Part shown: piece after piece, positions 1-57,867 of the stretch
How positions within the stretch are numbered: position 1 is the stretch's first letter
Layout of the letters: each line of letters starts with the position of its first letter
DNA from: an uncultured bacterium
Lineage (GTDB): Bacteria; Bacillota; Clostridia; Lachnospirales; Lachnospiraceae
Direction of reading: 5' to 3'
DNA: 57,867 bases
Assembly: GCA_947177425.1 (NCBI GenBank)
Contig: CAMWUN010000020.1
Span: 1-57,867 of the forward strand
Notes under the pieces: model-generated
Seen by the model: only the letters and a program-made list of their open reading frames with translations
Told to the model about the DNA's origin: nothing
Databases searched by the model: none
Position numbers and translations under genes: made by a program

Positions 1-37
1 CACTTTCTTACGACCAGCGCAGTAAATGCGCAGGTCT

Positions 38-52
38 GTGTGAACAGTAACA
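38..52. repeat. Family B repeat, half copy
   Basis: The stretch contains GTGAACAGTAAC, which is one arm of the family B hairpin seen complete near 26335 and 57815. The other arm is not present. It lies just upstream of a strong terminator. It could be a decayed copy or chance; the match is only 12 bases. Confidence 0.35.
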
Positions 53-66
53 ACAAGACGTTTCCT

Positions 67-105
67 AATGTGAAGATATAGGCTCTATATCTTCACATTT
101 TTTTT
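67..105 (+). terminator. Intrinsic terminator of an off-window gene
   Basis: A perfect 15-bp stem (67-81 with 85-99) closes a 3-base loop and runs into an eight-T tract (98-105). This is a textbook rho-independent terminator, probably ending a plus-strand gene to the left of the window. The stem ends in AATG/CATT, so the T tract is partly paired. Confidence 0.85.
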
Positions 106-190
106 AGAATTTGTTAGAATGATATTATGAGTTGGTATTTTGTATTTAATATGAGTTTGCGGCTGGTCATCCGGTAAAAAGGGGTGGCGC

Positions 191-227
191 AGGAGAAGGA
201 CAGACGAAAATTTCGTCTGCAGAAATG
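191..227 (+). promoter_or_regulatory. Ribosome site separated from start by a 19-base palindrome
   Basis: AGGAGAAGG (191-199) is a good Shine-Dalgarno sequence but lies 25 bases before the ATG at 225. The palindrome CAGACGAAAATTTCGTCTG (201-219) fills the gap. If it folds, the effective spacing falls to about six bases, a normal distance. Alternatively translation starts at 237, using GGGG at 227-230. That the hairpin bridges the spacing is inference from geometry. Confidence 0.4.
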
Positions 228-1985
228 GGGTATGATATGACACATCGGGAGAAAGCGGAGCAGCTTCTGCATCAGCAGTATCACTGCTCACAGGCACTAT
301 TTGGAGCGTTTGCAGAGGATTTTGGGTTAGACTTGAAAAACGCATTTAAAATCAGTACATGCTTTGGCGGAGGGATGCGCCAGGGCGGGGTCTGCGGCTG
401 CATTACGGCATCTTTGATGGTGCTGGGCATGGCAATGGGATTTTACGATTCCCAGGATAAGGAACTCGAAATATATGGCAATAGGAAGACAACAGAATTT
501 ATAAAACGTTTTACAGAAAAAATGGATGGTGCCATTAATTGCAGGGATATTCTGGGAAAAGACATTTCAAAGCCGGATGAGGTGGCGGATATCCGCAGGG
601 AAGGTCTTATTTTGAAAAAATGTCCCCACGCAATCAGCGTCAGCATTGAGATTCTGGAGGATATGCTGGCAGGATACCTTAAGGACATGACGGAAAGCAG
701 CATCAATATTGAAGACATTCCCCATGATGACGAGATGATGCTTATGCTGAAAAATATGGGAAGATTACGCCGTTTCAGAAGGAATGTCAATAACCTTTTA
801 TTTTCCGCCCGGCATAATATAGGAATCATTCAGTTTGATATCCGTAAGTTTAAAATTGTCAACGACCTGTATGGCGAAAAGTTTGGGGACGAGGTTTTAT
901 ATTTTATCCGGAAAAAGCTTAAGGAAATCTGTCATGAGGAGCAGTATTTTATCAATGTCCGCAGTGATGTGTTCATGGTGGTGATGGAATATGAAAAGGA
1001 AGAAGAGCTGGTGGACTTCATCCAGCGTCTGGATGTCCAAATAAGCAGTTTTAAAAATGTAAAGCTTCAACTGTCTTACGGCGTATATGCTGTGGAGGAC
1101 AGGGGAATGGAACTGCGCCAGATGGAAGACCGCGCCTCCATGGCAAGGCGGGCGGCCAAAGACAGTATTTTGACGAATATTTTATTTTATAAAGAACAGT
1201 TCAAGGAACTTTTGTATAACAGAAAGTTTATTGAAGAAAATATGCAGGCGGCTATCAATGAAAGACAGTTCATGATGTATCTGCAGCCTAAATACAGCAT
1301 CATGAAAAATGAGATTATAGGAGCGGAAGCCCTGGTAAGATGGAAACACCCGGAACGGGGAATGATTTATCCGAACCAGTTTATCCCGGTCATTGAAGAA
1401 AACGGTTTTGTGAAAAAGGTTGACTATTATATATGGGCGGAAGCCTGCCGTTTTATCCAGAAATGTGAGTCTTTCGGGGTTATCCCCTGTCCTGTTTCAG
1501 TTAATGTATCAAGGATTCACTTAAAGGATAACGAATGTATAGAAGTGCTTTCCAATATGATAGAAAACGGCGGAATTTCCAAGAACCTGCTGGAACTGGA
1601 GATAACAGAGACAGCGGACGATTTGCAAATCAGCAGGAAGGCATTACAGCTAAAAGAAGAAGGCTTTACACTTTTGATGGACGATTTTGGAAGCGGATAC
1701 TCTTCCTTGAACGTGCTTCTGGAAACGCCTTTTGACGTAATAAAGCTGGATAGGAAATTTATGGAAAATATGATGGTTTCCAATAAAGGAAGACTGATAT
1801 TGGAGCAGGTAGTCCTGATGGCCAATAAACTGGAACTGGGGATTCTGGCGGAAGGTGTGGAGACAAAGGAACAGGTGGAACTTCTGCAGAGCATCGGCTG
1901 TGACCAGGTGCAGGGTTTTTATTATGCAAAACCCATGCCGGAAGAGGAATTTTTTGAACTTTTGAAAAAACAGCAGTTGGGATAG
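225..1985 (+). CDS. C_GCAxxG_C_C redox domain fused to GGDEF-EAL
   Basis: Residues 1-150 match the C_GCAxxG_C_C putative redox-active family, with cysteines at 21, 46, 57, 59, 106 and 133 and the GGGM-x4-VCG core. A degenerate GGDEF domain follows at about 195-325; the catalytic signature is replaced by RSDVF (246-250), so cyclase activity is unlikely. The EAL domain (about 335-580) keeps E368-A-L, N427, E459, the DD pair 486-487, K507 and E543, so it should hydrolyse cyclic di-GMP. There is no membrane segment or signal peptide; the protein should be cytoplasmic. Inference: the cysteine-rich domain senses redox state or a metal cofactor and controls the phosphodiesterase. The start could be 237 rather than 225. 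It stands alone between a terminator and an unrelated gene. Domain calls are firm; the coupling is a guess. Confidence 0.88.
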   Translation: MGYDMTHREKAEQLLHQQYHCSQALFGAFAEDFGLDLKNAFKISTCFGGGMRQGGVCGCITASLMVLGMAMGFYDSQDKELEIYGNRKTTEFIKRFTEKMDGAINCRDILGKDISKPDEVADIRREGLILKKCPHAISVSIEILEDMLAGYLKDMTESSINIEDIPHDDEMMLMLKNMGRLRRFRRNVNNLLFSARHNIGIIQFDIRKFKIVNDLYGEKFGDEVLYFIRKKLKEICHEEQYFINVRSDVFMVVMEYEKEEELVDFIQRLDVQISSFKNVKLQLSYGVYAVEDRGMELRQMEDRASMARRAAKDSILTNILFYKEQFKELLYNRKFIEENMQAAINERQFMMYLQPKYSIMKNEIIGAEALVRWKHPERGMIYPNQFIPVIEENGFVKKVDYYIWAEACRFIQKCESFGVIPCPVSVNVSRIHLKDNECIEVLSNMIENGGISKNLLELEITETADDLQISRKALQLKEEGFTLLMDDFGSGYSSLNVLLETPFDVIKLDRKFMENMMVSNKGRLILEQVVLMANKLELGILAEGVETKEQVELLQSIGCDQVQGFYYAKPMPEEEFFELLKKQQLG

Positions 1986-2072
1986 ATAATAGTCATGATG
2001 CAGAATATGAAATGAAGGAGGACGGTGCAGTGGGGTGCTGCATCGAACGAAAATAAAAAAGGGAGAAAAGGT

Positions 2073-3764
2073 ATGGGCAGGATTATCGGTATAGGGCATG
2101 AAGATTTTTCCACCATTATAGAGTCTCATAATTTTTATATAGATAAAACACATTTTATTAAGGACTGGTGGGAGACAAATGATAAGGTAACTTTGATTAC
2201 CCGTCCAAGAAGATTTGGGAAAACTCTGAATATGAGTATGCTTGAGACCTTTTTTTCCGTTAATTATGCAAATAGAAAAGATTTATTTGAGGGGATGGAA
2301 ATTTGGAAGGATGAGAAATACAGGGCGTTTCAGGGGACTTATCCGGTACTTTTTTTGAGTTTTGCTGGAATTAAGGAGAATTCTTTTGCGGAGGCGAGGT
2401 GTGGCATATGCCGGACGATAGAAGAGCAGTATAATAAGTATGATTATCTGCTGGAAGGAAATTTTCTTAATGAAAAGGAAAAGGCATTTTATCAGGAAGT
2501 TTCCAGAAATATGTCAGACAGTACAGCGGCGGCATCACTGAGATCTTTGTCAGATTTTCTTGGCCGGTATTACGAAAAAAAAGTGATTATTCTTTTGGAT
2601 GAATACGATACCCCCATGCAGGAAGCTTATGTGAATGGATATTGGGAAGAACTGGCGGCCTTCACCAGAGGAGTGTTTAATTCATCGTTTAAGACAAATC
2701 CCTATCTGGAACGTGCCATTATGACAGGAATAACGAGAGTCAGTAAAGAGTCTGTATTTTCAGATTTAAATAATCTGGAGGTGATAACAACCACATCTGA
2801 CAAGTATGCGGAATATTTCGGATTTACAGAAAAGGAAGTCTTTACAGCACTGGATGAATTCGGTTTGTCTGACCAGAAGCAGCAGGTAAAAAAATGGTAT
2901 GATGGATTTACTTTTGGAAAAAGTAGAGATATCTATAATCCATGGTCAATCATTAATTTCCTTGACAAGAAGAAAGTGGGGGCATACTGGGCGAATACCA
3001 GTTCCAACAGCCTGGTAAACAAACTGGTGCGTGAAGGAAACAGGAATATCAAGGAAGCCTTTGAAAGTCTGTTGCGCGGAGAATCTGTACGGACGGAAAT
3101 AGATGAGCAGATTGTATACAATATGCTGGATAGTGATGAACGGGCTGTTTTTAGTCTTCTGCTGGCAGGCGGTTATCTGAGGGTAGAAAAATTTGAAACA
3201 TATGCCGCCAAATCCGGTGAGTGGAAGCAGGAATATGAACTGGAACTGACGAATTATGAAGTAAAAGGTATGTTTTATAGCATGATACGCGGCTGGTTCG
3301 GAAGAGTTTATTCTGACTACAACGATTTTATCAAAGCATTATTGCGGGATGATATTAAGGCAATGAACGCTTATATGAACAGAGTTTCGCTTGAAATATT
3401 TAGCTTTTTTGATACGGGAAAGAGCCCGTCAGGGGCAGAGCCGGAGCGTTTTTACCATGGATTTGTGCTGGGACTTATGGTAGATTTAGCTGACAGATAT
3501 GTAATTAATTCTAACAGGGAAAGCGGATATGGAAGATATGACGTGATGCTTGAGCCGAGAAAGAAGCAGGACGATGCTGTGATTATGGAATTCAAGGTGC
3601 AGGAGGCAGAAGAAAGAGAAATGTCCGATACAGTGCAGGAAGCATTGCGGCAGATAGACAGCCAAAAATATGAGGCTTCCCTTGTGGCAAAGGGAATTCC
3701 CAAAGAACATATCCGTAAATACGGGTTTGCTTTCTGCGGAAAAAAAGTGCTTATTGGAAAATAA
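2073..3764 (+). CDS. AAA-ATPase-like / PD-(D/E)XK nuclease-fold protein
   Basis: This is a member of the large family of AAA-ATPase-like plus PDDEXK_9 (DUF1703) proteins, common in multiple copies in gut anaerobes and of unknown role. The N-terminus has the family's phenylalanine-rich lead-in and the P-loop RRFGKTLNMS (about 44-55); a Walker B-like run ILLDEYD follows near 175. The C-terminal nuclease-fold core shows D490 and E506-F-K508. I start at ATG 2073 because GGAG (2062-2065) is 7 bases upstream and the family normally begins right before IGHEDF. A GTG at 2025 with AGGAGG is in frame and would add 16 residues. The length of 563 aa is typical. Nuclease activity has not been shown for the family as far as I know. 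Confidence 0.8.
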   Translation: MGRIIGIGHEDFSTIIESHNFYIDKTHFIKDWWETNDKVTLITRPRRFGKTLNMSMLETFFSVNYANRKDLFEGMEIWKDEKYRAFQGTYPVLFLSFAGIKENSFAEARCGICRTIEEQYNKYDYLLEGNFLNEKEKAFYQEVSRNMSDSTAAASLRSLSDFLGRYYEKKVIILLDEYDTPMQEAYVNGYWEELAAFTRGVFNSSFKTNPYLERAIMTGITRVSKESVFSDLNNLEVITTTSDKYAEYFGFTEKEVFTALDEFGLSDQKQQVKKWYDGFTFGKSRDIYNPWSIINFLDKKKVGAYWANTSSNSLVNKLVREGNRNIKEAFESLLRGESVRTEIDEQIVYNMLDSDERAVFSLLLAGGYLRVEKFETYAAKSGEWKQEYELELTNYEVKGMFYSMIRGWFGRVYSDYNDFIKALLRDDIKAMNAYMNRVSLEIFSFFDTGKSPSGAEPERFYHGFVLGLMVDLADRYVINSNRESGYGRYDVMLEPRKKQDDAVIMEFKVQEAEEREMSDTVQEALRQIDSQKYEASLVAKGIPKEHIRKYGFAFCGKKVLIGK

Positions 3765-3978
3765 AATGCCAATACGCTTCGCAGAGATGGCCTGTGGGAA
3801 TGGTCTCTGATGCCTGGTTCTTGTGGCAAAATGTATTCAGAAAGTTCTTTTATGGCAGAGGGCATCTGGCCATCCTGCATAGCCTTATGGAAGACAGTTC
3901 GGTTGGCAGTCCATTTTTGTGCGTGTCAGAGCAATAGTTACCAGACAGGAAAGAATCTTTTATCTCCATGGCGGATGA
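3765..3978. other. Intergenic region, possible coding remnant
   Basis: Between two convergent genes. On the minus strand an open frame (about 3778-3910) reads AQKWTANRTVFHKAMQDG and continues about 30 residues before entering the neighbouring gene's 3' end. It has no start with a ribosome site and is preceded by TGA. It looks like protein sequence but I cannot name it. No clear terminator was found. Confidence 0.3.
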
Positions 3979-4899
3979 TTAGATATGAAAGTCTTTCCGG
4001 GGATGCTTTGTGGTCAGGATATCTTTCTGTTTTGCCATTGCCACATGGGTGTATATTTCTGTGATATTGATAGAACTGTGTCCCAGCATTTCCTGAATAT
4101 ACCGGATGTCCACATCGGCCTCCAGCAGGTAAGTGGCGAAGGAGTGGCGGAACATGTGGGGCGTGATGTGCAGGCTGATGGCGGCCTGCTTACAGTACTT
4201 ATTTATCATTTCCCGGACCGACTGTTCGGAGAGACGGTTTCCAAGCTTATTTGTGAAAAAGTATCCGCATTCCTCAATTTTATCCTGATTTTCTTTCCGA
4301 TATTCTTCCAGAGCCAGCACCACTTCATCGCTTCCAAGCTGTATTTTCCTTTCTTTTGCTCCTTTCCCGTAAATGAGAACTGTTCTTTCAGTCAAATTGA
4401 TGTCCTGGGGCTTTAAGGAGCATAATTCTGAAATCCGTATGCCTGTTGCAAAAAGAAGTTCAGCCACGGCAATATCCCTCAAAATACATTTTTTCTGATA
4501 TTTTGTGGCGGCGGTATCCTTCTGGGTATAGAGGGCGGAGAGAAAAGCCTCGATGGTTGATAATGGAATCGTCTTGGGCAGGATGATTGGTTCCCGGAAT
4601 TTTATCTGTAGTTTGTTAAAAGGATTTTTTTCTATCAAATCTTTATACTCCAGATAGTGGAAAAAGGCTTTCAATGTGGCAATTTTCCTTTTTACTGTTT
4701 TGGGCTTGTAGGATTTATGCAGGAATGTAATATAATTTTCAAGAACTTCCGGTGTGATAAGGGAAAGCTGGCTTACCGGAAGATTGTCAGTAAACTGTTT
4801 TAAGTCAATGCGGTAGGCTTTTAAGGTTTTTGCATCCAGCCGTTTCTGATATTCACAAAATTCCAGGTAATTGCTGATGATGGTTTCCATTGTATTCAT
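3979..4899 (-). CDS. Orphan tyrosine recombinase (XerC/D-like)
   Basis: A 306-residue site-specific recombinase with the SAM-like N-terminal core-binding domain (about 1-90) and a complete catalytic domain: R155, K179, H248-x2-R251, H274 and nucleophile Y283. It cuts and rejoins DNA by a 3'-phosphotyrosine intermediate. The ATG at 4899 has AAGGAG eight bases upstream. No recombination genes, phage genes or direct-repeat attachment sites flank it. It lies divergent from the GH3 gene across an AT-rich 376-bp gap, which fits either a housekeeping XerC-like enzyme or a promoter invertase. I did not find convincing inverted repeats around the gap, so the second option is only a possibility. Confidence 0.88.
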   Translation of the reverse strand: MNTMETIISNYLEFCEYQKRLDAKTLKAYRIDLKQFTDNLPVSQLSLITPEVLENYITFLHKSYKPKTVKRKIATLKAFFHYLEYKDLIEKNPFNKLQIKFREPIILPKTIPLSTIEAFLSALYTQKDTAATKYQKKCILRDIAVAELLFATGIRISELCSLKPQDINLTERTVLIYGKGAKERKIQLGSDEVVLALEEYRKENQDKIEECGYFFTNKLGNRLSEQSVREMINKYCKQAAISLHITPHMFRHSFATYLLEADVDIRYIQEMLGHSSINITEIYTHVAMAKQKDILTTKHPRKDFHI

Positions 4900-5275
4900 G
4901 TCAGGCGCTCCTTTGCACTTTTATGTAGATTGTATATGGGAAACTATAACCATATTTTATCATATTAGATGTAATTTTTGGATATAATATACGACATTTT
5001 TAGGAATAAATTATCAGACCGGATATTCGGTATAGGGCTTTTTGGAGAAACGCCGCTGGAAAAGCTGTGAAAAGATATCGGGAAATCAAAGCTGTCCTTT
5101 TGGCAGGGCAGGATTCATGGTATGCTTTGAAAAACCTATAGACAGGTCCAGCCGGAGAAATTACAGCAACAGGTCAAAATCGACCGATAAGCCTGTCAAA
5201 AAACAGGATTGTTCTTCCAGGCGGAAAAAGGGTAAAATAAGGCAAATATTAAAATTGCAGGAGGGCTTCTTACCT
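4900..5275. other. 376-bp gap with AT-rich promoter zone and folded leader
   Basis: The left half (4900-5030) is AT-rich and holds TATAAT at 4983-4988 facing the GH3 gene, but no good -35 box. The right half (5040-5275) is open in the GH3 frame but lacks a ribosome site and looks non-coding. It contains nested inverted repeats: GACAGG near 5141 can pair with CCTGTC near 5193; GGTC/GACC form a hairpin near 5175; and CCTGT/ACAGG form a short hairpin followed by ATTGTTCTT near 5193-5215. This could be an alternative-fold leader for the sugar gene. No known riboswitch was recognised. Confidence 0.4.
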
Positions 5276-7696
5276 ATGGAAAAATGGACGCGTATCATGT
5301 ATCAGCCTAATCTTCCCCTTGGGGAAAACGGGCAAAGACTTACCGGTTCTGCGGGGCATATTGCATTGTCAAAGGAAGCGGCAAAAGAAGGCATGGTTTT
5401 GTTAAAAAATGACGGAAACATACTGCCTTTTGGGAAAGGGACGAAAGCGGCGCTGTTTGGCAAGGCAGCTTTTGATTATGTCAAAGGCGGCGGTGGGAGC
5501 GGGGATGTAACAACCGCTTATATCCGCAGTCTGTATGAGGGATTAAAACTCACAGGAGGTATCAGTGTTTTTGAACCTCTGTGTGATTATTACCGGAAGG
5601 ATGTGGAGAAGCAGTACGGGGAAGGATGTGCTCCCGGAATGACTGTTGAACCGGAAGTGCCGGAGGATTTGCTGGCCCAGGCAAAAGCCTACACAGACAC
5701 GGCAATTATCACAATCTGCCGTTTCTCCGGGGAAGGATGGGACAGGAAAAGCATTGTGGATGATGGAAATGAGAACCTCTGGGAAGGTGAACGGGCAATG
5801 GCGGAGCGTTCTGCGGAGATTTTTGCGGACGGTGATTTCTGTCTGTCCAAAGCGGAAACCGCCATGGTGGAGGCTGTAAAGGAAAATTTCCCTAAGGTGG
5901 CAGTAGTCATGAACGTAGGCGGTATGGTGGACACATCCTGGTTTGTAGGGGAGGATAAGATAGGCGCAGTGCTGATGGCATGGCAGGGCGGCATGGAAGG
6001 CGGACTGGCTGCGGCGGAACTGCTTATGGGAAAAGGAAATCCTTCCGGCAAGCTTTCAGATACTTTTGCAAAGACTCTGGAGGATTATCCTTCCACATAC
6101 AATTTCCATGAGTCCAGAGATTATGTGGATTACACTGATGATATTTATGTGGGGTACCGTTATTTTGAAACCATACCAGGGGCAGCGGACAAGGTGAACT
6201 ATCCTTTCGGCTATGGGCTGTCCTATACGACTTTTGAGGTAAACACGCTGTCCGCAGGGGAAAACAATGGAAAAATTACCATTCAGGTTCAGGTGACGAA
6301 TACAGGCAGCGCTGCAGGGAAAGAAGTGGTACAGGTATACTTTGGCGCGCCCCAGGGAAAACTCGGGAAGCCTGCAAGAGCGCTGATTGCCTTCAAAAAA
6401 ACAAGAGAATTGAAGGCAGGAGAAAGCCAGATGATTACTCTGTGTTTCCATGTAAATGATATGGCTTCCTATGACGATTTGGGTAAGGTGCAGAAGTCTG
6501 CGTATGTACTGGAAAAGGGAACCTATTTATTTTATGTGGGAACTTCTGTGCGGGATGCCGGACAGCTTACATTTGTATATACCCTTGAGGAAGACAGGAT
6601 TGTAAAACAGCTTGAAAGCAGGCTGGCTCCTTCATCTCTGGCAAAAAGGATGCTGGCAGACGGAAGCTATGAGGAACTTCCCCAGACAGCGCCCAATGAC
6701 CCGGATGCCTGTGCGCTGGAGAAAATGCCGGCAGAACTGCTGGAGGGATATGCGCCTGCAAACAGGGCAAGAGACCGTTTCCATCTCTGGAAAGAGCCTT
6801 ACAAAAAGGATGCACACATTTTAATGGAAGTGGCGGAAGGAAAGATTACCATGGATGAATTTCTGGCACAGTTGTCAGATGAAGAAGTGGCTCATATCCT
6901 TGGAGGACAGCCCAATACAGGGGTTGCCAATACCTTTGGTTATGGGAATCTGCCAGAATACGGCGTACCTTCCATTATGACGGCGGACGGCCCGGCAGGA
7001 CTTCGCATTGCGCCCCAGTGCGGCGTCAACACCACATGCTGGCCCTGCTCCACATTACTTGCATGCAGCTTTAATGAAGAACTGGTGGAAGCAGTAGGGG
7101 CAGCCGGAGGGGCTGAGGTGAAAGAAAACAATATTGCCATGTGGCTGACCCCGGCAGTTAATATCCACAGAAGCCCTCTGTGCGGCAGGAATTTTGAATA
7201 CTATTCGGAGGACCCTTTCCTTACCGGAAAGCTGGCGGCTGCCATGGTAAGGGGCATCCAGTCCAACCGTGTGGGAGCAACTGTGAAGCATTTTGCCCTG
7301 AATAATAAAGAAACCAACCGCAAGAACAGCGATTCCAGAGTATCGGAGCGTGCCGCAAGGGAAATATATTTAAAAGCATTTGAAATAATTGTGCGGGAAG
7401 CACAGCCCTGGTCTGTGATGACATCATACAACATCATCAATGGACACCGCGCTTCAGAAAATATACAGCTTTTGGAAGGAATTCTCCGCAAGGAATGGGG
7501 ATATGAAGGCTGCGTAACCACTGACTGGTGGACCTGCGGTGAGCATTACAAAGAGACAAAGGCAGGAAACGATGTGAAGATGGGATGCGGCTACCCGGAA
7601 AGGCTGATGGAAGCCATGGAAAAGGGATGCCTTACCAGAGAAGAAATGGAGATTTGCGCAAAGCGGATTTTGGAACTGATATTGAAAATTGATTAA
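5276..7696 (+). CDS. Glycoside hydrolase family 3, reversed domain order
   Basis: A beta-glucosidase/beta-xylosidase-type enzyme that releases terminal sugars from beta-linked oligosaccharides. The usual C-terminal alpha/beta sandwich comes first (about 25-290), then a fibronectin III-like domain (about 320-430), and the TIM-barrel catalytic domain is last (about 540-806). It carries ADGPAGLR, the KHF segment with downstream SRVSERAARE, and the nucleophile D750 in VTTDW. This permuted order is known in Ruminococcus albus and Butyrivibrio beta-glucosidases. I start at ATG 5276 because AGGAGGG lies 10 bases upstream; the open frame continues to 5042 without a ribosome site. No signal peptide, so likely cytoplasmic, acting on imported oligosaccharides. 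The GPH symporter operon lies downstream and may supply substrate. Exact substrate is unknown. Confidence 0.9.
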   Translation: MEKWTRIMYQPNLPLGENGQRLTGSAGHIALSKEAAKEGMVLLKNDGNILPFGKGTKAALFGKAAFDYVKGGGGSGDVTTAYIRSLYEGLKLTGGISVFEPLCDYYRKDVEKQYGEGCAPGMTVEPEVPEDLLAQAKAYTDTAIITICRFSGEGWDRKSIVDDGNENLWEGERAMAERSAEIFADGDFCLSKAETAMVEAVKENFPKVAVVMNVGGMVDTSWFVGEDKIGAVLMAWQGGMEGGLAAAELLMGKGNPSGKLSDTFAKTLEDYPSTYNFHESRDYVDYTDDIYVGYRYFETIPGAADKVNYPFGYGLSYTTFEVNTLSAGENNGKITIQVQVTNTGSAAGKEVVQVYFGAPQGKLGKPARALIAFKKTRELKAGESQMITLCFHVNDMASYDDLGKVQKSAYVLEKGTYLFYVGTSVRDAGQLTFVYTLEEDRIVKQLESRLAPSSLAKRMLADGSYEELPQTAPNDPDACALEKMPAELLEGYAPANRARDRFHLWKEPYKKDAHILMEVAEGKITMDEFLAQLSDEEVAHILGGQPNTGVANTFGYGNLPEYGVPSIMTADGPAGLRIAPQCGVNTTCWPCSTLLACSFNEELVEAVGAAGGAEVKENNIAMWLTPAVNIHRSPLCGRNFEYYSEDPFLTGKLAAAMVRGIQSNRVGATVKHFALNNKETNRKNSDSRVSERAAREIYLKAFEIIVREAQPWSVMTSYNIINGHRASENIQLLEGILRKEWGYEGCVTTDWWTCGEHYKETKAGNDVKMGCGYPERLMEAMEKGCLTREEMEICAKRILELILKID

Positions 7697-7704
7697 AGGC
7701 CGAT

Positions 7705-7753
7705 GATGCCAGCCCCGACAGTCTTATGATAAGAAAAGGGGCTGGCGTCTTTT
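7705..7753 (+). terminator. Terminator of GH3 gene
   Basis: A 12-bp stem (7705-7716 with 7738-7749, one G-T pair) containing GCCAGCCCC/GGGGCTGGC is followed by TTTT. It starts nine bases after the GH3 stop codon. Confidence 0.8.
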
Positions 7754-7882
7754 GTGTCAAAGTTAAAGGTTTTCTTTTTATTCTGAAAGCAGAGGCGTAT
7801 TGGTATGAAATCAGACCGTCAGGCTCTTTTCTGCCAGAATTCTTGCCAGAAAAAATTTTTCGTTGATTCTTCTGGGGAAATG

Positions 7883-7899
7883 TGATAGTATTACTATCA
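7883..7899 (+). promoter_or_regulatory. 17-base palindrome, candidate TetR operator
   Basis: TGATAGTA-T-TACTATCA is a perfect palindrome 27 bases before the TetR-family start. Its size and position fit autoregulation by the TetR dimer. No good -35/-10 pair was found next to it. Confidence 0.6.
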
Positions 7900-7926
7900 T
7901 AAAAAGGGGCAAAGGGAGGAGATTTT

Positions 7927-8586
7927 TTGGGAGAAGCGGAAATCAGGAAACAGCAGATGGAGCAACGCGCGCAGCAGATTTTGTATGCGGCGCTTAAGTT
8001 GTTTTGTGAAAAGGGCATTGAGGAAACGTCAGTGGAAGAGGTTGCAAAGGCGGCGGGAGTGGGGCCGGCCACGATTTACCGATATTTCGAAACAAAAGCG
8101 GAACTTGCAATTTCGGCTGGTATTACATATTGGCAGAAGGTAGCCGGGAAATATGTTGGACTGCTGTCGGGAAAGGAATATAGGGATATGAAGGGAAGCA
8201 GCCAGATGCGCTGTATTTTTTATATTCTGGCAAAGCTTTTTGAAGAAGAGTATTTATTCTTAAAATTTCTTCAGGAATTTGATATTTTTGTCCGCAGATA
8301 CCGGATTCCAAAGGAAAGGCTGGCCGAATATGAGGAATGTATTCTGAATCTGAAGCCCTATGTAACGGATGCTCTGGATAAGGGACTTGGAGATGGAAGT
8401 CTGGATTTTCCATATATGGTCGATGAGGTATATTTTTCGGTGATGCATACGATGCTCAGTCTGATGCAGAAGCTTTCATATTCCGGCAGTATACTCTCGT
8501 CGGACGAAAGAGTCGAATTGGCGCTGCAGGTGAAAATTGCAGGAAACCTGCTTTTGAAAGGGCTTGGTGGAGAGATTTTAGAATAA
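7927..8586 (+). CDS. TetR-family transcriptional regulator
   Basis: A 219-residue one-component regulator. The N-terminal helix-turn-helix (about 20-62) has the family pattern TSVEEVAKAAGV followed by TIYRYFETKAEL; the rest is a variable helical ligand-binding domain. Translation starts at TTG 7927 with GGGAGGAG five bases upstream. It is the first gene of a three-gene operon: the sugar symporter starts 14 bases after its stop and a hydrolase follows. A perfect 17-base palindrome just upstream is a likely binding site. The probable job is to repress the operon until a transported or hydrolysed compound binds; the ligand is not known. Confidence 0.88.
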   Translation: MGEAEIRKQQMEQRAQQILYAALKLFCEKGIEETSVEEVAKAAGVGPATIYRYFETKAELAISAGITYWQKVAGKYVGLLSGKEYRDMKGSSQMRCIFYILAKLFEEEYLFLKFLQEFDIFVRRYRIPKERLAEYEECILNLKPYVTDALDKGLGDGSLDFPYMVDEVYFSVMHTMLSLMQKLSYSGSILSSDERVELALQVKIAGNLLLKGLGGEILE

Positions 8587-8600
8587 CAGGAGGAAGAAGT

Positions 8601-9980
8601 ATGGAATCTTTGTCAACGAAAAATTTACCGGCAAAAAAATTATCTACAAAAAAAATATGGTTTTTTGCAGCGGGGCAGTTTGGATGGGCACTATTGTCCG
8701 GTCTGATTTCGAACTGGCTGGTTTATTTTTACCAGCCTGATGAAACGTCGATTGCACAGGGCCAGACATTATTTATTCCCCAGGGGCTGGTTGTTTTCGG
8801 GGTTTTTACTGTAATTGGCGGCATTACCGCTTTCGGACGGCTTTTTGATGCGGTTACGGATCCCTGGATTGCATCTTTGTCGGATCGCTGTACTTCTGAA
8901 ATTGGAAGGCGTATGCCGTTTCTGAAGTGGGCTTCCCTTCCGCTTTCACTTTCCACGGCCCTTGTGTTCTGGTCGCCGGTAAACCGGATCGGCTGGGGCA
9001 ATGCAGTTTTTCTGTTTGTAATGGTGATGGCATATTATCTGTCAATTACGGCCTATTGTACGCCATATAATGCCCTGATTCCAGAACTGGGGCATGACCA
9101 GAAAGAACGTTTGAATATTTCCACTGTCATTTCGTTTACTTTTATTGCCGGAACAGCGGTGGCTTATCTGGCTCCGCTTATCTGGGGGGCGCTGATTCCG
9201 GTATTTGGACGGGTAAATGCGATTCGCGTGACATTTGCGGTGATGGCAGTCATTGCCTTTTTCTGTATGCAGATACCTGTTTGGACGATCAATGAAAAGG
9301 AGTATGTGAACACGGTTCCCTCAAGGGATACGGCATTTTCCTCCCTTGTTTCCACATTCAGGAATAAAGAATTCTGCAAGTTTGTCGGTTCAGATATTTT
9401 GTACTGGATTGCAATCACCATGTTTCAGACGGGACTTCCTTTTTTTGTGACGAGTCTTTTAAAACTTCCTGAAACGATGACCACCATTTATTTTGTAGGT
9501 ATGACAGCATTGTCGCTGGTATTCTATATTCCGATTAACAGGCTGGCTCCGAAGCTTGGAAAAAAGAAGCTGATGCTGATTGCATTTGGGATATTTGCAG
9601 CCTCTTACCTGTATACAGGATTTCTTGGAGAAATCGCAGTGGTTCCTGCGGGCGTACAGGGACTGGTATTGATGGTGGCGGCTTCTTTGCCGATGGCTGT
9701 ATTTGGGATTCTTCCCCAGGCAGTGGTGGCGGATATTGCCCAAAGTGACGCGAAGCGTACAGGCACTAACCGGGAAGGGATGTTTTATGCGGCCAGGACG
9801 TTTGCTTTTAAATTGGGGCAGAGCCTTTCCATGCTGCTGTTTACAGCGGTTTCAACAATCGGGGGCAGCACAGGTATGGGATACCGTATTGCGGCTTTTG
9901 GAGCGGCAGTCTTTTGCTTCTTAGGAGGAATTTTGTTTTCCTTTTATAATGAAAGTAAAATCAACCGGGAAATACAATGA
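8601..9980 (+). CDS. GPH-family sugar:cation symporter (MFS)
   Basis: A 459-residue membrane protein of the glycoside-pentoside-hexuronide:cation symporter family (MelB/XynP type), with about 12 hydrophobic segments. The early loop FGRLFDAVTDPWIASLSDR carries the conserved acidic cation-site aspartates, followed by the GRRMPFLKW loop. It imports a sugar or glycoside with Na+ or H+. The start ATG 8601 has AGGAGG about 8 bases upstream. It sits between its TetR regulator and an alpha/beta hydrolase, and downstream of the GH3 glycosidase, suggesting a small glycoside-use cluster. The N-terminus has a repeated lysine-rich tract (three copies of a K-x5-K-type unit before the first membrane segment). 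Confidence 0.87.
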   Translation: MESLSTKNLPAKKLSTKKIWFFAAGQFGWALLSGLISNWLVYFYQPDETSIAQGQTLFIPQGLVVFGVFTVIGGITAFGRLFDAVTDPWIASLSDRCTSEIGRRMPFLKWASLPLSLSTALVFWSPVNRIGWGNAVFLFVMVMAYYLSITAYCTPYNALIPELGHDQKERLNISTVISFTFIAGTAVAYLAPLIWGALIPVFGRVNAIRVTFAVMAVIAFFCMQIPVWTINEKEYVNTVPSRDTAFSSLVSTFRNKEFCKFVGSDILYWIAITMFQTGLPFFVTSLLKLPETMTTIYFVGMTALSLVFYIPINRLAPKLGKKKLMLIAFGIFAASYLYTGFLGEIAVVPAGVQGLVLMVAASLPMAVFGILPQAVVADIAQSDAKRTGTNREGMFYAARTFAFKLGQSLSMLLFTAVSTIGGSTGMGYRIAAFGAAVFCFLGGILFSFYNESKINREIQ

Positions 9981-9995
9981 TAGGAGAAAATGGAA

Positions 9996-10994
9996 ATGGG
10001 CAGGAACACTGTACGCAATTTAATATTACCTGAAAAAGAATATAGAGAGAGAATGAAGGCAGTTGTTGAGCCGTATCTTGCAAAGAGAAAAAGAGAAGGT
10101 TTTTGTGAACGGGAGAAAGGAAACCGGATTTTTTATATGTGCTGTCTGGCAGACCGCCCGAAAGGCGTAATCGTTCTTTCCCATGGGTATACGGAGACAA
10201 TAGAGAAGCATGTGGAAAATATTTATTATTTTCTCTGCGGAGGCTATCATGTTTTTATGCCGGAACACTGCGGGCATGGGCGCAGCTACAGGATGTGCAG
10301 TGATAAAAAGGATTTATGTCTCGTCCATGTGGATGACTATCAACGCTATGTAAAAGATCTGCTGTTTGTATGTGATATGGCTGCGCAGGAATTTCCGCAA
10401 CTTCCGCTCTTTTTATACGGACATTCTATGGGCGGCGGGATTGCCGCTGCGGCGGCAGCGCAGGAGCCGGAATTATTTTCAGGGCTTATACTGTCGTCGC
10501 CCATGATTCAGCCGAAAAGTGGGTCTGTGCCCTGGCTGCTGGCCTGTCTGGCTGCTGGAGGATTGTGTCTGGTGGGAAAGAAGGAAGAGTATTTGACGGG
10601 AAGGCATCCGTACGATGGGACGGAACGGTTTGCGGACAGCGCTGCCTGTTCGGAAGCCAGATTCGTTTATTACCGGGAGAAGAAGAAAAAAGAACCTTTT
10701 TTTCAGATGAACGCTGCCTCTTACGGATGGTTCTGGCAGGCTGTGCGTCTTAAACGCTATCTCCAAAAGAAAGCATGGAGACATATTACGTGCCCGGTTG
10801 TTATTTTCCAGGCGGAGCGTGATACTTATGTTTCTAAAAAAGCGCAGGAAAAATTTGCGGGGAAATTAAACCGCTGCAATAAGGGGCGGGTGAAGCTGGT
10901 CAGGGTACCGGGGACGAAACATGAGATTTTCAATTCGGGGATGGATATACTGGAACGCTATTGGAGGAAGATATTTTTTTTCCTCGGACATTAA
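9996..10994 (+). CDS. Alpha/beta hydrolase, lysophospholipase/monoglyceride lipase-like
   Basis: A serine hydrolase of the Hydrolase_4 type. It has LSHGYTE as the oxyanion strand, the nucleophile elbow GHSMGGG with S144, and a C-terminal GTKHEIFN with the catalytic histidine. The family cleaves carboxylic esters such as monoacylglycerols. I prefer ATG 9996 (AGGAG at nine bases) over ATG 9990 (three bases). It is the last gene of the TetR/symporter operon, 15 bases after the symporter. The pairing with a glycoside importer suggests the substrate could be an acylated sugar, which is inference. There is no signal peptide. Confidence 0.82.
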   Translation: MGRNTVRNLILPEKEYRERMKAVVEPYLAKRKREGFCEREKGNRIFYMCCLADRPKGVIVLSHGYTETIEKHVENIYYFLCGGYHVFMPEHCGHGRSYRMCSDKKDLCLVHVDDYQRYVKDLLFVCDMAAQEFPQLPLFLYGHSMGGGIAAAAAAQEPELFSGLILSSPMIQPKSGSVPWLLACLAAGGLCLVGKKEEYLTGRHPYDGTERFADSAACSEARFVYYREKKKKEPFFQMNAASYGWFWQAVRLKRYLQKKAWRHITCPVVIFQAERDTYVSKKAQEKFAGKLNRCNKGRVKLVRVPGTKHEIFNSGMDILERYWRKIFFFLGH

Positions 10995-11093
10995 TGGAAA
11001 ATAAAGCGGAGAGGAGATTGCCAGATGTAAAGAAAAGTCTTCGCAGCAAACCAGTCACAGCATAGAGTAAGGGCCGTCTAAAGCCAATGTCAT

Positions 11094-11131
11094 TTATAGT
11101 GAACGACAAATTATTTTGTCGTTCACTATAA
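11094..11131. repeat. 17-bp perfect inverted repeat
   Basis: Arms 11094-11110 and 11115-11131 are perfectly complementary around the loop TTAT, giving a very stable hairpin with GTGAACGACAAA in one arm. It lies between convergent genes (hydrolase and ABC binding protein) and could stop transcription in both directions, but there is no T tract on either side. A second imperfect hairpin (about 11151-11188, GCCGGATAAGC against GCTTATGCCGG) follows. Confidence 0.6.
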
Positions 11132-11218
11132 TTATAACGTGTCCGCTGATTGCCGGATAAGCAGGGAGGCACAAAGCTTATGCCGGACATGATTGAAGGG
11201 GTTGCCGGTTTATGCGGA

Positions 11219-12124
11219 TTAACCGCTGATTAATCCTTTGCTTATCAGGAATTCCCTTGCCACTTCGGCATCCTCCTTCCCATTGACTTCCACATCATAA
11301 TTCATCTGCTGCATTTCCGCTTCGGTAATCAAGCCGTTCAGCTTTTCCAGCACACCTTTCAGTTCCGGGTATTTCTCAAGTGCATCCTTTCTGACCACAG
11401 TGCCGGCCTCAAAGGTTTCAAAGAAACCGCCGTCATCGATAAGCAGCGCCAGATTATTGGCGGCAAGCTGGGCATCCGTAGTAAAAGCATTGATGACGTC
11501 TACTTCGCCATTCTTCAAAGCTTCATATTTCAATGCGATTTCCATTTGTTTTGTGGCTTTAAACTGCATATTGTAGGCGGAACATAGTCTGGGATATCCT
11601 GTTTCCAGTTCGATATAGTCAGGATTGCCTCCAAAAATAAGTTCCCCGGAGACAGCAGCCAAGTCGGAGTAAGCAGCCAGCCCGTACTGGTCTGCCGTTT
11701 CCTGTCTCACAGCCAGGCCGTAGGTATTGGAGAAACCGTATAAGCCAGTCCATGTAAGGCCCAGTGCGTCATATTCTTCCAGAAGCTGGCTGTACAGCTT
11801 GCTGTCGTCCTTTTCCATTTCTTCCTTTTTCAGGACATTCAGCCATGCGGTGCGGGTGTATTCGGGATATAAATCAAATTCTCCCTTTATAAGGGCAGGG
11901 TGGATATTGGTAGTGCCGCCGCCGATTCCTTTGGTGATTTCCACTTCATAGTCTGTATCCTCTTCAATCAGCTGGGCAATGATTTCTGTCAGGATATACT
12001 GCTCTGTCATGGGTTTGGAGGCAATTTTTATGGTCTGTTTTCCGCCGCATCCCCATGTGGACAGCGCAAGCGCCGACAGAGTTATAAGCATTATACCTTT
12101 TTTAAAATAATTCATGTTCTTCAT
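11219..12124 (-). CDS. opuCC: Glycine betaine/choline-type ABC transporter binding lipoprotein
   Basis: A 301-residue substrate-binding lipoprotein of the OpuAC/ProX quaternary-amine family. The signal peptide ends in the lipobox LSTWGC, so the cysteine would be lipidated on the outer face of the membrane. The family hallmark IGGGTTNIHPALIKGEFDLY appears near residue 65-85, followed by PEYTRTAW. It should bind glycine betaine, choline, carnitine or a related quaternary amine and deliver it to the permease. It is the last gene of a three-gene minus-strand operon and overlaps the ATPase gene by 23 bases. The symbol is by family resemblance; the ligand is not proven. Confidence 0.85.
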   Translation of the reverse strand: MKNMNYFKKGIMLITLSALALSTWGCGGKQTIKIASKPMTEQYILTEIIAQLIEEDTDYEVEITKGIGGGTTNIHPALIKGEFDLYPEYTRTAWLNVLKKEEMEKDDSKLYSQLLEEYDALGLTWTGLYGFSNTYGLAVRQETADQYGLAAYSDLAAVSGELIFGGNPDYIELETGYPRLCSAYNMQFKATKQMEIALKYEALKNGEVDVINAFTTDAQLAANNLALLIDDGGFFETFEAGTVVRKDALEKYPELKGVLEKLNGLITEAEMQQMNYDVEVNGKEDAEVAREFLISKGLISG

Positions 12125-12848
12125 CCTTTCTTATGAGCTGCCTTACAAATGCATCCTTGGGATTGTCCAGCAGTTCTTTAGGTGTTCCCTGCTGCCAGAT
12201 AATGCCGTCTTTCATGATAATTGTACGGCTTCCAAGTTTAAAGGCTTCCCTGATATCGTGGGTAATAAAAATGACAGTGATTCCGGTTTCTTTCTGGAGG
12301 GAGAGGAGTTCATCCTGCAAATCCTTCCGGGTAATTTCGTCTACTGCGCCGAAAGGCTCGTCCATGAGCAGAATATCAGGCCCGGCCGCCATAGCCCGGG
12401 CAATTCCGACCCGCTGTTTCTGGCCTCCGGAAAGCTGTCTGGGAAACCGGCGTGCCAAATCCGGGGAAAGCCGTACCATTTCCAGCATTTTTCGTGCCAG
12501 CTCTTTTTTTTCTTCTTTGGTCAGTTTTCTTTCCAGTGACGGTACATAGCAGATATTTTCTTCCACCGTCATATGGGGAAAAAGTTTTGCGCCCTGTACA
12601 GCATATCCAATTCCCCTGCGCAGGGCTGTCATGCTGCAGTTGGCAAGGGATTTCCCGTTTACTGATACTTTTCCCTGGCGCGGCGTTACCAGTCCGTTTA
12701 TCATTTTAAGAAGGGTGGTTTTGCCGCAGCCGGAAGGGCCGATAATCGTGATGAACTCCCCCTTTTCCACAGTCAGGGAGACATTCCGTAAAACCTCGCT
12801 GTCACCATAGGCAGCCGTACAGTTCTGTATTTCAATTACTTTGTTCAA
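12102..12848 (-). CDS. opuCA: Quaternary amine ABC transporter ATPase
   Basis: A 248-residue ABC ATPase: Walker A GPSGCGKTT, Q-loop in YAVQGAKLF, signature LSGGQKQRVGIARA, Walker B ILLMDEPFGAVD and switch histidine in FITHD. It powers uptake by the neighbouring permease and binding protein. It is shorter than Bacillus OpuCA (about 380 residues) because it lacks the C-terminal CBS pair that senses ionic strength; transport may therefore not be osmotically gated. It overlaps both neighbours (17 bases with the permease, 23 with the binding protein), indicating translational coupling. Confidence 0.88.
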   Translation of the reverse strand: MNKVIEIQNCTAAYGDSEVLRNVSLTVEKGEFITIIGPSGCGKTTLLKMINGLVTPRQGKVSVNGKSLANCSMTALRRGIGYAVQGAKLFPHMTVEENICYVPSLERKLTKEEKKELARKMLEMVRLSPDLARRFPRQLSGGQKQRVGIARAMAAGPDILLMDEPFGAVDEITRKDLQDELLSLQKETGITVIFITHDIREAFKLGSRTIIMKDGIIWQQGTPKELLDNPKDAFVRQLIRKDEEHELF

Positions 12849-13476
12849 TGCCGTACCTCCTGTTCACAGCTTTCTCCACCCGGGAGAGGATAAAGTCGCC
12901 GGATAAGGCAAGCAGCGCAATCAATACGGAACCGGCTGCTGTCAGCGTCATATTGTAGGTAGTGATGCCTCTGTATATGGCGGCTCCCAGCCCGCCGGCT
13001 CCGATAAAGGATGCAATGCCGCCCATGGCAATAATCATGACCACCATATTGCGGAAACCGCTGATGATGACAGGAAGGGCCATGGGGAACCGGATGCCCA
13101 GCAAAAGCTGCCGTTTATCCGCCCCCAGCCCTTCGGCCGCTTCCAGGATACCGGCATCCACATTGGCCAGTCCTGTGTAAGTGTTTCTCACGATGGGAAG
13201 CAGACCATAAACGGTCAGGGCAATGATGGCGGTTTTGTTGCCGATTCCGGTAAAGGGAATCAGAAAACCCAGCAGGGATATGGAGGGTATCGTATAGATG
13301 ACATTGATGATGCCTAAAGCTATGGCCGCAGCCTTTCTGTGCCGGCTGATAAAAATGCCCGTTAAAATACCCAGCACCCCGGCAAAGGCCACTGCCGTCA
13401 ATGATATTCTGATGTGTTCGCCAAGGCAGGATGCAAAGAAATCCCGTCTGTCCCATAGTACCTGTAAAAGCTCCAT
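12832..13476 (-). CDS. opuCB: Quaternary amine ABC transporter permease
   Basis: A 214-residue inner-membrane permease with about five or six hydrophobic segments and the EAA-loop region (EAAEGLGADKRQLLLGIRFP). It forms the channel for the OpuC-type transporter. The frame is open to 13539, but that would place the start upstream of a clear promoter -10 box. ATG 13476 has AGAGGCGG about six bases upstream, so I use it. Only one permease gene is present, whereas Bacillus OpuC has two (CB and CD), so the channel may be a homodimer. Confidence 0.85.
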   Translation of the reverse strand: MELLQVLWDRRDFFASCLGEHIRISLTAVAFAGVLGILTGIFISRHRKAAAIALGIINVIYTIPSISLLGFLIPFTGIGNKTAIIALTVYGLLPIVRNTYTGLANVDAGILEAAEGLGADKRQLLLGIRFPMALPVIISGFRNMVVMIIAMGGIASFIGAGGLGAAIYRGITTYNMTLTAAGSVLIALLALSGDFILSRVEKAVNRRYGIEQSN

Positions 13477-13527
13477 AACTGCCGCCTCTTTCCTCAATAT
13501 GCAAAGAACAAACGTTCTGACTACATT

Positions 13528-13556
13528 ACTATAAAGCATTGGAAAATATCTGTCAA
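13528..13556 (-). promoter_or_regulatory. Sigma-A promoter of the ABC transporter operon
   Basis: On the minus strand TTGACA (13551-13556) is 17 bases from TATAGT (13528-13533), nearly consensus. Transcription would begin near 13521, giving a leader of about 45 bases before the permease ATG at 13476. It excludes the longer upstream start. Confidence 0.85.
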
Positions 13557-13607
13557 CAAAATAATTATAAATATTAAAATATTATAAAGATTAAATTAGA
13601 ATAATAA

Positions 13608-13637
13608 TTGACCTGATATCCGGCTATGAAGTATAAT
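13608..13637 (+). promoter_or_regulatory. Sigma-A promoter of the FIST operon
   Basis: TTGACC (13608-13613), an 18-base spacer and a perfect TATAAT (13632-13637) precede the TTG start at 13696 by 58 bases. It lies back to back with the ABC transporter promoter in a very AT-rich gap. Confidence 0.8.
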
Positions 13638-13695
13638 GTTATTTGATTGAGTCATTACAGAATAATTCATTGATTTAGGAAGAGAGGATAAGATA

Positions 13696-14751
13696 TTGAA
13701 ACAGTTTTTCGGTATGAGCCAGAGCGGAAACCTGCAGGAAGCAGTCCAGGGCTTGAGCAGTCCCCAATTGATTATGTTATTATCCAACAATGACCAGTTC
13801 GAGGAACATGTGAAGAAGTTGGAAGAACTTTATCCCAAAATACCCAGCATAGGATGCATAGGAATGAGTTACGACACAAAAGTAGTGGAAAAGGGTGTAG
13901 GTGTCGTTGCTTTCTGTGACGGCGTCACTGCAACGGCCAATGTGCTGGAAGAGGTATCGGTTATGCCTGTCAAGTATATAGAAAGGTTAGAGAAAGATGT
14001 ACATGAGGTAAACGGTTCCCTGAATGATACCATATGCATTGATTTTTGCACCGGCAATGATGCCTGCGTGCTGACTACCATATACAGCGTTTTAAAACAC
14101 AGGAATATTTCCCTGGTGGGAGGAACCGGAGACGGGGGAAAGATATCCGCCAACGGAAAAGTTTACAGCGATGCTGTGGCTTATGCACTGGTTAAAAATA
14201 ATAATGGAAAGGTGAAAGCCTACAAAGAAAATATCTACCAGCAGATGGGAAATTACCGTTTTATTGCATCCAAGACGGATAAGGCAAATTACATACTCGG
14301 TAAATTAAACGGCGTGCCTGCAAAACAGGTTTACCAGGACATACTTCATGTGACAGAAAGACAGATACTGACCCAGACATTTAAGAATCCTTTCGGAAAA
14401 ATCAATGGTGATGATACCTGTATTATATCCATCAAGGAAGTGACAGGTAATGCCCTTACATGCTTCCGCCAGGTAAATGATTCGGACGTGCTTATCATGC
14501 TGGAACTGGGGGACTACAAAGCTATTGTAAAAAATACCATCCAGACGATCCTCAGGGACTTCTCTAAAATTTCGGCTGTGTTCTCTGTAAACTGTCTCTT
14601 CAGGTACCGGTTGTTTAACGACAATAACTATATGCAGGAATACCTTCATGAGATGGGAGCATTGGGAAATCATGTGGGCATGGTAGGATATGGGGAACAT
14701 TATAACAACCGGTTTGTCAACCAGTCGATGACTTGTGTTGTGTTTGAGTAA
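13696..14751 (+). CDS. FIST-domain sensor protein
   Basis: A 351-residue protein with FIST N (about 20-215) and FIST C (about 220-350) domains, the family of intracellular sensors that includes heme-binding NosP. Visible marks are IGCIGMSY near 54, [10 protein letters not shown] near 135-145 and the terminal [10 protein letters not shown] motif. It is cytoplasmic. The TTG start has GAGAGGA about eight bases upstream. A soluble chemotaxis transducer follows after eight bases, as expected if FIST detects a small ligand (nitric oxide, amino acids or another signal) and passes it to the transducer. Heme binding was not tested here; there are histidines but I cannot assign an iron ligand. Confidence 0.85.
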
Positions 14752-14759
14752 AGGGAGGG

Positions 14760-15689
14760 ATGGATATGAGACTTAAGAAAAAACCCCGGCGCAGATCCAA
14801 AAGCCTGTATCCGGTATTATATGTGATAGGAAGCCTGAAAGAATATCACCAGGAACTTGTGCAGAGTGAGGTTGCTTCCCTGTGGCAGTTAAGCATGGTG
14901 AGAAAGTCTTTTAATGATGTAATCAGGGAATCAGAGAATTTTAAAGGGACATTAGAAGGATTTGGACAGACCTTTTCAAATATTAATGACGTATCAGGCC
15001 AGTTTGCTGCCGTAAAAGATAATATTTCCCAGTCTGTGGCCCAGGCCCAGGGAGAGATAGAGGAACTGAAATATAGTTCTATCACGGTGGAAACCCATTT
15101 TGGCGAAATGCAGAATACATTTGAGGAGTTCCAGCAGTCCTTAAAAAACATTAAAGGATGTATGGGCAAGATTGTTTCCATTGCAGACCAGACCAATATC
15201 CTTTCCCTGAATGCGTCCATTGAGGCCGCAAGGGCAGGGGAGTGGGGAAAAGGATTTGCAGTGGTGGCTGAAGAGGTTAAGAAACTGTCAGAGGAAATCA
15301 AGGGCCTTGTGGCAGAGGTAGACTCCAGCATTGATGACGTGGAACAGGGGACAGAACGTTTAAGCAGCAGTATCAGCACTTCCCATGAAGCTCTGGAAAA
15401 TAGCCTTTTTAAAGTGGAAGAAACCTATGAGATGTTTGACAGTATTACGCAGGCGGCAGAGGGAGCCTCATCTGTGCAGACAGAAATTGCCCAGGTGGTT
15501 GATAATTCCAACGCTGCCCTGCAGACACTGTATGATTTTTTTGAAAATACGAAAGTACAGTACCAGGAGGTCGTGAAATATATTAACAGCGCCAGCAATT
15601 TGGGAACCACCAAAAGCGCAATGTTTGAAGATATAGACAATATGCTGTCCCAGATTCCGCCTATTATAGAGGATTATTCAAAAGGATAA
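14760..15689 (+). CDS. Soluble methyl-accepting chemotaxis-type transducer
   Basis: A 309-residue coiled-coil protein with the MCP signalling hairpin. The tip has [20 protein letters not shown] followed by [17 protein letters not shown] (about 142-180). No transmembrane segment or HAMP domain is present; the N-terminus begins with a basic run (KKKPRRRSK). It should bind CheW/CheA or a chemosensory-like kinase array in the cytoplasm. The helical bundle is short, so methylation sites may be few or absent. The ATG at 14760 (second ATG 14766) follows AGGGAGGG. It partners with the FIST protein directly upstream. No che genes lie in this window. Confidence 0.88.
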
Positions 15690-15704
15690 AGATGGAGGTG
15701 TTTT

Positions 15705-17108
15705 ATGGCGATTTACAAATGCAGTGTCTGCGGTGCGGTTTATGATGAGGAAAAGGAAGGGAAAGCCATATCTGAAATTATGGCCTGTCCGGTCTGCAGA
15801 CAGCCGGTCTCCTGCTTTGAACCGGTACAGGAAGAAGCGGGCGGAAAGGTAGAAAAATCCTACTCGGGAAAGCTGGATTATGACAGCGCTACTGCCCGTC
15901 ATGACAAGTCCTGCCGCTATATGGCTGAAATCCATGAAATGGCAGTAACAGGGAAACATATCAGCAGTGCAATGAGTACGAAAATGCCGATGCCAGGATG
16001 GGATGACATCCTTCTGCTTGGGGCACAGCTCAATCCGCCGCCTTTAAATGACGGGGACTTTGTGAATACGATGACCGTCATCGGGAAAAATGCCAAGAAG
16101 CCTATGATACTTGGCAGCCCGGTCTATATTTCACATATGTCTTTCGGCGCCCTTTCACGGGAAGTGAAGATTGCCCTTGCCAAAGGTTCAGCCATGGCAA
16201 AGACGGCAATGTGCAGCGGGGAGGGCGGTATTCTGCCAGAGGAAAGACAGGCAGCTTACAAATACATATTTGAGTATATTCCCAACAAGTACAGCGCAAC
16301 GGATGAAAACCTATGCTCCGCCGATGCCATTGAAATTAAAATCGGGCAGGGGACAAAGCCTGGAATGGGCGGCCATCTGCCAGGGGAAAAGGTTACAGAG
16401 GAAATTGCTTCAATCCGTGGGAAAAAGCAGGGTGAGGATATTCAAAGCCCAAGCAAATTCCCGGAACTGAATTCCAAAGAAGATTTGCGCGCTATGGTGG
16501 ATATGTTGCGGGGAAGATCCCAGGGACGCCCCATAGGCATAAAAATTGCAGCCGGAAATATTGAGCGTGATTTGGAATACTGTGTATTTGCAGAACCCGA
16601 TTTTATTACCATTGACGGCAGAGGCGGCGCTACTGCATCCAGTCCCTTTTTCTTAAGGGAAGCAACAACAGTTCCGACGGTTTATGCCCTTTCCCGGGCC
16701 AGGAGGTATCTTGATTCGGTACATTCGGATATTTCCCTTGTGATTACCGGGGGACTCCGGGTATCGGCAGATTTTGCCAAAGCTTTGGCAATGGGAGCAG
16801 ATGCTGTCGCAATAGCCAGTGCAGGACTGATTGCAGCGGCCTGCCAGCAGTACCGCATATGTGGCAGCGGCAACTGCCCGGTAGGTGTGGCAACCCAGGA
16901 TCCGGAACTGCGCAGACGGTTTGATATTGACGCATCAGCCCAGAGAGTGGCAAATTTTTTGAATGTTTCCCTTGATGAACTGAAAGTATTTGCCAGAGTG
17001 ACAGGAAACCATTCTGTCCATGATTTATCTGTCCGCAATCTTGTGACAATGGACAGGGATATTGCGAGGTATACAGATATACGGCATATGGGACAGCCGG
17101 GAATTTGA
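15705..17108 (+). CDS. Rubredoxin-like domain plus glutamate synthase FMN domain
   Basis: A 467-residue protein. The N-terminal 45 residues form a rubredoxin-like iron or zinc knuckle with paired cysteines (CSVCG and CPVC). The remainder is the FMN-binding alpha/beta barrel of glutamate synthase (GltB-like, archaeal type) with GAGNPGMGG-type glycine loops ([12 protein letters not shown]), the [11 protein letters not shown] strand and the 3Fe-4S cysteines in CGSGNCPVG. It lacks the glutaminase domain, so ammonia or another donor must supply nitrogen, or it acts as an FMN oxidoreductase. The rubredoxin module suggests electrons arrive from a rubredoxin-type donor. It follows the transducer by 15 bases and precedes a rubrerythrin. 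Activity as true glutamate synthase is uncertain. Confidence 0.85.
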
Positions 17109-17140
17109 AAGAACAGACAAAAGATAAGGAGAAAATGATT

Positions 17141-17689
17141 ATGAGCCAGAACAAAAACAAATATGAAGGAACCCAGACAGAAAAGAATCTGCAGGCCGCC
17201 TTTTCAGGTGAGTCAGGTGCCAGGAATAAATATACATACTTTGCATCAGTGGCAAAGAAAGAAGGGTATGAGCAGATTGCTTCCTTGTTTTTAAAGACTG
17301 CTGAAAATGAGCGCGAACATGCAAAGATGTGGCTGAAAGAGTTAAGCGGTATCGGCGACACTGCTGCTAATCTTGCGGCCGCAGCCGATGGTGAGAACTT
17401 TGAATGGACAGATATGTATGAGGAATTTGCCAAAACAGCACAGGAAGAAGGATTCCCTGAACTGGCTGCAAAATTCCGCATGGTGGGCGCCATTGAAAAG
17501 CATCATGAAGAACGCTACCGCGCTCTGCTTAAAAATATAGAGACAGCTTCCATTTTTGAAAAAAGCGAAGTTAAAGTTTGGGAATGCCGCAACTGCGGAC
17601 ATATTGTGGTGGGAACCAAGGCGCCGGAAGTCTGCCCGGTATGCGCCCATCCCCAGAGTTATTTTGAAATCAGTGCAGAAAATTATTAA
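17141..17689 (+). CDS. rbr: Rubrerythrin
   Basis: A 182-residue peroxide-reducing protein of anaerobes. The ferritin-like di-iron bundle (about 10-140) has [19 protein letters not shown] and the second-half EKHHEERY ligands; the C-terminal rubredoxin domain has CRNCG and CPVCAHP. It reduces hydrogen peroxide with electrons from rubredoxin or NAD(P)H donors. I start at ATG 17141, with AAGGAG nine bases upstream; the frame is open to TTG 17105 inside the previous gene. It closes the FIST operon and may draw electrons from the rubredoxin-like protein next to it. Confidence 0.9.
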
Positions 17690-17727
17690 AGATATAGTTA
17701 AAACGTGTGTCTGCCGGGCACAGCAAG

Positions 17728-17764
17728 AGAAAACAGAACCTGTGGAAGGTTCTGTTTTCTTATT
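17728..17764 (+). terminator. Terminator after rubrerythrin
   Basis: A perfect 14-bp stem (17728-17741 with 17747-17760) with loop GTGGA is followed by TATT. The A/T-ended stem can also work on the minus strand for the convergent symporter gene. Confidence 0.85.
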
Positions 17765-17802
17765 ATAATAAGCTGGTTCGCGAAGCGTGTCAGCGTTTGT
17801 TA
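17765..17802 (+). repeat. Family A hairpin repeat, copy 1
   Basis: The unit reads AATAAGCTGGTTCGCGAAGC followed by GTGTCAGCGTTTGTTA. It folds as an imperfect hairpin: GCTG/CAGC outside and CGC-GAA-GCG inside. Its right end, read on the minus strand as TAACAAACGC, supplies the stop codon of the symporter gene. Other copies are at 43957, 48103 and 49331. Confidence 0.85.
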
Positions 17803-19197
17803 TTTCTTTTTTAATCCTTCATAATCCTTAAGGGAATCAACAGCCTGCCGCGACAGGGGAATCAGTGCAAGCATATTAAAGATTGTCATAAGCCCGATGC
17901 CGATATCTCCCAAATCCCACACAAAAGTGTAAGCAGCAAGCCCGCCGATGAACAGCATAACGAGGGCAACAAGTTTGTAAAGTGTCTGGGAAAGCCAGTT
18001 ATCCCCGAACAGATAAGCCACATTTGACCGGGCATAGAACAGAATGCCGATAAAGGTGGAAAAACTGAACAGCCACAAGATAACAGCTATAAAAATAACG
18101 CCTGCTTCTCCCATGTGGTACTGCATGGATGTCTGTAAAAGATCCATGCCGGCTAATCCGGCAGTCAGATCCATGGGGGTCAGCAGCATAATCATGGCAG
18201 AGCAGCTACATATGACAATCGTGTCAATGAATACGCCGAAAGCCTGGAGAAGCCCTTCCTTTGCAGGATGGCTGATTTCGGCGGCAGCGGCAGCACAGGG
18301 AGCGGAACCGGAGCCTGCTTCGTTGGAGAACAGCCCCCGCTTGGCGCCGTTCATAATGACAGCCCCGAAGCCTCCGGCGGCCATCTGGCGCAGACCCAGG
18401 GCTTCCGAGATTATACGCTGGAACACAGCCGGAAGCTGTCCGGCATTTTTAACGATAATGAATATTGTGAGCAGGAAATAAAAGCCTGCCATAATGGGCA
18501 CTACAATATCCAGAACTTTTACCGTGGCATTTTTGCGAAGGACAATAACAGCCGCCACGATAACAAGAAGAATCGTCGTATAAAGAGGAGGAATCTGGAA
18601 AGCATTCTCAAAAGCGGAGGAAACCGAATTCCCGATTACCTGGCTGATGCCGCACCAGCAGATCAGGCCGGAAATGGCAAAAAGTATGGCAATTATGGAA
18701 CGTTTCCTTCTTCCTTCCTTTTTACAGAATAAATGGTGTATGTAGTAAGCAGGGCCGCCCCGGTAGCCTCCGTAAAGGGGATCTTTCTCTTTATAAATCT
18801 GGGCAAGGGTAGCCTCTGCAAAGGCTGTGGAGGAACCTAACAGGGCGGTAATCCACATCCAGAAGACAGCGCCTGCGCCACCTGCGGAAATGGCAGCTAC
18901 GACTCCTACCAGATTTCCCATTCCCACACGGGTAGCCGTGGAGATAATAAGGGCCTGCATACCCGAAATCGCTCCTTTCTGGGAGCGGTTTTTCTTTTCC
19001 GATGCAATTTTCAGCATTTCGGGAAAGAGCCGGAAGGGAAGGAACTTTGTTCTGAATGTAAAGTAAATACCCGAAGGTATCAAAATCAATACCAGCAGGG
19101 ACAGCCCCAGAGAACTTCCGCCGGGCAAAGGGATCTGGATGAGATCGCCCCATAAAATATTGTAAATAGAATAAAAAACGTTTTTAATAATCTCCAT
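17800..19197 (-). CDS. Sodium:alanine/glycine symporter (AGCS family)
   Basis: A 465-residue membrane transporter with about 10-11 hydrophobic helices. It belongs to the alanine-or-glycine:cation symporter family (AlsT/AgcS/GlyP). Family marks are ATRVGMGNLVGVVAAISAGG near residue 88, GYRGGPAYYI near 145 and the SNEAGSGSAP segment near 295. It imports alanine, glycine or a similar amino acid with Na+. The start ATG 19197 is preceded by AAGGAA. The stop codon lies in a family A repeat. It is divergent from the LysR gene at 19401, a frequent regulator-target arrangement. Confidence 0.9.
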   Translation of the reverse strand: MEIIKNVFYSIYNILWGDLIQIPLPGGSSLGLSLLVLILIPSGIYFTFRTKFLPFRLFPEMLKIASEKKNRSQKGAISGMQALIISTATRVGMGNLVGVVAAISAGGAGAVFWMWITALLGSSTAFAEATLAQIYKEKDPLYGGYRGGPAYYIHHLFCKKEGRRKRSIIAILFAISGLICWCGISQVIGNSVSSAFENAFQIPPLYTTILLVIVAAVIVLRKNATVKVLDIVVPIMAGFYFLLTIFIIVKNAGQLPAVFQRIISEALGLRQMAAGGFGAVIMNGAKRGLFSNEAGSGSAPCAAAAAEISHPAKEGLLQAFGVFIDTIVICSCSAMIMLLTPMDLTAGLAGMDLLQTSMQYHMGEAGVIFIAVILWLFSFSTFIGILFYARSNVAYLFGDNWLSQTLYKLVALVMLFIGGLAAYTFVWDLGDIGIGLMTIFNMLALIPLSRQAVDSLKDYEGLKKK

Positions 19198-19400
19198 ATC
19201 CGTAAGTTCCTTCTTTAATATAATCAGTTGTTTTTTTGTGATTAATAGTATATAGTAAAGTTAAGCATTTGTAAAACTGATAAAAGCGATGCATAGGATT
19301 GAAAAATTCGATGTCAGAGCATGTTCAAAAATTGCTTCCTCAAGATGGAGTGTGCAGATTGGGGGAATAATTTTTCAAACACGTTTCAGGGAGGTGGGAA

Positions 19401-20288
19401 ATGGATATTAAAAATATAGTCACATTTATTCAGGTAGCGGAATTAAATAGTTTTACAAAGGCGGCCCAGAGACTGGGATATTCCCAGTCTACGGTTTCCT
19501 TTCATATTAAGCAGTTGGAAGGGGAACTGAATTCCCAGTTGTTTGAAAGAATTAACCACACGGTGGCTCTGACCGAAAAGGGGCGTGAGGTGTTAAAATA
19601 TGCCCATCAGATTAGCTTTCTGACAAAGGAACTGGAGGAAAGCATGCAGAATGAAAAAGAGATAAAGGGCCATGTGCGCCTGGCCATGGCGGATTCCCTG
19701 TGCGATTCCCTGCTGGGAGAGAAGTTTCTGGATTTCAGGCAGAGTTATCCGGGAATTTTTCTGAAGATTATATCCGCAGGGACAGAAGAGATGTTCCGCC
19801 TTATGAATCATAATGAGGTGGATGTGATTCTGACGCTGGATAATCATTTTTATGATACGGAATATGTGATTGTCAGGGAGGAAAAAATAGGGATGCATTT
19901 TGTGGCTTCCGCGCAGAGCCCACTGGCATCCAGAAAGGAAATCTCGGTCAGGGAATTGACAGAATATCCTTTTATCCTGACGGAAAAGGGAATGAGTTAC
20001 CGGAGGCTTTTGGACGAGAAGCTGGCAGGGATGTTTCTGGAAATACAGCCTGTGCTGGAAATAGGCCGGGCCGGGCTTATCTGTTCCATGGTGGGGCAGG
20101 GAGCGGGAATTTCCTATCTGCCGGATTATATCACCCGGAAAGAAAAAGAAGAGGGACGGATTGCTTATCTTCCGGTTGCGGATTTTGATATTGAAATATG
20201 GAAACAACTTTTATACCACCGTGACAAATGGATTTCACCCCAGATAGATTCTGTAATCCAGTATTGTGTGGACAGGGAATTCAATTAA
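19401..20288 (+). CDS. LysR-family transcriptional regulator
   Basis: A 295-residue LysR regulator. The N-terminal winged helix (1-60) shows FTKAAQRLGYSQSTVSFHIK; the periplasmic-binding-protein-like effector domain spans about 88-290. GGAGGTGGGAA precedes ATG 19401. The divergent AGCS transporter 203 bases away is the obvious target candidate, with an amino acid as effector, but no clear T-N11-A operator was identified in the gap. The following kinase gene begins 141 bases downstream. Confidence 0.9.
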   Translation: MDIKNIVTFIQVAELNSFTKAAQRLGYSQSTVSFHIKQLEGELNSQLFERINHTVALTEKGREVLKYAHQISFLTKELEESMQNEKEIKGHVRLAMADSLCDSLLGEKFLDFRQSYPGIFLKIISAGTEEMFRLMNHNEVDVILTLDNHFYDTEYVIVREEKIGMHFVASAQSPLASRKEISVRELTEYPFILTEKGMSYRRLLDEKLAGMFLEIQPVLEIGRAGLICSMVGQGAGISYLPDYITRKEKEEGRIAYLPVADFDIEIWKQLLYHRDKWISPQIDSVIQYCVDREFN

Positions 20289-20429
20289 GAAAAGCGTTTT
20301 GATAGTAGAAATTTTCTATTAAACAAGTTATAATGAAAATAATCTGGCAGATGAGCGCCGGAAGTCATCCGTCTGATGCGCATGCAGGGCACTGGCGGGG
20401 GAATACGTATTTGAAAAAGGAAAGTAGAA

Positions 20430-22970
20430 ATGGGTAAGAGAAACATCAAATTTTTATTGAAAGGATTCTGCTGCATGCTGGTTATCAGTGCGGTGGTATT
20501 TATTGTACTGATTTTTTTTCTGGCGGAAAAAACAAATCAGTCGATTGAAGAAGTCAGTGAAATTTATATGTCGGAGATGGGAGTGCAGATACAGCAGAAA
20601 TTTGACGCCATAATCAGTCTGCGCATGGAGCAGGTAGAGGGGCTGATAAGCGGGACGCAGCCGGAAACGGATGAATATACAGAGGAAATGCTGGATGACC
20701 TGAGGGAAAAAGGAGAACTCAGGAAATTTGTATATTTGGGCTTTTACACGCAGGAAGGAAACTTAGAGACGGTTTACGGGGAACCGGTAACGATTGCGGA
20801 TGAGGAATATTTTGAGGAATCTTTACATAAAAACGGTAAAGTAGTGACACGCGGTACTGATAGGGAAGAAAACGGAGTTCTTCTTTTAGGCAGACAGGCG
20901 GCCTACCCATTGGAAGACGGCAGCAGCAGTTTCGGGCTGGTAGCGGGGATTCCCATGGAATATATGGACGGCGTTCTTTTTGAGAATACGGAAGGGGCAA
21001 ACATATATTTCCATGTCATTGATGAGAAAGGCAGTTTTGTCGTAAGAAATTCTGATGTATTTAAAGAGAATTACTTTGAGCGCATCATGGAAAAGAAGGA
21101 AATGTATGACCGCAAAACTGCAGAGTCTTACGTAGGGGAACTGAAAGAAGCCATTGAGCAGAAGAAGCCTTATAATACTGTTATGTCGGCGGACGGCAGG
21201 CGGATGCACATCCACGGTATGCCGCTTTCCATTAACGCCCAGTGGTATCTGATTATTGTTATGCCCGATGATGTGCTGGAGGCTCCAATTGTCAAACTGG
21301 ATGCCCTGCGGATTAAAGGCATGGTGATTTCACTGGCTATTATTGTTCTGGGCATGACAGCCATAATTGTCCAGTATGTCAGAATGTCCCGCCATCAGAT
21401 AAGGGAACTGGATGAGGCGAGGAAGGAAGCAGTCTATGCGAACCAGTCCAAGAGCGAATTTCTTTCCAGTATGAGCCATGATATCCGTACACCCATGAAT
21501 GCAATTATAGGTATGACAGAGATTGCGCTGAAAAACAGGGATGACGAAGAACGTGTGGTAGACTGTCTCCAGAAAGTTAAACTCTCCAGCAGGCATCTTC
21601 TTGGGCTTATCAATGATGTTCTGGATATTTCCAAGATTGAAAGCGGCAAGATGACCTTAAATATCCGTGAAGTATCTTTGCGATACATGGCGGATGATAT
21701 TGTCAATATCATTTATCCCCAGATAAGGTCAAGAAAGCAGCACTTTGATGTTTTTATTAAGGATATCTGTTCGGAAAGCATATATTGCGATGATGTACGG
21801 CTGAACCAGGTCCTTTTGAATTTGTTGTCCAATGCACTGAAATTTACACCGGAAGAAGGACGGATCAATGTCTATATTTTCCAGGAAAATTCGCCTTTGG
21901 GTGACGAATATGTAAGAACCCATTTTAAAGTGGAAGACGACGGCATGGGTATGTCGGAGGAATTTCAGGAAAAGGTTTTTGATTCCTTTACCAGGGATGA
22001 GGCAGCGGAAATCCAGCATATTACCGGAACAGGTCTTGGAATGGCCATTACCAAAAATATTGTCGACATGATGGGAGGAACTATTGAACTGAAAAGCGAA
22101 CTGCAGAAAGGCAGCAGATTCCATATTACTCTTGACTTTAAACGGGGAGAGGATAAGGAAGCAGTGAAACTGCCAGAGTGGAATGTGCTGGTGCTGGATG
22201 ACAGTGAACCCTTATGTACGGTTGCAGCCGAAAATCTAAAAGCCCTTGGGCTCCATGCGGATTGGACGCTGGATGCAGGCAGAGCCGCGAAAATGATACT
22301 GGAGAAACATAATAAAAACGAAGATTATGATTTTGTACTGATTGACTGGAAACAGTTACATACAGATGAAAGCCTGGAAATCAGAAAAATCCGGGAGAAG
22401 ACCGGAGAGAAGCCCGTATTTGTGGTTTCTACTTATAGCTGGAGCGATATTGAAGATGAAGCAGGCGGGGAAGATATTGGAGGATATATAGAAAAGCCCC
22501 TGTTTAAATCTACCCTCTGTGCAAAGCTGCGCCAGTTTACAGAAAAAGAGAAGAAAGAAGAAAAGCAAAAGAAACAGGAAATAAACTTTGAGGGAAAACG
22601 TCTTCTGGTGGCGGAAGATAATGAACTGAACTGGGAGATTGCATATGAAGTTCTTGCGGCAGTAGGATTTGAACTGGAACATGCGGTGGACGGAAAAGAC
22701 TGTCTTGAGAAATTTGACAGGTCGGAAACTGGCTTTTATGATGCCGTGCTGATGGATGTGCGTATGCCTGTTATGAATGGATACGATGCGACCAGGGCAA
22801 TCAGAGCTCTTGACAGGGAAGATAAGGATCTTCCGATTATTGCAATGACGGCAGACGCTTTTACGGATGATATACAGGTCTGCCTGGAGAGCGGTATGAA
22901 TGCCCACACAGCCAAGCCTATTGACGTCAGCGAACTGATGCAGATTCTTCAGAAGTTTATGAATGATTAA
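20430..22970 (+). CDS. Hybrid sensor histidine kinase 1 (two receiver domains)
   Basis: An 846-residue membrane kinase. TM1 is at about 8-32; an extracytoplasmic Cache-like sensor spans 33-295; TM2 is at about 297-317. HisKA has phosphoacceptor H350 (SSMSHDIRTPMN), followed by a HATPase domain with the N box LNQVLLNLLSNALKF. Two receiver domains follow: REC1 keeps acceptor D639 but has lost the usual MPxMDG loop after it, and REC2 has D776 in a standard loop. No HPt or DNA-binding output is present, so a separate partner is needed. The protein is clearly paralogous to the kinase at 23746 along its whole length; nth lies between them. Confidence 0.9.
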   Translation: MGKRNIKFLLKGFCCMLVISAVVFIVLIFFLAEKTNQSIEEVSEIYMSEMGVQIQQKFDAIISLRMEQVEGLISGTQPETDEYTEEMLDDLREKGELRKFVYLGFYTQEGNLETVYGEPVTIADEEYFEESLHKNGKVVTRGTDREENGVLLLGRQAAYPLEDGSSSFGLVAGIPMEYMDGVLFENTEGANIYFHVIDEKGSFVVRNSDVFKENYFERIMEKKEMYDRKTAESYVGELKEAIEQKKPYNTVMSADGRRMHIHGMPLSINAQWYLIIVMPDDVLEAPIVKLDALRIKGMVISLAIIVLGMTAIIVQYVRMSRHQIRELDEARKEAVYANQSKSEFLSSMSHDIRTPMNAIIGMTEIALKNRDDEERVVDCLQKVKLSSRHLLGLINDVLDISKIESGKMTLNIREVSLRYMADDIVNIIYPQIRSRKQHFDVFIKDICSESIYCDDVRLNQVLLNLLSNALKFTPEEGRINVYIFQENSPLGDEYVRTHFKVEDDGMGMSEEFQEKVFDSFTRDEAAEIQHITGTGLGMAITKNIVDMMGGTIELKSELQKGSRFHITLDFKRGEDKEAVKLPEWNVLVLDDSEPLCTVAAENLKALGLHADWTLDAGRAAKMILEKHNKNEDYDFVLIDWKQLHTDESLEIRKIREKTGEKPVFVVSTYSWSDIEDEAGGEDIGGYIEKPLFKSTLCAKLRQFTEKEKKEEKQKKQEINFEGKRLLVAEDNELNWEIAYEVLAAVGFELEHAVDGKDCLEKFDRSETGFYDAVLMDVRMPVMNGYDATRAIRALDREDKDLPIIAMTADAFTDDIQVCLESGMNAHTAKPIDVSELMQILQKFMND

Positions 22971-23041
22971 GAGGCGTGGATTAAAATATAATTTAGACAA
23001 ATTCTTTACGCTGTTTTGGAAAAGCGCAGCAGGGAGGCAGG

Positions 23042-23683
23042 ATGACAAAAGAAGAAACAGCGCTTGAGATTATCAGGCGGTTAAAAAAGGAATATCCGGA
23101 CGCGGGATGCACCCTTGATTATAACCAGGCATGGAAGCTTCTGGTGAGTGTGCGGCTGGCAGCCCAGTGTACTGATGCGAGGGTAAATGTGGTAGTGGAA
23201 GATTTGTATGCGAAATTTCCTGATGTGGATGCCCTTGCAAGGGCGCCTGTGGAGGAGATTGAAAAGATTGTAAAACCCTGCGGGTTAGGGCATAGCAAAG
23301 CCAGGGACATCAGTGCATGCATGAAGATAATAAGAGACCAGTATGGGGGAGGCGTGCCGGAGGATTTTGACGCGCTTTTGAAACTTCCTGGTGTAGGAAG
23401 AAAAAGTGCAAACCTGATTATGGGGGATGTATTTGGAAAACCTGCCATCGTGACAGATACCCATTGTATCCGTCTGGTGAACAGAATGGGACTGGTGGAC
23501 GGCGTCAAAGAGCCGAAGAAGGTAGAGATGGCGCTGTGGAAGATCATTCCGCCGGAAGAAGGAAGCGATTTCTGCCACAGACTGGTATATCATGGAAGGG
23601 AAGTCTGTACGGCAAGGACAGCTCCATATTGTGAAAGATGCTGTCTGGAAGATTTATGTAAAAAAGCCGGAGTGGATAAATAG
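23042..23683 (+). CDS. nth: Endonuclease III
   Basis: A 213-residue base-excision DNA glycosylase/AP lyase for oxidised pyrimidines. It has the helix-hairpin-helix LPGVGRKSANLI with the catalytic lysine, the catalytic aspartate in VTDTHC, and the 4Fe-4S cluster cysteines spaced C-x8-C-x2-C-x5-C near the C-terminus (positions about 189-208; the family norm is C-x6-C-x2-C-x5-C). GGGAGG lies just before ATG 23042. It sits 71 bases after hybrid kinase 1 and 62 before kinase 2 on the same strand, so it may be co-transcribed with them; the functional link is unclear. Confidence 0.93.
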   Translation: MTKEETALEIIRRLKKEYPDAGCTLDYNQAWKLLVSVRLAAQCTDARVNVVVEDLYAKFPDVDALARAPVEEIEKIVKPCGLGHSKARDISACMKIIRDQYGGGVPEDFDALLKLPGVGRKSANLIMGDVFGKPAIVTDTHCIRLVNRMGLVDGVKEPKKVEMALWKIIPPEEGSDFCHRLVYHGREVCTARTAPYCERCCLEDLCKKAGVDK

Positions 23684-23745
23684 AAGCAGAATTTATTATA
23701 ATGCCGTGGGAGTATTAAATAAGGCACTGAGAGGAAAGCATAAAA

Positions 23746-26298
23746 ATGGAGAAGAGAATAAAGTATTTTTTAAGAGGGAGTTTTGTGCTTGTAATTATCG
23801 TATGCGCAGTGGTTTTTTTGGGACTGATTCATGTCATGACCCGGAAAACAGAGGATTCCATTTCAGAAATAAGTGAAATATATATGAAAGAAATGAATGT
23901 GCAGTTACGGCAGAAGTTCTATTCCATTATCAACTTAAGACTGGAACAGGTAGAAGGGATTATCAAGATGGTTCCGCCACAGGATGCGGAGTATGGCGAT
24001 GAACTGTTGGACAAACTTAGTTCCAATGCGCAGATCAGGAACCTTGTTTATATAGGATTCAGCAATGATAAGGGTGAACTTAAAGAGATATATGGTAAGA
24101 ATATTGTAAGCACTAAGGGCGGGGAAAAAGTCCTGGATGCATTAAAGAAGGGAAACGATATTGTCGAACAGGGAATCGACGAAGACGGGGAGAGGATTCT
24201 TTTAATCGGCAAAGAGGCTTCTTATCCCATGGAAAACGGGGAAAACAGCCTGGCGCTGGTGGTAGGCGTTCCCATGGAATACCTGAATGAAGCTATGTTT
24301 CTGGAGGCAGGAGAGGGTCAGATTTACACCCATGTTATTGACAAAGAGGGGAATTTCATCATCCGAAACGTAGTGGATAATAAAACAAACTATTTTGAAC
24401 GCATTAACGATACTGTGACGGAACTTAACGGCTTAGGGAAGGATGAATATCTGGTACAGTTGCGCAAAGCCATGGAAGCAGGCGAGGATTTCTCAGCAGA
24501 AATACTGATGGAGGGAGAGCAGAAATATATTTACTGTTCACAGATTTCCGACAATTATGACTGGTACCTTCTTACGGTCATGCCGGGGGATATGTGGAGC
24601 GATTCAGTGGGAAAACTGGATCAGACACGTATTTTTATCATGATAGGTTCTTCCCTGATTATCCTGCTGGTTATGGGCGTTGTTTTCCTCTATTATTTCA
24701 GGCTTTCCACACAGCAGATGGAAGCGCTGAACAAAATGCGCAAGGAAGCGGAGCGGGCCAACAAGGCCAAAAGCGAATTCCTTTCCAGTATGAGCCATGA
24801 TATCCGTACGCCCATGAACGCAATCATTGGAATGACGGATATTGCCATGAAAAACCTGATGGACACGGTGAAGGTGGAGGACTGCCTTAAGAAAGTACAG
24901 TTATCCAGCAAACATCTGCTGGGGCTGATTAATGATGTACTTGATATGTCGAAGATAGAGAGCGGAAAGGTGACGCTCAATATGAACCCTCTTTCACTGA
25001 GGGATGCCATGGACGATATTGTAAATATTGTAAAACCCCAGGTAAAAGAAAGAAACCAGTTTTTTGATATCCTTATCAATAATATCATATCAGAAAATAT
25101 ATGCTGTGACGGCGTGCGTTTAAACCAGATTCTTTTGAACCTGTTGTCCAACGCTATTAAGTTTACGCCCGAGGGCGGAAGGATAGACGTGCATGTTTAT
25201 CAGGAAGAATCGCTCAAAGGGGATAATATGGTAAAGACCCATTTTATCGTAGAGGATAACGGGATTGGGATGACGGAAGAATTCCAGAAGAAGATTTTTG
25301 ATACATTCACCAGAGATGAGTCGGAACTGGTACAGGGAATTGTAGGTACGGGTCTTGGAATGTCCATTACCAAGAGAGTAACGGAACTTATGGGAGGAAC
25401 CATAGAACTGGAAAGTAAACTGAATGTGGGAAGTAAGTTCCATATTACCCTTGAGTTGGAGAGAGCAAAGTTTTCAGAAGATATGAAACTGCCCGACTGG
25501 CAGATACTTGTGGTGGACGACAATCAGCTTTTGTGTGAAAGCGCAGTAGCCAATCTGGAAGTTCTGGGCGTACGCGCTGAATGGACCCAGGATGGGAATA
25601 GGGCAGTGGAGATGATAGAAGAACGCCATAAGCGGGACGATGATTACCAGTTTGTACTGATCGACTGGAAAATGCCGAGAATGGACGGAATGCAGACCAT
25701 ACGCCGGATCCGGGAGAAAGTTGGAAAGAAGATACCCATATTCCTGATTTCCGCATATGACTGGAGCGATATAGAGGAAGATGCCAAGGAAGCGGATGTG
25801 GAAGGGTTCATCTCAAAACCGCTTTTTTCCTCTACTCTTTATGCCTGCTTAAGCCGGTATGCAGAAGAGCACGATACAGTATCTTCCAAAGAAAATGACA
25901 GTCAGCAGATGGATTTCACAGGGAAGCGTATTCTGGTAGCGGAGGATAATGATATTAATTGGGAAATTGCCGACGAAATTCTTTCTTCTTTTGGTTTTGT
26001 CCTAGAACGTGCAGTAAACGGTAAGGAGTGTGTGGATAAATTCAATTCTTCCCAGTTAAGATATTATGACTTGATTCTGATGGATATCCGTATGCCGGTA
26101 ATGAATGGGTATGAAGCTACGAAAGCAATCAGGGCGCTTACAGCCCGCAACGATAATGACCTGCCCATTATTGCAATGACAGCCGATGCATTTTCTGATG
26201 ATGTACAGGTGTGTCTTGAGTGCGGCATGGATGCCCATGCGGCAAAGCCCCTTGATATTATGGTACTGTTGAATCTGATATCAAAATTTTTAAAGTAG
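23746..26298 (+). CDS. Hybrid sensor histidine kinase 2 (two receiver domains)
   Basis: An 850-residue paralogue of the kinase at 20430 with the same order: TM1 (about 6-30), extracytoplasmic Cache-like sensor (31-295), TM2 (about 297-320), HisKA with H351, HATPase, REC1 with D640 in the intact loop DWKMPRMDG, and REC2 with D780. The sensor halves have diverged more than the catalytic halves, suggesting different or tuned ligands. There is no HPt or output domain. Start ATG 23746 follows GAGGAAAG. Confidence 0.9.
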   Translation: MEKRIKYFLRGSFVLVIIVCAVVFLGLIHVMTRKTEDSISEISEIYMKEMNVQLRQKFYSIINLRLEQVEGIIKMVPPQDAEYGDELLDKLSSNAQIRNLVYIGFSNDKGELKEIYGKNIVSTKGGEKVLDALKKGNDIVEQGIDEDGERILLIGKEASYPMENGENSLALVVGVPMEYLNEAMFLEAGEGQIYTHVIDKEGNFIIRNVVDNKTNYFERINDTVTELNGLGKDEYLVQLRKAMEAGEDFSAEILMEGEQKYIYCSQISDNYDWYLLTVMPGDMWSDSVGKLDQTRIFIMIGSSLIILLVMGVVFLYYFRLSTQQMEALNKMRKEAERANKAKSEFLSSMSHDIRTPMNAIIGMTDIAMKNLMDTVKVEDCLKKVQLSSKHLLGLINDVLDMSKIESGKVTLNMNPLSLRDAMDDIVNIVKPQVKERNQFFDILINNIISENICCDGVRLNQILLNLLSNAIKFTPEGGRIDVHVYQEESLKGDNMVKTHFIVEDNGIGMTEEFQKKIFDTFTRDESELVQGIVGTGLGMSITKRVTELMGGTIELESKLNVGSKFHITLELERAKFSEDMKLPDWQILVVDDNQLLCESAVANLEVLGVRAEWTQDGNRAVEMIEERHKRDDDYQFVLIDWKMPRMDGMQTIRRIREKVGKKIPIFLISAYDWSDIEEDAKEADVEGFISKPLFSSTLYACLSRYAEEHDTVSSKENDSQQMDFTGKRILVAEDNDINWEIADEILSSFGFVLERAVNGKECVDKFNSSQLRYYDLILMDIRMPVMNGYEATKAIRALTARNDNDLPIIAMTADAFSDDVQVCLECGMDAHAAKPLDIMVLLNLISKFLK

Positions 26299-26334
26299 CA
26301 GACCGCAGAAGAGTGATACAGGAGTGCAAATAGA

Positions 26335-26361
26335 TTACTGTTCACGGAGTGAGCAGTAACA
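26335..26361. repeat. Family B hairpin repeat, complete copy
   Basis: TTACTG-t-TCAC-gga-GTGA-g-CAGTAA is a near-perfect palindrome with one mismatched pair and a 3-base loop. A matching copy is at 57815, a partial one at 43402-43445 and a half copy at 38. The loop and inner arm contain GGAGTGA, which resembles a ribosome site. Confidence 0.7.
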
Positions 26362-26378
26362 CAAGTAGTTCTAATAAT

Positions 26379-26424
26379 TGCCTGCCTTTTGAAAAAGTAG
26401 TTGACAAAGGGCAGGCATTGTTTT
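26379..26424 (+). terminator. Terminator of kinase 2, overlapping the next promoter
   Basis: A 13-bp stem (26379-26391 with 26405-26417, one G-T pair) built on TGCCTGCC/GGCAGGCA is followed by TTGTTTT. The -35 box of the metal operon (26401-26406) lies in its loop and right arm. Confidence 0.75.
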
Positions 26425-26429
26425 AATAT
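26401..26429 (+). promoter_or_regulatory. Sigma-A promoter of the metal-efflux operon
   Basis: TTGACA (26401-26406), 17-base spacer and TAATAT (26424-26429). The spacer contains the right arm of the upstream terminator. The ArsR operator begins two bases after the -10 box. Confidence 0.85.
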
Positions 26430-26430
26430 A

Positions 26431-26456
26431 AACATATGAACAATTGTTCAAATGTT
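26431..26456 (+). promoter_or_regulatory. ArsR/SmtB-type operator
   Basis: A 26-base palindrome with one mismatched pair, centred on TGAACAATTGTTCA (26437-26450). This core is the known ArsR/SmtB/CzrA-type operator. Its place over the transcription start fits repression in the absence of metal. Confidence 0.85.
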
Positions 26457-26485
26457 TATACGTATGAACGAAAGGCGGTGATAAC

Positions 26486-26845
26486 TTGGCAGTCACTGAT
26501 GTGGAGTGTTGTGAGACATTTCAGACCCATGAAGAATTACTTAAAATTGTAAACGCGAAAATGCCGGAGGAAGATGAACTTTATGATTTAGCTGAACTTT
26601 TTAAGGTTTTTGGGGATTCCACCAGAATCAGGATACTGTATGTGCTTTTTGAAGCGGAAGTGTGTGTGTGTGATTTGGCGGAAGTTCTGAATATGACCCA
26701 GTCGGCAATTTCACACCAGTTGAAGATTTTGAAACAGTCCAGACTGGTGAAGAGCAGGCGGGAAGGAAAGTCAGTTTTTTACTCCCTGGCAGACGGGCAT
26801 GTAAGCACTATCATTGCCCAGGGAAGAGAACACATTGAAGAATGA
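26486..26845 (+). CDS. ArsR/SmtB-family metal-sensing repressor
   Basis: A 119-residue winged-helix repressor. It carries the alpha-3 thiolate site C60-V-C62 in EVCVCDLA (CadC/ArsR type, plus an N-terminal C8-C9 pair) and also the alpha-5 set D103, H105, H116, E119 typical of the zinc sensor CzrA. It may thus bind soft metals (Cd, Pb) and Zn. The recognition helix reads MTQSAISHQL. Start is TTG 26486 with AGGCGG seven bases upstream. Its operator and promoter lie immediately upstream, and its efflux targets downstream. Confidence 0.9.
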   Translation: MAVTDVECCETFQTHEELLKIVNAKMPEEDELYDLAELFKVFGDSTRIRILYVLFEAEVCVCDLAEVLNMTQSAISHQLKILKQSRLVKSRREGKSVFYSLADGHVSTIIAQGREHIEE

Positions 26846-26873
26846 CCCGTAAGAAGAAAGGATATGGAATATT

Positions 26874-27092
26874 ATGAAAAAGAAATTTAAACTGGAAGAT
26901 TTAGACTGTGCAAACTGTGCTGCAAAGATGGAGGAAGCAATCAGGAAGATACAGGGTGTCAACGATGCAAATGTAAGTTTCCTTGCCCAGAAAATGACTA
27001 TTGACGCACAGGACGACAAATTTGATGAGATTATGAAAGAGGTGGTAAGAGTCTGCGCAAAGGTAGAGCCTGACTGCAGAATTCTTATGTAA
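26874..27092 (+). CDS. Stand-alone heavy-metal-associated (HMA) domain protein
   Basis: A 72-residue ferredoxin-like metal carrier with the C-A-N-C metal site (residues 12-15, after LEDLD). Related domains are usually the N-terminal part of CadA/ZntA pumps or CopZ chaperones. Here it is a separate gene ending at the pump's start, so it probably hands metal to the ATPase. The start ATG 26874 follows a weak GGA-containing site. Confidence 0.85.
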   Translation: MKKKFKLEDLDCANCAAKMEEAIRKIQGVNDANVSFLAQKMTIDAQDDKFDEIMKEVVRVCAKVEPDCRILM

Positions 27093-27103
27093 TGAGGTGT
27101 ATT

Positions 27104-28972
27104 ATGACTAAGAAGCAGCAAAAAATGTTTGTCCGTATTATCATTTCCTTTGTCATTTTTGCAGGTCTTTTTATATGTGAACATGTAGGGATGTTTGAAG
27201 GAATAGAGGACACATGGATTTTGTTTTTTGTTTATGCAGTTCCATATCTCATAATTGGATATGACATTATTTATAAAGCTGCCAGAAACATCAGCCACGG
27301 GCAGGTTTTTGACGAGAATTTCCTGATGATGATTGCCACTTTCGGTGCTTTCGGGGTGAAGGAATATTCGGAGGCGGTTGCAGTTATGTTATTTTATCAG
27401 GTGGGAGAACTGTTCCAGGGGTACGCCGTGGGCAAATCCCGCCAGTCCATATCAGATATGATGGATATCTGCCCAGAGTATGCCAATATAGAAATAGATG
27501 GGAAACTGACCCAGGTGGATCCTGATGATGTGGAAGTAGGAAGTATCATTCTGGTAAAGCCGGGGGAGAGGATTCCTCTTGACGGCATCGTTACGGAAGG
27601 GGAATCCCTGATTGATACGGCAGCCCTTACAGGGGAATCGGTTCCCAGGAAAGCCGCTGTGGGGGATGAAATCATAAGCGGCTGCGTTAACGGAAGCGGT
27701 ACGCTAAAGGTCAGGGTTTCCAAAGCCTTTGATGATTCTACTGTAGCCAGGATTTTAGAACTGGTGGAGAACGCCAGCAGCAAAAAGGCAAAGGTGGAAA
27801 ATTTCATCACACGGTTTGCAAAGTACTATACGCCTGTAGTAACGGTTTCGGCAGTCCTGCTTGCACTGCTGCCTCCCCTTATTTTAGGCGGCGGATGGAG
27901 CAGTTGGATTCAAAGGGCATGTATTTTTCTGGTAATTTCCTGTCCGTGTGCACTGGTGATTTCAGTGCCGTTAGGATTTTTCGGCGGCATTGGGGCAGCT
28001 TCCAGAATTGGCGTACTGGTAAAAGGGAGCAATTATTTAGAGGCAGTGGCGGAGATGACTACCATTGTCTTTGACAAGACGGGAACCCTCACCAAAGGGG
28101 AATTTAAGGTGCAGGAAATTATTCCCTGTGAAAGTACAAAAGAAGAACTGCTGGAACTGGCTGCTTTGGGAGAAGCGTATTCCAACCATCCGATTGCAGG
28201 TTCTATTAAAGAAGCATATGGGAAAGAGCCGGATATGAACCGGGTTGGGCAGGCGGAAGAACTGGCCGGGCATGGCATTTGTGTTCCTGTAGACGGAAGG
28301 GAAGTGCTGATTGGCAACGAAAAATTAATGAAAGTCAGGGGAATTTCCTATACCCCCTGCTTAAGCGGCGGAACCATTGTTTATATAGCCTGTGAAGGTA
28401 AATATGCAGGCGCAGTAGTCATTTCCGATTCCATAAAGGACGGGGCAAAGGAAGCTATTGAAAGCATGAAAAGGGTGGGCGTCAGGAAATGCGTGATGCT
28501 CACAGGCGACCGCATTCAGGCTGCCAGGGCAGCGGCGGAGGAATTATCCATTGACGAAGTCCATGCGGAACTTTTGCCTGGCGATAAGGTGTCTAAGGTG
28601 GAGGAACTGTTAAAGGTCCAGAAGGAAAAAGAAAAACTTGCCTTTGTGGGGGATGGAATCAATGATGCGCCGGTGCTGACCAGAGCGGATATCGGCATTG
28701 CCATGGGAAGCATGGGCTCCGATGCCGCCATTGAAGCTGCGGACGTAGTGCTGATGGACGATGATGTGAGAAAGATTGCCGCAGTGGTCAGGATATCCAG
28801 AAAAACCCTGCGCATTGTAAAGCAGAACATTGTCTTTGCGCTGGCCGTCAAAGCCCTGGTACTGATACTCGGCGCTTTCGGCATGGCAAATATGTGGGAA
28901 GCCGTGTTTGCAGACGTGGGGGTTTCCGTGCTGGCAATACTGAACGCCATGCGCGCCTTAAAAACAGAGTAA
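27104..28972 (+). CDS. P1B-type heavy-metal-exporting ATPase (Zn/Cd/Pb type)
   Basis: A 622-residue P-type ATPase. It shows TGES in the actuator domain, the transmembrane metal motif C280-P-C282, the phosphorylated D324 in DKTGT, an HP-type nucleotide loop (SNHPIAGS) and GDGINDAP. The class resembles ZntA/CadA (P1B-2), exporting Zn2+, Cd2+ or Pb2+. The fused N-terminal HMA domain normal for the class is missing and is encoded by the gene just upstream. I use ATG 27104 with GAGGTG four bases upstream rather than ATG 27092, which overlaps the preceding stop. Under ArsR control. Confidence 0.9.
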   Translation: MTKKQQKMFVRIIISFVIFAGLFICEHVGMFEGIEDTWILFFVYAVPYLIIGYDIIYKAARNISHGQVFDENFLMMIATFGAFGVKEYSEAVAVMLFYQVGELFQGYAVGKSRQSISDMMDICPEYANIEIDGKLTQVDPDDVEVGSIILVKPGERIPLDGIVTEGESLIDTAALTGESVPRKAAVGDEIISGCVNGSGTLKVRVSKAFDDSTVARILELVENASSKKAKVENFITRFAKYYTPVVTVSAVLLALLPPLILGGGWSSWIQRACIFLVISCPCALVISVPLGFFGGIGAASRIGVLVKGSNYLEAVAEMTTIVFDKTGTLTKGEFKVQEIIPCESTKEELLELAALGEAYSNHPIAGSIKEAYGKEPDMNRVGQAEELAGHGICVPVDGREVLIGNEKLMKVRGISYTPCLSGGTIVYIACEGKYAGAVVISDSIKDGAKEAIESMKRVGVRKCVMLTGDRIQAARAAAEELSIDEVHAELLPGDKVSKVEELLKVQKEKEKLAFVGDGINDAPVLTRADIGIAMGSMGSDAAIEAADVVLMDDDVRKIAAVVRISRKTLRIVKQNIVFALAVKALVLILGAFGMANMWEAVFADVGVSVLAILNAMRALKTE

Positions 28973-29091
28973 AATATTTTTTAAACAAAATTAATTGTGT
29001 GGGAAGCAGGCTTATGTTAAAATAATCATAGTAAACGGCATAATAAATTTCTGCATCCGGCGCCTGCCAAAGTGCTTTTGCAGGACCGAAA

Positions 29092-30267
29092 GTGAAATTG
29101 CTAATGGCGTTTATCTATAAGTATTTTAGAAACAGTCTGAATCAGATTACGCAGGAAAATCCGGTGATATTGTTGAAAAAGAAATTCTTATCTTTATTAT
29201 ATGGTTGTATCGGCAGTCTGCTGCTGTGGTTTCCCTTCTCAATTTATGCCTTCGGCGCGGAGGATTTAGATGCGCTGCTGGCAGCCTATCAGAGCTGTCA
29301 GCAGCGTTTTTCGCATGTGCAGGAACGTTCCGAGATAGAACGGTCGGGGTACGAGATTATTGCTGATCAGGTTTTTCCCATAGAAACCCGCAGTTTCGGG
29401 GAAGTATCGCTTATACCCGCCATGGATAAGGAATATCACCGGCTGGCGCTGTTTTTTGCGGATGGCGAGGGGCATATTGTGTACAAGACGGATGAACTGG
29501 AAGTCAATAACCGTTATCCCGGGGAGATGGAACAGCCTGTGAGGGAACTTCGGGCAGTGTCTTTTCAAGAACTGAACGGGGACGGGATGATGGATATTGT
29601 CCTGATTGTCACATGTGTCAACGACAGGGGCGAATACGTGGGCAGACCCTATAAGGTGGGGGATGTACTGTTCCAGAATGAGAAAGGATTTTACCGGGAT
29701 TACAGGCTGTCGGACAAAATTAACCGGTTCAGCATGAATAAGAGTGTGGAGAGCATTACTTCCTTTGTAAAGGGCGGCGATTCCACCGAGTTTCTGTATA
29801 CAGCGTCCACCAAACAGGAATTAATCAGAAACGGGTTTGAGATTGCAAAGGAACAGTGCTATTACAGACAGTTTGAAAAGCTGGGAAAGCTTGAGGTGGT
29901 GCCGGGGACTTATACCATGGCTAATTTTGCTACTTTTATGATTTATCTGGTGGATGAGCAGGGGTATATTGTGTGGAGTTTCCAGCCCATGGGGGAGTAT
30001 GACAATCTTTACGCCCTAAAAGGGATTACCTGCCGGGACATTGACGGGGACGGCATGAAGGATATTCTGGTTCTTGCCCGTTATAGTTACAGCGGGGAGA
30101 ACAACGAACTGATGGTGGAAAGCGATTATGCCATTTATTACCAGCGTACAGGCGGTTTTTACGAAGATAAGGAGATTAAGAAACAGTATCCCTGCAGTGA
30201 GGAGGATACGGTAGCGGGGCTTGTGGAAAAGGCAAGGGCCTATTGGGGGTGGAAAGCAGAAGGATGA
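29092..30267 (+). CDS. Exported protein with two FG-GAP/EF-like repeats, first gene of TCS operon
   Basis: A 391-residue protein I cannot name. A hydrophobic signal or anchor segment (about 32-52, ending IYAFGAED) points outside the cell. Two similar halves each end in a calcium-loop-like motif: LNGDGMMDIVLI (about 164-175) and IDGDGMKDILVL (about 322-333), resembling FG-GAP/VCBS-type repeats. Each half is preceded by a strand-rich segment. GTG 29092 follows AGGA; a shorter start at TTG 29173 would give a classic signal peptide, so the start is uncertain. Its last codons overlap the response regulator start at 30264. It is likely a surface sensor or accessory protein for the two-component system. 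Confidence 0.65.
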   Translation: MKLLMAFIYKYFRNSLNQITQENPVILLKKKFLSLLYGCIGSLLLWFPFSIYAFGAEDLDALLAAYQSCQQRFSHVQERSEIERSGYEIIADQVFPIETRSFGEVSLIPAMDKEYHRLALFFADGEGHIVYKTDELEVNNRYPGEMEQPVRELRAVSFQELNGDGMMDIVLIVTCVNDRGEYVGRPYKVGDVLFQNEKGFYRDYRLSDKINRFSMNKSVESITSFVKGGDSTEFLYTASTKQELIRNGFEIAKEQCYYRQFEKLGKLEVVPGTYTMANFATFMIYLVDEQGYIVWSFQPMGEYDNLYALKGITCRDIDGDGMKDILVLARYSYSGENNELMVESDYAIYYQRTGGFYEDKEIKKQYPCSEEDTVAGLVEKARAYWGWKAEG

Positions 30268-30923
30268 TAAGAATATTGATAGTGGATGATGAAAAACCGA
30301 TTTGTGATTTAATTGATTTGAATCTGTCGGCTTCCGGATACCACTGCAGGGCTGTGCAGGACGGGCTGGAAGCCATTGATCTGATAGAAAAGGAAACCTT
30401 TGATCTGATACTTCTGGATATTATGCTTCCGGGGGCGGACGGATATGACGTGATGGATTACATACGCCCTTTGAAGATACCGGTAATATTTATTACGGCA
30501 AAACATGAGGTAAAGGACAGGGTAAAGGGACTGAAGCTGGGGGCAGACGATTATCTGGTGAAGCCTTTTGATGTGGTGGAGCTTGTGGCCAGGGTGGAAG
30601 CCGTGCTCCGGCGTTACAACAAGACGGAAAGGCTCCTCACAGCAGGGGATATTGTGGCTGATGTGGAGGCCCGCCGGGTTCTGAAAAAGGGACAGCCGGT
30701 GGTCCTGACTAATAAAGAGTTCGGGCTTTTGGTACTGTTTATGCAGAATAAAAATGTGGCCCTGTTTAGGGAAACGCTGTATGAAAAGGTCTGGGGTGAC
30801 GAATATATCAGCGACAGCCGCACTTTAGATCTTCATGTGCAGCGTCTCCGGAGAAAACTTGGATGGGAACAGAATCTGGTTGCGGTGTATAAGGTTGGCT
30901 ACCGTTTGGAGGTATCAGATTGA
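30264..30923 (+). CDS. OmpR-family response regulator
   Basis: A 219-residue regulator with a receiver domain (acidic DD pair at 9-10, phosphoacceptor D52, K101 in VKPF) and a C-terminal winged helix (about 125-218) ending in RTLDLHVQRLRRKLG and the GYR motif. ATG 30264 overlaps the upstream stop by four bases (ATGA); the frame is open further upstream but not needed. It couples to the kinase at 30920. An OmpR-type regulator binds direct repeats about 11 bp apart, exactly the pattern at 33159-33220, so that array is its likely target. Confidence 0.92.
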   Translation: MIRILIVDDEKPICDLIDLNLSASGYHCRAVQDGLEAIDLIEKETFDLILLDIMLPGADGYDVMDYIRPLKIPVIFITAKHEVKDRVKGLKLGADDYLVKPFDVVELVARVEAVLRRYNKTERLLTAGDIVADVEARRVLKKGQPVVLTNKEFGLLVLFMQNKNVALFRETLYEKVWGDEYISDSRTLDLHVQRLRRKLGWEQNLVAVYKVGYRLEVSD

Positions 30924-32350
30924 AATTTTCACTAAAACTGTTACTGTGTACAGTGATTGTGCTGGCAATTGCGCTTGGGTTTAGCGGTTTTTATTTTGTA
31001 AATTATGTCTTTGACACTTCCCTTGGCAGGGAGGTGGGACAGGCGGTGGATGAAAACAGCATTTTATGTTTTGCCTTTGAGACGGCTGCCTTAAATGTGC
31101 CTGCCAAGTATGATGTCTTACAGGATCATACGGTGGAGCAGATTGCCTCTAATCTGGAAGCGGGAGGGCAGAGCAGTAACCGTATGCTCCGGCTTTCAGA
31201 CGAGGAGAAGAATAAGCTCTATGCAAGCGACGGGTTTGAGACGGACGACGGCCTGCTTATGCAGACGGATATTACCACCAAGACTTACCGTACCATTTTT
31301 ATGAATGACCATTATTATATCCAGACAGGAAGCACAGTCAATGCACTGGATCGGGTGCTTTATCTGGAAACCCTCCGGGATGTCTCGGAAGTGTTTAATG
31401 AAAGGGAACTGGGATTTCGGGTATTCCGCCAGGTGACGGTAATTATGCTGGTGTTTGGCACGGTTATCATGCATCTGATTGCCTCCTGGCTGACCAAGCC
31501 CATCCGCCTGCTTACCCGTGCTACCAAGCGTATGGCGGCCGGGGATTATGACTACCGGGCAAAACAGGTCAGTAATGACGAACTGGGACAGCTTACCCTG
31601 GACTTTAACCAGATGGCGGAAGCCCTTGAGGAGAACATTAATAAACTGGAGGATGAAATACAGGCTAAAGAGGACTTTGTAGGGGCTTTTGCCCATGAAC
31701 TGAAAACCCCTCTGACAGCCATTATCGGCTATGCGGATATGCTCCGTTCCAGGAAACTGGATGAGGAAAAAAGTCTGCTGTCCGCCAATTACATTTATAC
31801 AGAGGGCAAAAGGCTGGAAGCCATGTCCATCAGGCTCCTTGATATTATGGTGACAAGGCACGGGCAGGCCCAGTTCCAGGAGGTGCAGGCGGAGAACCTT
31901 TTCCTTTATCTCAGGGATATGTTTAAGACAAATGAGAGTATGCAGTTTGTCTATTCTTACGATAAGGCGGTGGTGTGGGTGGAAAGTAATCTGATTATCA
32001 CTGTGCTTATCAATCTTCTTGATAATGCCTGCAAAGCATCGGAACCGGGAAGCCTTATTGAAGTCACTGGAACCAGCGGGGAAGAGGGCTACCGTTTTAA
32101 TGTAAAAGACCATGGCATGGGTATACCGGAAAAGGAGCTTGCCAAGATTACAAAAGCTTTTTATATGGTGGACAAATCCAGAAGCAGAAGCAGGAACGGA
32201 GCCGGCCTGGGGCTGGCCTTATGTACGGAGATACTTTCCCTCCACGGCAGCAGCCTTGAAATTGCAAGTAAAGTGGGGGAAGGCACCAGCATCAGCTTTG
32301 TGATACCGGACCGGGGAAAGGAGGAGGAACATGAAGAAATCCACCATTAA
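30920..32350 (+). CDS. Sensor histidine kinase with HAMP domain
   Basis: A 476-residue membrane kinase: TM1 at about 4-24, an extracytoplasmic sensor of about 150 residues, TM2 at about 172-192, HAMP domain (WLTKPIRLLTRATKRMAAGDY), HisKA with H259 in FAHELKTPL, and a HATPase domain (N box NLLDNACKA, G boxes DHGMGIP and GAGLGLAL). Translation starts at TTG 30920, overlapping the regulator stop, with GGAGGT six bases upstream. It overlaps the next gene by 20 bases. It should phosphorylate the regulator at 30264. Confidence 0.92.
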   Translation: MKFSLKLLLCTVIVLAIALGFSGFYFVNYVFDTSLGREVGQAVDENSILCFAFETAALNVPAKYDVLQDHTVEQIASNLEAGGQSSNRMLRLSDEEKNKLYASDGFETDDGLLMQTDITTKTYRTIFMNDHYYIQTGSTVNALDRVLYLETLRDVSEVFNERELGFRVFRQVTVIMLVFGTVIMHLIASWLTKPIRLLTRATKRMAAGDYDYRAKQVSNDELGQLTLDFNQMAEALEENINKLEDEIQAKEDFVGAFAHELKTPLTAIIGYADMLRSRKLDEEKSLLSANYIYTEGKRLEAMSIRLLDIMVTRHGQAQFQEVQAENLFLYLRDMFKTNESMQFVYSYDKAVVWVESNLIITVLINLLDNACKASEPGSLIEVTGTSGEEGYRFNVKDHGMGIPEKELAKITKAFYMVDKSRSRSRNGAGLGLALCTEILSLHGSSLEIASKVGEGTSISFVIPDRGKEEEHEEIHH

Positions 32351-33161
32351 TTATTTCCTCTTCGTCTTTGCCGTACTTGTGATGGGTGCTTCCATCTGGG
32401 GGCCGGAGTTCATTACCAGATACAAGGACAGGACAGTTCTTGACCGGATTCATACCCAGACCTCCGAACAGGAGGGGGCAGGCTACCGCTATAAACTTGA
32501 CAGAAATGAAAAGCTTTATATTCTTTCCCAGTGCTTGAACAGCCAGAGTCTTCCCGAAAGTGAACTGAACGCCCTGACAAGGGTGGAGGGGGAAGCCGCG
32601 GAATATCAGGAGGTCAGCGGAACTTATGCTTTTGTGGCGGACCGCAGGGGAACTACCGGAAAAGAAATCACCGATGAAGAGATTTATACGATTTGTAATG
32701 AAATGCTGCAGGAGCTGAAGGATTTGGGGATTTTATCCAGAACTGTGCGGTCTGTAAATGGCGGGGATTATGATGCAGTTCTTTACTCAGCCATTGATGT
32801 GCTGGAGCCCCGGAACAATGTTGCCGTGTGGAAGGTAAGCTTATCTACCAACAAGATGAATGCGGACAAGGCAAACCGTCTGATAGACGCTTATCTGGAT
32901 GCGGACGATGGCAAGCCTTATGAATTTTATGCCAGAACAGACCAGAAATGGGAGGATATAAACCCCGATGAGATTATAGAAAAATGGAGAACATACATGG
33001 GGCTTGGCGCTCCCACACCTTACGAAACAGACAATCCCCTGCTGGAGACGACGCCTTACTACAAAAAGTATGTTTTTGCAGGCATGGGGGAGGAGAGAAC
33101 CATTGTCACCATTGGATTTTATGAGGGAATCAATGAGCTGTTTCTGAAGATTTCAAGATGA
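32331..33161 (+). CDS. Membrane-anchored protein of unknown function, last gene of TCS operon
   Basis: A 276-residue protein with one N-terminal hydrophobic segment (about 7-26) and a long outside domain; no family recognised. The start ATG 32331 lies inside the kinase gene with GGAGGAGG just upstream. Tight overlaps show it is part of the two-component operon, probably an accessory sensor or regulator of the kinase. Its stop codon TGA is the first three bases of the TGATGCA array. Confidence 0.7.
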   Translation: MKKSTINYFLFVFAVLVMGASIWGPEFITRYKDRTVLDRIHTQTSEQEGAGYRYKLDRNEKLYILSQCLNSQSLPESELNALTRVEGEAAEYQEVSGTYAFVADRRGTTGKEITDEEIYTICNEMLQELKDLGILSRTVRSVNGGDYDAVLYSAIDVLEPRNNVAVWKVSLSTNKMNADKANRLIDAYLDADDGKPYEFYARTDQKWEDINPDEIIEKWRTYMGLGAPTPYETDNPLLETTPYYKKYVFAGMGEERTIVTIGFYEGINELFLKISR

Positions 33162-33220
33162 TGCAGATTTGATGCAAAAATTATGGAATTATGATGCAAC
33201 TTTGATGTTAAAATGATGCA
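33159..33220 (+). promoter_or_regulatory. Six phased TGATGCA heptamers (11-bp period)
   Basis: Heptamers start at 33159, 33170, 33181, 33192, 33203 and 33214. Four are exact TGATGCA; the one at 33181 is TTATGGA and the one at 33203 is TGATGTT. Every spacer is four bases, so all lie on one face of the helix. This is the layout of OmpR/PhoB-type activator sites. A possible -10 box TAAGAT at 33230-33235 places the last copy over the -35 region, as for an activator. The regulated gene would be the cell-wall enzyme at 33350. Confidence 0.85.
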
Positions 33221-33349
33221 CCGCATATGTAAGATAAACCATAAGAAAACAGCCGGACAGACAGCAGAATGAAGCTGGGCGCAAGAGGCTTTATCAAGCT
33301 GTTTTACCAAGCGTATTGTGGATGAATACATGTAAGGAGCATCATTTTT

Positions 33350-34807
33350 ATGAGTACAAAAGCAAAAGAAAATGAAAAAAGCAAAAGAGGACATAGATAC
33401 CAGAGAAACTGGTTCAGACATATAGGCATTGTTTTATTTTCAGGGGCAGTCTGTATCTTTTCCTGTGTGGCTACCATTTCCATGGCGGCCCCGGAAAACC
33501 CGGAAATAGAAGCCATGATGGAGGAAAAAAAGGCCGGGGAGCAGGAAGTCCTTTCAGAGACAGATCCTGCCCCTTCGTCCGGTTCTAAGAATTACGAAGC
33601 TTTGATGGTTAAGGATGAAAAAAGCAGCATTCCTCTTATTGTGATAGATCCGGGACATGGGGGAGAGGATGACGGCTGTCTTGGGGACGGCGTTTTTGAA
33701 AAGGACATCAATCTTCAGATTGCCCTTCTGGTAAAGGAACGGCTGGAGGAAAAGGGATTCCGGGTTATGCTGCCCAGGGAGACGGATGAATATCTGGCCA
33801 AGGAGGAGCGGGTAGAGTTGGCAAACAGCTATCAGGCAGATGCCTATATCAGCATCCACCAGAATACCTATGAGGGCAGCGACAAGAGTGTCAGCGGTAT
33901 TGAAACATGGTATGACGGATCCGACAACACCAGGGACAATCAGAGACTTGCCAGCTTGATCCACAAAGAAACTATAAAGAGCACAGGGGCAAATGAGAGG
34001 GAACTGTGGCCCATAGCGGATTTTTGTGTGACAGGCAAGACGCTGATGCCTGCCTGTCTCATTGAGACAGGATTTCTGTCAAACCCGGAAGAATGCAAAA
34101 GGCTGACCGACAAAGAATATCAGAATAAAGTGGCAGAGGGGATTGCGCAGGGAGTTGATCTGTACTTTCATCCAAAGACCATGTACCTGACCTTTGACGA
34201 CGGGCCCTCCAAAGAATATACGGAACAGATACTGGACGTTCTGAAAGAGAAGGATGTAAAGGCAACCTTTTTCCTTATCGGCGAATATGTGGAAAAATAT
34301 CCCCAGGTGGCAAAGCGGATTGCCGATGAGGGACACACCATAGGCATCCATTGTTACCGTCATGACTACGACATACTGTATGAAAGTGTGGAGAGTTATC
34401 TGGAAGACTTCTGGAAGGCTTATGACGCCGTTCTTGTTGCCACCGGAGTGGAAGCAGAGTTATTCCGTTTCCCGGGAGGAAGCGTAAATGCATATAATAA
34501 AGATACCTGTGCAGACATTGTAAAGGAAATGACGGCACAGGGCTTTATTTATTTTGACTGGAATGCCAGCCTGGACGATACTGTCAAGAATCCGGGTCCG
34601 GCCCAGATTCTTGCAAATGCGGCGGCTTCCACACTGGACAGAAAAAAAGTGGTGATGCTTGCCCATGACAGAGTGGAAAATACTGCCCTGTGTCTGGGCG
34701 ATTTGATTGACCAGTTCCCAGAGTATCAGATTAAGCCTTTAAATGCAAAAATTGAACCTGTCCATTTCCGCCTGCCTGCCCATCCGGGTGCTAATTCTGA
34801 AAATTGA
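33350..34807 (+). CDS. N-acetylmuramoyl-L-alanine amidase fused to polysaccharide deacetylase
   Basis: A 485-residue exported wall enzyme. A membrane segment (about 24-45) is followed by a linker, an Amidase_3 domain (about 95-275) with zinc/catalytic H103, E117, H170 and E239, and a NodB deacetylase domain (about 278-470) with the D283-D284 pair, H334-x3-H338, RFPGG, the DWNASLDD segment and LAHD. The first half cuts the peptide from the glycan; the second removes N-acetyl groups. Having both on one chain suggests coordinated trimming during wall remodelling. ATG 33350 follows AAGGAG. The phased TGATGCA array upstream implies control by a response regulator, likely that of the operon just before it. 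Confidence 0.92.
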   Translation: MSTKAKENEKSKRGHRYQRNWFRHIGIVLFSGAVCIFSCVATISMAAPENPEIEAMMEEKKAGEQEVLSETDPAPSSGSKNYEALMVKDEKSSIPLIVIDPGHGGEDDGCLGDGVFEKDINLQIALLVKERLEEKGFRVMLPRETDEYLAKEERVELANSYQADAYISIHQNTYEGSDKSVSGIETWYDGSDNTRDNQRLASLIHKETIKSTGANERELWPIADFCVTGKTLMPACLIETGFLSNPEECKRLTDKEYQNKVAEGIAQGVDLYFHPKTMYLTFDDGPSKEYTEQILDVLKEKDVKATFFLIGEYVEKYPQVAKRIADEGHTIGIHCYRHDYDILYESVESYLEDFWKAYDAVLVATGVEAELFRFPGGSVNAYNKDTCADIVKEMTAQGFIYFDWNASLDDTVKNPGPAQILANAAASTLDRKKVVMLAHDRVENTALCLGDLIDQFPEYQIKPLNAKIEPVHFRLPAHPGANSEN

Positions 34808-34946
34808 TTTCTGTGCCATTCTTTTTCCGCAATAGCAATGCACCTAAAAACATAAAGATTAATCCTGCCAGGACTGAATAAAATTCTCCTATTCCACCCA
34901 TAATATGGATGGTATCCAGAAAGCATCCATATTTGACGGGCGGCGC
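34791..34946 (-). pseudogene. Possible 3' remnant of a sorted surface-protein gene
   Basis: The minus strand is open for about 50 codons and ends TAG at 34791-34793 inside the 3' end of the amidase gene. Its last part reads MGGIGEFYSVLAGL, then a hydrophobic run and LLLRKKNG before a short tail. This is the layout of a sortase-type C-terminal anchor (GG, hydrophobic segment, KK), but the LPxTG motif is not intact (IHIMGG). No start or upstream body exists, so it is probably a decayed end. Confidence 0.4.
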
Positions 34947-34982
34947 TCAGGCGCTGGTTAAGAAAAGAAAAGGAGATTGTAT

Positions 34983-35582
34983 ATGGCAGTGGATTTTAAA
35001 AACAGTGAGACAAAAGACAATCTGATGCGCGCATTTGCAGGGGAGAGCCAGGCGAGAAACAGATATACCTTTGCGGCATCACAGGCAAAAAAGGAAAAAC
35101 TCCATGTGATAGGGGAGGTTTTCAAGTATACAGCAAACCAGGAAAAGGAACATGCGGAGATTTTTTATAATCACCTGAAGGAGTTAGCAGGAGAAACCAT
35201 TCATGTGGACGGCGGTTATCCGGTGGATTTTTCCAAGGATGTGTCAAAGCTTCTGCGCATGGCCCAGCACAATGAGTATGAGGAGCATGACTCCGTGTAT
35301 AAAGCCTTTGGGGAAAAGGCAAAGGAAGAGGGCTTTATGCAGGTGGCAAATTCCTTTTTTATGATTGCGGAAATTGAAAAGGTGCACGGAGACAGGTTCG
35401 GTAAGTTTGCGGAACTGATGGAAAAGAACCAGTTATTTAAGGACACGGAAAAGACAAGCTGGATTTGTTTAAACTGCGGCTATATTTACGAAGCGCCGGC
35501 AGCACCGGAAAAGTGTCCTGTATGCGCCCACGACAAGGGGTACTTTGTACGGCTGGATGAATCTCCTTATGAAAGTAAATAA
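34983..35582 (+). CDS. Rubrerythrin 2
   Basis: A 199-residue rubrerythrin. The di-iron four-helix domain (about 5-145) has AFAGESQARNRY, NQEKEHAE and EIEKVHGDRF; the rubredoxin domain has CLNCG and CPVCAHD. It reduces peroxide in anaerobes. ATG 34983 has AGGAG seven bases upstream; an in-frame TTG at 34977 is too close to it. It stands alone here, unlike the copy at 17141, and belongs to the longer standard rubrerythrin group. Confidence 0.92.
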   Translation: MAVDFKNSETKDNLMRAFAGESQARNRYTFAASQAKKEKLHVIGEVFKYTANQEKEHAEIFYNHLKELAGETIHVDGGYPVDFSKDVSKLLRMAQHNEYEEHDSVYKAFGEKAKEEGFMQVANSFFMIAEIEKVHGDRFGKFAELMEKNQLFKDTEKTSWICLNCGYIYEAPAAPEKCPVCAHDKGYFVRLDESPYESK

Positions 35583-35634
35583 TGATTTCCGGCTTTAAGG
35601 CGGATTGGTAAAACCTTTGCAGTGATTTTTTTAT

Positions 35635-35713
35635 AACACGGGAAACAATTTTTAAAGATTATGCAGTTCCGGAACCCGGACTATTATTTTTGAAAATTGT
35701 TTCCCGTGTTTTG
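35635..35713 (+). terminator. Long-stem terminator after rubrerythrin 2
   Basis: An 18-bp perfect stem (35635-35652 with 35693-35710, AACACGGGAAACAATTTT type) with a 40-base loop is followed by TTGTAACC. The tail overlaps the possible ECF promoter. Confidence 0.7.
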
Positions 35714-35742
35714 TAACCTTTCCAGGTTCATTTTCATCTAAT
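35712..35742 (+). promoter_or_regulatory. Candidate ECF sigma promoter
   Basis: TGTAAC followed by CTTT (35712-35721) and CATCTAA (35735-35741) with a 17-base gap resemble ECF promoters (a -35 AAC motif and a -10 with TCTA/GTCTA). It lies 60 bases before the ECF sigma gene, so it may be autoregulatory. The match is by eye. Confidence 0.35.
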
Positions 35743-35800
35743 TAGTGTAAAATGAAAACGGCCGTTTCATAAAGCAACAGGAAAAAGGAATTTATGAAAA

Positions 35801-36283
35801 ATGAATAAGGAACAGTTTACGACAGAGGTGCTTAAGGCGGAAAAAAGTTTGTACCATATAGCCAAATCTATTTTAGGGAATGATGAGGATTGTGCGGATG
35901 CGATGCAGAATGCAATTTTACATGCATTTGAAAAGTTACATACTTTGCAGAACAGTAAGTATTTTAAAACCTGGATTACCAGAATACTGATGAATGAATG
36001 TTACCAGCTCATCCGTTCCAAAAAGGAACAGATTCCTTATGAAGATTATTTTGAAATGCAGGCGCCGGCGGAGCAGGAGAGTTATTCGGAGGTATTTGAT
36101 GCTGTGATGGAATTAGAGGCTAATTACAGAATCCCGCTTATCCTGTTTTATGTAGAAGGATTTTCTATAAAGGAAATCTGCCAGATTTTGAAATTATCGC
36201 AAAGTACGGCTAAAACAAGGCTTTGCCGGAGCAGGAAGCTTTTAAAAGAAAAGTTGACAGGAGTATATGGATATGAAAAATAA
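35801..36283 (+). CDS. ECF-type RNA polymerase sigma factor
   Basis: A 160-residue sigma-70 family protein with region 2 (about 15-75: GNDEDCADAMQNA, TWITRILMNEC) and region 4 (about 105-155: FSIKEICQILKLSQSTAKTRL), without regions 1 and 3. It redirects RNA polymerase to a small regulon. Its gene overlaps the downstream DUF4179 gene, which probably encodes its membrane partner or anti-sigma factor. A weak ECF-like promoter lies upstream. Confidence 0.88.
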   Translation: MNKEQFTTEVLKAEKSLYHIAKSILGNDEDCADAMQNAILHAFEKLHTLQNSKYFKTWITRILMNECYQLIRSKKEQIPYEDYFEMQAPAEQESYSEVFDAVMELEANYRIPLILFYVEGFSIKEICQILKLSQSTAKTRLCRSRKLLKEKLTGVYGYEK

Positions 36284-37298
36284 AAAATGGAGCAGTGAAT
36301 TCCCGGAAGTGCCGGAATTTGTGCATCAGACAGTGCTTGACACCCTTGACGGACTGGACTGCGGAAAGGTCAGAAAGGTGAAACAGATGAAGAAACGTAC
36401 GGTTATTATTTTAGCTGCGGCAATGATTGCCATTCTTGGAACCACAGTAAGCGCATCAGAAATATTTAAGTGGAATGAAAAGGCAAATGAGGTATTTGAA
36501 GCGGATGAAGAACAGCAGAAAGAGCTGGTGATGGAACAGGTGGCGCAGGAAGAGTACCAGACGATTACAGACGCCGGACTCACCATACGTGCCGTGCAGA
36601 CCATTCAGGATGTGAACTGTTTTTATGGATTGTTTGAAATAACAGCAGAAGATGATTCCATACAGATTGAGCCGGGAAACGACATGGACCTTCTGATGGA
36701 CTATCATGGGAAGGATAATCCTTTCAGCATGCTTGGCCGTGGATTTGTGGAGGAAAGCCGTCAGGAGATTACGAACAGCAGGTATTATGAAATATACGGG
36801 ACAAAAGCAGATGCCGGCACAGAAGACTTAGATGTGACCATCCATTTTACCTCCTTAAATGCGCCGGGTGAAAAGGCGATAGAGGGAGATGCAGTTATTA
36901 CGGGAGACTGGGAATTCTCGCTAAAACTGCATGCGGTGGAAGCGGTCCGCTATGAGATAAATAAGGAGTATCAGATTGGGGGATGCACTGTGATGGTTAA
37001 GGAAGTAGAACTCACACCAATCAGTATGAGGCTGGTCTGTGATGAAGCGGGAGCAAGGGAACTGGAAAAGATGGAAGGCGTCAATATTGACCAGGCTGAC
37101 AGTCTGCGCTCCCTGTTTATCAACGGAGTGAAATATAAAGACGGTTCTGTTGTGGAGGAAGAGGGGTATCAGGAACTTTCCGCTGGCTTTAGAAATGGAA
37201 ATTATGAAAAAACTGCCCGTTTTTCCCACGTAATAGATGTGGAAAATGTCAGCGCACTGTTGACAGGGGACAATATGGAGGAAATTATTCTGCCATAA
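36273..37298 (+). CDS. DUF4179 membrane protein, probable anti-sigma partner
   Basis: A 341-residue protein: a short cytoplasmic N-terminus (about 1-45, with PEFVHQTVLDTLDGL), one membrane helix (about 44-62) and a large outer domain of the DUF4179 type. Proteins of this type regularly follow ECF sigma genes in Firmicutes, so it likely holds the sigma factor inactive. I use ATG 36273, nine bases after AGGAG; ATG 36267 is too close. It overlaps the sigma gene by 11 bases. No zinc-binding anti-sigma motif is visible. Confidence 0.75.
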   Translation: MKNKKWSSEFPEVPEFVHQTVLDTLDGLDCGKVRKVKQMKKRTVIILAAAMIAILGTTVSASEIFKWNEKANEVFEADEEQQKELVMEQVAQEEYQTITDAGLTIRAVQTIQDVNCFYGLFEITAEDDSIQIEPGNDMDLLMDYHGKDNPFSMLGRGFVEESRQEITNSRYYEIYGTKADAGTEDLDVTIHFTSLNAPGEKAIEGDAVITGDWEFSLKLHAVEAVRYEINKEYQIGGCTVMVKEVELTPISMRLVCDEAGARELEKMEGVNIDQADSLRSLFINGVKYKDGSVVEEEGYQELSAGFRNGNYEKTARFSHVIDVENVSALLTGDNMEEIILP

Positions 37299-37345
37299 AT
37301 AATAACCATATTCCTAAATTTATTCTTAATACAGGCGGCAAATGA

Positions 37346-37375
37346 TTGACAATTGTCAATTCCAGCGAATATAAT
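37346..37375 (+). promoter_or_regulatory. Sigma-A promoter with palindrome over the -35 box
   Basis: TTGACA (37346-37351), an 18-base spacer and TATAAT (37370-37375). The -35 box is the left half of the 14-base palindrome TTGACAATTGTCAA (37346-37359), a likely repressor site. It precedes the VanZ gene by 74 bases; the leader contains a CTGTCC/GGACAG hairpin. Confidence 0.7.
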
Positions 37376-37449
37376 GAAAAATATGACTGTCCTGATTTTA
37401 CACGGACAGCGTCACTGGTAACAATAGTTGTCTGTATTTGGAGTGGTAA

Positions 37450-37971
37450 ATGAAGAAAAATAGGAAAAAAACGGGACAGAGGCTGGCGGCGCTGGTTCTG
37501 TGGATTATATTTATTTTAATGATAGCGGGGATAACGTTCATTTCTTTCCAGAACGGGGAGGCCACCAAAGAACTGGGAAGCCTGATTATGGATAAGCTGT
37601 CCAGATTCCGGCCCATGCCTGAGACTTCCACAGGGGAAGAAATGGCGGCCGCCACCTATGGCATGAGACAGGGGGGCAGGGCGCTGGCTTTTCTCATGAT
37701 TGGGATTGTAGGGACGATTACGATTCACGTAAGCTGTTACCGGTGCAACTGGCTGATAAGAACAGGGATAACCGCCCTTATTCTGGCGTCAATTGCTTAT
37801 CTCACGGAGAAATTAAAAATATACATTCCCACAAGGCATTACAGCTATGAGGAAATGATGATAAGCATGGCGGCGGCAGGAGCGGGATTTTTGGCGGTAT
37901 CCCTTATTATGCTGCTGGGCAGGATTTTAAAAAGCCTGTCCAGACCCAAAGCTACCGGGCACTCTTTATAA
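37450..37971 (+). CDS. VanZ-family membrane protein
   Basis: A 173-residue protein with about four membrane helices (near 15-35, 78-95, 103-120 and 137-160) and the VanZ-like signature ending helix 3, IYIPTRHYSYEEMM. VanZ proteins are linked with teicoplanin resistance in Enterococcus, but most family members have no proven role. It converges on pyrI, and the two genes overlap by six bases at the palindrome TTATAA, which gives a stop codon on each strand. Confidence 0.8.
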   Translation: MKKNRKKTGQRLAALVLWIIFILMIAGITFISFQNGEATKELGSLIMDKLSRFRPMPETSTGEEMAAATYGMRQGGRALAFLMIGIVGTITIHVSCYRCNWLIRTGITALILASIAYLTEKLKIYIPTRHYSYEEMMISMAAAGAGFLAVSLIMLLGRILKSLSRPKATGHSL

Positions 37972-37989
37972 GTGCTCGGTATATTTTTC
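37953..37989 (+). terminator. Terminator inside the overlap of two convergent genes
   Basis: Stem 37953-37963 with 37971-37981 (11 bp, one G-T pair) and loop CTTTATA, then TATTTTTCT. The stop codons of VanZ and PyrI lie at the loop and edge. The stem encodes the last residues of both proteins. Confidence 0.75.
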
Positions 37990-38397
37990 TTCACAGTATT
38001 TACAGCGGTAGATTTCTTTTTTCTCATCAGACAGTACGAAGATGTGGGGAAGCTCCTGTTCAATGGAAGTGATGCATCTGGGATTTCTGCACCGGATGAT
38101 GTTTTTGATTTCCTTTGGAAGGAACAGTTCTTTTTTGGAGACGATTTCCCCGTCTTTGATGACATTGACAGTTATGTTATGGTCGATAAACGCCAGCACA
38201 TCCAAATCAAGCATGTCGATATCACATTCCACTTTCAGGATATCTTTTTTCCCCATTTTACTGCTTTTGGCATTTTTGATAATGGCAACAGTGCAGTCCA
38301 GCTTGTCAAGCTGGAGATGATGGTAAATGGACAGGCTTTTTCCGGCTTTAATATGGTCAAGGACAAAGCCTTCTTCAATTTTTCCTACATTGAGCAT
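37966..38397 (-). CDS. pyrI: Aspartate carbamoyltransferase regulatory chain
   Basis: A 143-residue allosteric chain. The N-terminal ferredoxin-like nucleotide domain (1-95) has the VAIIKNAKSSKMGKKDILKV region, and the C-terminal zinc domain has C-x4-C (CRNPRC) and C-x2-C (CKYC) ligands. It binds CTP/ATP and holds PyrB in the dodecamer. ATG 38397 follows GGAGG by nine bases. It follows pyrB after 86 bases. Confidence 0.93.
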   Translation of the reverse strand: MLNVGKIEEGFVLDHIKAGKSLSIYHHLQLDKLDCTVAIIKNAKSSKMGKKDILKVECDIDMLDLDVLAFIDHNITVNVIKDGEIVSKKELFLPKEIKNIIRCRNPRCITSIEQELPHIFVLSDEKKEIYRCKYCEEKYTEHL

Positions 38398-38483
38398 ATG
38401 TTAAATCCTCCTGTTGATTTTTTGTCTGCAGACTTAAAATCCTGTATCCGCCAAAGAAGATATCCCGGCATTCTGCAGTCTGG

Positions 38484-39410
38484 TCAGTCTGTCTTTGGGA
38501 CGCTGATTTCCAGTAATGTTAATATAAGGGCCATTCTTACATAGACGCCGTACTGTACCTGCTTAAAGTATGCGGCCCGTGGATCGTCGTCCACTTCCAC
38601 GGAAATCTCATTGACTCTGGGAAGGGGGTGGAGCACCAGCATGTCGGATTTCGCCTGCTGCATCTTGGCCTTATCCAGAATGTAGAAATCTTTTAATCTC
38701 ACATAATCTTCCTCATTAAAGAAGCGTTCCTTCTGCACCCTTGTCATGTACAGCATATCAAGCTGGGGCATGATGTTTTCCAGGCGGATGACTTCCTCGT
38801 AGGGAATATTTTTTTCTTTGAGCATGTCGATTACATAGTCGGGGACCATAAGCTCTCTTGGGGAGATAAAGACGAATTTAATGCCTTCGTAGCGTACCAG
38901 CGCGTTAATCAGGGAGTGGGCTGTCCGCCCGAACTTTAAGTCCCCGCAAAGGCCGATAGTGAAGTGGTCAAGACGTCCTTTCAGGGAACGGATGGTCAGA
39001 AGGTCGGTGAGGGTCTGGGTAGGGTGCTGGTGGCCGCCGTCCCCAGCGTTGATGACAGGGATTGAGGATTTGCCAGCCGCTACCATGGGCGCACCTTCTT
39101 TGGGATGGCGCATGGCACAGATATCGGCAAAGCAGGAGATGACCCGGATGGTGTCGGATACGCTTTCCCCTTTGGCGGCGGAGGATGACCCGGCATCGGA
39201 AAAACCGATTACCTGTCCCCCCAGATTCAGCATGGCCGATTCAAAGCTTAATCTTGTGCGTGTGCTGGGTTCATAAAAACAGGTGGCAAGTTTCTTGCCT
39301 GCACAGGCATGGGCATATTTGTCCATGTGGTTTTCAATATCATTTGCCAGGTCAAAAAGCCTGTCCAGTTCCTCCACGGAAAAATCCAGAGGATTCATAA
39401 GATGTCTCAT
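38484..39410 (-). CDS. pyrB: Aspartate carbamoyltransferase catalytic chain
   Basis: A 308-residue enzyme joining carbamoyl phosphate and aspartate, the first step of pyrimidine synthesis. Key motifs are [14 protein letters not shown] (carbamoyl phosphate site), [15 protein letters not shown] and the HPLPRVNEI segment binding aspartate. I start at ATG 39410 (eight bases after AAGGAG); ATG 39416 and 39428 are in frame but too close to or inside the ribosome site. Length matches E. coli PyrB. An attenuator-like hairpin ends 17 bases upstream. Confidence 0.95.
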
Positions 39411-39426
39411 AATCATTGCTCCTTCC

Positions 39427-39459
39427 ATAAAAAATCGAAGAGGGATACTCTTCGATTTT
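39427..39459 (-). terminator. Attenuator-like hairpin just before pyrB
   Basis: A perfect 12-bp stem (39431-39442 with 39448-39459) with a 5-base loop is followed on the minus strand by a run of six Ts that ends right at ATGGAAGGAGC, the pyrB ribosome site. It leaves no room for a promoter between hairpin and gene, so pyrB must be transcribed through it. This matches the arrangement of the E. coli pyrBI attenuator. Confidence 0.75.
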
Positions 39460-39462
39460 ATT

Positions 39463-39579
39463 TGACATAAGGACCGTTAGCGGAGCGAACTGCCCGCTGC
39501 CTGACATAAGGACAATTGGCAAAGCATGCTGTCCGTTGTCTGGCATAAGGACTGTTAGCTTCTCAAACTGTCCGTTGTC
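39463..39579 (-). repeat. Family C: three tandem 39-base hairpin units
   Basis: Units 39463-39501, 39502-39540 and 39541-39579 share the minus-strand pattern CAGACAACGGACAGTTTG, a variable middle, and CTAACRGTCCTTATG. Each folds on GGACA/TGTCC-type arms. On the minus strand the array begins two bases after the nitroreductase stop codon (TAACAGACAACGG). Since 39 is a multiple of three, all units are open in one frame and read as a 13-residue peptide repeat ending LTVLM. A diverged single copy is at 50744. Confidence 0.85.
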
Positions 39580-39581
39580 TG

Positions 39582-40124
39582 TTAACTTTGAAATGTCAGT
39601 AACTCTTCCACAGGTTTCCTTCTGGGAGCAGCAGGTTCTTCATCGGGATATCCTACAGGAATCAGCGCCGCCAGTTCTCTTTCTTCGGGAATATTTAAAT
39701 AGGAAGCAGCTTTTGCTTCGTCAAAGATACCCATAATAACGCTTCCCAGTCCCTTTTCATAAGCTGCCAGACAAAATGCTTCACAGGCAGCGCCGGCATC
39801 AAACATCTGCCAGGAGCCTTCCTTGGGAGTGGAGTAGGAGCCGTCGCGCTCAAAGCCGCTTCTTCCTTTGATAAAAGTAACGGCAACAAGAAGAGGCGCG
39901 TTTGTGATGATTTCTCCGTTTCTGGGATACGCTGATGTACATTCAGCCCCAATTTTGTCCTTTAAGTCACCCTCAACAGCAATATAACGGGTAATCTGCG
40001 TATGTTTCCAACTTGGGGAATAAGATGCAGTTTCAATGATTTCTGAAAGCAATGCATGATCTACGGGGTCGGTCTTGAATTTACGGATACTTCTACGTCC
40101 TTTGATACATTCTTTTGCAGTCAT
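39582..40124 (-). CDS. Nitroreductase-family flavoprotein
   Basis: A 180-residue FMN oxidoreductase. It has the N-terminal RRSIRKFKTDPV, the SPSWKHTQ loop and the C-terminal IPVGYPDE with PRRKPVEEL. The family reduces nitro compounds, quinones or flavins with NAD(P)H. The frame opens at 40175, but ATG 40124 has AGGAG seven bases upstream. It lies upstream of pyrBI on the same strand with only the family C repeats and the attenuator between, so read-through could feed pyrBI. Confidence 0.88.
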   Translation of the reverse strand: MTAKECIKGRRSIRKFKTDPVDHALLSEIIETASYSPSWKHTQITRYIAVEGDLKDKIGAECTSAYPRNGEIITNAPLLVAVTFIKGRSGFERDGSYSTPKEGSWQMFDAGAACEAFCLAAYEKGLGSVIMGIFDEAKAASYLNIPEERELAALIPVGYPDEEPAAPRRKPVEELLTFQS

Positions 40125-40251
40125 AAGCACACTCCTGTCTAATATTTTATAGGAATTATAACATACCGGATTCATTCTTTCAATGAAATTCGTAGCGGCG
40201 GGCCGGCTAAACTATTATATATAAAATATGAAGTGCAGGCAGAAAAATGTA

Positions 40252-40309
40252 TTGCCAATCATATAAGACTGTGGTAGTATAAAAAAGAAGATATACTACT
40301 ACAGTCTTA
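40252..40309 (+). promoter_or_regulatory. Promoter with BlaI-like inverted repeat
   Basis: TTGCCA (40252-40257), a 17-base spacer and TAGTAT (40275-40280) form a promoter. An 18-base inverted repeat (40264-40281 with 40292-40309; one G-T pair) overlaps the -10 box and runs downstream. Its arms contain GACTGT and TACTACTACAGTC, resembling BlaI/MecI operators built on TACA/TGTA. It precedes the BlaR1-like gene by 95 bases. Confidence 0.6.
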
Positions 40310-40404
40310 CATATATAAAGGGATGGATTGATTAACCGGAGCATTTTTCAACCACGCTCCGGGTGAGCAGTTTTGGAAGGTGCAGGACGGAAAGGAGCAT
40401 TCTT

Positions 40405-43401
40405 ATGTTTTTCTTGCAGAAAAGTATTCAGGGGGCAGTGATAATACTGGTGATTATCGTAGTGCGTGCATTGTTTATCAATAAACTTCCTAAAAGAACC
40501 TTTTTATTTTTGTGGGCGGCTGCGGTGTTCTGTCTGTTGTTCCCACTTTCTTTAAAGTCAAAGTTCAGCGTATACTCTCTTGCAGAAAAAGAGGGCACTG
40601 GGATAATAGAGGCGGTCTGGGGCGGATTTCCGTCCGGCTCCCCGGCGGTGGGACAGGAAAGGGAAGCCCCAGGGGAAGAGGCCTTTACAGGAAAGGGCAG
40701 TATGGCTGCGCAGGGAAATTCTGCATACTATCACGGAGATTTTTTGGAAAAATATAAAGAAGGGACAGAAAACGTTACAGGGGAAGAGGGCATTTCACAG
40801 AAAGAAGATATTTGGACTCATGCCGGCAAAGAGACGCTTATGCAGACGTTCTCAAAATCCGGCCTGTGGATGTGTTTATGGATGGCGGGCGCTGTTTTAT
40901 GTGCCGGGTATTTTGGCATAGCCTATTTCAAATGCCGCAGGATTTTTGCCGTATCTTTGCCTGTCCAAAATGAGACAGCGGATAAATGGCTGGATGCCCA
41001 TCCCTTAAGAAGGAAGATTACCATCCGGCAGTCCGGCAGTGTCTTTGCGCCCCTTACTTATGGGATTTTTGCGCCAGTTATTTTAATGCCGGAAAATACA
41101 AACTGGGACGACAGAAAAGACAGGACGGGGATATCCTGGGAGGAGAGCCGTGAGGGGGAAGGAGTGCCGCCTTTTATGTCCTGGGAATTGCGCCTGTGCC
41201 TGGAACATGAGTTTGTGCATATTAAGCGTCTGGACGGAGTAACAAAGCTGATACTGACTGCCGCTTTGTGTCTGCACTGGTTTAATCCCATGGTCTTTGT
41301 GATGTATATTCTTGCCAACAGGGATTTGGAATTGTCCTGTGACGAGACAGTAGTGCGGCTGTTTGGGGAACATGTAAAGTCGGCCTATGCAAGGACGTTA
41401 ATCCATATGGAGGAAGTAAAGAGCGGTTCCCTGCCTCTGTGCAGCAGTTTTAGCAAAAACGCAATAGAAGAAAGGATTACGGCGATTATGAAAATAAAAA
41501 AGCTTACGTTTTTTAAAGCAGCAGCGGCTGTCTTTCTGGTCTCTGGCATAACCCTTGCCTTTGCTACCCAGGCGGCGGAAAAGGGAGAGGCAAGGAATGA
41601 AAGTGTGAAGGAGTTTCTGGGAAGCGCTTACACACAGGAAGAAATTGAAATGCTGGAGGCACTGTGGTTTGAGGATTATGGGAATATGAGTGTAAAGGAT
41701 TTTCAGGAAAAGGCATGGACACTCCGGGATACCCAGGAATATCTTGCTTTGGAAGAGCGATTATCCACAGTCATAGAAGAATATGAACCTGGTGAAATGG
41801 GGGAAGAACCTAATGCCTTTTGGGAATATTATTACTATGTATATGAACCGCTGACAGCGGAAAAGTGGCAGGTAAGGGAGTTTGGCGGATATTTCATAAA
41901 GGATTTGGCAACAAAGGAGAATCCTGCTTTTCCTAAAGTGGATTTGGAATATTCCATAACTTTGTCTATATTAAATCCTAAGGAACTGACGGTGGAAGAA
42001 TATAACGATACCCGCCTTAAGGCTGCGGAGGATTTATATGAATTCTGGCAGGAGCGGACTGTGCAGGAACTTGCGGACGAAGAAGGCATGGCAGAGATGC
42101 TTTCTGCTGAAATTAAGCGGATTGAAAGCAGGAGAAGTTCGGGAAATCTGACAGTATCCATGGGTTACTATTTTAATCCGGCGGATGTTTATCATTTTCT
42201 AATGGATGAGGATGAAAATAAGGAAGATGGGGGAAGGACCTACGGGGAAGAAAATGAATGGGAAGAGAGGCAGTACCCTTATGGAACCAGGGCTGATTAC
42301 GATTCACTTCTTACATTACGGACACAGGGCTATGAGGAATTGTCCCTGGAAGCGTTCAATGAAAAACTGCTGGACTGGTGCAATCATAACCATGAGGCTA
42401 TGGAACGTATAGGAACGGATACATTTAAAGACGACTATCAGGTGGAACTTACAGAGGAAGAAAAACGTTTTGCGGCGTTGACGGTACAGCTTTCCCGCTT
42501 TGAAAATGCTGCCATGATAACAAGCCTGAATACCGGAAAACCGGAGGAAGATCCATGGTGGGGCGGAAACAAATATATGGAAGCGGAAGGTGATATGTGG
42601 TGTGCCCTGTACTTCCAGTTTGCCTACCACATTTCAGATAAAAGCCGGGTAACGGTGGGAGAGCGGGATGGCTGTATCGGAGCCATGATGGAATGTATTT
42701 TAAAGTTCTGGGAGGAGACAGAACTGGAGGAACGTATAAAATTAAGTGAAGAAGAGGTGGTCAGCCGGTTTGAATCATGGGCGGAGGAATGCAGCAGTGG
42801 AGGGATTACGGTTAAGACAGACAAAGACCAGATTCAGTATGAGACTATGGATGAACGGGGATATGCACAGGAGGGTGTTTATCTTGGAACCGTAACCACA
42901 GAAGGAAGCCTGAGCTATTATATCAGTGCGGACACCCAGGAGAAACAGTCCAAGTATTTTCATCTGACAGTGACAAACCGGACGGAGAAAGAAATTTCGG
43001 GCATTACGTATACCATGCTGGCATATGACGCCATGGGAAGGCCTCTGGAGGTTTACTGGCATTTTATGGATTCCTCCCAATCGGCCAGTTATGAATGTAC
43101 CGTGGAAAAGCGGTGCATGATTGAACCGGGAGAAACCCTTGATGATGAGGGAGGATGGTCGATTTACGATTTGGAAAGCCCCTGGGGACTGATTGATTTA
43201 AGCAGATATGGGGAGAAATACAGAGTGACGTATGTGTTAAGCTGTATCACGCAGATTACCTTTGAGGACGGAACACAGTGGAACAACCCGGACTATGAAA
43301 GCTGGTGGGCGGAGTGCTGTGGAAAGCAGGTGCCCCAATCTGTTTTTTGGGAATATAATCAGCGGGAATATGAAATCTTCGGCCTACAGATGGAGAATTA
43401 A
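40405..43401 (+). CDS. BlaR1-like M56 membrane metallopeptidase with long outer domain
   Basis: A 998-residue protein. The first part (about 1-395) is a BlaR1/MecR1-type M56 peptidase: membrane helices near 5-25, 32-50, 158-178 and 290-310, zinc site H268-E-F-V-H272 followed by IKRLDG, and a late ligand in ELSCDE; a further helix is near 370-392. The remaining 600 residues lie outside and match neither a penicillin-binding sensor nor another family I know; they are rich in E, Y and W. ATG 40405 follows AAGGAG by nine bases. BlaR1 usually sits beside the repressor BlaI, but no blaI gene is adjacent. The upstream BlaI-like operator suggests a repressor encoded elsewhere. Confidence 0.82.
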   Translation: MFFLQKSIQGAVIILVIIVVRALFINKLPKRTFLFLWAAAVFCLLFPLSLKSKFSVYSLAEKEGTGIIEAVWGGFPSGSPAVGQEREAPGEEAFTGKGSMAAQGNSAYYHGDFLEKYKEGTENVTGEEGISQKEDIWTHAGKETLMQTFSKSGLWMCLWMAGAVLCAGYFGIAYFKCRRIFAVSLPVQNETADKWLDAHPLRRKITIRQSGSVFAPLTYGIFAPVILMPENTNWDDRKDRTGISWEESREGEGVPPFMSWELRLCLEHEFVHIKRLDGVTKLILTAALCLHWFNPMVFVMYILANRDLELSCDETVVRLFGEHVKSAYARTLIHMEEVKSGSLPLCSSFSKNAIEERITAIMKIKKLTFFKAAAAVFLVSGITLAFATQAAEKGEARNESVKEFLGSAYTQEEIEMLEALWFEDYGNMSVKDFQEKAWTLRDTQEYLALEERLSTVIEEYEPGEMGEEPNAFWEYYYYVYEPLTAEKWQVREFGGYFIKDLATKENPAFPKVDLEYSITLSILNPKELTVEEYNDTRLKAAEDLYEFWQERTVQELADEEGMAEMLSAEIKRIESRRSSGNLTVSMGYYFNPADVYHFLMDEDENKEDGGRTYGEENEWEERQYPYGTRADYDSLLTLRTQGYEELSLEAFNEKLLDWCNHNHEAMERIGTDTFKDDYQVELTEEEKRFAALTVQLSRFENAAMITSLNTGKPEEDPWWGGNKYMEAEGDMWCALYFQFAYHISDKSRVTVGERDGCIGAMMECILKFWEETELEERIKLSEEEVVSRFESWAEECSSGGITVKTDKDQIQYETMDERGYAQEGVYLGTVTTEGSLSYYISADTQEKQSKYFHLTVTNRTEKEISGITYTMLAYDAMGRPLEVYWHFMDSSQSASYECTVEKRCMIEPGETLDDEGGWSIYDLESPWGLIDLSRYGEKYRVTYVLSCITQITFEDGTQWNNPDYESWWAECCGKQVPQSVFWEYNQREYEIFGLQMEN

Positions 43402-43445
43402 GTTACTGCTTACGCACAATGATACTGTTCACTCCGTGACCAACA
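43402..43445 (+). repeat. Family B repeat, partial double copy
   Basis: GTTACTGCTTACGCA (43402-43416) and TACTGTTCACTCCGTGACC (43423-43441) are a half and a nearly complete family B unit. The first begins directly after the TAA stop of the BlaR1-like gene. A short palindrome ATGCAAATCTTGCAT follows near 43448; the copy at 57815 is also followed by ATGCAAA. Confidence 0.6.
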
Positions 43446-43516
43446 TCATGCAAATCTTGCATTATGTAAAAGAATTTAGTATACTGTCAGATAGAAAACA
43501 AAAGGAGTAATGTGCC

Positions 43517-43894
43517 ATGGCGACAGAATTTACTGAGAGGAAAAGATGGGTGTTCTTTGGACTTCCATTTACTTTTACCAAATATATTGTGAAGGAAAAT
43601 ATGCTTACCATAGACAGCGGTTTTCTGAACAAGGTGGAAAATGACTGTTATATGTACAAGGTGCAGGATGTGGAGTTGATTACTTCCCTGATGGAGAGGA
43701 TTTTCGGGCTGGGAACAGTTGTGTGCTATACAGGAGATACCACCCATCCAAGGCTGGAGCTGGTTCATATTAAAAATGCGAGAGAGGTAAAAAACTTTAT
43801 CCTTGAAGCTTCGGAACAGGCAAGGATGAAGAGACGCACACTGAACACACTGGATATCGGTGCGGACTTGGGGGATATGGATGTGGATGAATAA
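43517..43894 (+). CDS. Small bacterial PH-domain-like protein
   Basis: A 125-residue cytoplasmic protein with a strand-rich PH-like fold (bPH family, DUF304-like): [38 protein letters not shown] and [16 protein letters not shown] match the bPH strand pattern. Such proteins often sit near membranes; the role is unknown. ATG 43517 follows AAGGAG by about 11 bases. It is followed by a terminator. Confidence 0.7.
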
Positions 43895-43923
43895 GTGACT
43901 GTGCAGGTCAATATTTCTGGCTG

Positions 43924-43953
43924 AAAGCGGTATGAGGAATCATACCGCTTTTC
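43924..43953 (+). terminator. Terminator of the PH-domain gene
   Basis: A perfect 12-bp stem (43924-43935 with 43940-43951) around loop GGAA (AAAGCGGTATGA/TCATACCGCTTT), followed by TTCATT. A family A repeat starts six bases later. Confidence 0.8.
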
Positions 43954-43956
43954 ATT

Positions 43957-43993
43957 ACAATAAGCTGGCTCGCGAAGCGTGGCAGTTGTTTGT
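43957..43993 (+). repeat. Family A hairpin repeat, copy 2
   Basis: ACAATAAGCTGGCTCGCGAA then GCGTGGCAGTTGTTTGT. Same hairpin as the other copies, with the end slightly diverged. It lies between a terminator and the 3' end of the minus-strand gene at 44007. Confidence 0.85.
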
Positions 43994-44006
43994 CCAGCGT
44001 ACAGAT

Positions 44007-44423
44007 CTATGTCTGGTTACGGCTGGCGGAACTGCCATTTAACAGGTGTTCAAACAGTAGTCCTGCCAGAAACCAGTTGGGAAAGAAATCAAGGCGCACT
44101 ACTTTTTTGATATGCCAGCGGGAACGCTCATAATTCCAGGGACAGGCTTTGTGTTTATCCAAAAAGGAGCCTGACAGGAATTCCCAGACAAAAATGCACA
44201 GGGCATAGATGGTTCCCCTAAGATATGGGGGAATATTTTTAAGGCCCTGGAAGACCGGGTACAGAAAGCAGGCACTGCCATAGATGGGAAACATCCAAAG
44301 GGAGGTCTGTCCCATAAGCCGCATATCCCGTTTTTGAAGGGACTGGAGGGCAGTAAATGTAATTTCAAGACACCAGCCTAGAAGCCCGCATTTAAAAAAG
44401 TTTTTGAGTAATGTTTTCATCAT
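44007..44423 (-). CDS. Putative ABC transporter type IV-like membrane protein
   Basis: A 138-residue protein with three or four membrane helices. It matches the PutABC_transp/DUF1113 family: GLLGWCLEITFTA at the start, PIYGSACFLYPVF, the FVWEFLSGSFLDK segment and CPWNYERSRWHIKKVVRLDFFP. Function unknown despite the family name. ATG 44420 or 44423 are both possible. It is divergent from folC. Confidence 0.8.
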   Translation of the reverse strand: MMKTLLKNFFKCGLLGWCLEITFTALQSLQKRDMRLMGQTSLWMFPIYGSACFLYPVFQGLKNIPPYLRGTIYALCIFVWEFLSGSFLDKHKACPWNYERSRWHIKKVVRLDFFPNWFLAGLLFEHLLNGSSASRNQT

Positions 44424-44536
44424 GGTAATAAGTATGGCGAAAAACAGGATATTTATACACCAATATCGTGAAGTTAAGGCCTGCAGGACGCAGAAGGGCG
44501 CCAGCGCCGGCCGGCTGGCCGGAGAGATGGAGGATT

Positions 44537-45892
44537 ATGGAAAAAAAGCAGATGACCTATGGACAGGTTATGGATTACGTAGAGGAACTTGGGAAGCTGG
44601 GAAGTGTGATGGGCCTTGCCAATATGGAAAACCTATGTGAAAAACTAGGGAATCCCCAGAGGGATCTTTCTTTTGTGCATATTGCAGGAACCAATGGAAA
44701 GGGTTCTGCGCTGGCATTTCTTTCAGAGATGTTAAAGGCGGCAGGATACCGTACAGGCAGGTATCTGTCGCCTGTTATTTTGGGGTACAGGGAGAGGATA
44801 CAGATAAATGGAAGGAATATCAGCCAGAAGGACCTCTGCAGGCTGATGACGGATATGAAGGGAATCTGTCAGGAACTTGTGGAAGAAGGAAAACCCCAGC
44901 CAACCGCTTTTGAGGTGGAGACGGCAATGGCGTTCCAGTATTTTAAAGAAAAAAACTGTCAGATTGTGGTTTTAGAGACAGGCTTGGGAGGACTTCTCGA
45001 TGCCACCAATGTAATTCCCAGTCCCTTGGTTACAGTTTTTACAGCCATTGGATTTGACCATATGGGGATATTGGGGAATACACTTGAGAAAATTGCCGGT
45101 AATAAAGCGGGGATTATAAAAGCTGGCACGCTGGCGGCAGCCTTAAAAGGGGAGGAGGAGGTCATGAAGGTTCTGGAAAAGCGGGCAGCAGAGCTGGATG
45201 TTCCCCTTGTAGTTGCCGACCCGGCCAGGGCAAAGGTGGGCAGGCAAAGCCCGGAAAAGCAGGTTTTTTCTTATGAAAATTATAAAAATCTGACTATCAG
45301 TCTGGGAGGACTTTACCAGATTGACAATGCAGTTCTTGCGCTGACAGCGGCAAAACTGCTGGACAGGGCGGGATTTCCCATCTCCCAAAAAGCTGTTTAT
45401 CTGGGACTGGCCAAAGCCTTGTGGCCGGGCCGTTTTCAGGTGCTGGGGAAAAATCCTTATTTTATTGCGGACGGCGCCCATAATGGGCAGGGGGCGCAGC
45501 GGCTTAGGGAAACCTTGCAGTTTTATTTTACAAACAGAAGAATTATATATATAATAGGTGTGTTGAGGGATAAGGATCAGGATACAATCCTTAAGGAACT
45601 TTGTCCCCTGGCTGAGCAGGTGCTTACCATTCCCACAAAAGGGGAGAGGGGGCTTTCCTCCTATGAACTGGCAGTGAAGGCAAAGGAGTATCACAGTAAC
45701 GTGAGCGCCCTGGACAGTGTGGAGGAGGCGGTGGAACTTGCTTACCTTCTGGCTGACAAGGACACGGTTATCGTAGCCTTTGGCTCATTGTCCTATCTGG
45801 GAGAACTGATAAAAGTGGTGGAAAAGTGCACTGCCCCAAAAGGCAGAAATGACATCGGGAGAGATTCGCATGGTAAACAGAGAGAAAATTGA
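44537..45892 (+). CDS. folC: Folylpolyglutamate/dihydrofolate synthase
   Basis: A 451-residue Mur-ligase-type enzyme adding glutamate to folates or making dihydrofolate from dihydropteroate. It has the P-loop GTNGKGS (about 52-58), the omega-loop region with SPVI, the [12 protein letters not shown] motif, and the DGAHNGQGA segment in the C-terminal domain. ATG 44537 is close to GGAGG (three bases); a longer frame begins at 44468 without a better site. It opens the folate operon; a GC-rich hairpin (about 44500-44519) lies just upstream. Confidence 0.9.
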
Positions 45893-46424
45893 GGAGGCCG
45901 TCAGGCTCCTTCTGGAAGGAATCGGGGAAGATACCGGACGGGAAGGGCTTAAGGAAACCCCTTGCCGGGTGGCAAGGATGTACGAAGAAATTTTTGCCGG
46001 GATGGAGGCTTCGGCTGGAGAACATCTGGCAAAGACCTTTACCGCTGAAAATAATGAAATGATAATAGAAAAAGACATTACATTCTACTCCGTCTGCGAG
46101 CATCACATGATGCCTTTTTACGGAAAAGTGCATATTGCCTATATTCCTGATGGAAAAGTGGTAGGAATAAGCAAACTGGCCCGGACTGTTGAGGTTTTTG
46201 CCGGAAGGCTCCAGATACAGGAGAAGATGACGGCCCAGATTGCAGATGCCATTATGGAGAACTTAAGGCCCAGAGGGGTAATTGTTCTTGCAGAAGCAGA
46301 ACATATGTGTATGACCATGCGGGGGGTGAAAAAGCCCGGAAGCCGTACGGTGACAATCGTTTCCAGGGGCGAATTGGAAGAGAACGAAATATTAAAGAAC
46401 AGATTTCTGGCGCTGGTAAAATAG
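45870..46424 (+). CDS. folE: GTP cyclohydrolase I
   Basis: A 184-residue enzyme converting GTP to dihydroneopterin triphosphate. It has the zinc ligands in VCEHHMMPF and HMCMTMRGV and the [17 protein letters not shown] segment. I start at ATG 45870 (GGGAGA seven bases upstream); ATG 45849 is in frame. It overlaps the end of folC by 23 bases, showing translational coupling. Confidence 0.94.
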
Positions 46425-46440
46425 AAAAGGAGCATAAAGA

Positions 46441-47253
46441 ATGAAAATTGGCGGACGGGATTATGACTTGAAGGCGCATACTTATATTATGGGAATCCTG
46501 AATGTGACACCGGATTCTTTTTCAGACGGGGGCAGGTACCATGTGATTGATAAGGCCCTTTTTCACGTGGAAAAGATGCTGGAGGAAGGGATGGACATTC
46601 TGGACATAGGCGGGGAGTCCACAAGGCCCGGCTATACGCTGGTGCCGGAGGAAGAGGAAATCCGGCGTGTGGTTCCTGTGATTGAGGCTGTAAAGAGCCG
46701 CTTTGATGTGCCTGTTTCTCTTGACACTTATAAATCCGGCGTGGCAAAGGCTGGGCTTAAGGCAGGGGCAGATCTGATTAACGATATCTGGGGGTTAAAA
46801 TACGACCCGGAAATGGCGTCGGTCATAGCAGCGGCAGACGTGCCCTGTGTGCTTATGCATAACCGCAAAGAGACGGACTATCAGAATTTTCTTTCGGACG
46901 TGATGGAGGATTTGAAGGAGTCGGTGGAGATTGCCCGCAGGGCAGGGATTGCCCGGGATCGGATAATTTTGGATCCGGGAATCGGCTTTGGAAAGACCTA
47001 TGAACAAAATCTTGTGATGATACATAGGCTGGAAATATTGAAGGAATCAGGATTTCCGGTGCTGCTGGCGGCCAGCCGTAAATCGGTGGTCGGCCTGACT
47101 TTAGACCTTCCGGTATCAGAGCGGGTGGAAGGAACCCTTGTGACTACCGTTTTCGGTGTGCTGAAAGGATGCGCCTTTGTGCGGGTGCATGATGTGAAAG
47201 AAAACCTCCGTGCCGTGAAGATGGCGGAGGCCATTCTTGGCGCTGGGAAATAG
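46441..47253 (+). CDS. folP: Dihydropteroate synthase
   Basis: A 270-residue TIM-barrel enzyme joining 6-hydroxymethyl-dihydropterin pyrophosphate with p-aminobenzoate, the sulfonamide target. Motifs: MGILNVTPDSFSDGG, DIGGESTRPG, DTYKSGVA, LINDIWG, and the pterin-site DPGIGFGKT and SRKS. AAGGAG lies eight bases before ATG 46441. Confidence 0.95.
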   Translation: MKIGGRDYDLKAHTYIMGILNVTPDSFSDGGRYHVIDKALFHVEKMLEEGMDILDIGGESTRPGYTLVPEEEEIRRVVPVIEAVKSRFDVPVSLDTYKSGVAKAGLKAGADLINDIWGLKYDPEMASVIAAADVPCVLMHNRKETDYQNFLSDVMEDLKESVEIARRAGIARDRIILDPGIGFGKTYEQNLVMIHRLEILKESGFPVLLAASRKSVVGLTLDLPVSERVEGTLVTTVFGVLKGCAFVRVHDVKENLRAVKMAEAILGAGK

Positions 47254-47295
47254 TCGTTAAGCCGGACCGCGGGGGCGCCGGCATGGAGGATTATT

Positions 47296-48105
47296 ATGGA
47301 TGAGATTCGGATAGAAAATCTTGAGGTTTACGGAGCCCATGGGGTTCTTCCAGAAGAAACCAGAAACGGCCAGATGTTTATGATTAATGCGGTGCTGTAT
47401 ACGGGCCTTCGGCCTGCAGGGATGGCGGACGATCTTGCCTTATCCACCCACTACGGCCATGTATGCCAGTTTATGAACCAGTACATGAGGGAGCATACGT
47501 TTCTTCTGATTGAAGCGGCGGCGGAACATCTGGCAAGGGAAGTGCTCCTTAAATTTCCTTTAGTGCAAAATCTGGCCCTGGAACTGAAAAAGCCCCATGC
47601 GCCCATCGGTCTGCCTTTTTCTTGTGTATCTGTAAAGATTGAGCGCGGATGGAAAAGGGTGTATCTGGGTATCGGCTCCAATATGGGCGACAAGCAGGCT
47701 TTTTTGGATGGAGCGGTAAGGAAGTTAAAGAAGAACCCTGAAATAAAGGATGTCAAATGTTCCGGGTTTATCAGGACAGCCCCTTATGGGGGAGTGGAAC
47801 AGGATGACTTCCTGAATGGGGCCGTAGAACTGCGGACACTGCTTCCGCCCTATGAACTTCTGGAATTTTTACACCAGTTGGAAGGGGAAGCAGGCAGGGA
47901 GCGGAAAGTCCGCTGGGGCCCAAGGACGCTGGATTTGGATATATTATTTTATGAGGATTTTGTTTCCGGCGATCCGGTACTGACAGTGCCTCACCCGGAT
48001 ATGGCAAACAGGGAATTTGTGCTGAAACCTCTGGATGAGTTATGCCCTTGGCAGTTAAATCCTGTGAACGGGAAGACCGTCAGACAGATGCTTATGGAAC
48101 TGTAA
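47296..48105 (+). CDS. folBK: Dihydroneopterin aldolase-HPPK fusion
   Basis: A 269-residue bifunctional enzyme: FolB (about 1-117; IENLEVYGAHGVLPEE, catalytic lysine in LKKPHAP) and FolK (about 118-269; LGIGSNMGDK, RWGPRTLDLDILFY, VPHPDM). It makes hydroxymethyl-dihydropterin and then its pyrophosphate for FolP. Such fusions are known in clostridia. GGAGG precedes ATG 47296. Its stop codon TAA is the first three bases of a family A repeat. Confidence 0.94.
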   Translation: MDEIRIENLEVYGAHGVLPEETRNGQMFMINAVLYTGLRPAGMADDLALSTHYGHVCQFMNQYMREHTFLLIEAAAEHLAREVLLKFPLVQNLALELKKPHAPIGLPFSCVSVKIERGWKRVYLGIGSNMGDKQAFLDGAVRKLKKNPEIKDVKCSGFIRTAPYGGVEQDDFLNGAVELRTLLPPYELLEFLHQLEGEAGRERKVRWGPRTLDLDILFYEDFVSGDPVLTVPHPDMANREFVLKPLDELCPWQLNPVNGKTVRQMLMEL

Positions 48106-48177
48106 CAAACGCTGCCAGGCTTCGCGAGCCGGCTTATTGTAACAAACGCAGTCACGCTTCGCGAGCCAGCTTATTGT
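48103..48177 (-). repeat. Family A hairpin repeats, copies 3 and 4 (tandem)
   Basis: Two tandem units (48103-48140 and 48140-48177) in the minus orientation, each TAACAAACGC followed by the CTTCGCGAGC core and ending GGCTTATTGT or CAGCTTATTGT. The first unit's TAA is the folBK stop codon. Confidence 0.9.
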
Positions 48178-48185
48178 AATAAAAA

Positions 48186-48211
48186 CCGCAGCGCTCTTAC
48201 AGAGGCTGCGG
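48186..48211. terminator. Bidirectional terminator between folBK and the DUF5050 gene
   Basis: CCGCAGC (48186-48192) pairs with GCTGCGG (48205-48211), with CTCT/AGAG extending the stem past a bulge. On the minus strand it is followed directly by TTTTTATT, ending the DUF5050 gene; on the plus strand a T run comes ten bases later. Confidence 0.75.
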
Positions 48212-48256
48212 CTGTTAACGGTTTTTTGTCGGAATCCATAAGATTTCAGATGCTGC

Positions 48257-49282
48257 TTAAGGTGTTACCATACTTTCCGCGGCAGTAAAGGTGGTCACAT
48301 TCACCGGACCGTTTATGGGCGTGTGGTAGACTGGAACGTCCGCGCCGAAAGCATTGAAGTAGGCGTACTGGGAGGTCAGATTTATTTTTTCATAATTTCC
48401 AAGGGCAACTACCTCAGGATTGCTTCCGTCAAGATTCATCCGCATAAGAGCCGGATTGTCAGCGGAGTTTCTCTGGTAGTAGATACAATTGCTGCCTACA
48501 TTGAAAGTATCCACCCGGTCAGAGGTCAGGACTTCCACGTGATTCCCGGAAAGGGAATAGCGGCAGAGCCGGTAATTGGAGGAAACATCCATGTAATAAA
48601 TATAGCCGTCCTGATAAGCGGGGAACCAGAGATTCCCTTTATAGACCGTGGAAATGGTGTCGGTTCTGGTGTCAAGGGCGTAAAGGTAATGGTCTTTTCC
48701 GGTGCCGTTAAAGTAAATAATTCCGTTATGGCAGGCAGCAGGATTTATGATATCCTTAGAAACCTGGGTGATTTCTGATTTATCGGTTTTTATTTTATAA
48801 AATAATGTAAAATCCTGGTTGTTATAACGCTGGTAGTAGATATAATCGCCTACAAGCTGCATGGTAACGGCGGTGTTGCGGTCAAGGGATTTGCGGTGCT
48901 TTCCGTTTAAATCCGTGCGGTATACGCCGTAAGTGCGGATGGTAAAGAATTCGCCATTCCCGCCTCCTAAGTTATCCATATAAAAATACAGGTGATTGCC
49001 GCCCACATTGATGGAGGTAACAGGAGTGTCGGTGAGTTTTTGCAGGTCTGTTTCGTCCAGATTCATGGAGTAAAGATATCCGCCGTCATAGGCATTGGAA
49101 AAATAGACTTTCCCATTGCTTTCCGCAAAAAGCCCCTTGTTATTTAAATTACCCGCGGTATTGCCGGTAACGGAAATGTCATTGGGAGGGACTTTTTCTT
49201 TGTAGGAAGTATAAATGCCTGTTATAATAAATAAAAGAAGTACGGCGACGGCACCTAATATAATTTTCCAGTGTTTTCGCAT
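48257..49282 (-). CDS. DUF5050 beta-propeller-like membrane-anchored protein
   Basis: A 341-residue protein with one N-terminal membrane segment (about 5-25) and an outer domain of repeated strands of the DUF5050 type (YFSNAYDGGYLYSMNLDET, then similar copies ending in YIYYQR, IIYFNGTG, YIYYMD and CIYYQR). It is likely a beta-propeller facing outside. Function unknown. I start at ATG 49282, seven bases after AAAGGAG; the frame extends to 49306. Confidence 0.8.
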   Translation of the reverse strand: MRKHWKIILGAVAVLLLFIITGIYTSYKEKVPPNDISVTGNTAGNLNNKGLFAESNGKVYFSNAYDGGYLYSMNLDETDLQKLTDTPVTSINVGGNHLYFYMDNLGGGNGEFFTIRTYGVYRTDLNGKHRKSLDRNTAVTMQLVGDYIYYQRYNNQDFTLFYKIKTDKSEITQVSKDIINPAACHNGIIYFNGTGKDHYLYALDTRTDTISTVYKGNLWFPAYQDGYIYYMDVSSNYRLCRYSLSGNHVEVLTSDRVDTFNVGSNCIYYQRNSADNPALMRMNLDGSNPEVVALGNYEKINLTSQYAYFNAFGADVPVYHTPINGPVNVTTFTAAESMVTP

Positions 49283-49330
49283 AAAAAAGCTCCTTTCATT
49301 GGGCACAAAATATATGTACCTTATTACATT

Positions 49331-49441
49331 ACATAAGCTGACTCACAGAGTGTGACAGCGCTTGCTACAATAAGCCGGCTCACGAAGTGCGGCAGCGTTT
49401 GCTACAATAAGCTGGCTCACGAAGTGTGGCAGCGTTTGTTA
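49331..49441 (+). repeat. Family A hairpin repeats, copies 5-7 (tandem)
   Basis: Three head-to-tail units (49331-49366, 49367-49403, 49404-49441) of 36-38 bases, each ACAATAAGCYGGCTCACGAA then GTGYGGCAGCGTTTGYTA. They lie between the divergent DUF5050 and pheA starts. There are no spacers, so this is not a CRISPR. The last unit contains GTGGCA 17 bases before TATAAT (49449-49454), so it may supply the pheA -35 box. Confidence 0.88.
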
Positions 49442-49505
49442 GTAATATTATAATGAATTCATATTTATAACGCAATACTAAAAAATGGTTTAGGGAGGAT
49501 TAAGG

Positions 49506-50630
49506 ATGGACTTACTGGAACTGCGTGGTCAGTTAGACGGGATTGACGCCAGGATTGTGGATTTGTATGAGAAAAGGATGGAGATATGCCGGCAGGTGGC
49601 GGAGTATAAGATTGAGAACGGCAGGAAAGTCTTTGACAAAGTGCGGGAGGAGGAAAAACTCCGGGCGGTGAAGGCGCTGACCCACAATGAATTTAACAGC
49701 CGGGGGGTGGAAGAGCTTTTTGAGCAGATTATGTCCATGAGCCGGAAATTGCAGTACCGTCTTTTGACTGAGCACGGCAGCAGCGGACGTCTTCCCTTTA
49801 TCGGAGTGGACAGCCTTGATACGGGGACGGCAAGGGTGGTATTCCAGGGGGCGGAAGGAGCATACTCCCAGGCGGCCATGAACCAGTACTTCGGGGAACA
49901 GGTAAAGAGTTTCCATGTGGATACCTTCCGGGATGCCATGCAGGCGATTGACGAGGGCAGCGCGGATTTTGCAGTGCTCCCCATTGAAAACTCCACAGCC
50001 GGGATTGTCAGCGAGATTTATGACCTTTTGGTAGAATTTGAGAATTATATTGTGGGGGAACAGATTATTAAAATTGAACACTGCCTGATGGCAGTGCCGG
50101 GAGTAAAAATGGAGGAGATAGAGGCGGTTTACTCCCATCCACAATCCCTGATGCAGTCGGCCCGGTTTTTAAATGATTATAGCTGGAAGCAGATTAGTAT
50201 GCAGAACAATGCATTTGCGGCCCGGAAGGTGGCAGAGGATAAGGATAAGCATAGTGCGGCCATTGCCAGTGAATATGCGGCAAAGCTGTATGGTCTGGAA
50301 GTGCTTAAAAAAGGCGTGAACCAGTCCAGCACCAATTCCACCCGGTTTATTATTGTCACCAACCAGCGTATTTTCCTTGAAAACGCAAAGAAGGTCAGCA
50401 TATGCTTCGAGGTGCCCCATGAAAGCGGTTCCCTCTACCATATGCTTTCCCATTTTATCTATAATAATCTGAACATGAATAAAATAGAGAGCAGGCCCAT
50501 AGAAGGGCGGAACTGGGAATACCGGTTTTTCATTGACTTTGACGGAAATCTCTCAGACAGCGCTGTGAAAAACGCATTGCGGGGACTGCGGGAGGAAGCG
50601 AGAAACATGAGGATTCTGGGCAACTATTAG
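49506..50630 (+). CDS. pheA: Chorismate mutase-prephenate dehydratase (P-protein)
   Basis: A 374-residue bifunctional enzyme of phenylalanine synthesis. The AroQ chorismate mutase domain is at 1-85 (LRGQLDGIDARIVDLYEKRM), prephenate dehydratase at about 110-285 (FQGAEGAYSQAA, LPIENSTAGIV, STNSTRF) and an ACT regulatory domain at about 295-370 with the ESRP motif (KIESRPIEG), so phenylalanine feedback is expected. AGGGAGG lies six bases before ATG 49506. No T-box leader was seen. Confidence 0.94.
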   Translation: MDLLELRGQLDGIDARIVDLYEKRMEICRQVAEYKIENGRKVFDKVREEEKLRAVKALTHNEFNSRGVEELFEQIMSMSRKLQYRLLTEHGSSGRLPFIGVDSLDTGTARVVFQGAEGAYSQAAMNQYFGEQVKSFHVDTFRDAMQAIDEGSADFAVLPIENSTAGIVSEIYDLLVEFENYIVGEQIIKIEHCLMAVPGVKMEEIEAVYSHPQSLMQSARFLNDYSWKQISMQNNAFAARKVAEDKDKHSAAIASEYAAKLYGLEVLKKGVNQSSTNSTRFIIVTNQRIFLENAKKVSICFEVPHESGSLYHMLSHFIYNNLNMNKIESRPIEGRNWEYRFFIDFDGNLSDSAVKNALRGLREEARNMRILGNY

Positions 50631-50817
50631 CAGCGGTTCAGACAGCAATGTTACGAATTTAAGAAACAGCGCCCCACGGCAGGCGGGCGTATCCGGGGAA
50701 GCAGGCCGGACATCCCGTCCGTTTACTGCTGTCTTTAACTAATATAAGGACAGTCCATAAAGCGTGCTGCCCTTATGTTTCATGGCATTGCTTCTGATAA
50801 TTTAGTGAGGTAAGGGT
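50631..50817. other. Intergenic region with nested inverted repeats
   Basis: An 8-bp outer repeat (50640-50647 with 50727-50734, AGACAGCA type) encloses a short hairpin CGGAC-ATCCC-GTCCG (50707-50721) followed by TTTA, a weak terminator for pheA. A family C copy follows at 50744. Confidence 0.4.
50744..50776. repeat. Family C repeat, diverged single copy
   Basis: ATAAGGACAG and CTGCCCTTAT form a hairpin (one mismatch each side) around TCCATAAAGCGTG. The sequence aligns with the middle unit of the array before pyrB (AAAGCATGCTGTCC). Confidence 0.6.
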
Positions 50818-52125
50818 ATGAGAGAACGGGAATTGATTGTGTATAAGGACTTTTCCAAGGAGGAGGGGAGCCTGTTATATGATATGGCGTGGCTGATGGA
50901 AAATTATGATAAGGAGGGGGACGAAAAGGGTAAGGCAGGGCTTTTGTATGACTGTATCCACCGTCTGCTGGAACTGGCATGGAACCATGGCTTCTACGGG
51001 AATCTCTGGCACTGTTATCTGTCCAATCTTCTGGTAAATAATGAAAACAGCTACAGCAAAGCCTGTGAAATCAGAGGCAGGGTAGAGGGAACCATTAACC
51101 AGGCGGTGCTCCATGACATTGTAATTTTCAAGGAGTTTTTTGACTACGATTTTACGGATATGGTAAAGGCCCTTTCGGTAAAGGAATTCGGGCTGATTAC
51201 GGATTATATGTCCAGCGACAGTGGGAGCAGAGTGTATAACAGCCGCATCCGGGAGAGGATATGTTCTCTGGCGGTGAAATTCACCAAAGACAATACGCCG
51301 GAGGAAATGAAGGAGTCGCTGACGGAATTTTATAAGGATTACGGCGTAGGGAAATTCGGCCTGCACAAGGCTTTCCGGGTGGTTCATGACGAGGAGGGCG
51401 TGAAGATTGTCCCCATTCAGAATATTGCACATGTATATCTGGATGATTTAGTGGGATACGAAATTCCCAAAAGGAAACTGATTGAAAACACAGAAGCTTT
51501 TGTGGAGGGAAGAAAGGCCAATAACTGTCTGCTTTTTGGGGACGCAGGGACGGGGAAATCCTCCAGCATCAAGGGCATTGCCAACGCCTATTATGAAAAG
51601 GGGCTTCGCATCATAGAAGTGTATAAGCATCAGTTCCAGGATTTGAATGATGTGATTGCCCAGGTGAAGAACAGGAATTATAAGTTTATAATTTATATGG
51701 ATGATTTAAGTTTTGAGGATTTTGAGATAGAATATAAATATCTGAAAGCGGTGATAGAAGGAGGGCTGGAGAAAAAGCCTGAAAATGTGCTGATTTATGC
51801 CACCTCCAACAGACGCCATCTGATACGGGAGAAGTTTTCGGACAAGGAAGAGCGCAGGGACAATATGCATGCAGGGGATACGGTGCAGGAGAAGCTTTCC
51901 CTGGCGGCACGGTTCGGCATTACGATTTTCTTTGCCGCGCCGGACAAAAAAGAGTTCCAGAATATTGTCAGGACGCTTGCGGGGCGTTACAATATCAGTA
52001 TGCCGGAGGAAGAACTTTTACTTGAGGCAAATAAATGGGAATTGGCCCACAGCGGCCTTTCGGGGAGATGTGCCCAGCAGTTTATTGATTATCTGCTTGG
52101 CAGGAAGGAGAGGGTATGGCAGTAA
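50818..52125 (+). CDS. DUF815 family AAA+ ATPase
   Basis: A 435-residue P-loop ATPase of the DUF815 family. Walker A GDAGTGKSS with K247, Walker B FIIYMDDLSFE (about 283-292), sensor-like YATSNRRHL and the conserved SLAARFGI segment. The N-terminal 180 residues are helical. Substrate unknown. It overlaps the next gene (ppx) by 10 bases, forming an operon with polyphosphate enzymes, so a role near polyphosphate is possible. GAGG precedes ATG 50818. Confidence 0.85.
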   Translation: MRERELIVYKDFSKEEGSLLYDMAWLMENYDKEGDEKGKAGLLYDCIHRLLELAWNHGFYGNLWHCYLSNLLVNNENSYSKACEIRGRVEGTINQAVLHDIVIFKEFFDYDFTDMVKALSVKEFGLITDYMSSDSGSRVYNSRIRERICSLAVKFTKDNTPEEMKESLTEFYKDYGVGKFGLHKAFRVVHDEEGVKIVPIQNIAHVYLDDLVGYEIPKRKLIENTEAFVEGRKANNCLLFGDAGTGKSSSIKGIANAYYEKGLRIIEVYKHQFQDLNDVIAQVKNRNYKFIIYMDDLSFEDFEIEYKYLKAVIEGGLEKKPENVLIYATSNRRHLIREKFSDKEERRDNMHAGDTVQEKLSLAARFGITIFFAAPDKKEFQNIVRTLAGRYNISMPEEELLLEANKWELAHSGLSGRCAQQFIDYLLGRKERVWQ

Positions 52126-53660
52126 AAACATTTGCAGCGATTGATGTTGGTTCCTATGAACTGGCCATGAAAATATTTGAGGTTTCCAGGGTCAGGGGAA
52201 TGAATGAGATCGACCATATCAGGCATAGCATAGATATGGGGACGGAGACTTACGGCACCGGGAAGCTGTCTTACGAGAGGGTGGATGAACTTTGCCGTGT
52301 ACTGCGGGAGTTTTCGGCAATCATGAAGTCTTATCAGGTGAAGGACTATAAGGCTTACGGAACCAGCGCAATCAGGGAATCCCAAAACAGATCCATACTG
52401 CTGGATCAGATTGAGCAGCGGACAGGCATTGTGATTGATGTGCTGAACAACTCCGAACAGCGTTTTCTGGATTATAAGTCCATTGCTTTTCAGGGGGAAG
52501 GGTTCCAGAAAATTATTGAAAACGGGACGGCGATTCTGGATATTGGCGGAGGAAGCATCCAGATTTCCCTTTTTGACAATGACACCCTGGTTTCCACCCA
52601 GAACATGAAGCTTGGGGTTTTGCGCCTGCAGGAGAGGCTTAACCATGTGGATGCCAGCATCAGCCATTATGACACGCTGATTGAGGAGATTATGGAATCC
52701 CAGATGAACGTGTACAAAAAGCTGTATCTAAAAGACCGGGAGATCAAGAATATTATTGTGGTGGACGACTACATTTCAGCCCTTGTGAACAAAAAGGGAG
52801 ATGGCGGTGCAATCAAAAGGTTCGCAGGCAAAGACACGGTGGAGCATTTTGTGGAGATATGCCGTACAAAGAGTCTGTCAGAACTTGCCAGAACGCTGGA
52901 TATGCCGGAGGACCGCATGTCCCTTTTATATATTTCCATGATCATGTTACATACCATCATGAACAGCATGGGGGCGGAGCTGATCTGGGCGCCGGGGGTG
53001 ACGCTGTGCGACGGCATTGCTTATGAGTATGCAGAAAAGAACCATATTATCACTTCCTCCCATGATTTTGAGAAGGATATTATAGCCTGCGCCCAGAACA
53101 TCAGCAAAAGGTACCGGGGAAGCAGGAAGAGGAGCGAAACTCTTGAAAAGATTGCCCTGACCATCTTTGACAGCATGAAAAGGGTACACGGCCTTGGGAA
53201 AAGGGAAAGGCTCCTGCTGCAGATTTCCACAATTCTTCATGACTGCGGCAAATATATCAGTCTGGCAAACTTAGGGGAGTGTTCCTATAATATCATTATG
53301 GCTACGGAAATCATCGGCCTGTCCCATTTAGAGAGGGAGATTGTAGCCAATGTGGTGAAATATAATCATCTGGATTTTGATTACTATGAGACGGGGGGAG
53401 ATTTAAGCTTTTTAGACGAAGAGACTTACCTTAAGGTTGCAAAGCTGACAGCTCTGCTCCGCATCGCAAACGGGCTGGACAGAAGCCACAAACAGAAATT
53501 TAAGAATGTGAAGATTTCCTTAAAGGAGGAAAAACTGATTATCACAGTGGATACAGATAAGGATATCACCCTGGAAAAAGGTCTGTTCGGCGCAAGGGCG
53601 GATTTCTTTAAGGAAGTATATAATATAAGTCCTGTCATCAGGCAGAAACGTATGCAGTAA
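52116..53660 (+). CDS. ppx: Ppx/GppA phosphatase with HD-type C-terminus
   Basis: A 514-residue exopolyphosphatase/guanosine pentaphosphatase family protein. The actin-like ATPase-fold N-terminus has AIDVGSYELAMKIF, GTSAIRES and DIGGGSIQI; the C-terminal half has an HD-domain helix bundle (ISTILHDCGKYI about 370-381, VKYNHLDFD). It hydrolyses polyphosphate or pppGpp. GGAGAGG lies before ATG 52116, which overlaps the DUF815 gene. ppk follows 20 bases later, the classic ppx-ppk pairing. Confidence 0.9.
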   Translation: MAVKTFAAIDVGSYELAMKIFEVSRVRGMNEIDHIRHSIDMGTETYGTGKLSYERVDELCRVLREFSAIMKSYQVKDYKAYGTSAIRESQNRSILLDQIEQRTGIVIDVLNNSEQRFLDYKSIAFQGEGFQKIIENGTAILDIGGGSIQISLFDNDTLVSTQNMKLGVLRLQERLNHVDASISHYDTLIEEIMESQMNVYKKLYLKDREIKNIIVVDDYISALVNKKGDGGAIKRFAGKDTVEHFVEICRTKSLSELARTLDMPEDRMSLLYISMIMLHTIMNSMGAELIWAPGVTLCDGIAYEYAEKNHIITSSHDFEKDIIACAQNISKRYRGSRKRSETLEKIALTIFDSMKRVHGLGKRERLLLQISTILHDCGKYISLANLGECSYNIIMATEIIGLSHLEREIVANVVKYNHLDFDYYETGGDLSFLDEETYLKVAKLTALLRIANGLDRSHKQKFKNVKISLKEEKLIITVDTDKDITLEKGLFGARADFFKEVYNISPVIRQKRMQ

Positions 53661-53680
53661 GTTTTAAAATGGAGGAGAGT

Positions 53681-55804
53681 ATGAGCCAATTAAAATATGA
53701 TGACCCGTCTGACTACAGCAACAGGGAATTAAGCTGGATATTGTTTAATAAAAGAGTGTTAAGCGAAGCAAAGGATAAGAATAATCCGCTTTTTGAGCGG
53801 CTGAAATTTTTAAGCATCACGTCCTCAAATCTGGATGAATTCTTTATGGTGCGCGTGGCTTCGTTAAAAGATATGGTTAACGCAGGGTATACCAAGACGG
53901 ATATTGCAGGCATGACGCCGGCGGAGCAGCTTGTTGCTTTAAATAAAGTGACCCATGAGCTGGTAGAGGAACAGTACGGCGTCTATAAGTCCCTGGTATC
54001 CAAGCTGCTTTCCAACGGCCTGCGGATAATCGAGAAGCATGAAAAGCTTACGGAGAAGGAAGCCGCCTATGTAGACAAATATTATGAAGAAAATGTTTAT
54101 CCGGTGCTGACCCCCATGGCAGTGGATTCCTCCCGGCCTTTCCCGCTGATTAGGAATAAGACATTGAATATCGGCGCTCTGGTAAAGAAAAAAAATGGCG
54201 AAGGAGATCTGGAATTTGCCACTGTGCAGGTGCCGGGGGTTTTGTCCCGTATTGTGGAGATTCCTTCGGACAATAAGAAAAAAACGGTAATCCTTCTGGA
54301 AGAAATCATAGAAAGAAATATCCAGAAGCTGTTCCTTAACTATGATATTGTATGCGCATACCCCTTCCGTATTATGCGGAATGCGGATCTGTCCATCGAG
54401 GAGGACGAGGCGGAGGATCTGCTCAAAGAGATCGAAAAGCAGTTGAAAAGGCGTCAGTGGGGACAGGCAATCCGTCTGGAAGTAGAGGAAGGGATTGACG
54501 AAAGACTTCTAAATATTATTGAAGAGGAACTTCATATTGCCCAAGAAGACATTTACAGGATAGACGGCCCTCTTGACCTTACCTTCTTAATGAAAATGTA
54601 TGGTCTTAACGGCTTTGACCACCTAAAGGAAAGCGCTTATGCCAAACCCCAGCCCATACCTGCATTTTTGCCGGAATGTGACATATTTGAGGTGATAAAG
54701 GACAGCGACAGGCTTTTGTTCCACCCCTATGAGACATTCAGTCCGGTGGTGGAGTTTGTCAGACAGGCGGCAAGGGATAAGGATGTCCTTGCCATCAAAC
54801 AGACCCTCTACCGTGTCAGCGGCAATTCCCCGATTATCGCGGCTCTTGCCCAGGCGGCGGAAAACGGCAAGCAGGTGTCTGTGCTGGTGGAACTGAAAGC
54901 AAGATTTGACGAGGAAAACAATATTGTCTGGGCGAAGATGCTGGAAAAGGCGGGATGCCATGTTATCTACGGTCTGGTGGGCCTTAAGACCCACAGCAAA
55001 ATTACCCTGGTGGTGAGAAGGGAAGAGGACGGAATCAGGAGATACGTGCATCTGGGAACCGGAAACTACAATGACGCAACCGCCAAACTTTATACGGATA
55101 TAGGACTGTTGACCTGTGCGCCTTCCATCGGTGAGGATGCCACTGCAGTGTTCAATATGCTTTCCGGCTATTCGGAGCCTTTAGGGTGGAATAAGCTTTC
55201 GATTGCCCCTCTGTGGCTGAAGGACAGGTTTTTATTCCTGATTGGAAGAGAAAAGGAAAATGCCCTGGCAGGCAGGAGAGGGCACATCATTGCCAAGGTG
55301 AACAGTCTCTGCGACAGGGATGTGATTGAGGCTCTCTATGAGGCGGGAGCTGCGGGGGTGAAAATCGAACTGATTATCCGCGGAATCTGCTGTTTAAAGA
55401 CAGGGCTTCCGGGAATCGGCAATAATATTACCGTCCGTTCCATCGTTGGGAATTTCTTAGAGCACAGCCGTATCTTTTATTTTGAAAATGACGGAAAGCC
55501 GGAATACTATTGCGCAAGCGCCGACTGGATGCCGAGAAACTTAGAGCGCAGGGTTGAAATCATGTTCCCTGTGGATAAACCGAAACTCCAGAAAAAACTG
55601 CGCGCCATTCTTGACATGCAGCTTAAGGACACGGTAAAAGCGCATATTTTAAAGGCCGACGGTACTTACGAAAAGGTAGATAAAAGAGGAAAAGGATTTT
55701 ATAACTCCCAGTTGGAATTCTGCCATATGGCCCAGGAGGCAGCAAGGAAGCACGAGCATTTTGTAAACAGCAGGGTGTTTATACCGGAGACACATCATGA
55801 ATAA
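53681..55804 (+). CDS. ppk: Polyphosphate kinase 1
   Basis: A 707-residue enzyme that makes polyphosphate from ATP. It has the N domain (SNRELSWILFNKRVL near 14-28), head domain, and two phospholipase D-like catalytic domains: H438 in LKTHSKI (the autophosphorylated histidine, E. coli H435), HLGTGNYND at 457-465, and H595 in LEHSRIF (E. coli H592). I start at ATG 53681 because the ATG at 53669 overlaps GGAGGAG. It ends inside the maf start (ATGA-type overlap). Confidence 0.95.
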   Translation: MSQLKYDDPSDYSNRELSWILFNKRVLSEAKDKNNPLFERLKFLSITSSNLDEFFMVRVASLKDMVNAGYTKTDIAGMTPAEQLVALNKVTHELVEEQYGVYKSLVSKLLSNGLRIIEKHEKLTEKEAAYVDKYYEENVYPVLTPMAVDSSRPFPLIRNKTLNIGALVKKKNGEGDLEFATVQVPGVLSRIVEIPSDNKKKTVILLEEIIERNIQKLFLNYDIVCAYPFRIMRNADLSIEEDEAEDLLKEIEKQLKRRQWGQAIRLEVEEGIDERLLNIIEEELHIAQEDIYRIDGPLDLTFLMKMYGLNGFDHLKESAYAKPQPIPAFLPECDIFEVIKDSDRLLFHPYETFSPVVEFVRQAARDKDVLAIKQTLYRVSGNSPIIAALAQAAENGKQVSVLVELKARFDEENNIVWAKMLEKAGCHVIYGLVGLKTHSKITLVVRREEDGIRRYVHLGTGNYNDATAKLYTDIGLLTCAPSIGEDATAVFNMLSGYSEPLGWNKLSIAPLWLKDRFLFLIGREKENALAGRRGHIIAKVNSLCDRDVIEALYEAGAAGVKIELIIRGICCLKTGLPGIGNNITVRSIVGNFLEHSRIFYFENDGKPEYYCASADWMPRNLERRVEIMFPVDKPKLQKKLRAILDMQLKDTVKAHILKADGTYEKVDKRGKGFYNSQLEFCHMAQEAARKHEHFVNSRVFIPETHHE

Positions 55805-56381
55805 GATTATTTTGGCTTCCGCCTCTCCAAGGAGGCGGGAACTGCTCCTACAGATAGGAATGGAATTTGAAGTGATTCCAAGTAAGACAGAAGAAAAGAC
55901 CGGCAGTCTCATTCCATGGGAGATGGTGCTGGAACTTTCTGAACGGAAAGCCATGGACATATATGACAGCCTGCCTGCGGAAAAAAGAATGGAATCCCTG
56001 GTGGTTGGCGCAGATACGGTGGTATCCCTGGGAAATAAAATCCTTGGGAAGCCGGGCAGTTATCAGGATGCGCTGGATATGCTGACCCTTTTGCAGGGCA
56101 GAACCCATCAGGTCTATACGGGCGTTACGGTGATATATCTGAAAGAAGGGGATGAGGGGCCTTCCCGGATTTCTTTTTATGAAAAGACGGATGTGACCAT
56201 GTATCCCATGTCTGGTGAGGAAATCACGGCCTATGTAAATACCGGGGAGCCCATGGACAAAGCGGGGGCCTACGGCATCCAGGGGAAATGTGCAGCCTAT
56301 ATAAAGGAAATCAAAGGGGATTATTATAATGTGGTGGGACTGCCCATCGGCAGGCTGTATCAGGAAATAAAAAGACTGTGA
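55797..56381 (+). CDS. maf: Maf-family nucleotide pyrophosphatase
   Basis: A 194-residue house-cleaning enzyme that hydrolyses non-standard or excess nucleoside triphosphates (septum-formation-inhibitor family). Motifs: LASASPRRRELL at the start, VVGADTVV with the catalytic aspartate near 73, GRTHQVYTG and the DKAGAYGIQG segment. ATG 55797 overlaps ppk by eight bases and has GGAG seven bases upstream. Confidence 0.92.
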   Translation: MNKIILASASPRRRELLLQIGMEFEVIPSKTEEKTGSLIPWEMVLELSERKAMDIYDSLPAEKRMESLVVGADTVVSLGNKILGKPGSYQDALDMLTLLQGRTHQVYTGVTVIYLKEGDEGPSRISFYEKTDVTMYPMSGEEITAYVNTGEPMDKAGAYGIQGKCAAYIKEIKGDYYNVVGLPIGRLYQEIKRL

Positions 56382-56393
56382 GGAGTTTAAATA

Positions 56394-57191
56394 ATGATAA
56401 AACTTATTGCGTCCGACGTGGACGGGACACTGATTCAGGATTCCACACCGGATTTATATCCGGAAATGGCAGGGGCAATCAGAACCCTTAAAGAGAAAGG
56501 AATCCTGTTCTGCGCCGCCAGCGGCAGACAGTATCAGAGCCTTAGGAATGTATTCCGGGAGGTAGCGGATGACATCGCCTATATTGCAGAAAACGGCGCC
56601 CATATCTGTTACAAAAATAAAAATATTTCCGTATCCGTTATGAGTCGGGAACATGTGGAAGAAATTATGGCAATGCTCCGGCCTTATTATGGGGAATGCG
56701 AGACGGTTGTATCTACCCCAAAGGGAAGTCTTGTGGAGAGCAGGAATAAGGAGTTTATTGATCTGCTCGCCTATGGCTATCACAACAGCTTCCGGCTTGT
56801 GGAGGACGTGCTGAAGGAGGATGCGGAAATTATCAAGATTGCCGTATACCGTAAGGAAAGCATCCGCAGCCTTGGGGAAGGGATTTTCATCCCTGCATGG
56901 TCAGATAAAGTCAAAGCCTGTATGGCAGGGGAAGAATGGGTGGATTTCATGGATAAGTCGGTAGATAAGGGAAAAGGGCTTGAAATCCTGGAAGAATACA
57001 TGGGCATAGAGCCGTCCTGTACAATGGCTTTTGGCGATAATGACAACGATATCGGCATGATGCTTGCCGCTGGGGAAAGCTACGCTGTAGACACCGCTCC
57101 GGAAAAAGTGAAGCAGGCGGCGGGGAATATATGCCCGGGATGGAAAGAAAAAGGCGTTTATCAAATATTAAAGGCAAAATTTTTATGCTAA
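56394..57191 (+). CDS. Cof-type HAD sugar-phosphatase
   Basis: A 265-residue HAD hydrolase: nucleophile D8 and D10 in SDVDGTL, motif II CAASGRQ, C2B cap region, motif III lysine in KGKGLEIL and FGDNDNDIGM. It removes phosphate from sugar phosphates or cofactors such as FMN precursors. GAGGAG precedes ATG 56394. It is 12 bases after maf, so likely co-transcribed. Confidence 0.9.
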   Translation: MIKLIASDVDGTLIQDSTPDLYPEMAGAIRTLKEKGILFCAASGRQYQSLRNVFREVADDIAYIAENGAHICYKNKNISVSVMSREHVEEIMAMLRPYYGECETVVSTPKGSLVESRNKEFIDLLAYGYHNSFRLVEDVLKEDAEIIKIAVYRKESIRSLGEGIFIPAWSDKVKACMAGEEWVDFMDKSVDKGKGLEILEEYMGIEPSCTMAFGDNDNDIGMMLAAGESYAVDTAPEKVKQAAGNICPGWKEKGVYQILKAKFLC

Positions 57192-57194
57192 GTA

Positions 57195-57246
57195 TTGACT
57201 TAGGGGATACTATTTAGCATAATAATATTGTCAGTCAGATAGTATC
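57195..57246 (+). promoter_or_regulatory. Sigma-A promoter with flanking inverted repeat
   Basis: TTGACT (57195-57200), 17-base spacer and CATAAT (57218-57223). GATACTAT (57206-57213) is repeated inverted as ATAGTATC (57239-57246), 25 bases apart and around the -10 box; a dimeric repressor could bind both halves. Confidence 0.65.
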
Positions 57247-57290
57247 ATTTAAATGCTGTCAATAAGATATTTTCTTGGGAGGAACAAAGT

Positions 57291-57554
57291 ATGCATGAAT
57301 TTGATGATGCGGTATTACAGTGCTTTTTAGACAACCAGGGACAACTGTTCCCGGAGGATGTGGCGTCTAATCTGGAAGAGGCAGAGGCTTTTCTGGAGGA
57401 ATGTCTTGCAGTGGTAGTAGATTCTATCGAAGAGGTGTGGAAGTTTTTTGAAGAGGAAGGTATCGACGTGGAGGATGCCCAGGGGGATGAAATCCTTGAA
57501 GCCGACGAAGTGTTCGATATCGGGGACGGAAGATACCTGATTGTGGAAGGGTAA
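57291..57554 (+). CDS. Small acidic protein of unknown function
   Basis: An 87-residue, strongly acidic protein (many D and E, only a single K and a single R) with no membrane segment and no recognised family. It is preceded by a good promoter and GGGAGG eight bases before ATG 57291, and followed by a terminator, so it is a monocistronic gene. Codon use looks native. I cannot assign a function; cysteines at 11 and 38 are the only chemical feature of note. Confidence 0.7.
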   Translation: MHEFDDAVLQCFLDNQGQLFPEDVASNLEEAEAFLEECLAVVVDSIEEVWKFFEEEGIDVEDAQGDEILEADEVFDIGDGRYLIVEG

Positions 57555-57590
57555 TTTGAAAGGTTAAACTGAATGAAAAAGGGGAAGATG

Positions 57591-57639
57591 AAAGAACCTT
57601 CAAGTCAGTAGTCAGAAGCTGGTATGAAGGTTCTTTTTC
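57591..57639. terminator. Terminator between convergent small genes
   Basis: A 12-bp perfect stem (57591-57602 with 57625-57636, AAAGAACCTTCA/TGAAGGTTCTTT) with a 22-base loop, followed by TTT on the plus strand. It ends the acidic-protein gene and may also serve the minus-strand gene. Confidence 0.75.
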
Positions 57640-57814
57640 AATCATCCGTTTCAGGAAGCGCGGCGGCTATTTGGAAGCCGTCTTCCAGCATTGACTGGAA
57701 AATATCTTTTAATTTCTGCAGATCATCATTATCTGGCGATTTCGTCAATGCCTTATCAATTAACTCTAAAGCAAGCCGTATAAAGCCTTGAAATTGTTTG
57801 TTTGTCATACCCAT
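57638..57814 (-). CDS. Small helical protein of unknown function
   Basis: A 58-residue protein (MGMTNKQFQGFIRLALELID start, then a second helix with LKDIFQSMLEDG). Short proteins starting MTNKQF recur in gut clostridia, but I know no function. The start is ATG 57814 or 57808. The only ribosome-like GGAG (57826-57829) lies in the loop and inner stem of a family B hairpin that ends exactly at the start codon. Confidence 0.55.
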   Translation of the reverse strand: MGMTNKQFQGFIRLALELIDKALTKSPDNDDLQKLKDIFQSMLEDGFQIAAALPETDD

Positions 57815-57841
57815 GTTACTGTTCACTCCGTGACCAGTAAC
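57815..57841. repeat. Family B hairpin repeat, complete copy
   Basis: GTTACTG-t-TCAC-tcc-GTGA-c-CAGTAAC, a near-perfect hairpin matching the copy at 26335. It directly abuts the start codon of the minus-strand gene. It is followed by ATGCAAA as at 43448. Confidence 0.75.
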
Positions 57842-57867
57842 ATGCAAAAATCCATCGAAAATTGCCT

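Follow-up and report, generated by a model that had tools for sequence, protein, structure and literature searches.

Heptamer arrays with an 11-bp period mark the promoters of a lineage-specific set of cell-surface genes in gut Lachnospiraceae

Genes and repeats at the locus

The window, that is, the whole stretch of 57,867 nucleotides analysed here, carries a run of short direct repeats between a regulator operon and a cell wall enzyme gene. The genes, the repeats and the −10 box that follows them are listed below.

29092..30267, + strand: protein of 391 aa with a weak FG-GAP match (below the cut-off), just upstream of the regulator
30264..30923, + strand: OmpR/PhoB-type response regulator (PF00072 and PF00486), the candidate activator; the frame is open from 30243
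30920..32350, + strand: sensor histidine kinase (HAMP, HisKA and HATPase_c)
32331..33161, + strand: protein of 276 aa, third gene after those of the regulator and kinase; no Pfam match, N-terminal helix in the structural model
33159..33165, + strand: heptamer 1, TGATGCA; the upstream gene ends in its TGA (stop codon)
33170..33176, + strand: heptamer 2, TGATGCA
33181..33187, + strand: heptamer 3, TTATGGA, two differences
33192..33198, + strand: heptamer 4, TGATGCA
33203..33209, + strand: heptamer 5, TGATGTT, two differences
33214..33220, + strand: heptamer 6, TGATGCA, promoter-proximal
33230..33235, + strand: −10 box TAAGAT, 9 bp past the last heptamer; TANNNT is conserved at that distance
33350..34807, + strand: amidase (PF01520) and polysaccharide deacetylase (PF01522), 485 aa, assigned by Pfam

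The preliminary description of this DNA placed heptamers at 33159, 33170, 33181, 33192, 33203 and 33214 with 4-base spacers, and counted four of the six as exact and two as off at two positions. Re-reading of the sequence bears out each of these points; the spacers are, in order, GATT, AAAA, ATTA, ACTT and AAAA, and the period is 11 bp. The array was also rightly said to open in a stop codon, the TGA of heptamer 1 terminating the 276-aa gene (32331-33161), and the same opening at the stop codon of the upstream gene is seen in 33 of the 77 named loci evaluated (the named loci being the best 80 of 266). The extent given for the array, 33159..33235, is right at its start but not at its end: the array stops at 33220, and it is the −10 box that extends to 33235. 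This box, the even unit numbers and the hairpin described below are features of the window promoter that were absent from that description.

The 30264 regulator is a member of the OmpR/PhoB family, with a receiver domain (PF00072, 103.3 bits) and a winged-helix Trans_reg_C domain (PF00486, 74.9 bits). It lies below the cut-offs for PhoB (TIGR02154; 192.1 vs 296.2 bits), WalR/YycF (NF040534; 178.9 vs 340 bits) and VanR (NF033117; 176.7 vs 350 bits), and the neighbouring kinase lies below that for WalK (NF033092; 190.1 vs 725 bits). Two other regulators of this genome have higher YycF scores (262 and 245), which are likewise under the cut-off. The closest named relative found for the regulator is from Lachnospiraceae bacterium 1XD21-87 (99%), and further relatives come from Parablautia, Acetatifactor and other Lachnospiraceae. 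In two related genomes the regulator match includes a stop, which lies before the start codon in G005 and at the last matched codon in G019; the gene does not look broken in either.

The third gene (32331-33161) is conserved together with the regulator-kinase pair. The structural model of its product is weak (mean pLDDT 57.7), with the C-terminal domain of YpeB as the top structural match (probability 0.95, E 0.047), and the protein is perhaps a PepSY-like sensor partner; its candidacy as a WalHI-like partner was set aside as only a lead, given the weak model and the E value of the YpeB match. Elsewhere in the window, two arrays of a 37-bp unit (48101-48183 and 49333-49438) lie about 1.2 kb apart in apparently opposite orientation, and a 39-bp unit is present in 2.5 copies at 39463-39559. 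Two open reading frames of the same genome (L012, around 5273, and L013, around 10802, both on the − strand) have a nearly identical LPKA-FDGFLHVTGHGVN start, perhaps a repeated DNA element that is read through.

Heptamer arrays, their targets and their promoters

Within the window alone, a search with a two-unit pattern allowing 3 mismatches was uninformative (10 seen vs 7.97 expected). With three units and at most 2 mismatches, the pattern is matched by 31 of 37 same-genus genomes, including the one studied here, against none of the 37 for the same pattern read backwards as a control, and the window array is therefore real and not a product of chance. This search of related genomes, proposed in the preliminary description together with a survey of the genes that follow, found downstream of the arrays mostly genes whose products have hydrophobic N-termini. 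In the genome to which the window belongs, the two-unit pattern recovered arrays of the same build at the following places.

C5: before a gene for an LRR protein
C10: before a gene for a VIT/VWA protein, followed by exosortase K
C11, two units only: before a gene for a BspA-type LRR protein
C39: before a gene for a 342-aa protein, with a LysM protein encoded next
C48: before a gene for a second polysaccharide deacetylase

A further heptamer pair (C62:15269) lies within a coding sequence, lacks a −10 box and was excluded by hand. The exosortase K gene adjoins that of the VIT/VWA surface protein (L010:5195-8134, − strand) inside the heptamer-array regulon; none of the exosortase K literature among the matches listed is related.

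With 60 further array regions added to the earlier loci, from this genome and its relatives, 98 loci were scanned (L009-L013, L015-L044, L185-L187 and L258-L317; drawn from the matches listed, which favours strong arrays) and yielded 85 distinct arrays. A minimum strength was required and identical sequences were merged, and orthologues are included, so that counts in this set are not independent. The 83 downstream proteins that could be extracted for this set, likewise from the matches listed, fall into 26 clusters, whose representatives include an LtaS-like sulfatase, with an LtaS score of 102 bits far under the cut-off of 970, and proteins of the LRR, WG-repeat, RCC1, LysM and FG-GAP types; no Pfam match was obtained for several representatives. 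By a crude measure, 79 of the 83 target proteins have an N-terminal hydrophobic stretch, compared with 18 of 48 mechanically defined open reading frames of the window. One target that departs from the pattern is an MgsA-like ATPase, whose gene follows a two-unit array, a site that may be due to chance.

Collectively, the heptamer repeat with its 11-base period is the mark of a lineage-specific group of promoters that belong to cell-surface genes. The array does stand before a cell wall enzyme gene, as first described, but the view of a single promoter was too narrow, the window array being one promoter of a regulon. The result is a genus-level regulon of gut Lachnospiraceae with its operator, promoter, likely regulator and targets, the last comprising the wall amidase, deacetylases, the LtaS-like sulfatase, exosortase K and surface LRR proteins. 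Judged by titles and the opening of abstracts, and with subscription papers mostly outside coverage, searches on the motif, the site architecture or a Lachnospiraceae envelope regulon returned no paper on this system; the matches listed in a broader search concerned known systems such as WalKR and MtrAB.

The arrays are rigidly placed relative to the promoter. TANNNT stands exactly 9 bp past the last heptamer in 62 of 62 arrays with an exact last unit (from the matches listed), a figure free of any adjustment of units guided by the −10 box, and in 73 of the 85 arrays when nothing is adjusted; the count of 85 of 85 is partly by construction, a trailing in-register unit having been dropped in 11 arrays and a unit added in 1. 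At control distances of 100-139 bp, the number of the 85 arrays with TANNNT averages 1.4 and never exceeds 4; for the other distances below 40 bp, the maximum is 13. No −35 box was found at 16-18 bp, where the best match to TTGACA is at most 3 of 6 in all 73 promoters examined (from the matches listed).

The arrays are also built almost exclusively of even numbers of units. Among the 85 listed, the unit number is 4 in 58, 6 in 16, 2 in 6, 5 in 3 and 3 in 2, and is thus even in 80; with exact-ended arrays only, it is even in 58, 58 and 53 of 62 at three thresholds. The preliminary description considered six units to exceed the usual two to four, but six is the second commonest number here. An anchor was obtained for 72 of the 80 named loci (a fallback anchor in four), and 68 of the 80 have TA at the −10 position. 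In these 72 amidase promoters (best 80 of 266), there are 6 units in 38, 4 in 18, 8 in 3 and 2 in 2, with odd or short counts of 3 in 3, 5 in 1 and 7 in 1, and a count that stopped at 1 in 6. We infer, as the simplest reading, that even counts represent whole dimer sites, and the rule makes the number of dimers per promoter testable on natural 4-, 6- and 8-unit variants of one and the same promoter.

In 44 strong named orthologues (best 80 of 266), the information content per position is 1.42-1.77 bits for the heptamers, with a nearly invariant ATG core, and 0.80-1.00 for the spacers, in agreement with the earlier expectation that functional heptamers would be better conserved than spacers. 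That expectation holds only in part for the 28 weak named orthologues: three of four units conform (1.00 vs 0.91, 1.07 vs 0.72 and 1.38 vs 0.72 bits), whereas the fourth is reversed, the heptamer having 1.22 and the spacer 1.33 bits. Several weak-array orthologues are deposited as Acetatifactor; their 11-bp register is kept and the words drift. An altered recognition helix in the species with degenerate arrays was considered and rejected, the helix being nearly identical in both groups.

An array-like score was obtained in 70 of the 71 named loci with the amidase just downstream (best 80 of 266), and six named loci are without an amidase in the searched range. One of these six, L090, has a six-unit array at 15058 and an amidase start at 15219, each displaced onward by about 2.1 kb relative to the usual position; the remaining five have neither amidase nor array in the locus. 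Thus, the array travels with the amidase gene and not with the regulator operon.

A predicted hairpin at the amidase gene

Three further features bear on the RNA that leads into the amidase gene.

33210..33219, + strand: AAAATGATGC, 5' arm of the read-through hairpin, including most of heptamer 6
33334..33339, + strand: AAGGAG, the ribosome site, three of whose six bases are paired in the predicted read-through fold, all six lying inside the helix
33339..33348, + strand: GCATCATTTT, 3' arm of the hairpin, which shares its first base with the end of the ribosome site and stops just ahead of the start codon

In the window, the arms AAAATGATGC and GCATCATTTT pair perfectly, and the unpaired bases of AAGGAG sit in small bulges of the same predicted helix. 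The fold of the read-through RNA has -43.5 kcal/mol and a z score of -4.18, compared with -0.62 for the RNA that starts after the −10 box. The same holds across 69 loci (68 named ones, from the best 80 of 266, and the window): the mean z score is -3.77 for read-through RNA, with 55 of 69 below -2, and -0.26 for own-start RNA, with 6 of 69 below -2. The stem beats all 20 dinucleotide shuffles in 41 of the 69 loci, where 3.3 would be expected. Strong stems, with 37 different 5' arms, were found at 51 loci and not at the other 18; among the 51, there is a T-run in 21, an ATG within 8 nt in 31 and, inside the 3' arm or next to it, a word resembling a ribosome site in 39.

At ten loci, four of them deposited as Acetatifactor, the best stem spans 43 nt and forms a helix of 20 pairs, of which 8 are changed on both sides, with slid controls much lower. 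Compensated cells in this set number 21, compared with 7.8 +/- 2.3 in shuffles (0 of 500); the loci were chosen by their stem, which favours the paired percentage and, less directly, the compensated changes. A T-run follows the hairpin in most of the ten, resembling a terminator. In the window, a standard terminator scan (loops of 3-8) of the + strand found none, and termination at the window hairpin is unlikely because its loop exceeds 100 nt.

The hairpin as a feature of the whole regulon was considered and rejected. At 73 other regulon promoters (from the matches listed), read-through RNA has a mean z score of -1.05, with 20 of 73 below -2, and own-start RNA one of -0.36, with 10 of 73 below -2; because the effect there is weak, we claim the hairpin for the amidase locus only, where the array directly follows the regulator operon. 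As a separate observation, L286, L299 and L305 carry stems and then T-runs just past the −10 box, as in attenuator-like leaders of other regulon genes. A literature search on promoter-terminator overlap combined with hiding of the ribosome site gave, among the matches listed and by title and abstract start, no paper with such an arrangement. From the predicted folds, the hairpin would silence read-through from the regulator operon and spare the mRNA started at the array.

Proposed control and relation to known systems

An orthologue of the 30264 regulator (82-100% identity) is present in 29 of the 37 same-genus genomes, and all 29 carry arrays, as do 2 of the 8 genomes without it (G006 and G011; Fisher 1.2e-5, kinship ignored). 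Among 392 genomes of the order, one of them the genome studied here, the regulator occurs in 8 others. Strict arrays (at most 1 mismatch) are found outside the genus in 1 of these 8 and in none of the remaining 383 genomes; the 7 regulator-bearing genomes without strict arrays count against the pairing of regulator and array. In a one-locus tree of 21 of the 37 genomes, some nodes of which are weak, regulator-free genomes pair in at least three places among the bearers, so that loss of the regulator and loss of the arrays seem to have coincided more than once. No array was found before the regulator operon itself, as autoregulation would have it. Taken together, these distributions partly support the preliminary description, which had the regulator encoded upstream bind here and activate the amidase gene, and point to this neighbouring regulator as the best candidate binder, whose identity we infer rather than assert because of the two exceptions. 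G006 has two full arrays, one upstream of VIT/exosortase genes and the other upstream of a 549-aa gene; in G011, a single two-unit array precedes a putative lipoprotein gene. The best regulator matches of the two genomes, at about 44% and 43%, represent no close orthologue, and both genomes also lack the third gene and the full amidase-deacetylase. These arrays may be relics, may reflect a gap in the assembly or may serve another regulator.

That the arrays serve as operators of another OmpR/PhoB-type regulator, with its gene at a different place in the genome, and that the neighbouring pair is only co-inherited, is the wider form of this last possibility and seems to us unlikely. In its favour, beside the arrays of G006 and G011, are 34 matches to the OmpR-type DNA-binding domain in the genome studied here and in particular the KdpE-like C83 of this genome (G000; 223 bits vs a cut-off of 325). 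For C83, the reciprocal comparison gave a best match in G006 (63%) and one in G011 (74%), but no counterpart among the proteins compared from G004 (7) and G026 (5). That comparison comprised 67 proteins, four loci giving none, and covered 8 of 12 G004 and 6 of 13 G026 matches. Another candidate, the VanR-like regulator, was rejected as the binder, being universal: all 35 genomes in which it was sought have it, among them the six without arrays. For the neighbouring regulator, by contrast, its loss and that of the arrays go together at three or more points of the one-locus tree, and the sole strict-array genome outside the genus has this regulator. Several of the genomes that lack it are, however, also without regulator C45 (a 56-61% relative of the VanR-like one), and co-occurrence is therefore not proof.

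The action of the bound protein and of the hairpin can be read in other ways as well. A repressor that silences the regulon when bound would fit the position of the last heptamer between the −35 and −10 positions, where it could block the polymerase, but we regard this as quite improbable: with no −35-like hexamer in 73 of 73 promoters (from the matches listed), the unaided promoter would be weak, and the fixed 9 bp to the −10 box in 62 of 62 arrays suggests contact with the polymerase. Still less can be said for a neutral tandem repeat or mobile element, an idea that the regular period and the differing unit numbers between species might suggest and that is hardly credible when the ATG core and the 11-bp register are held across species, the spacers diverge and the distance from the −10 boxes of unrelated genes is fixed. 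The inverted repeat might, for its part, be only the intrinsic terminator of the regulator operon, overlapping the promoter and without a role in translation. The ten loci of one geometry, with a hairpin of up to 20 pairs and a T-run after most, speak for this alternative, which we nonetheless hold doubtful; the start codon follows the 3' arm directly in the window and many loci, the loops are long, and 39 of 51 strong stems have a ribosome-site-like word within the arm or next to it, all of which is better explained by occlusion. Termination and occlusion alike insulate the amidase gene.

We therefore return to activation. The array is probably the operator of an activator-dependent promoter in a cell-surface regulon, bound most likely by the 30264 regulator, with a read-through hairpin at the amidase gene. 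As judged from the protein families, a signal would pass through the kinase to the regulator, which, once phosphorylated, would bind the heptamers head-to-tail. The 11-bp register and the evenness suggest that dimers fill pairs of heptamers, and operators would be even because one dimer fills 22 bp. The fixed 9-bp distance suggests that the promoter-proximal dimer stands in for the absent −35 box and brings RNA polymerase to the −10 box; upstream dimers would contribute cooperativity. At the amidase-deacetylase gene, the last heptamer, in many relatives together with the −10 box, also encodes the 5' arm of the predicted hairpin. Read-through RNA from the regulator operon would then fold, so that the ribosome site is blocked or, where a T-run follows, transcription ends, and RNA from the array promoter, presumably started past the 5' arm, would be free of it and translated. 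With read-through RNA locked and array-started RNA free, the wall enzyme would be made only when the array promoter fires.

In its most specific form, the proposal is that of a lineage-specific surface regulon with whole-dimer operators (2, 4, 6 or 8 heptamers) rigidly spaced from the −10 box, in which the operator-promoter DNA at the wall-enzyme gene also supplies the 5' half of an RNA lock; on balance, we lean slightly towards it. If true, the amidase gene would answer to one activator alone, transcripts from upstream being locked and activator-started ones free, and a single stretch of DNA would be under two constraints together, as operator and as part of an RNA lock.

Late genes of phage T4 offer a precedent for such a lock: hairpins that hide the ribosome site silence the longer RNA started upstream, and RNA from the proximal promoter is translated. 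The amidase gene is predicted to resemble them in its silent read-through RNA and translated proximal-promoter RNA; unlike in T4, the 5' arm is an activator operator, with or without the −10 box, and the gene is one for a bacterial wall enzyme. As to the operator, the preliminary description rightly recognized the geometry of OmpR/PhoB-type repeats, that is, direct repeats with 11-bp spacing near a promoter. The E. coli pho box sits about 10 bp before the −10 box, and the 9-bp distance from array to −10 box thus gives a geometry close to it.

The PHO box of PhoB/PhoP is described as two 7-nt direct repeats with 4-nt spacers, forming 11-nt units bound head-to-tail in tandem, with several units at some promoters (PMC4415409). 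The heptamer arrays share the 7-nt direct repeats, the 4-nt spacers and the 11-nt units, and differ from what is described there in the word TGATGCA, in the nearly always even number of units, mostly 4 or 6, in their surface-protein targets and in the regulator (192 vs the PhoB cut-off of 296). For E. coli ArcA, 66 sites have two repeats and 92 have between three and five, with three a frequent number (PMC3798270); both systems use direct repeats of the OmpR/PhoB family with an 11-bp period and frequently go beyond two, but odd counts occur in only 5 of the 85 heptamer arrays (from the matches listed). WalKR (YycFG) is a two-component system for wall enzymes with the WalR motif TGTHH-N6-WGTNDD, and in S. 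aureus WalR also reaches lipoteichoic acid (LTA) synthesis (PMC10746227). The system described here, with its candidate regulator, is likewise a two-component system beside wall-enzyme targets, and it is set apart from WalKR, as described there, by the word TGATGCA and by the scores of its kinase (190 vs the WalK cut-off of 725) and regulator (179 vs 340).
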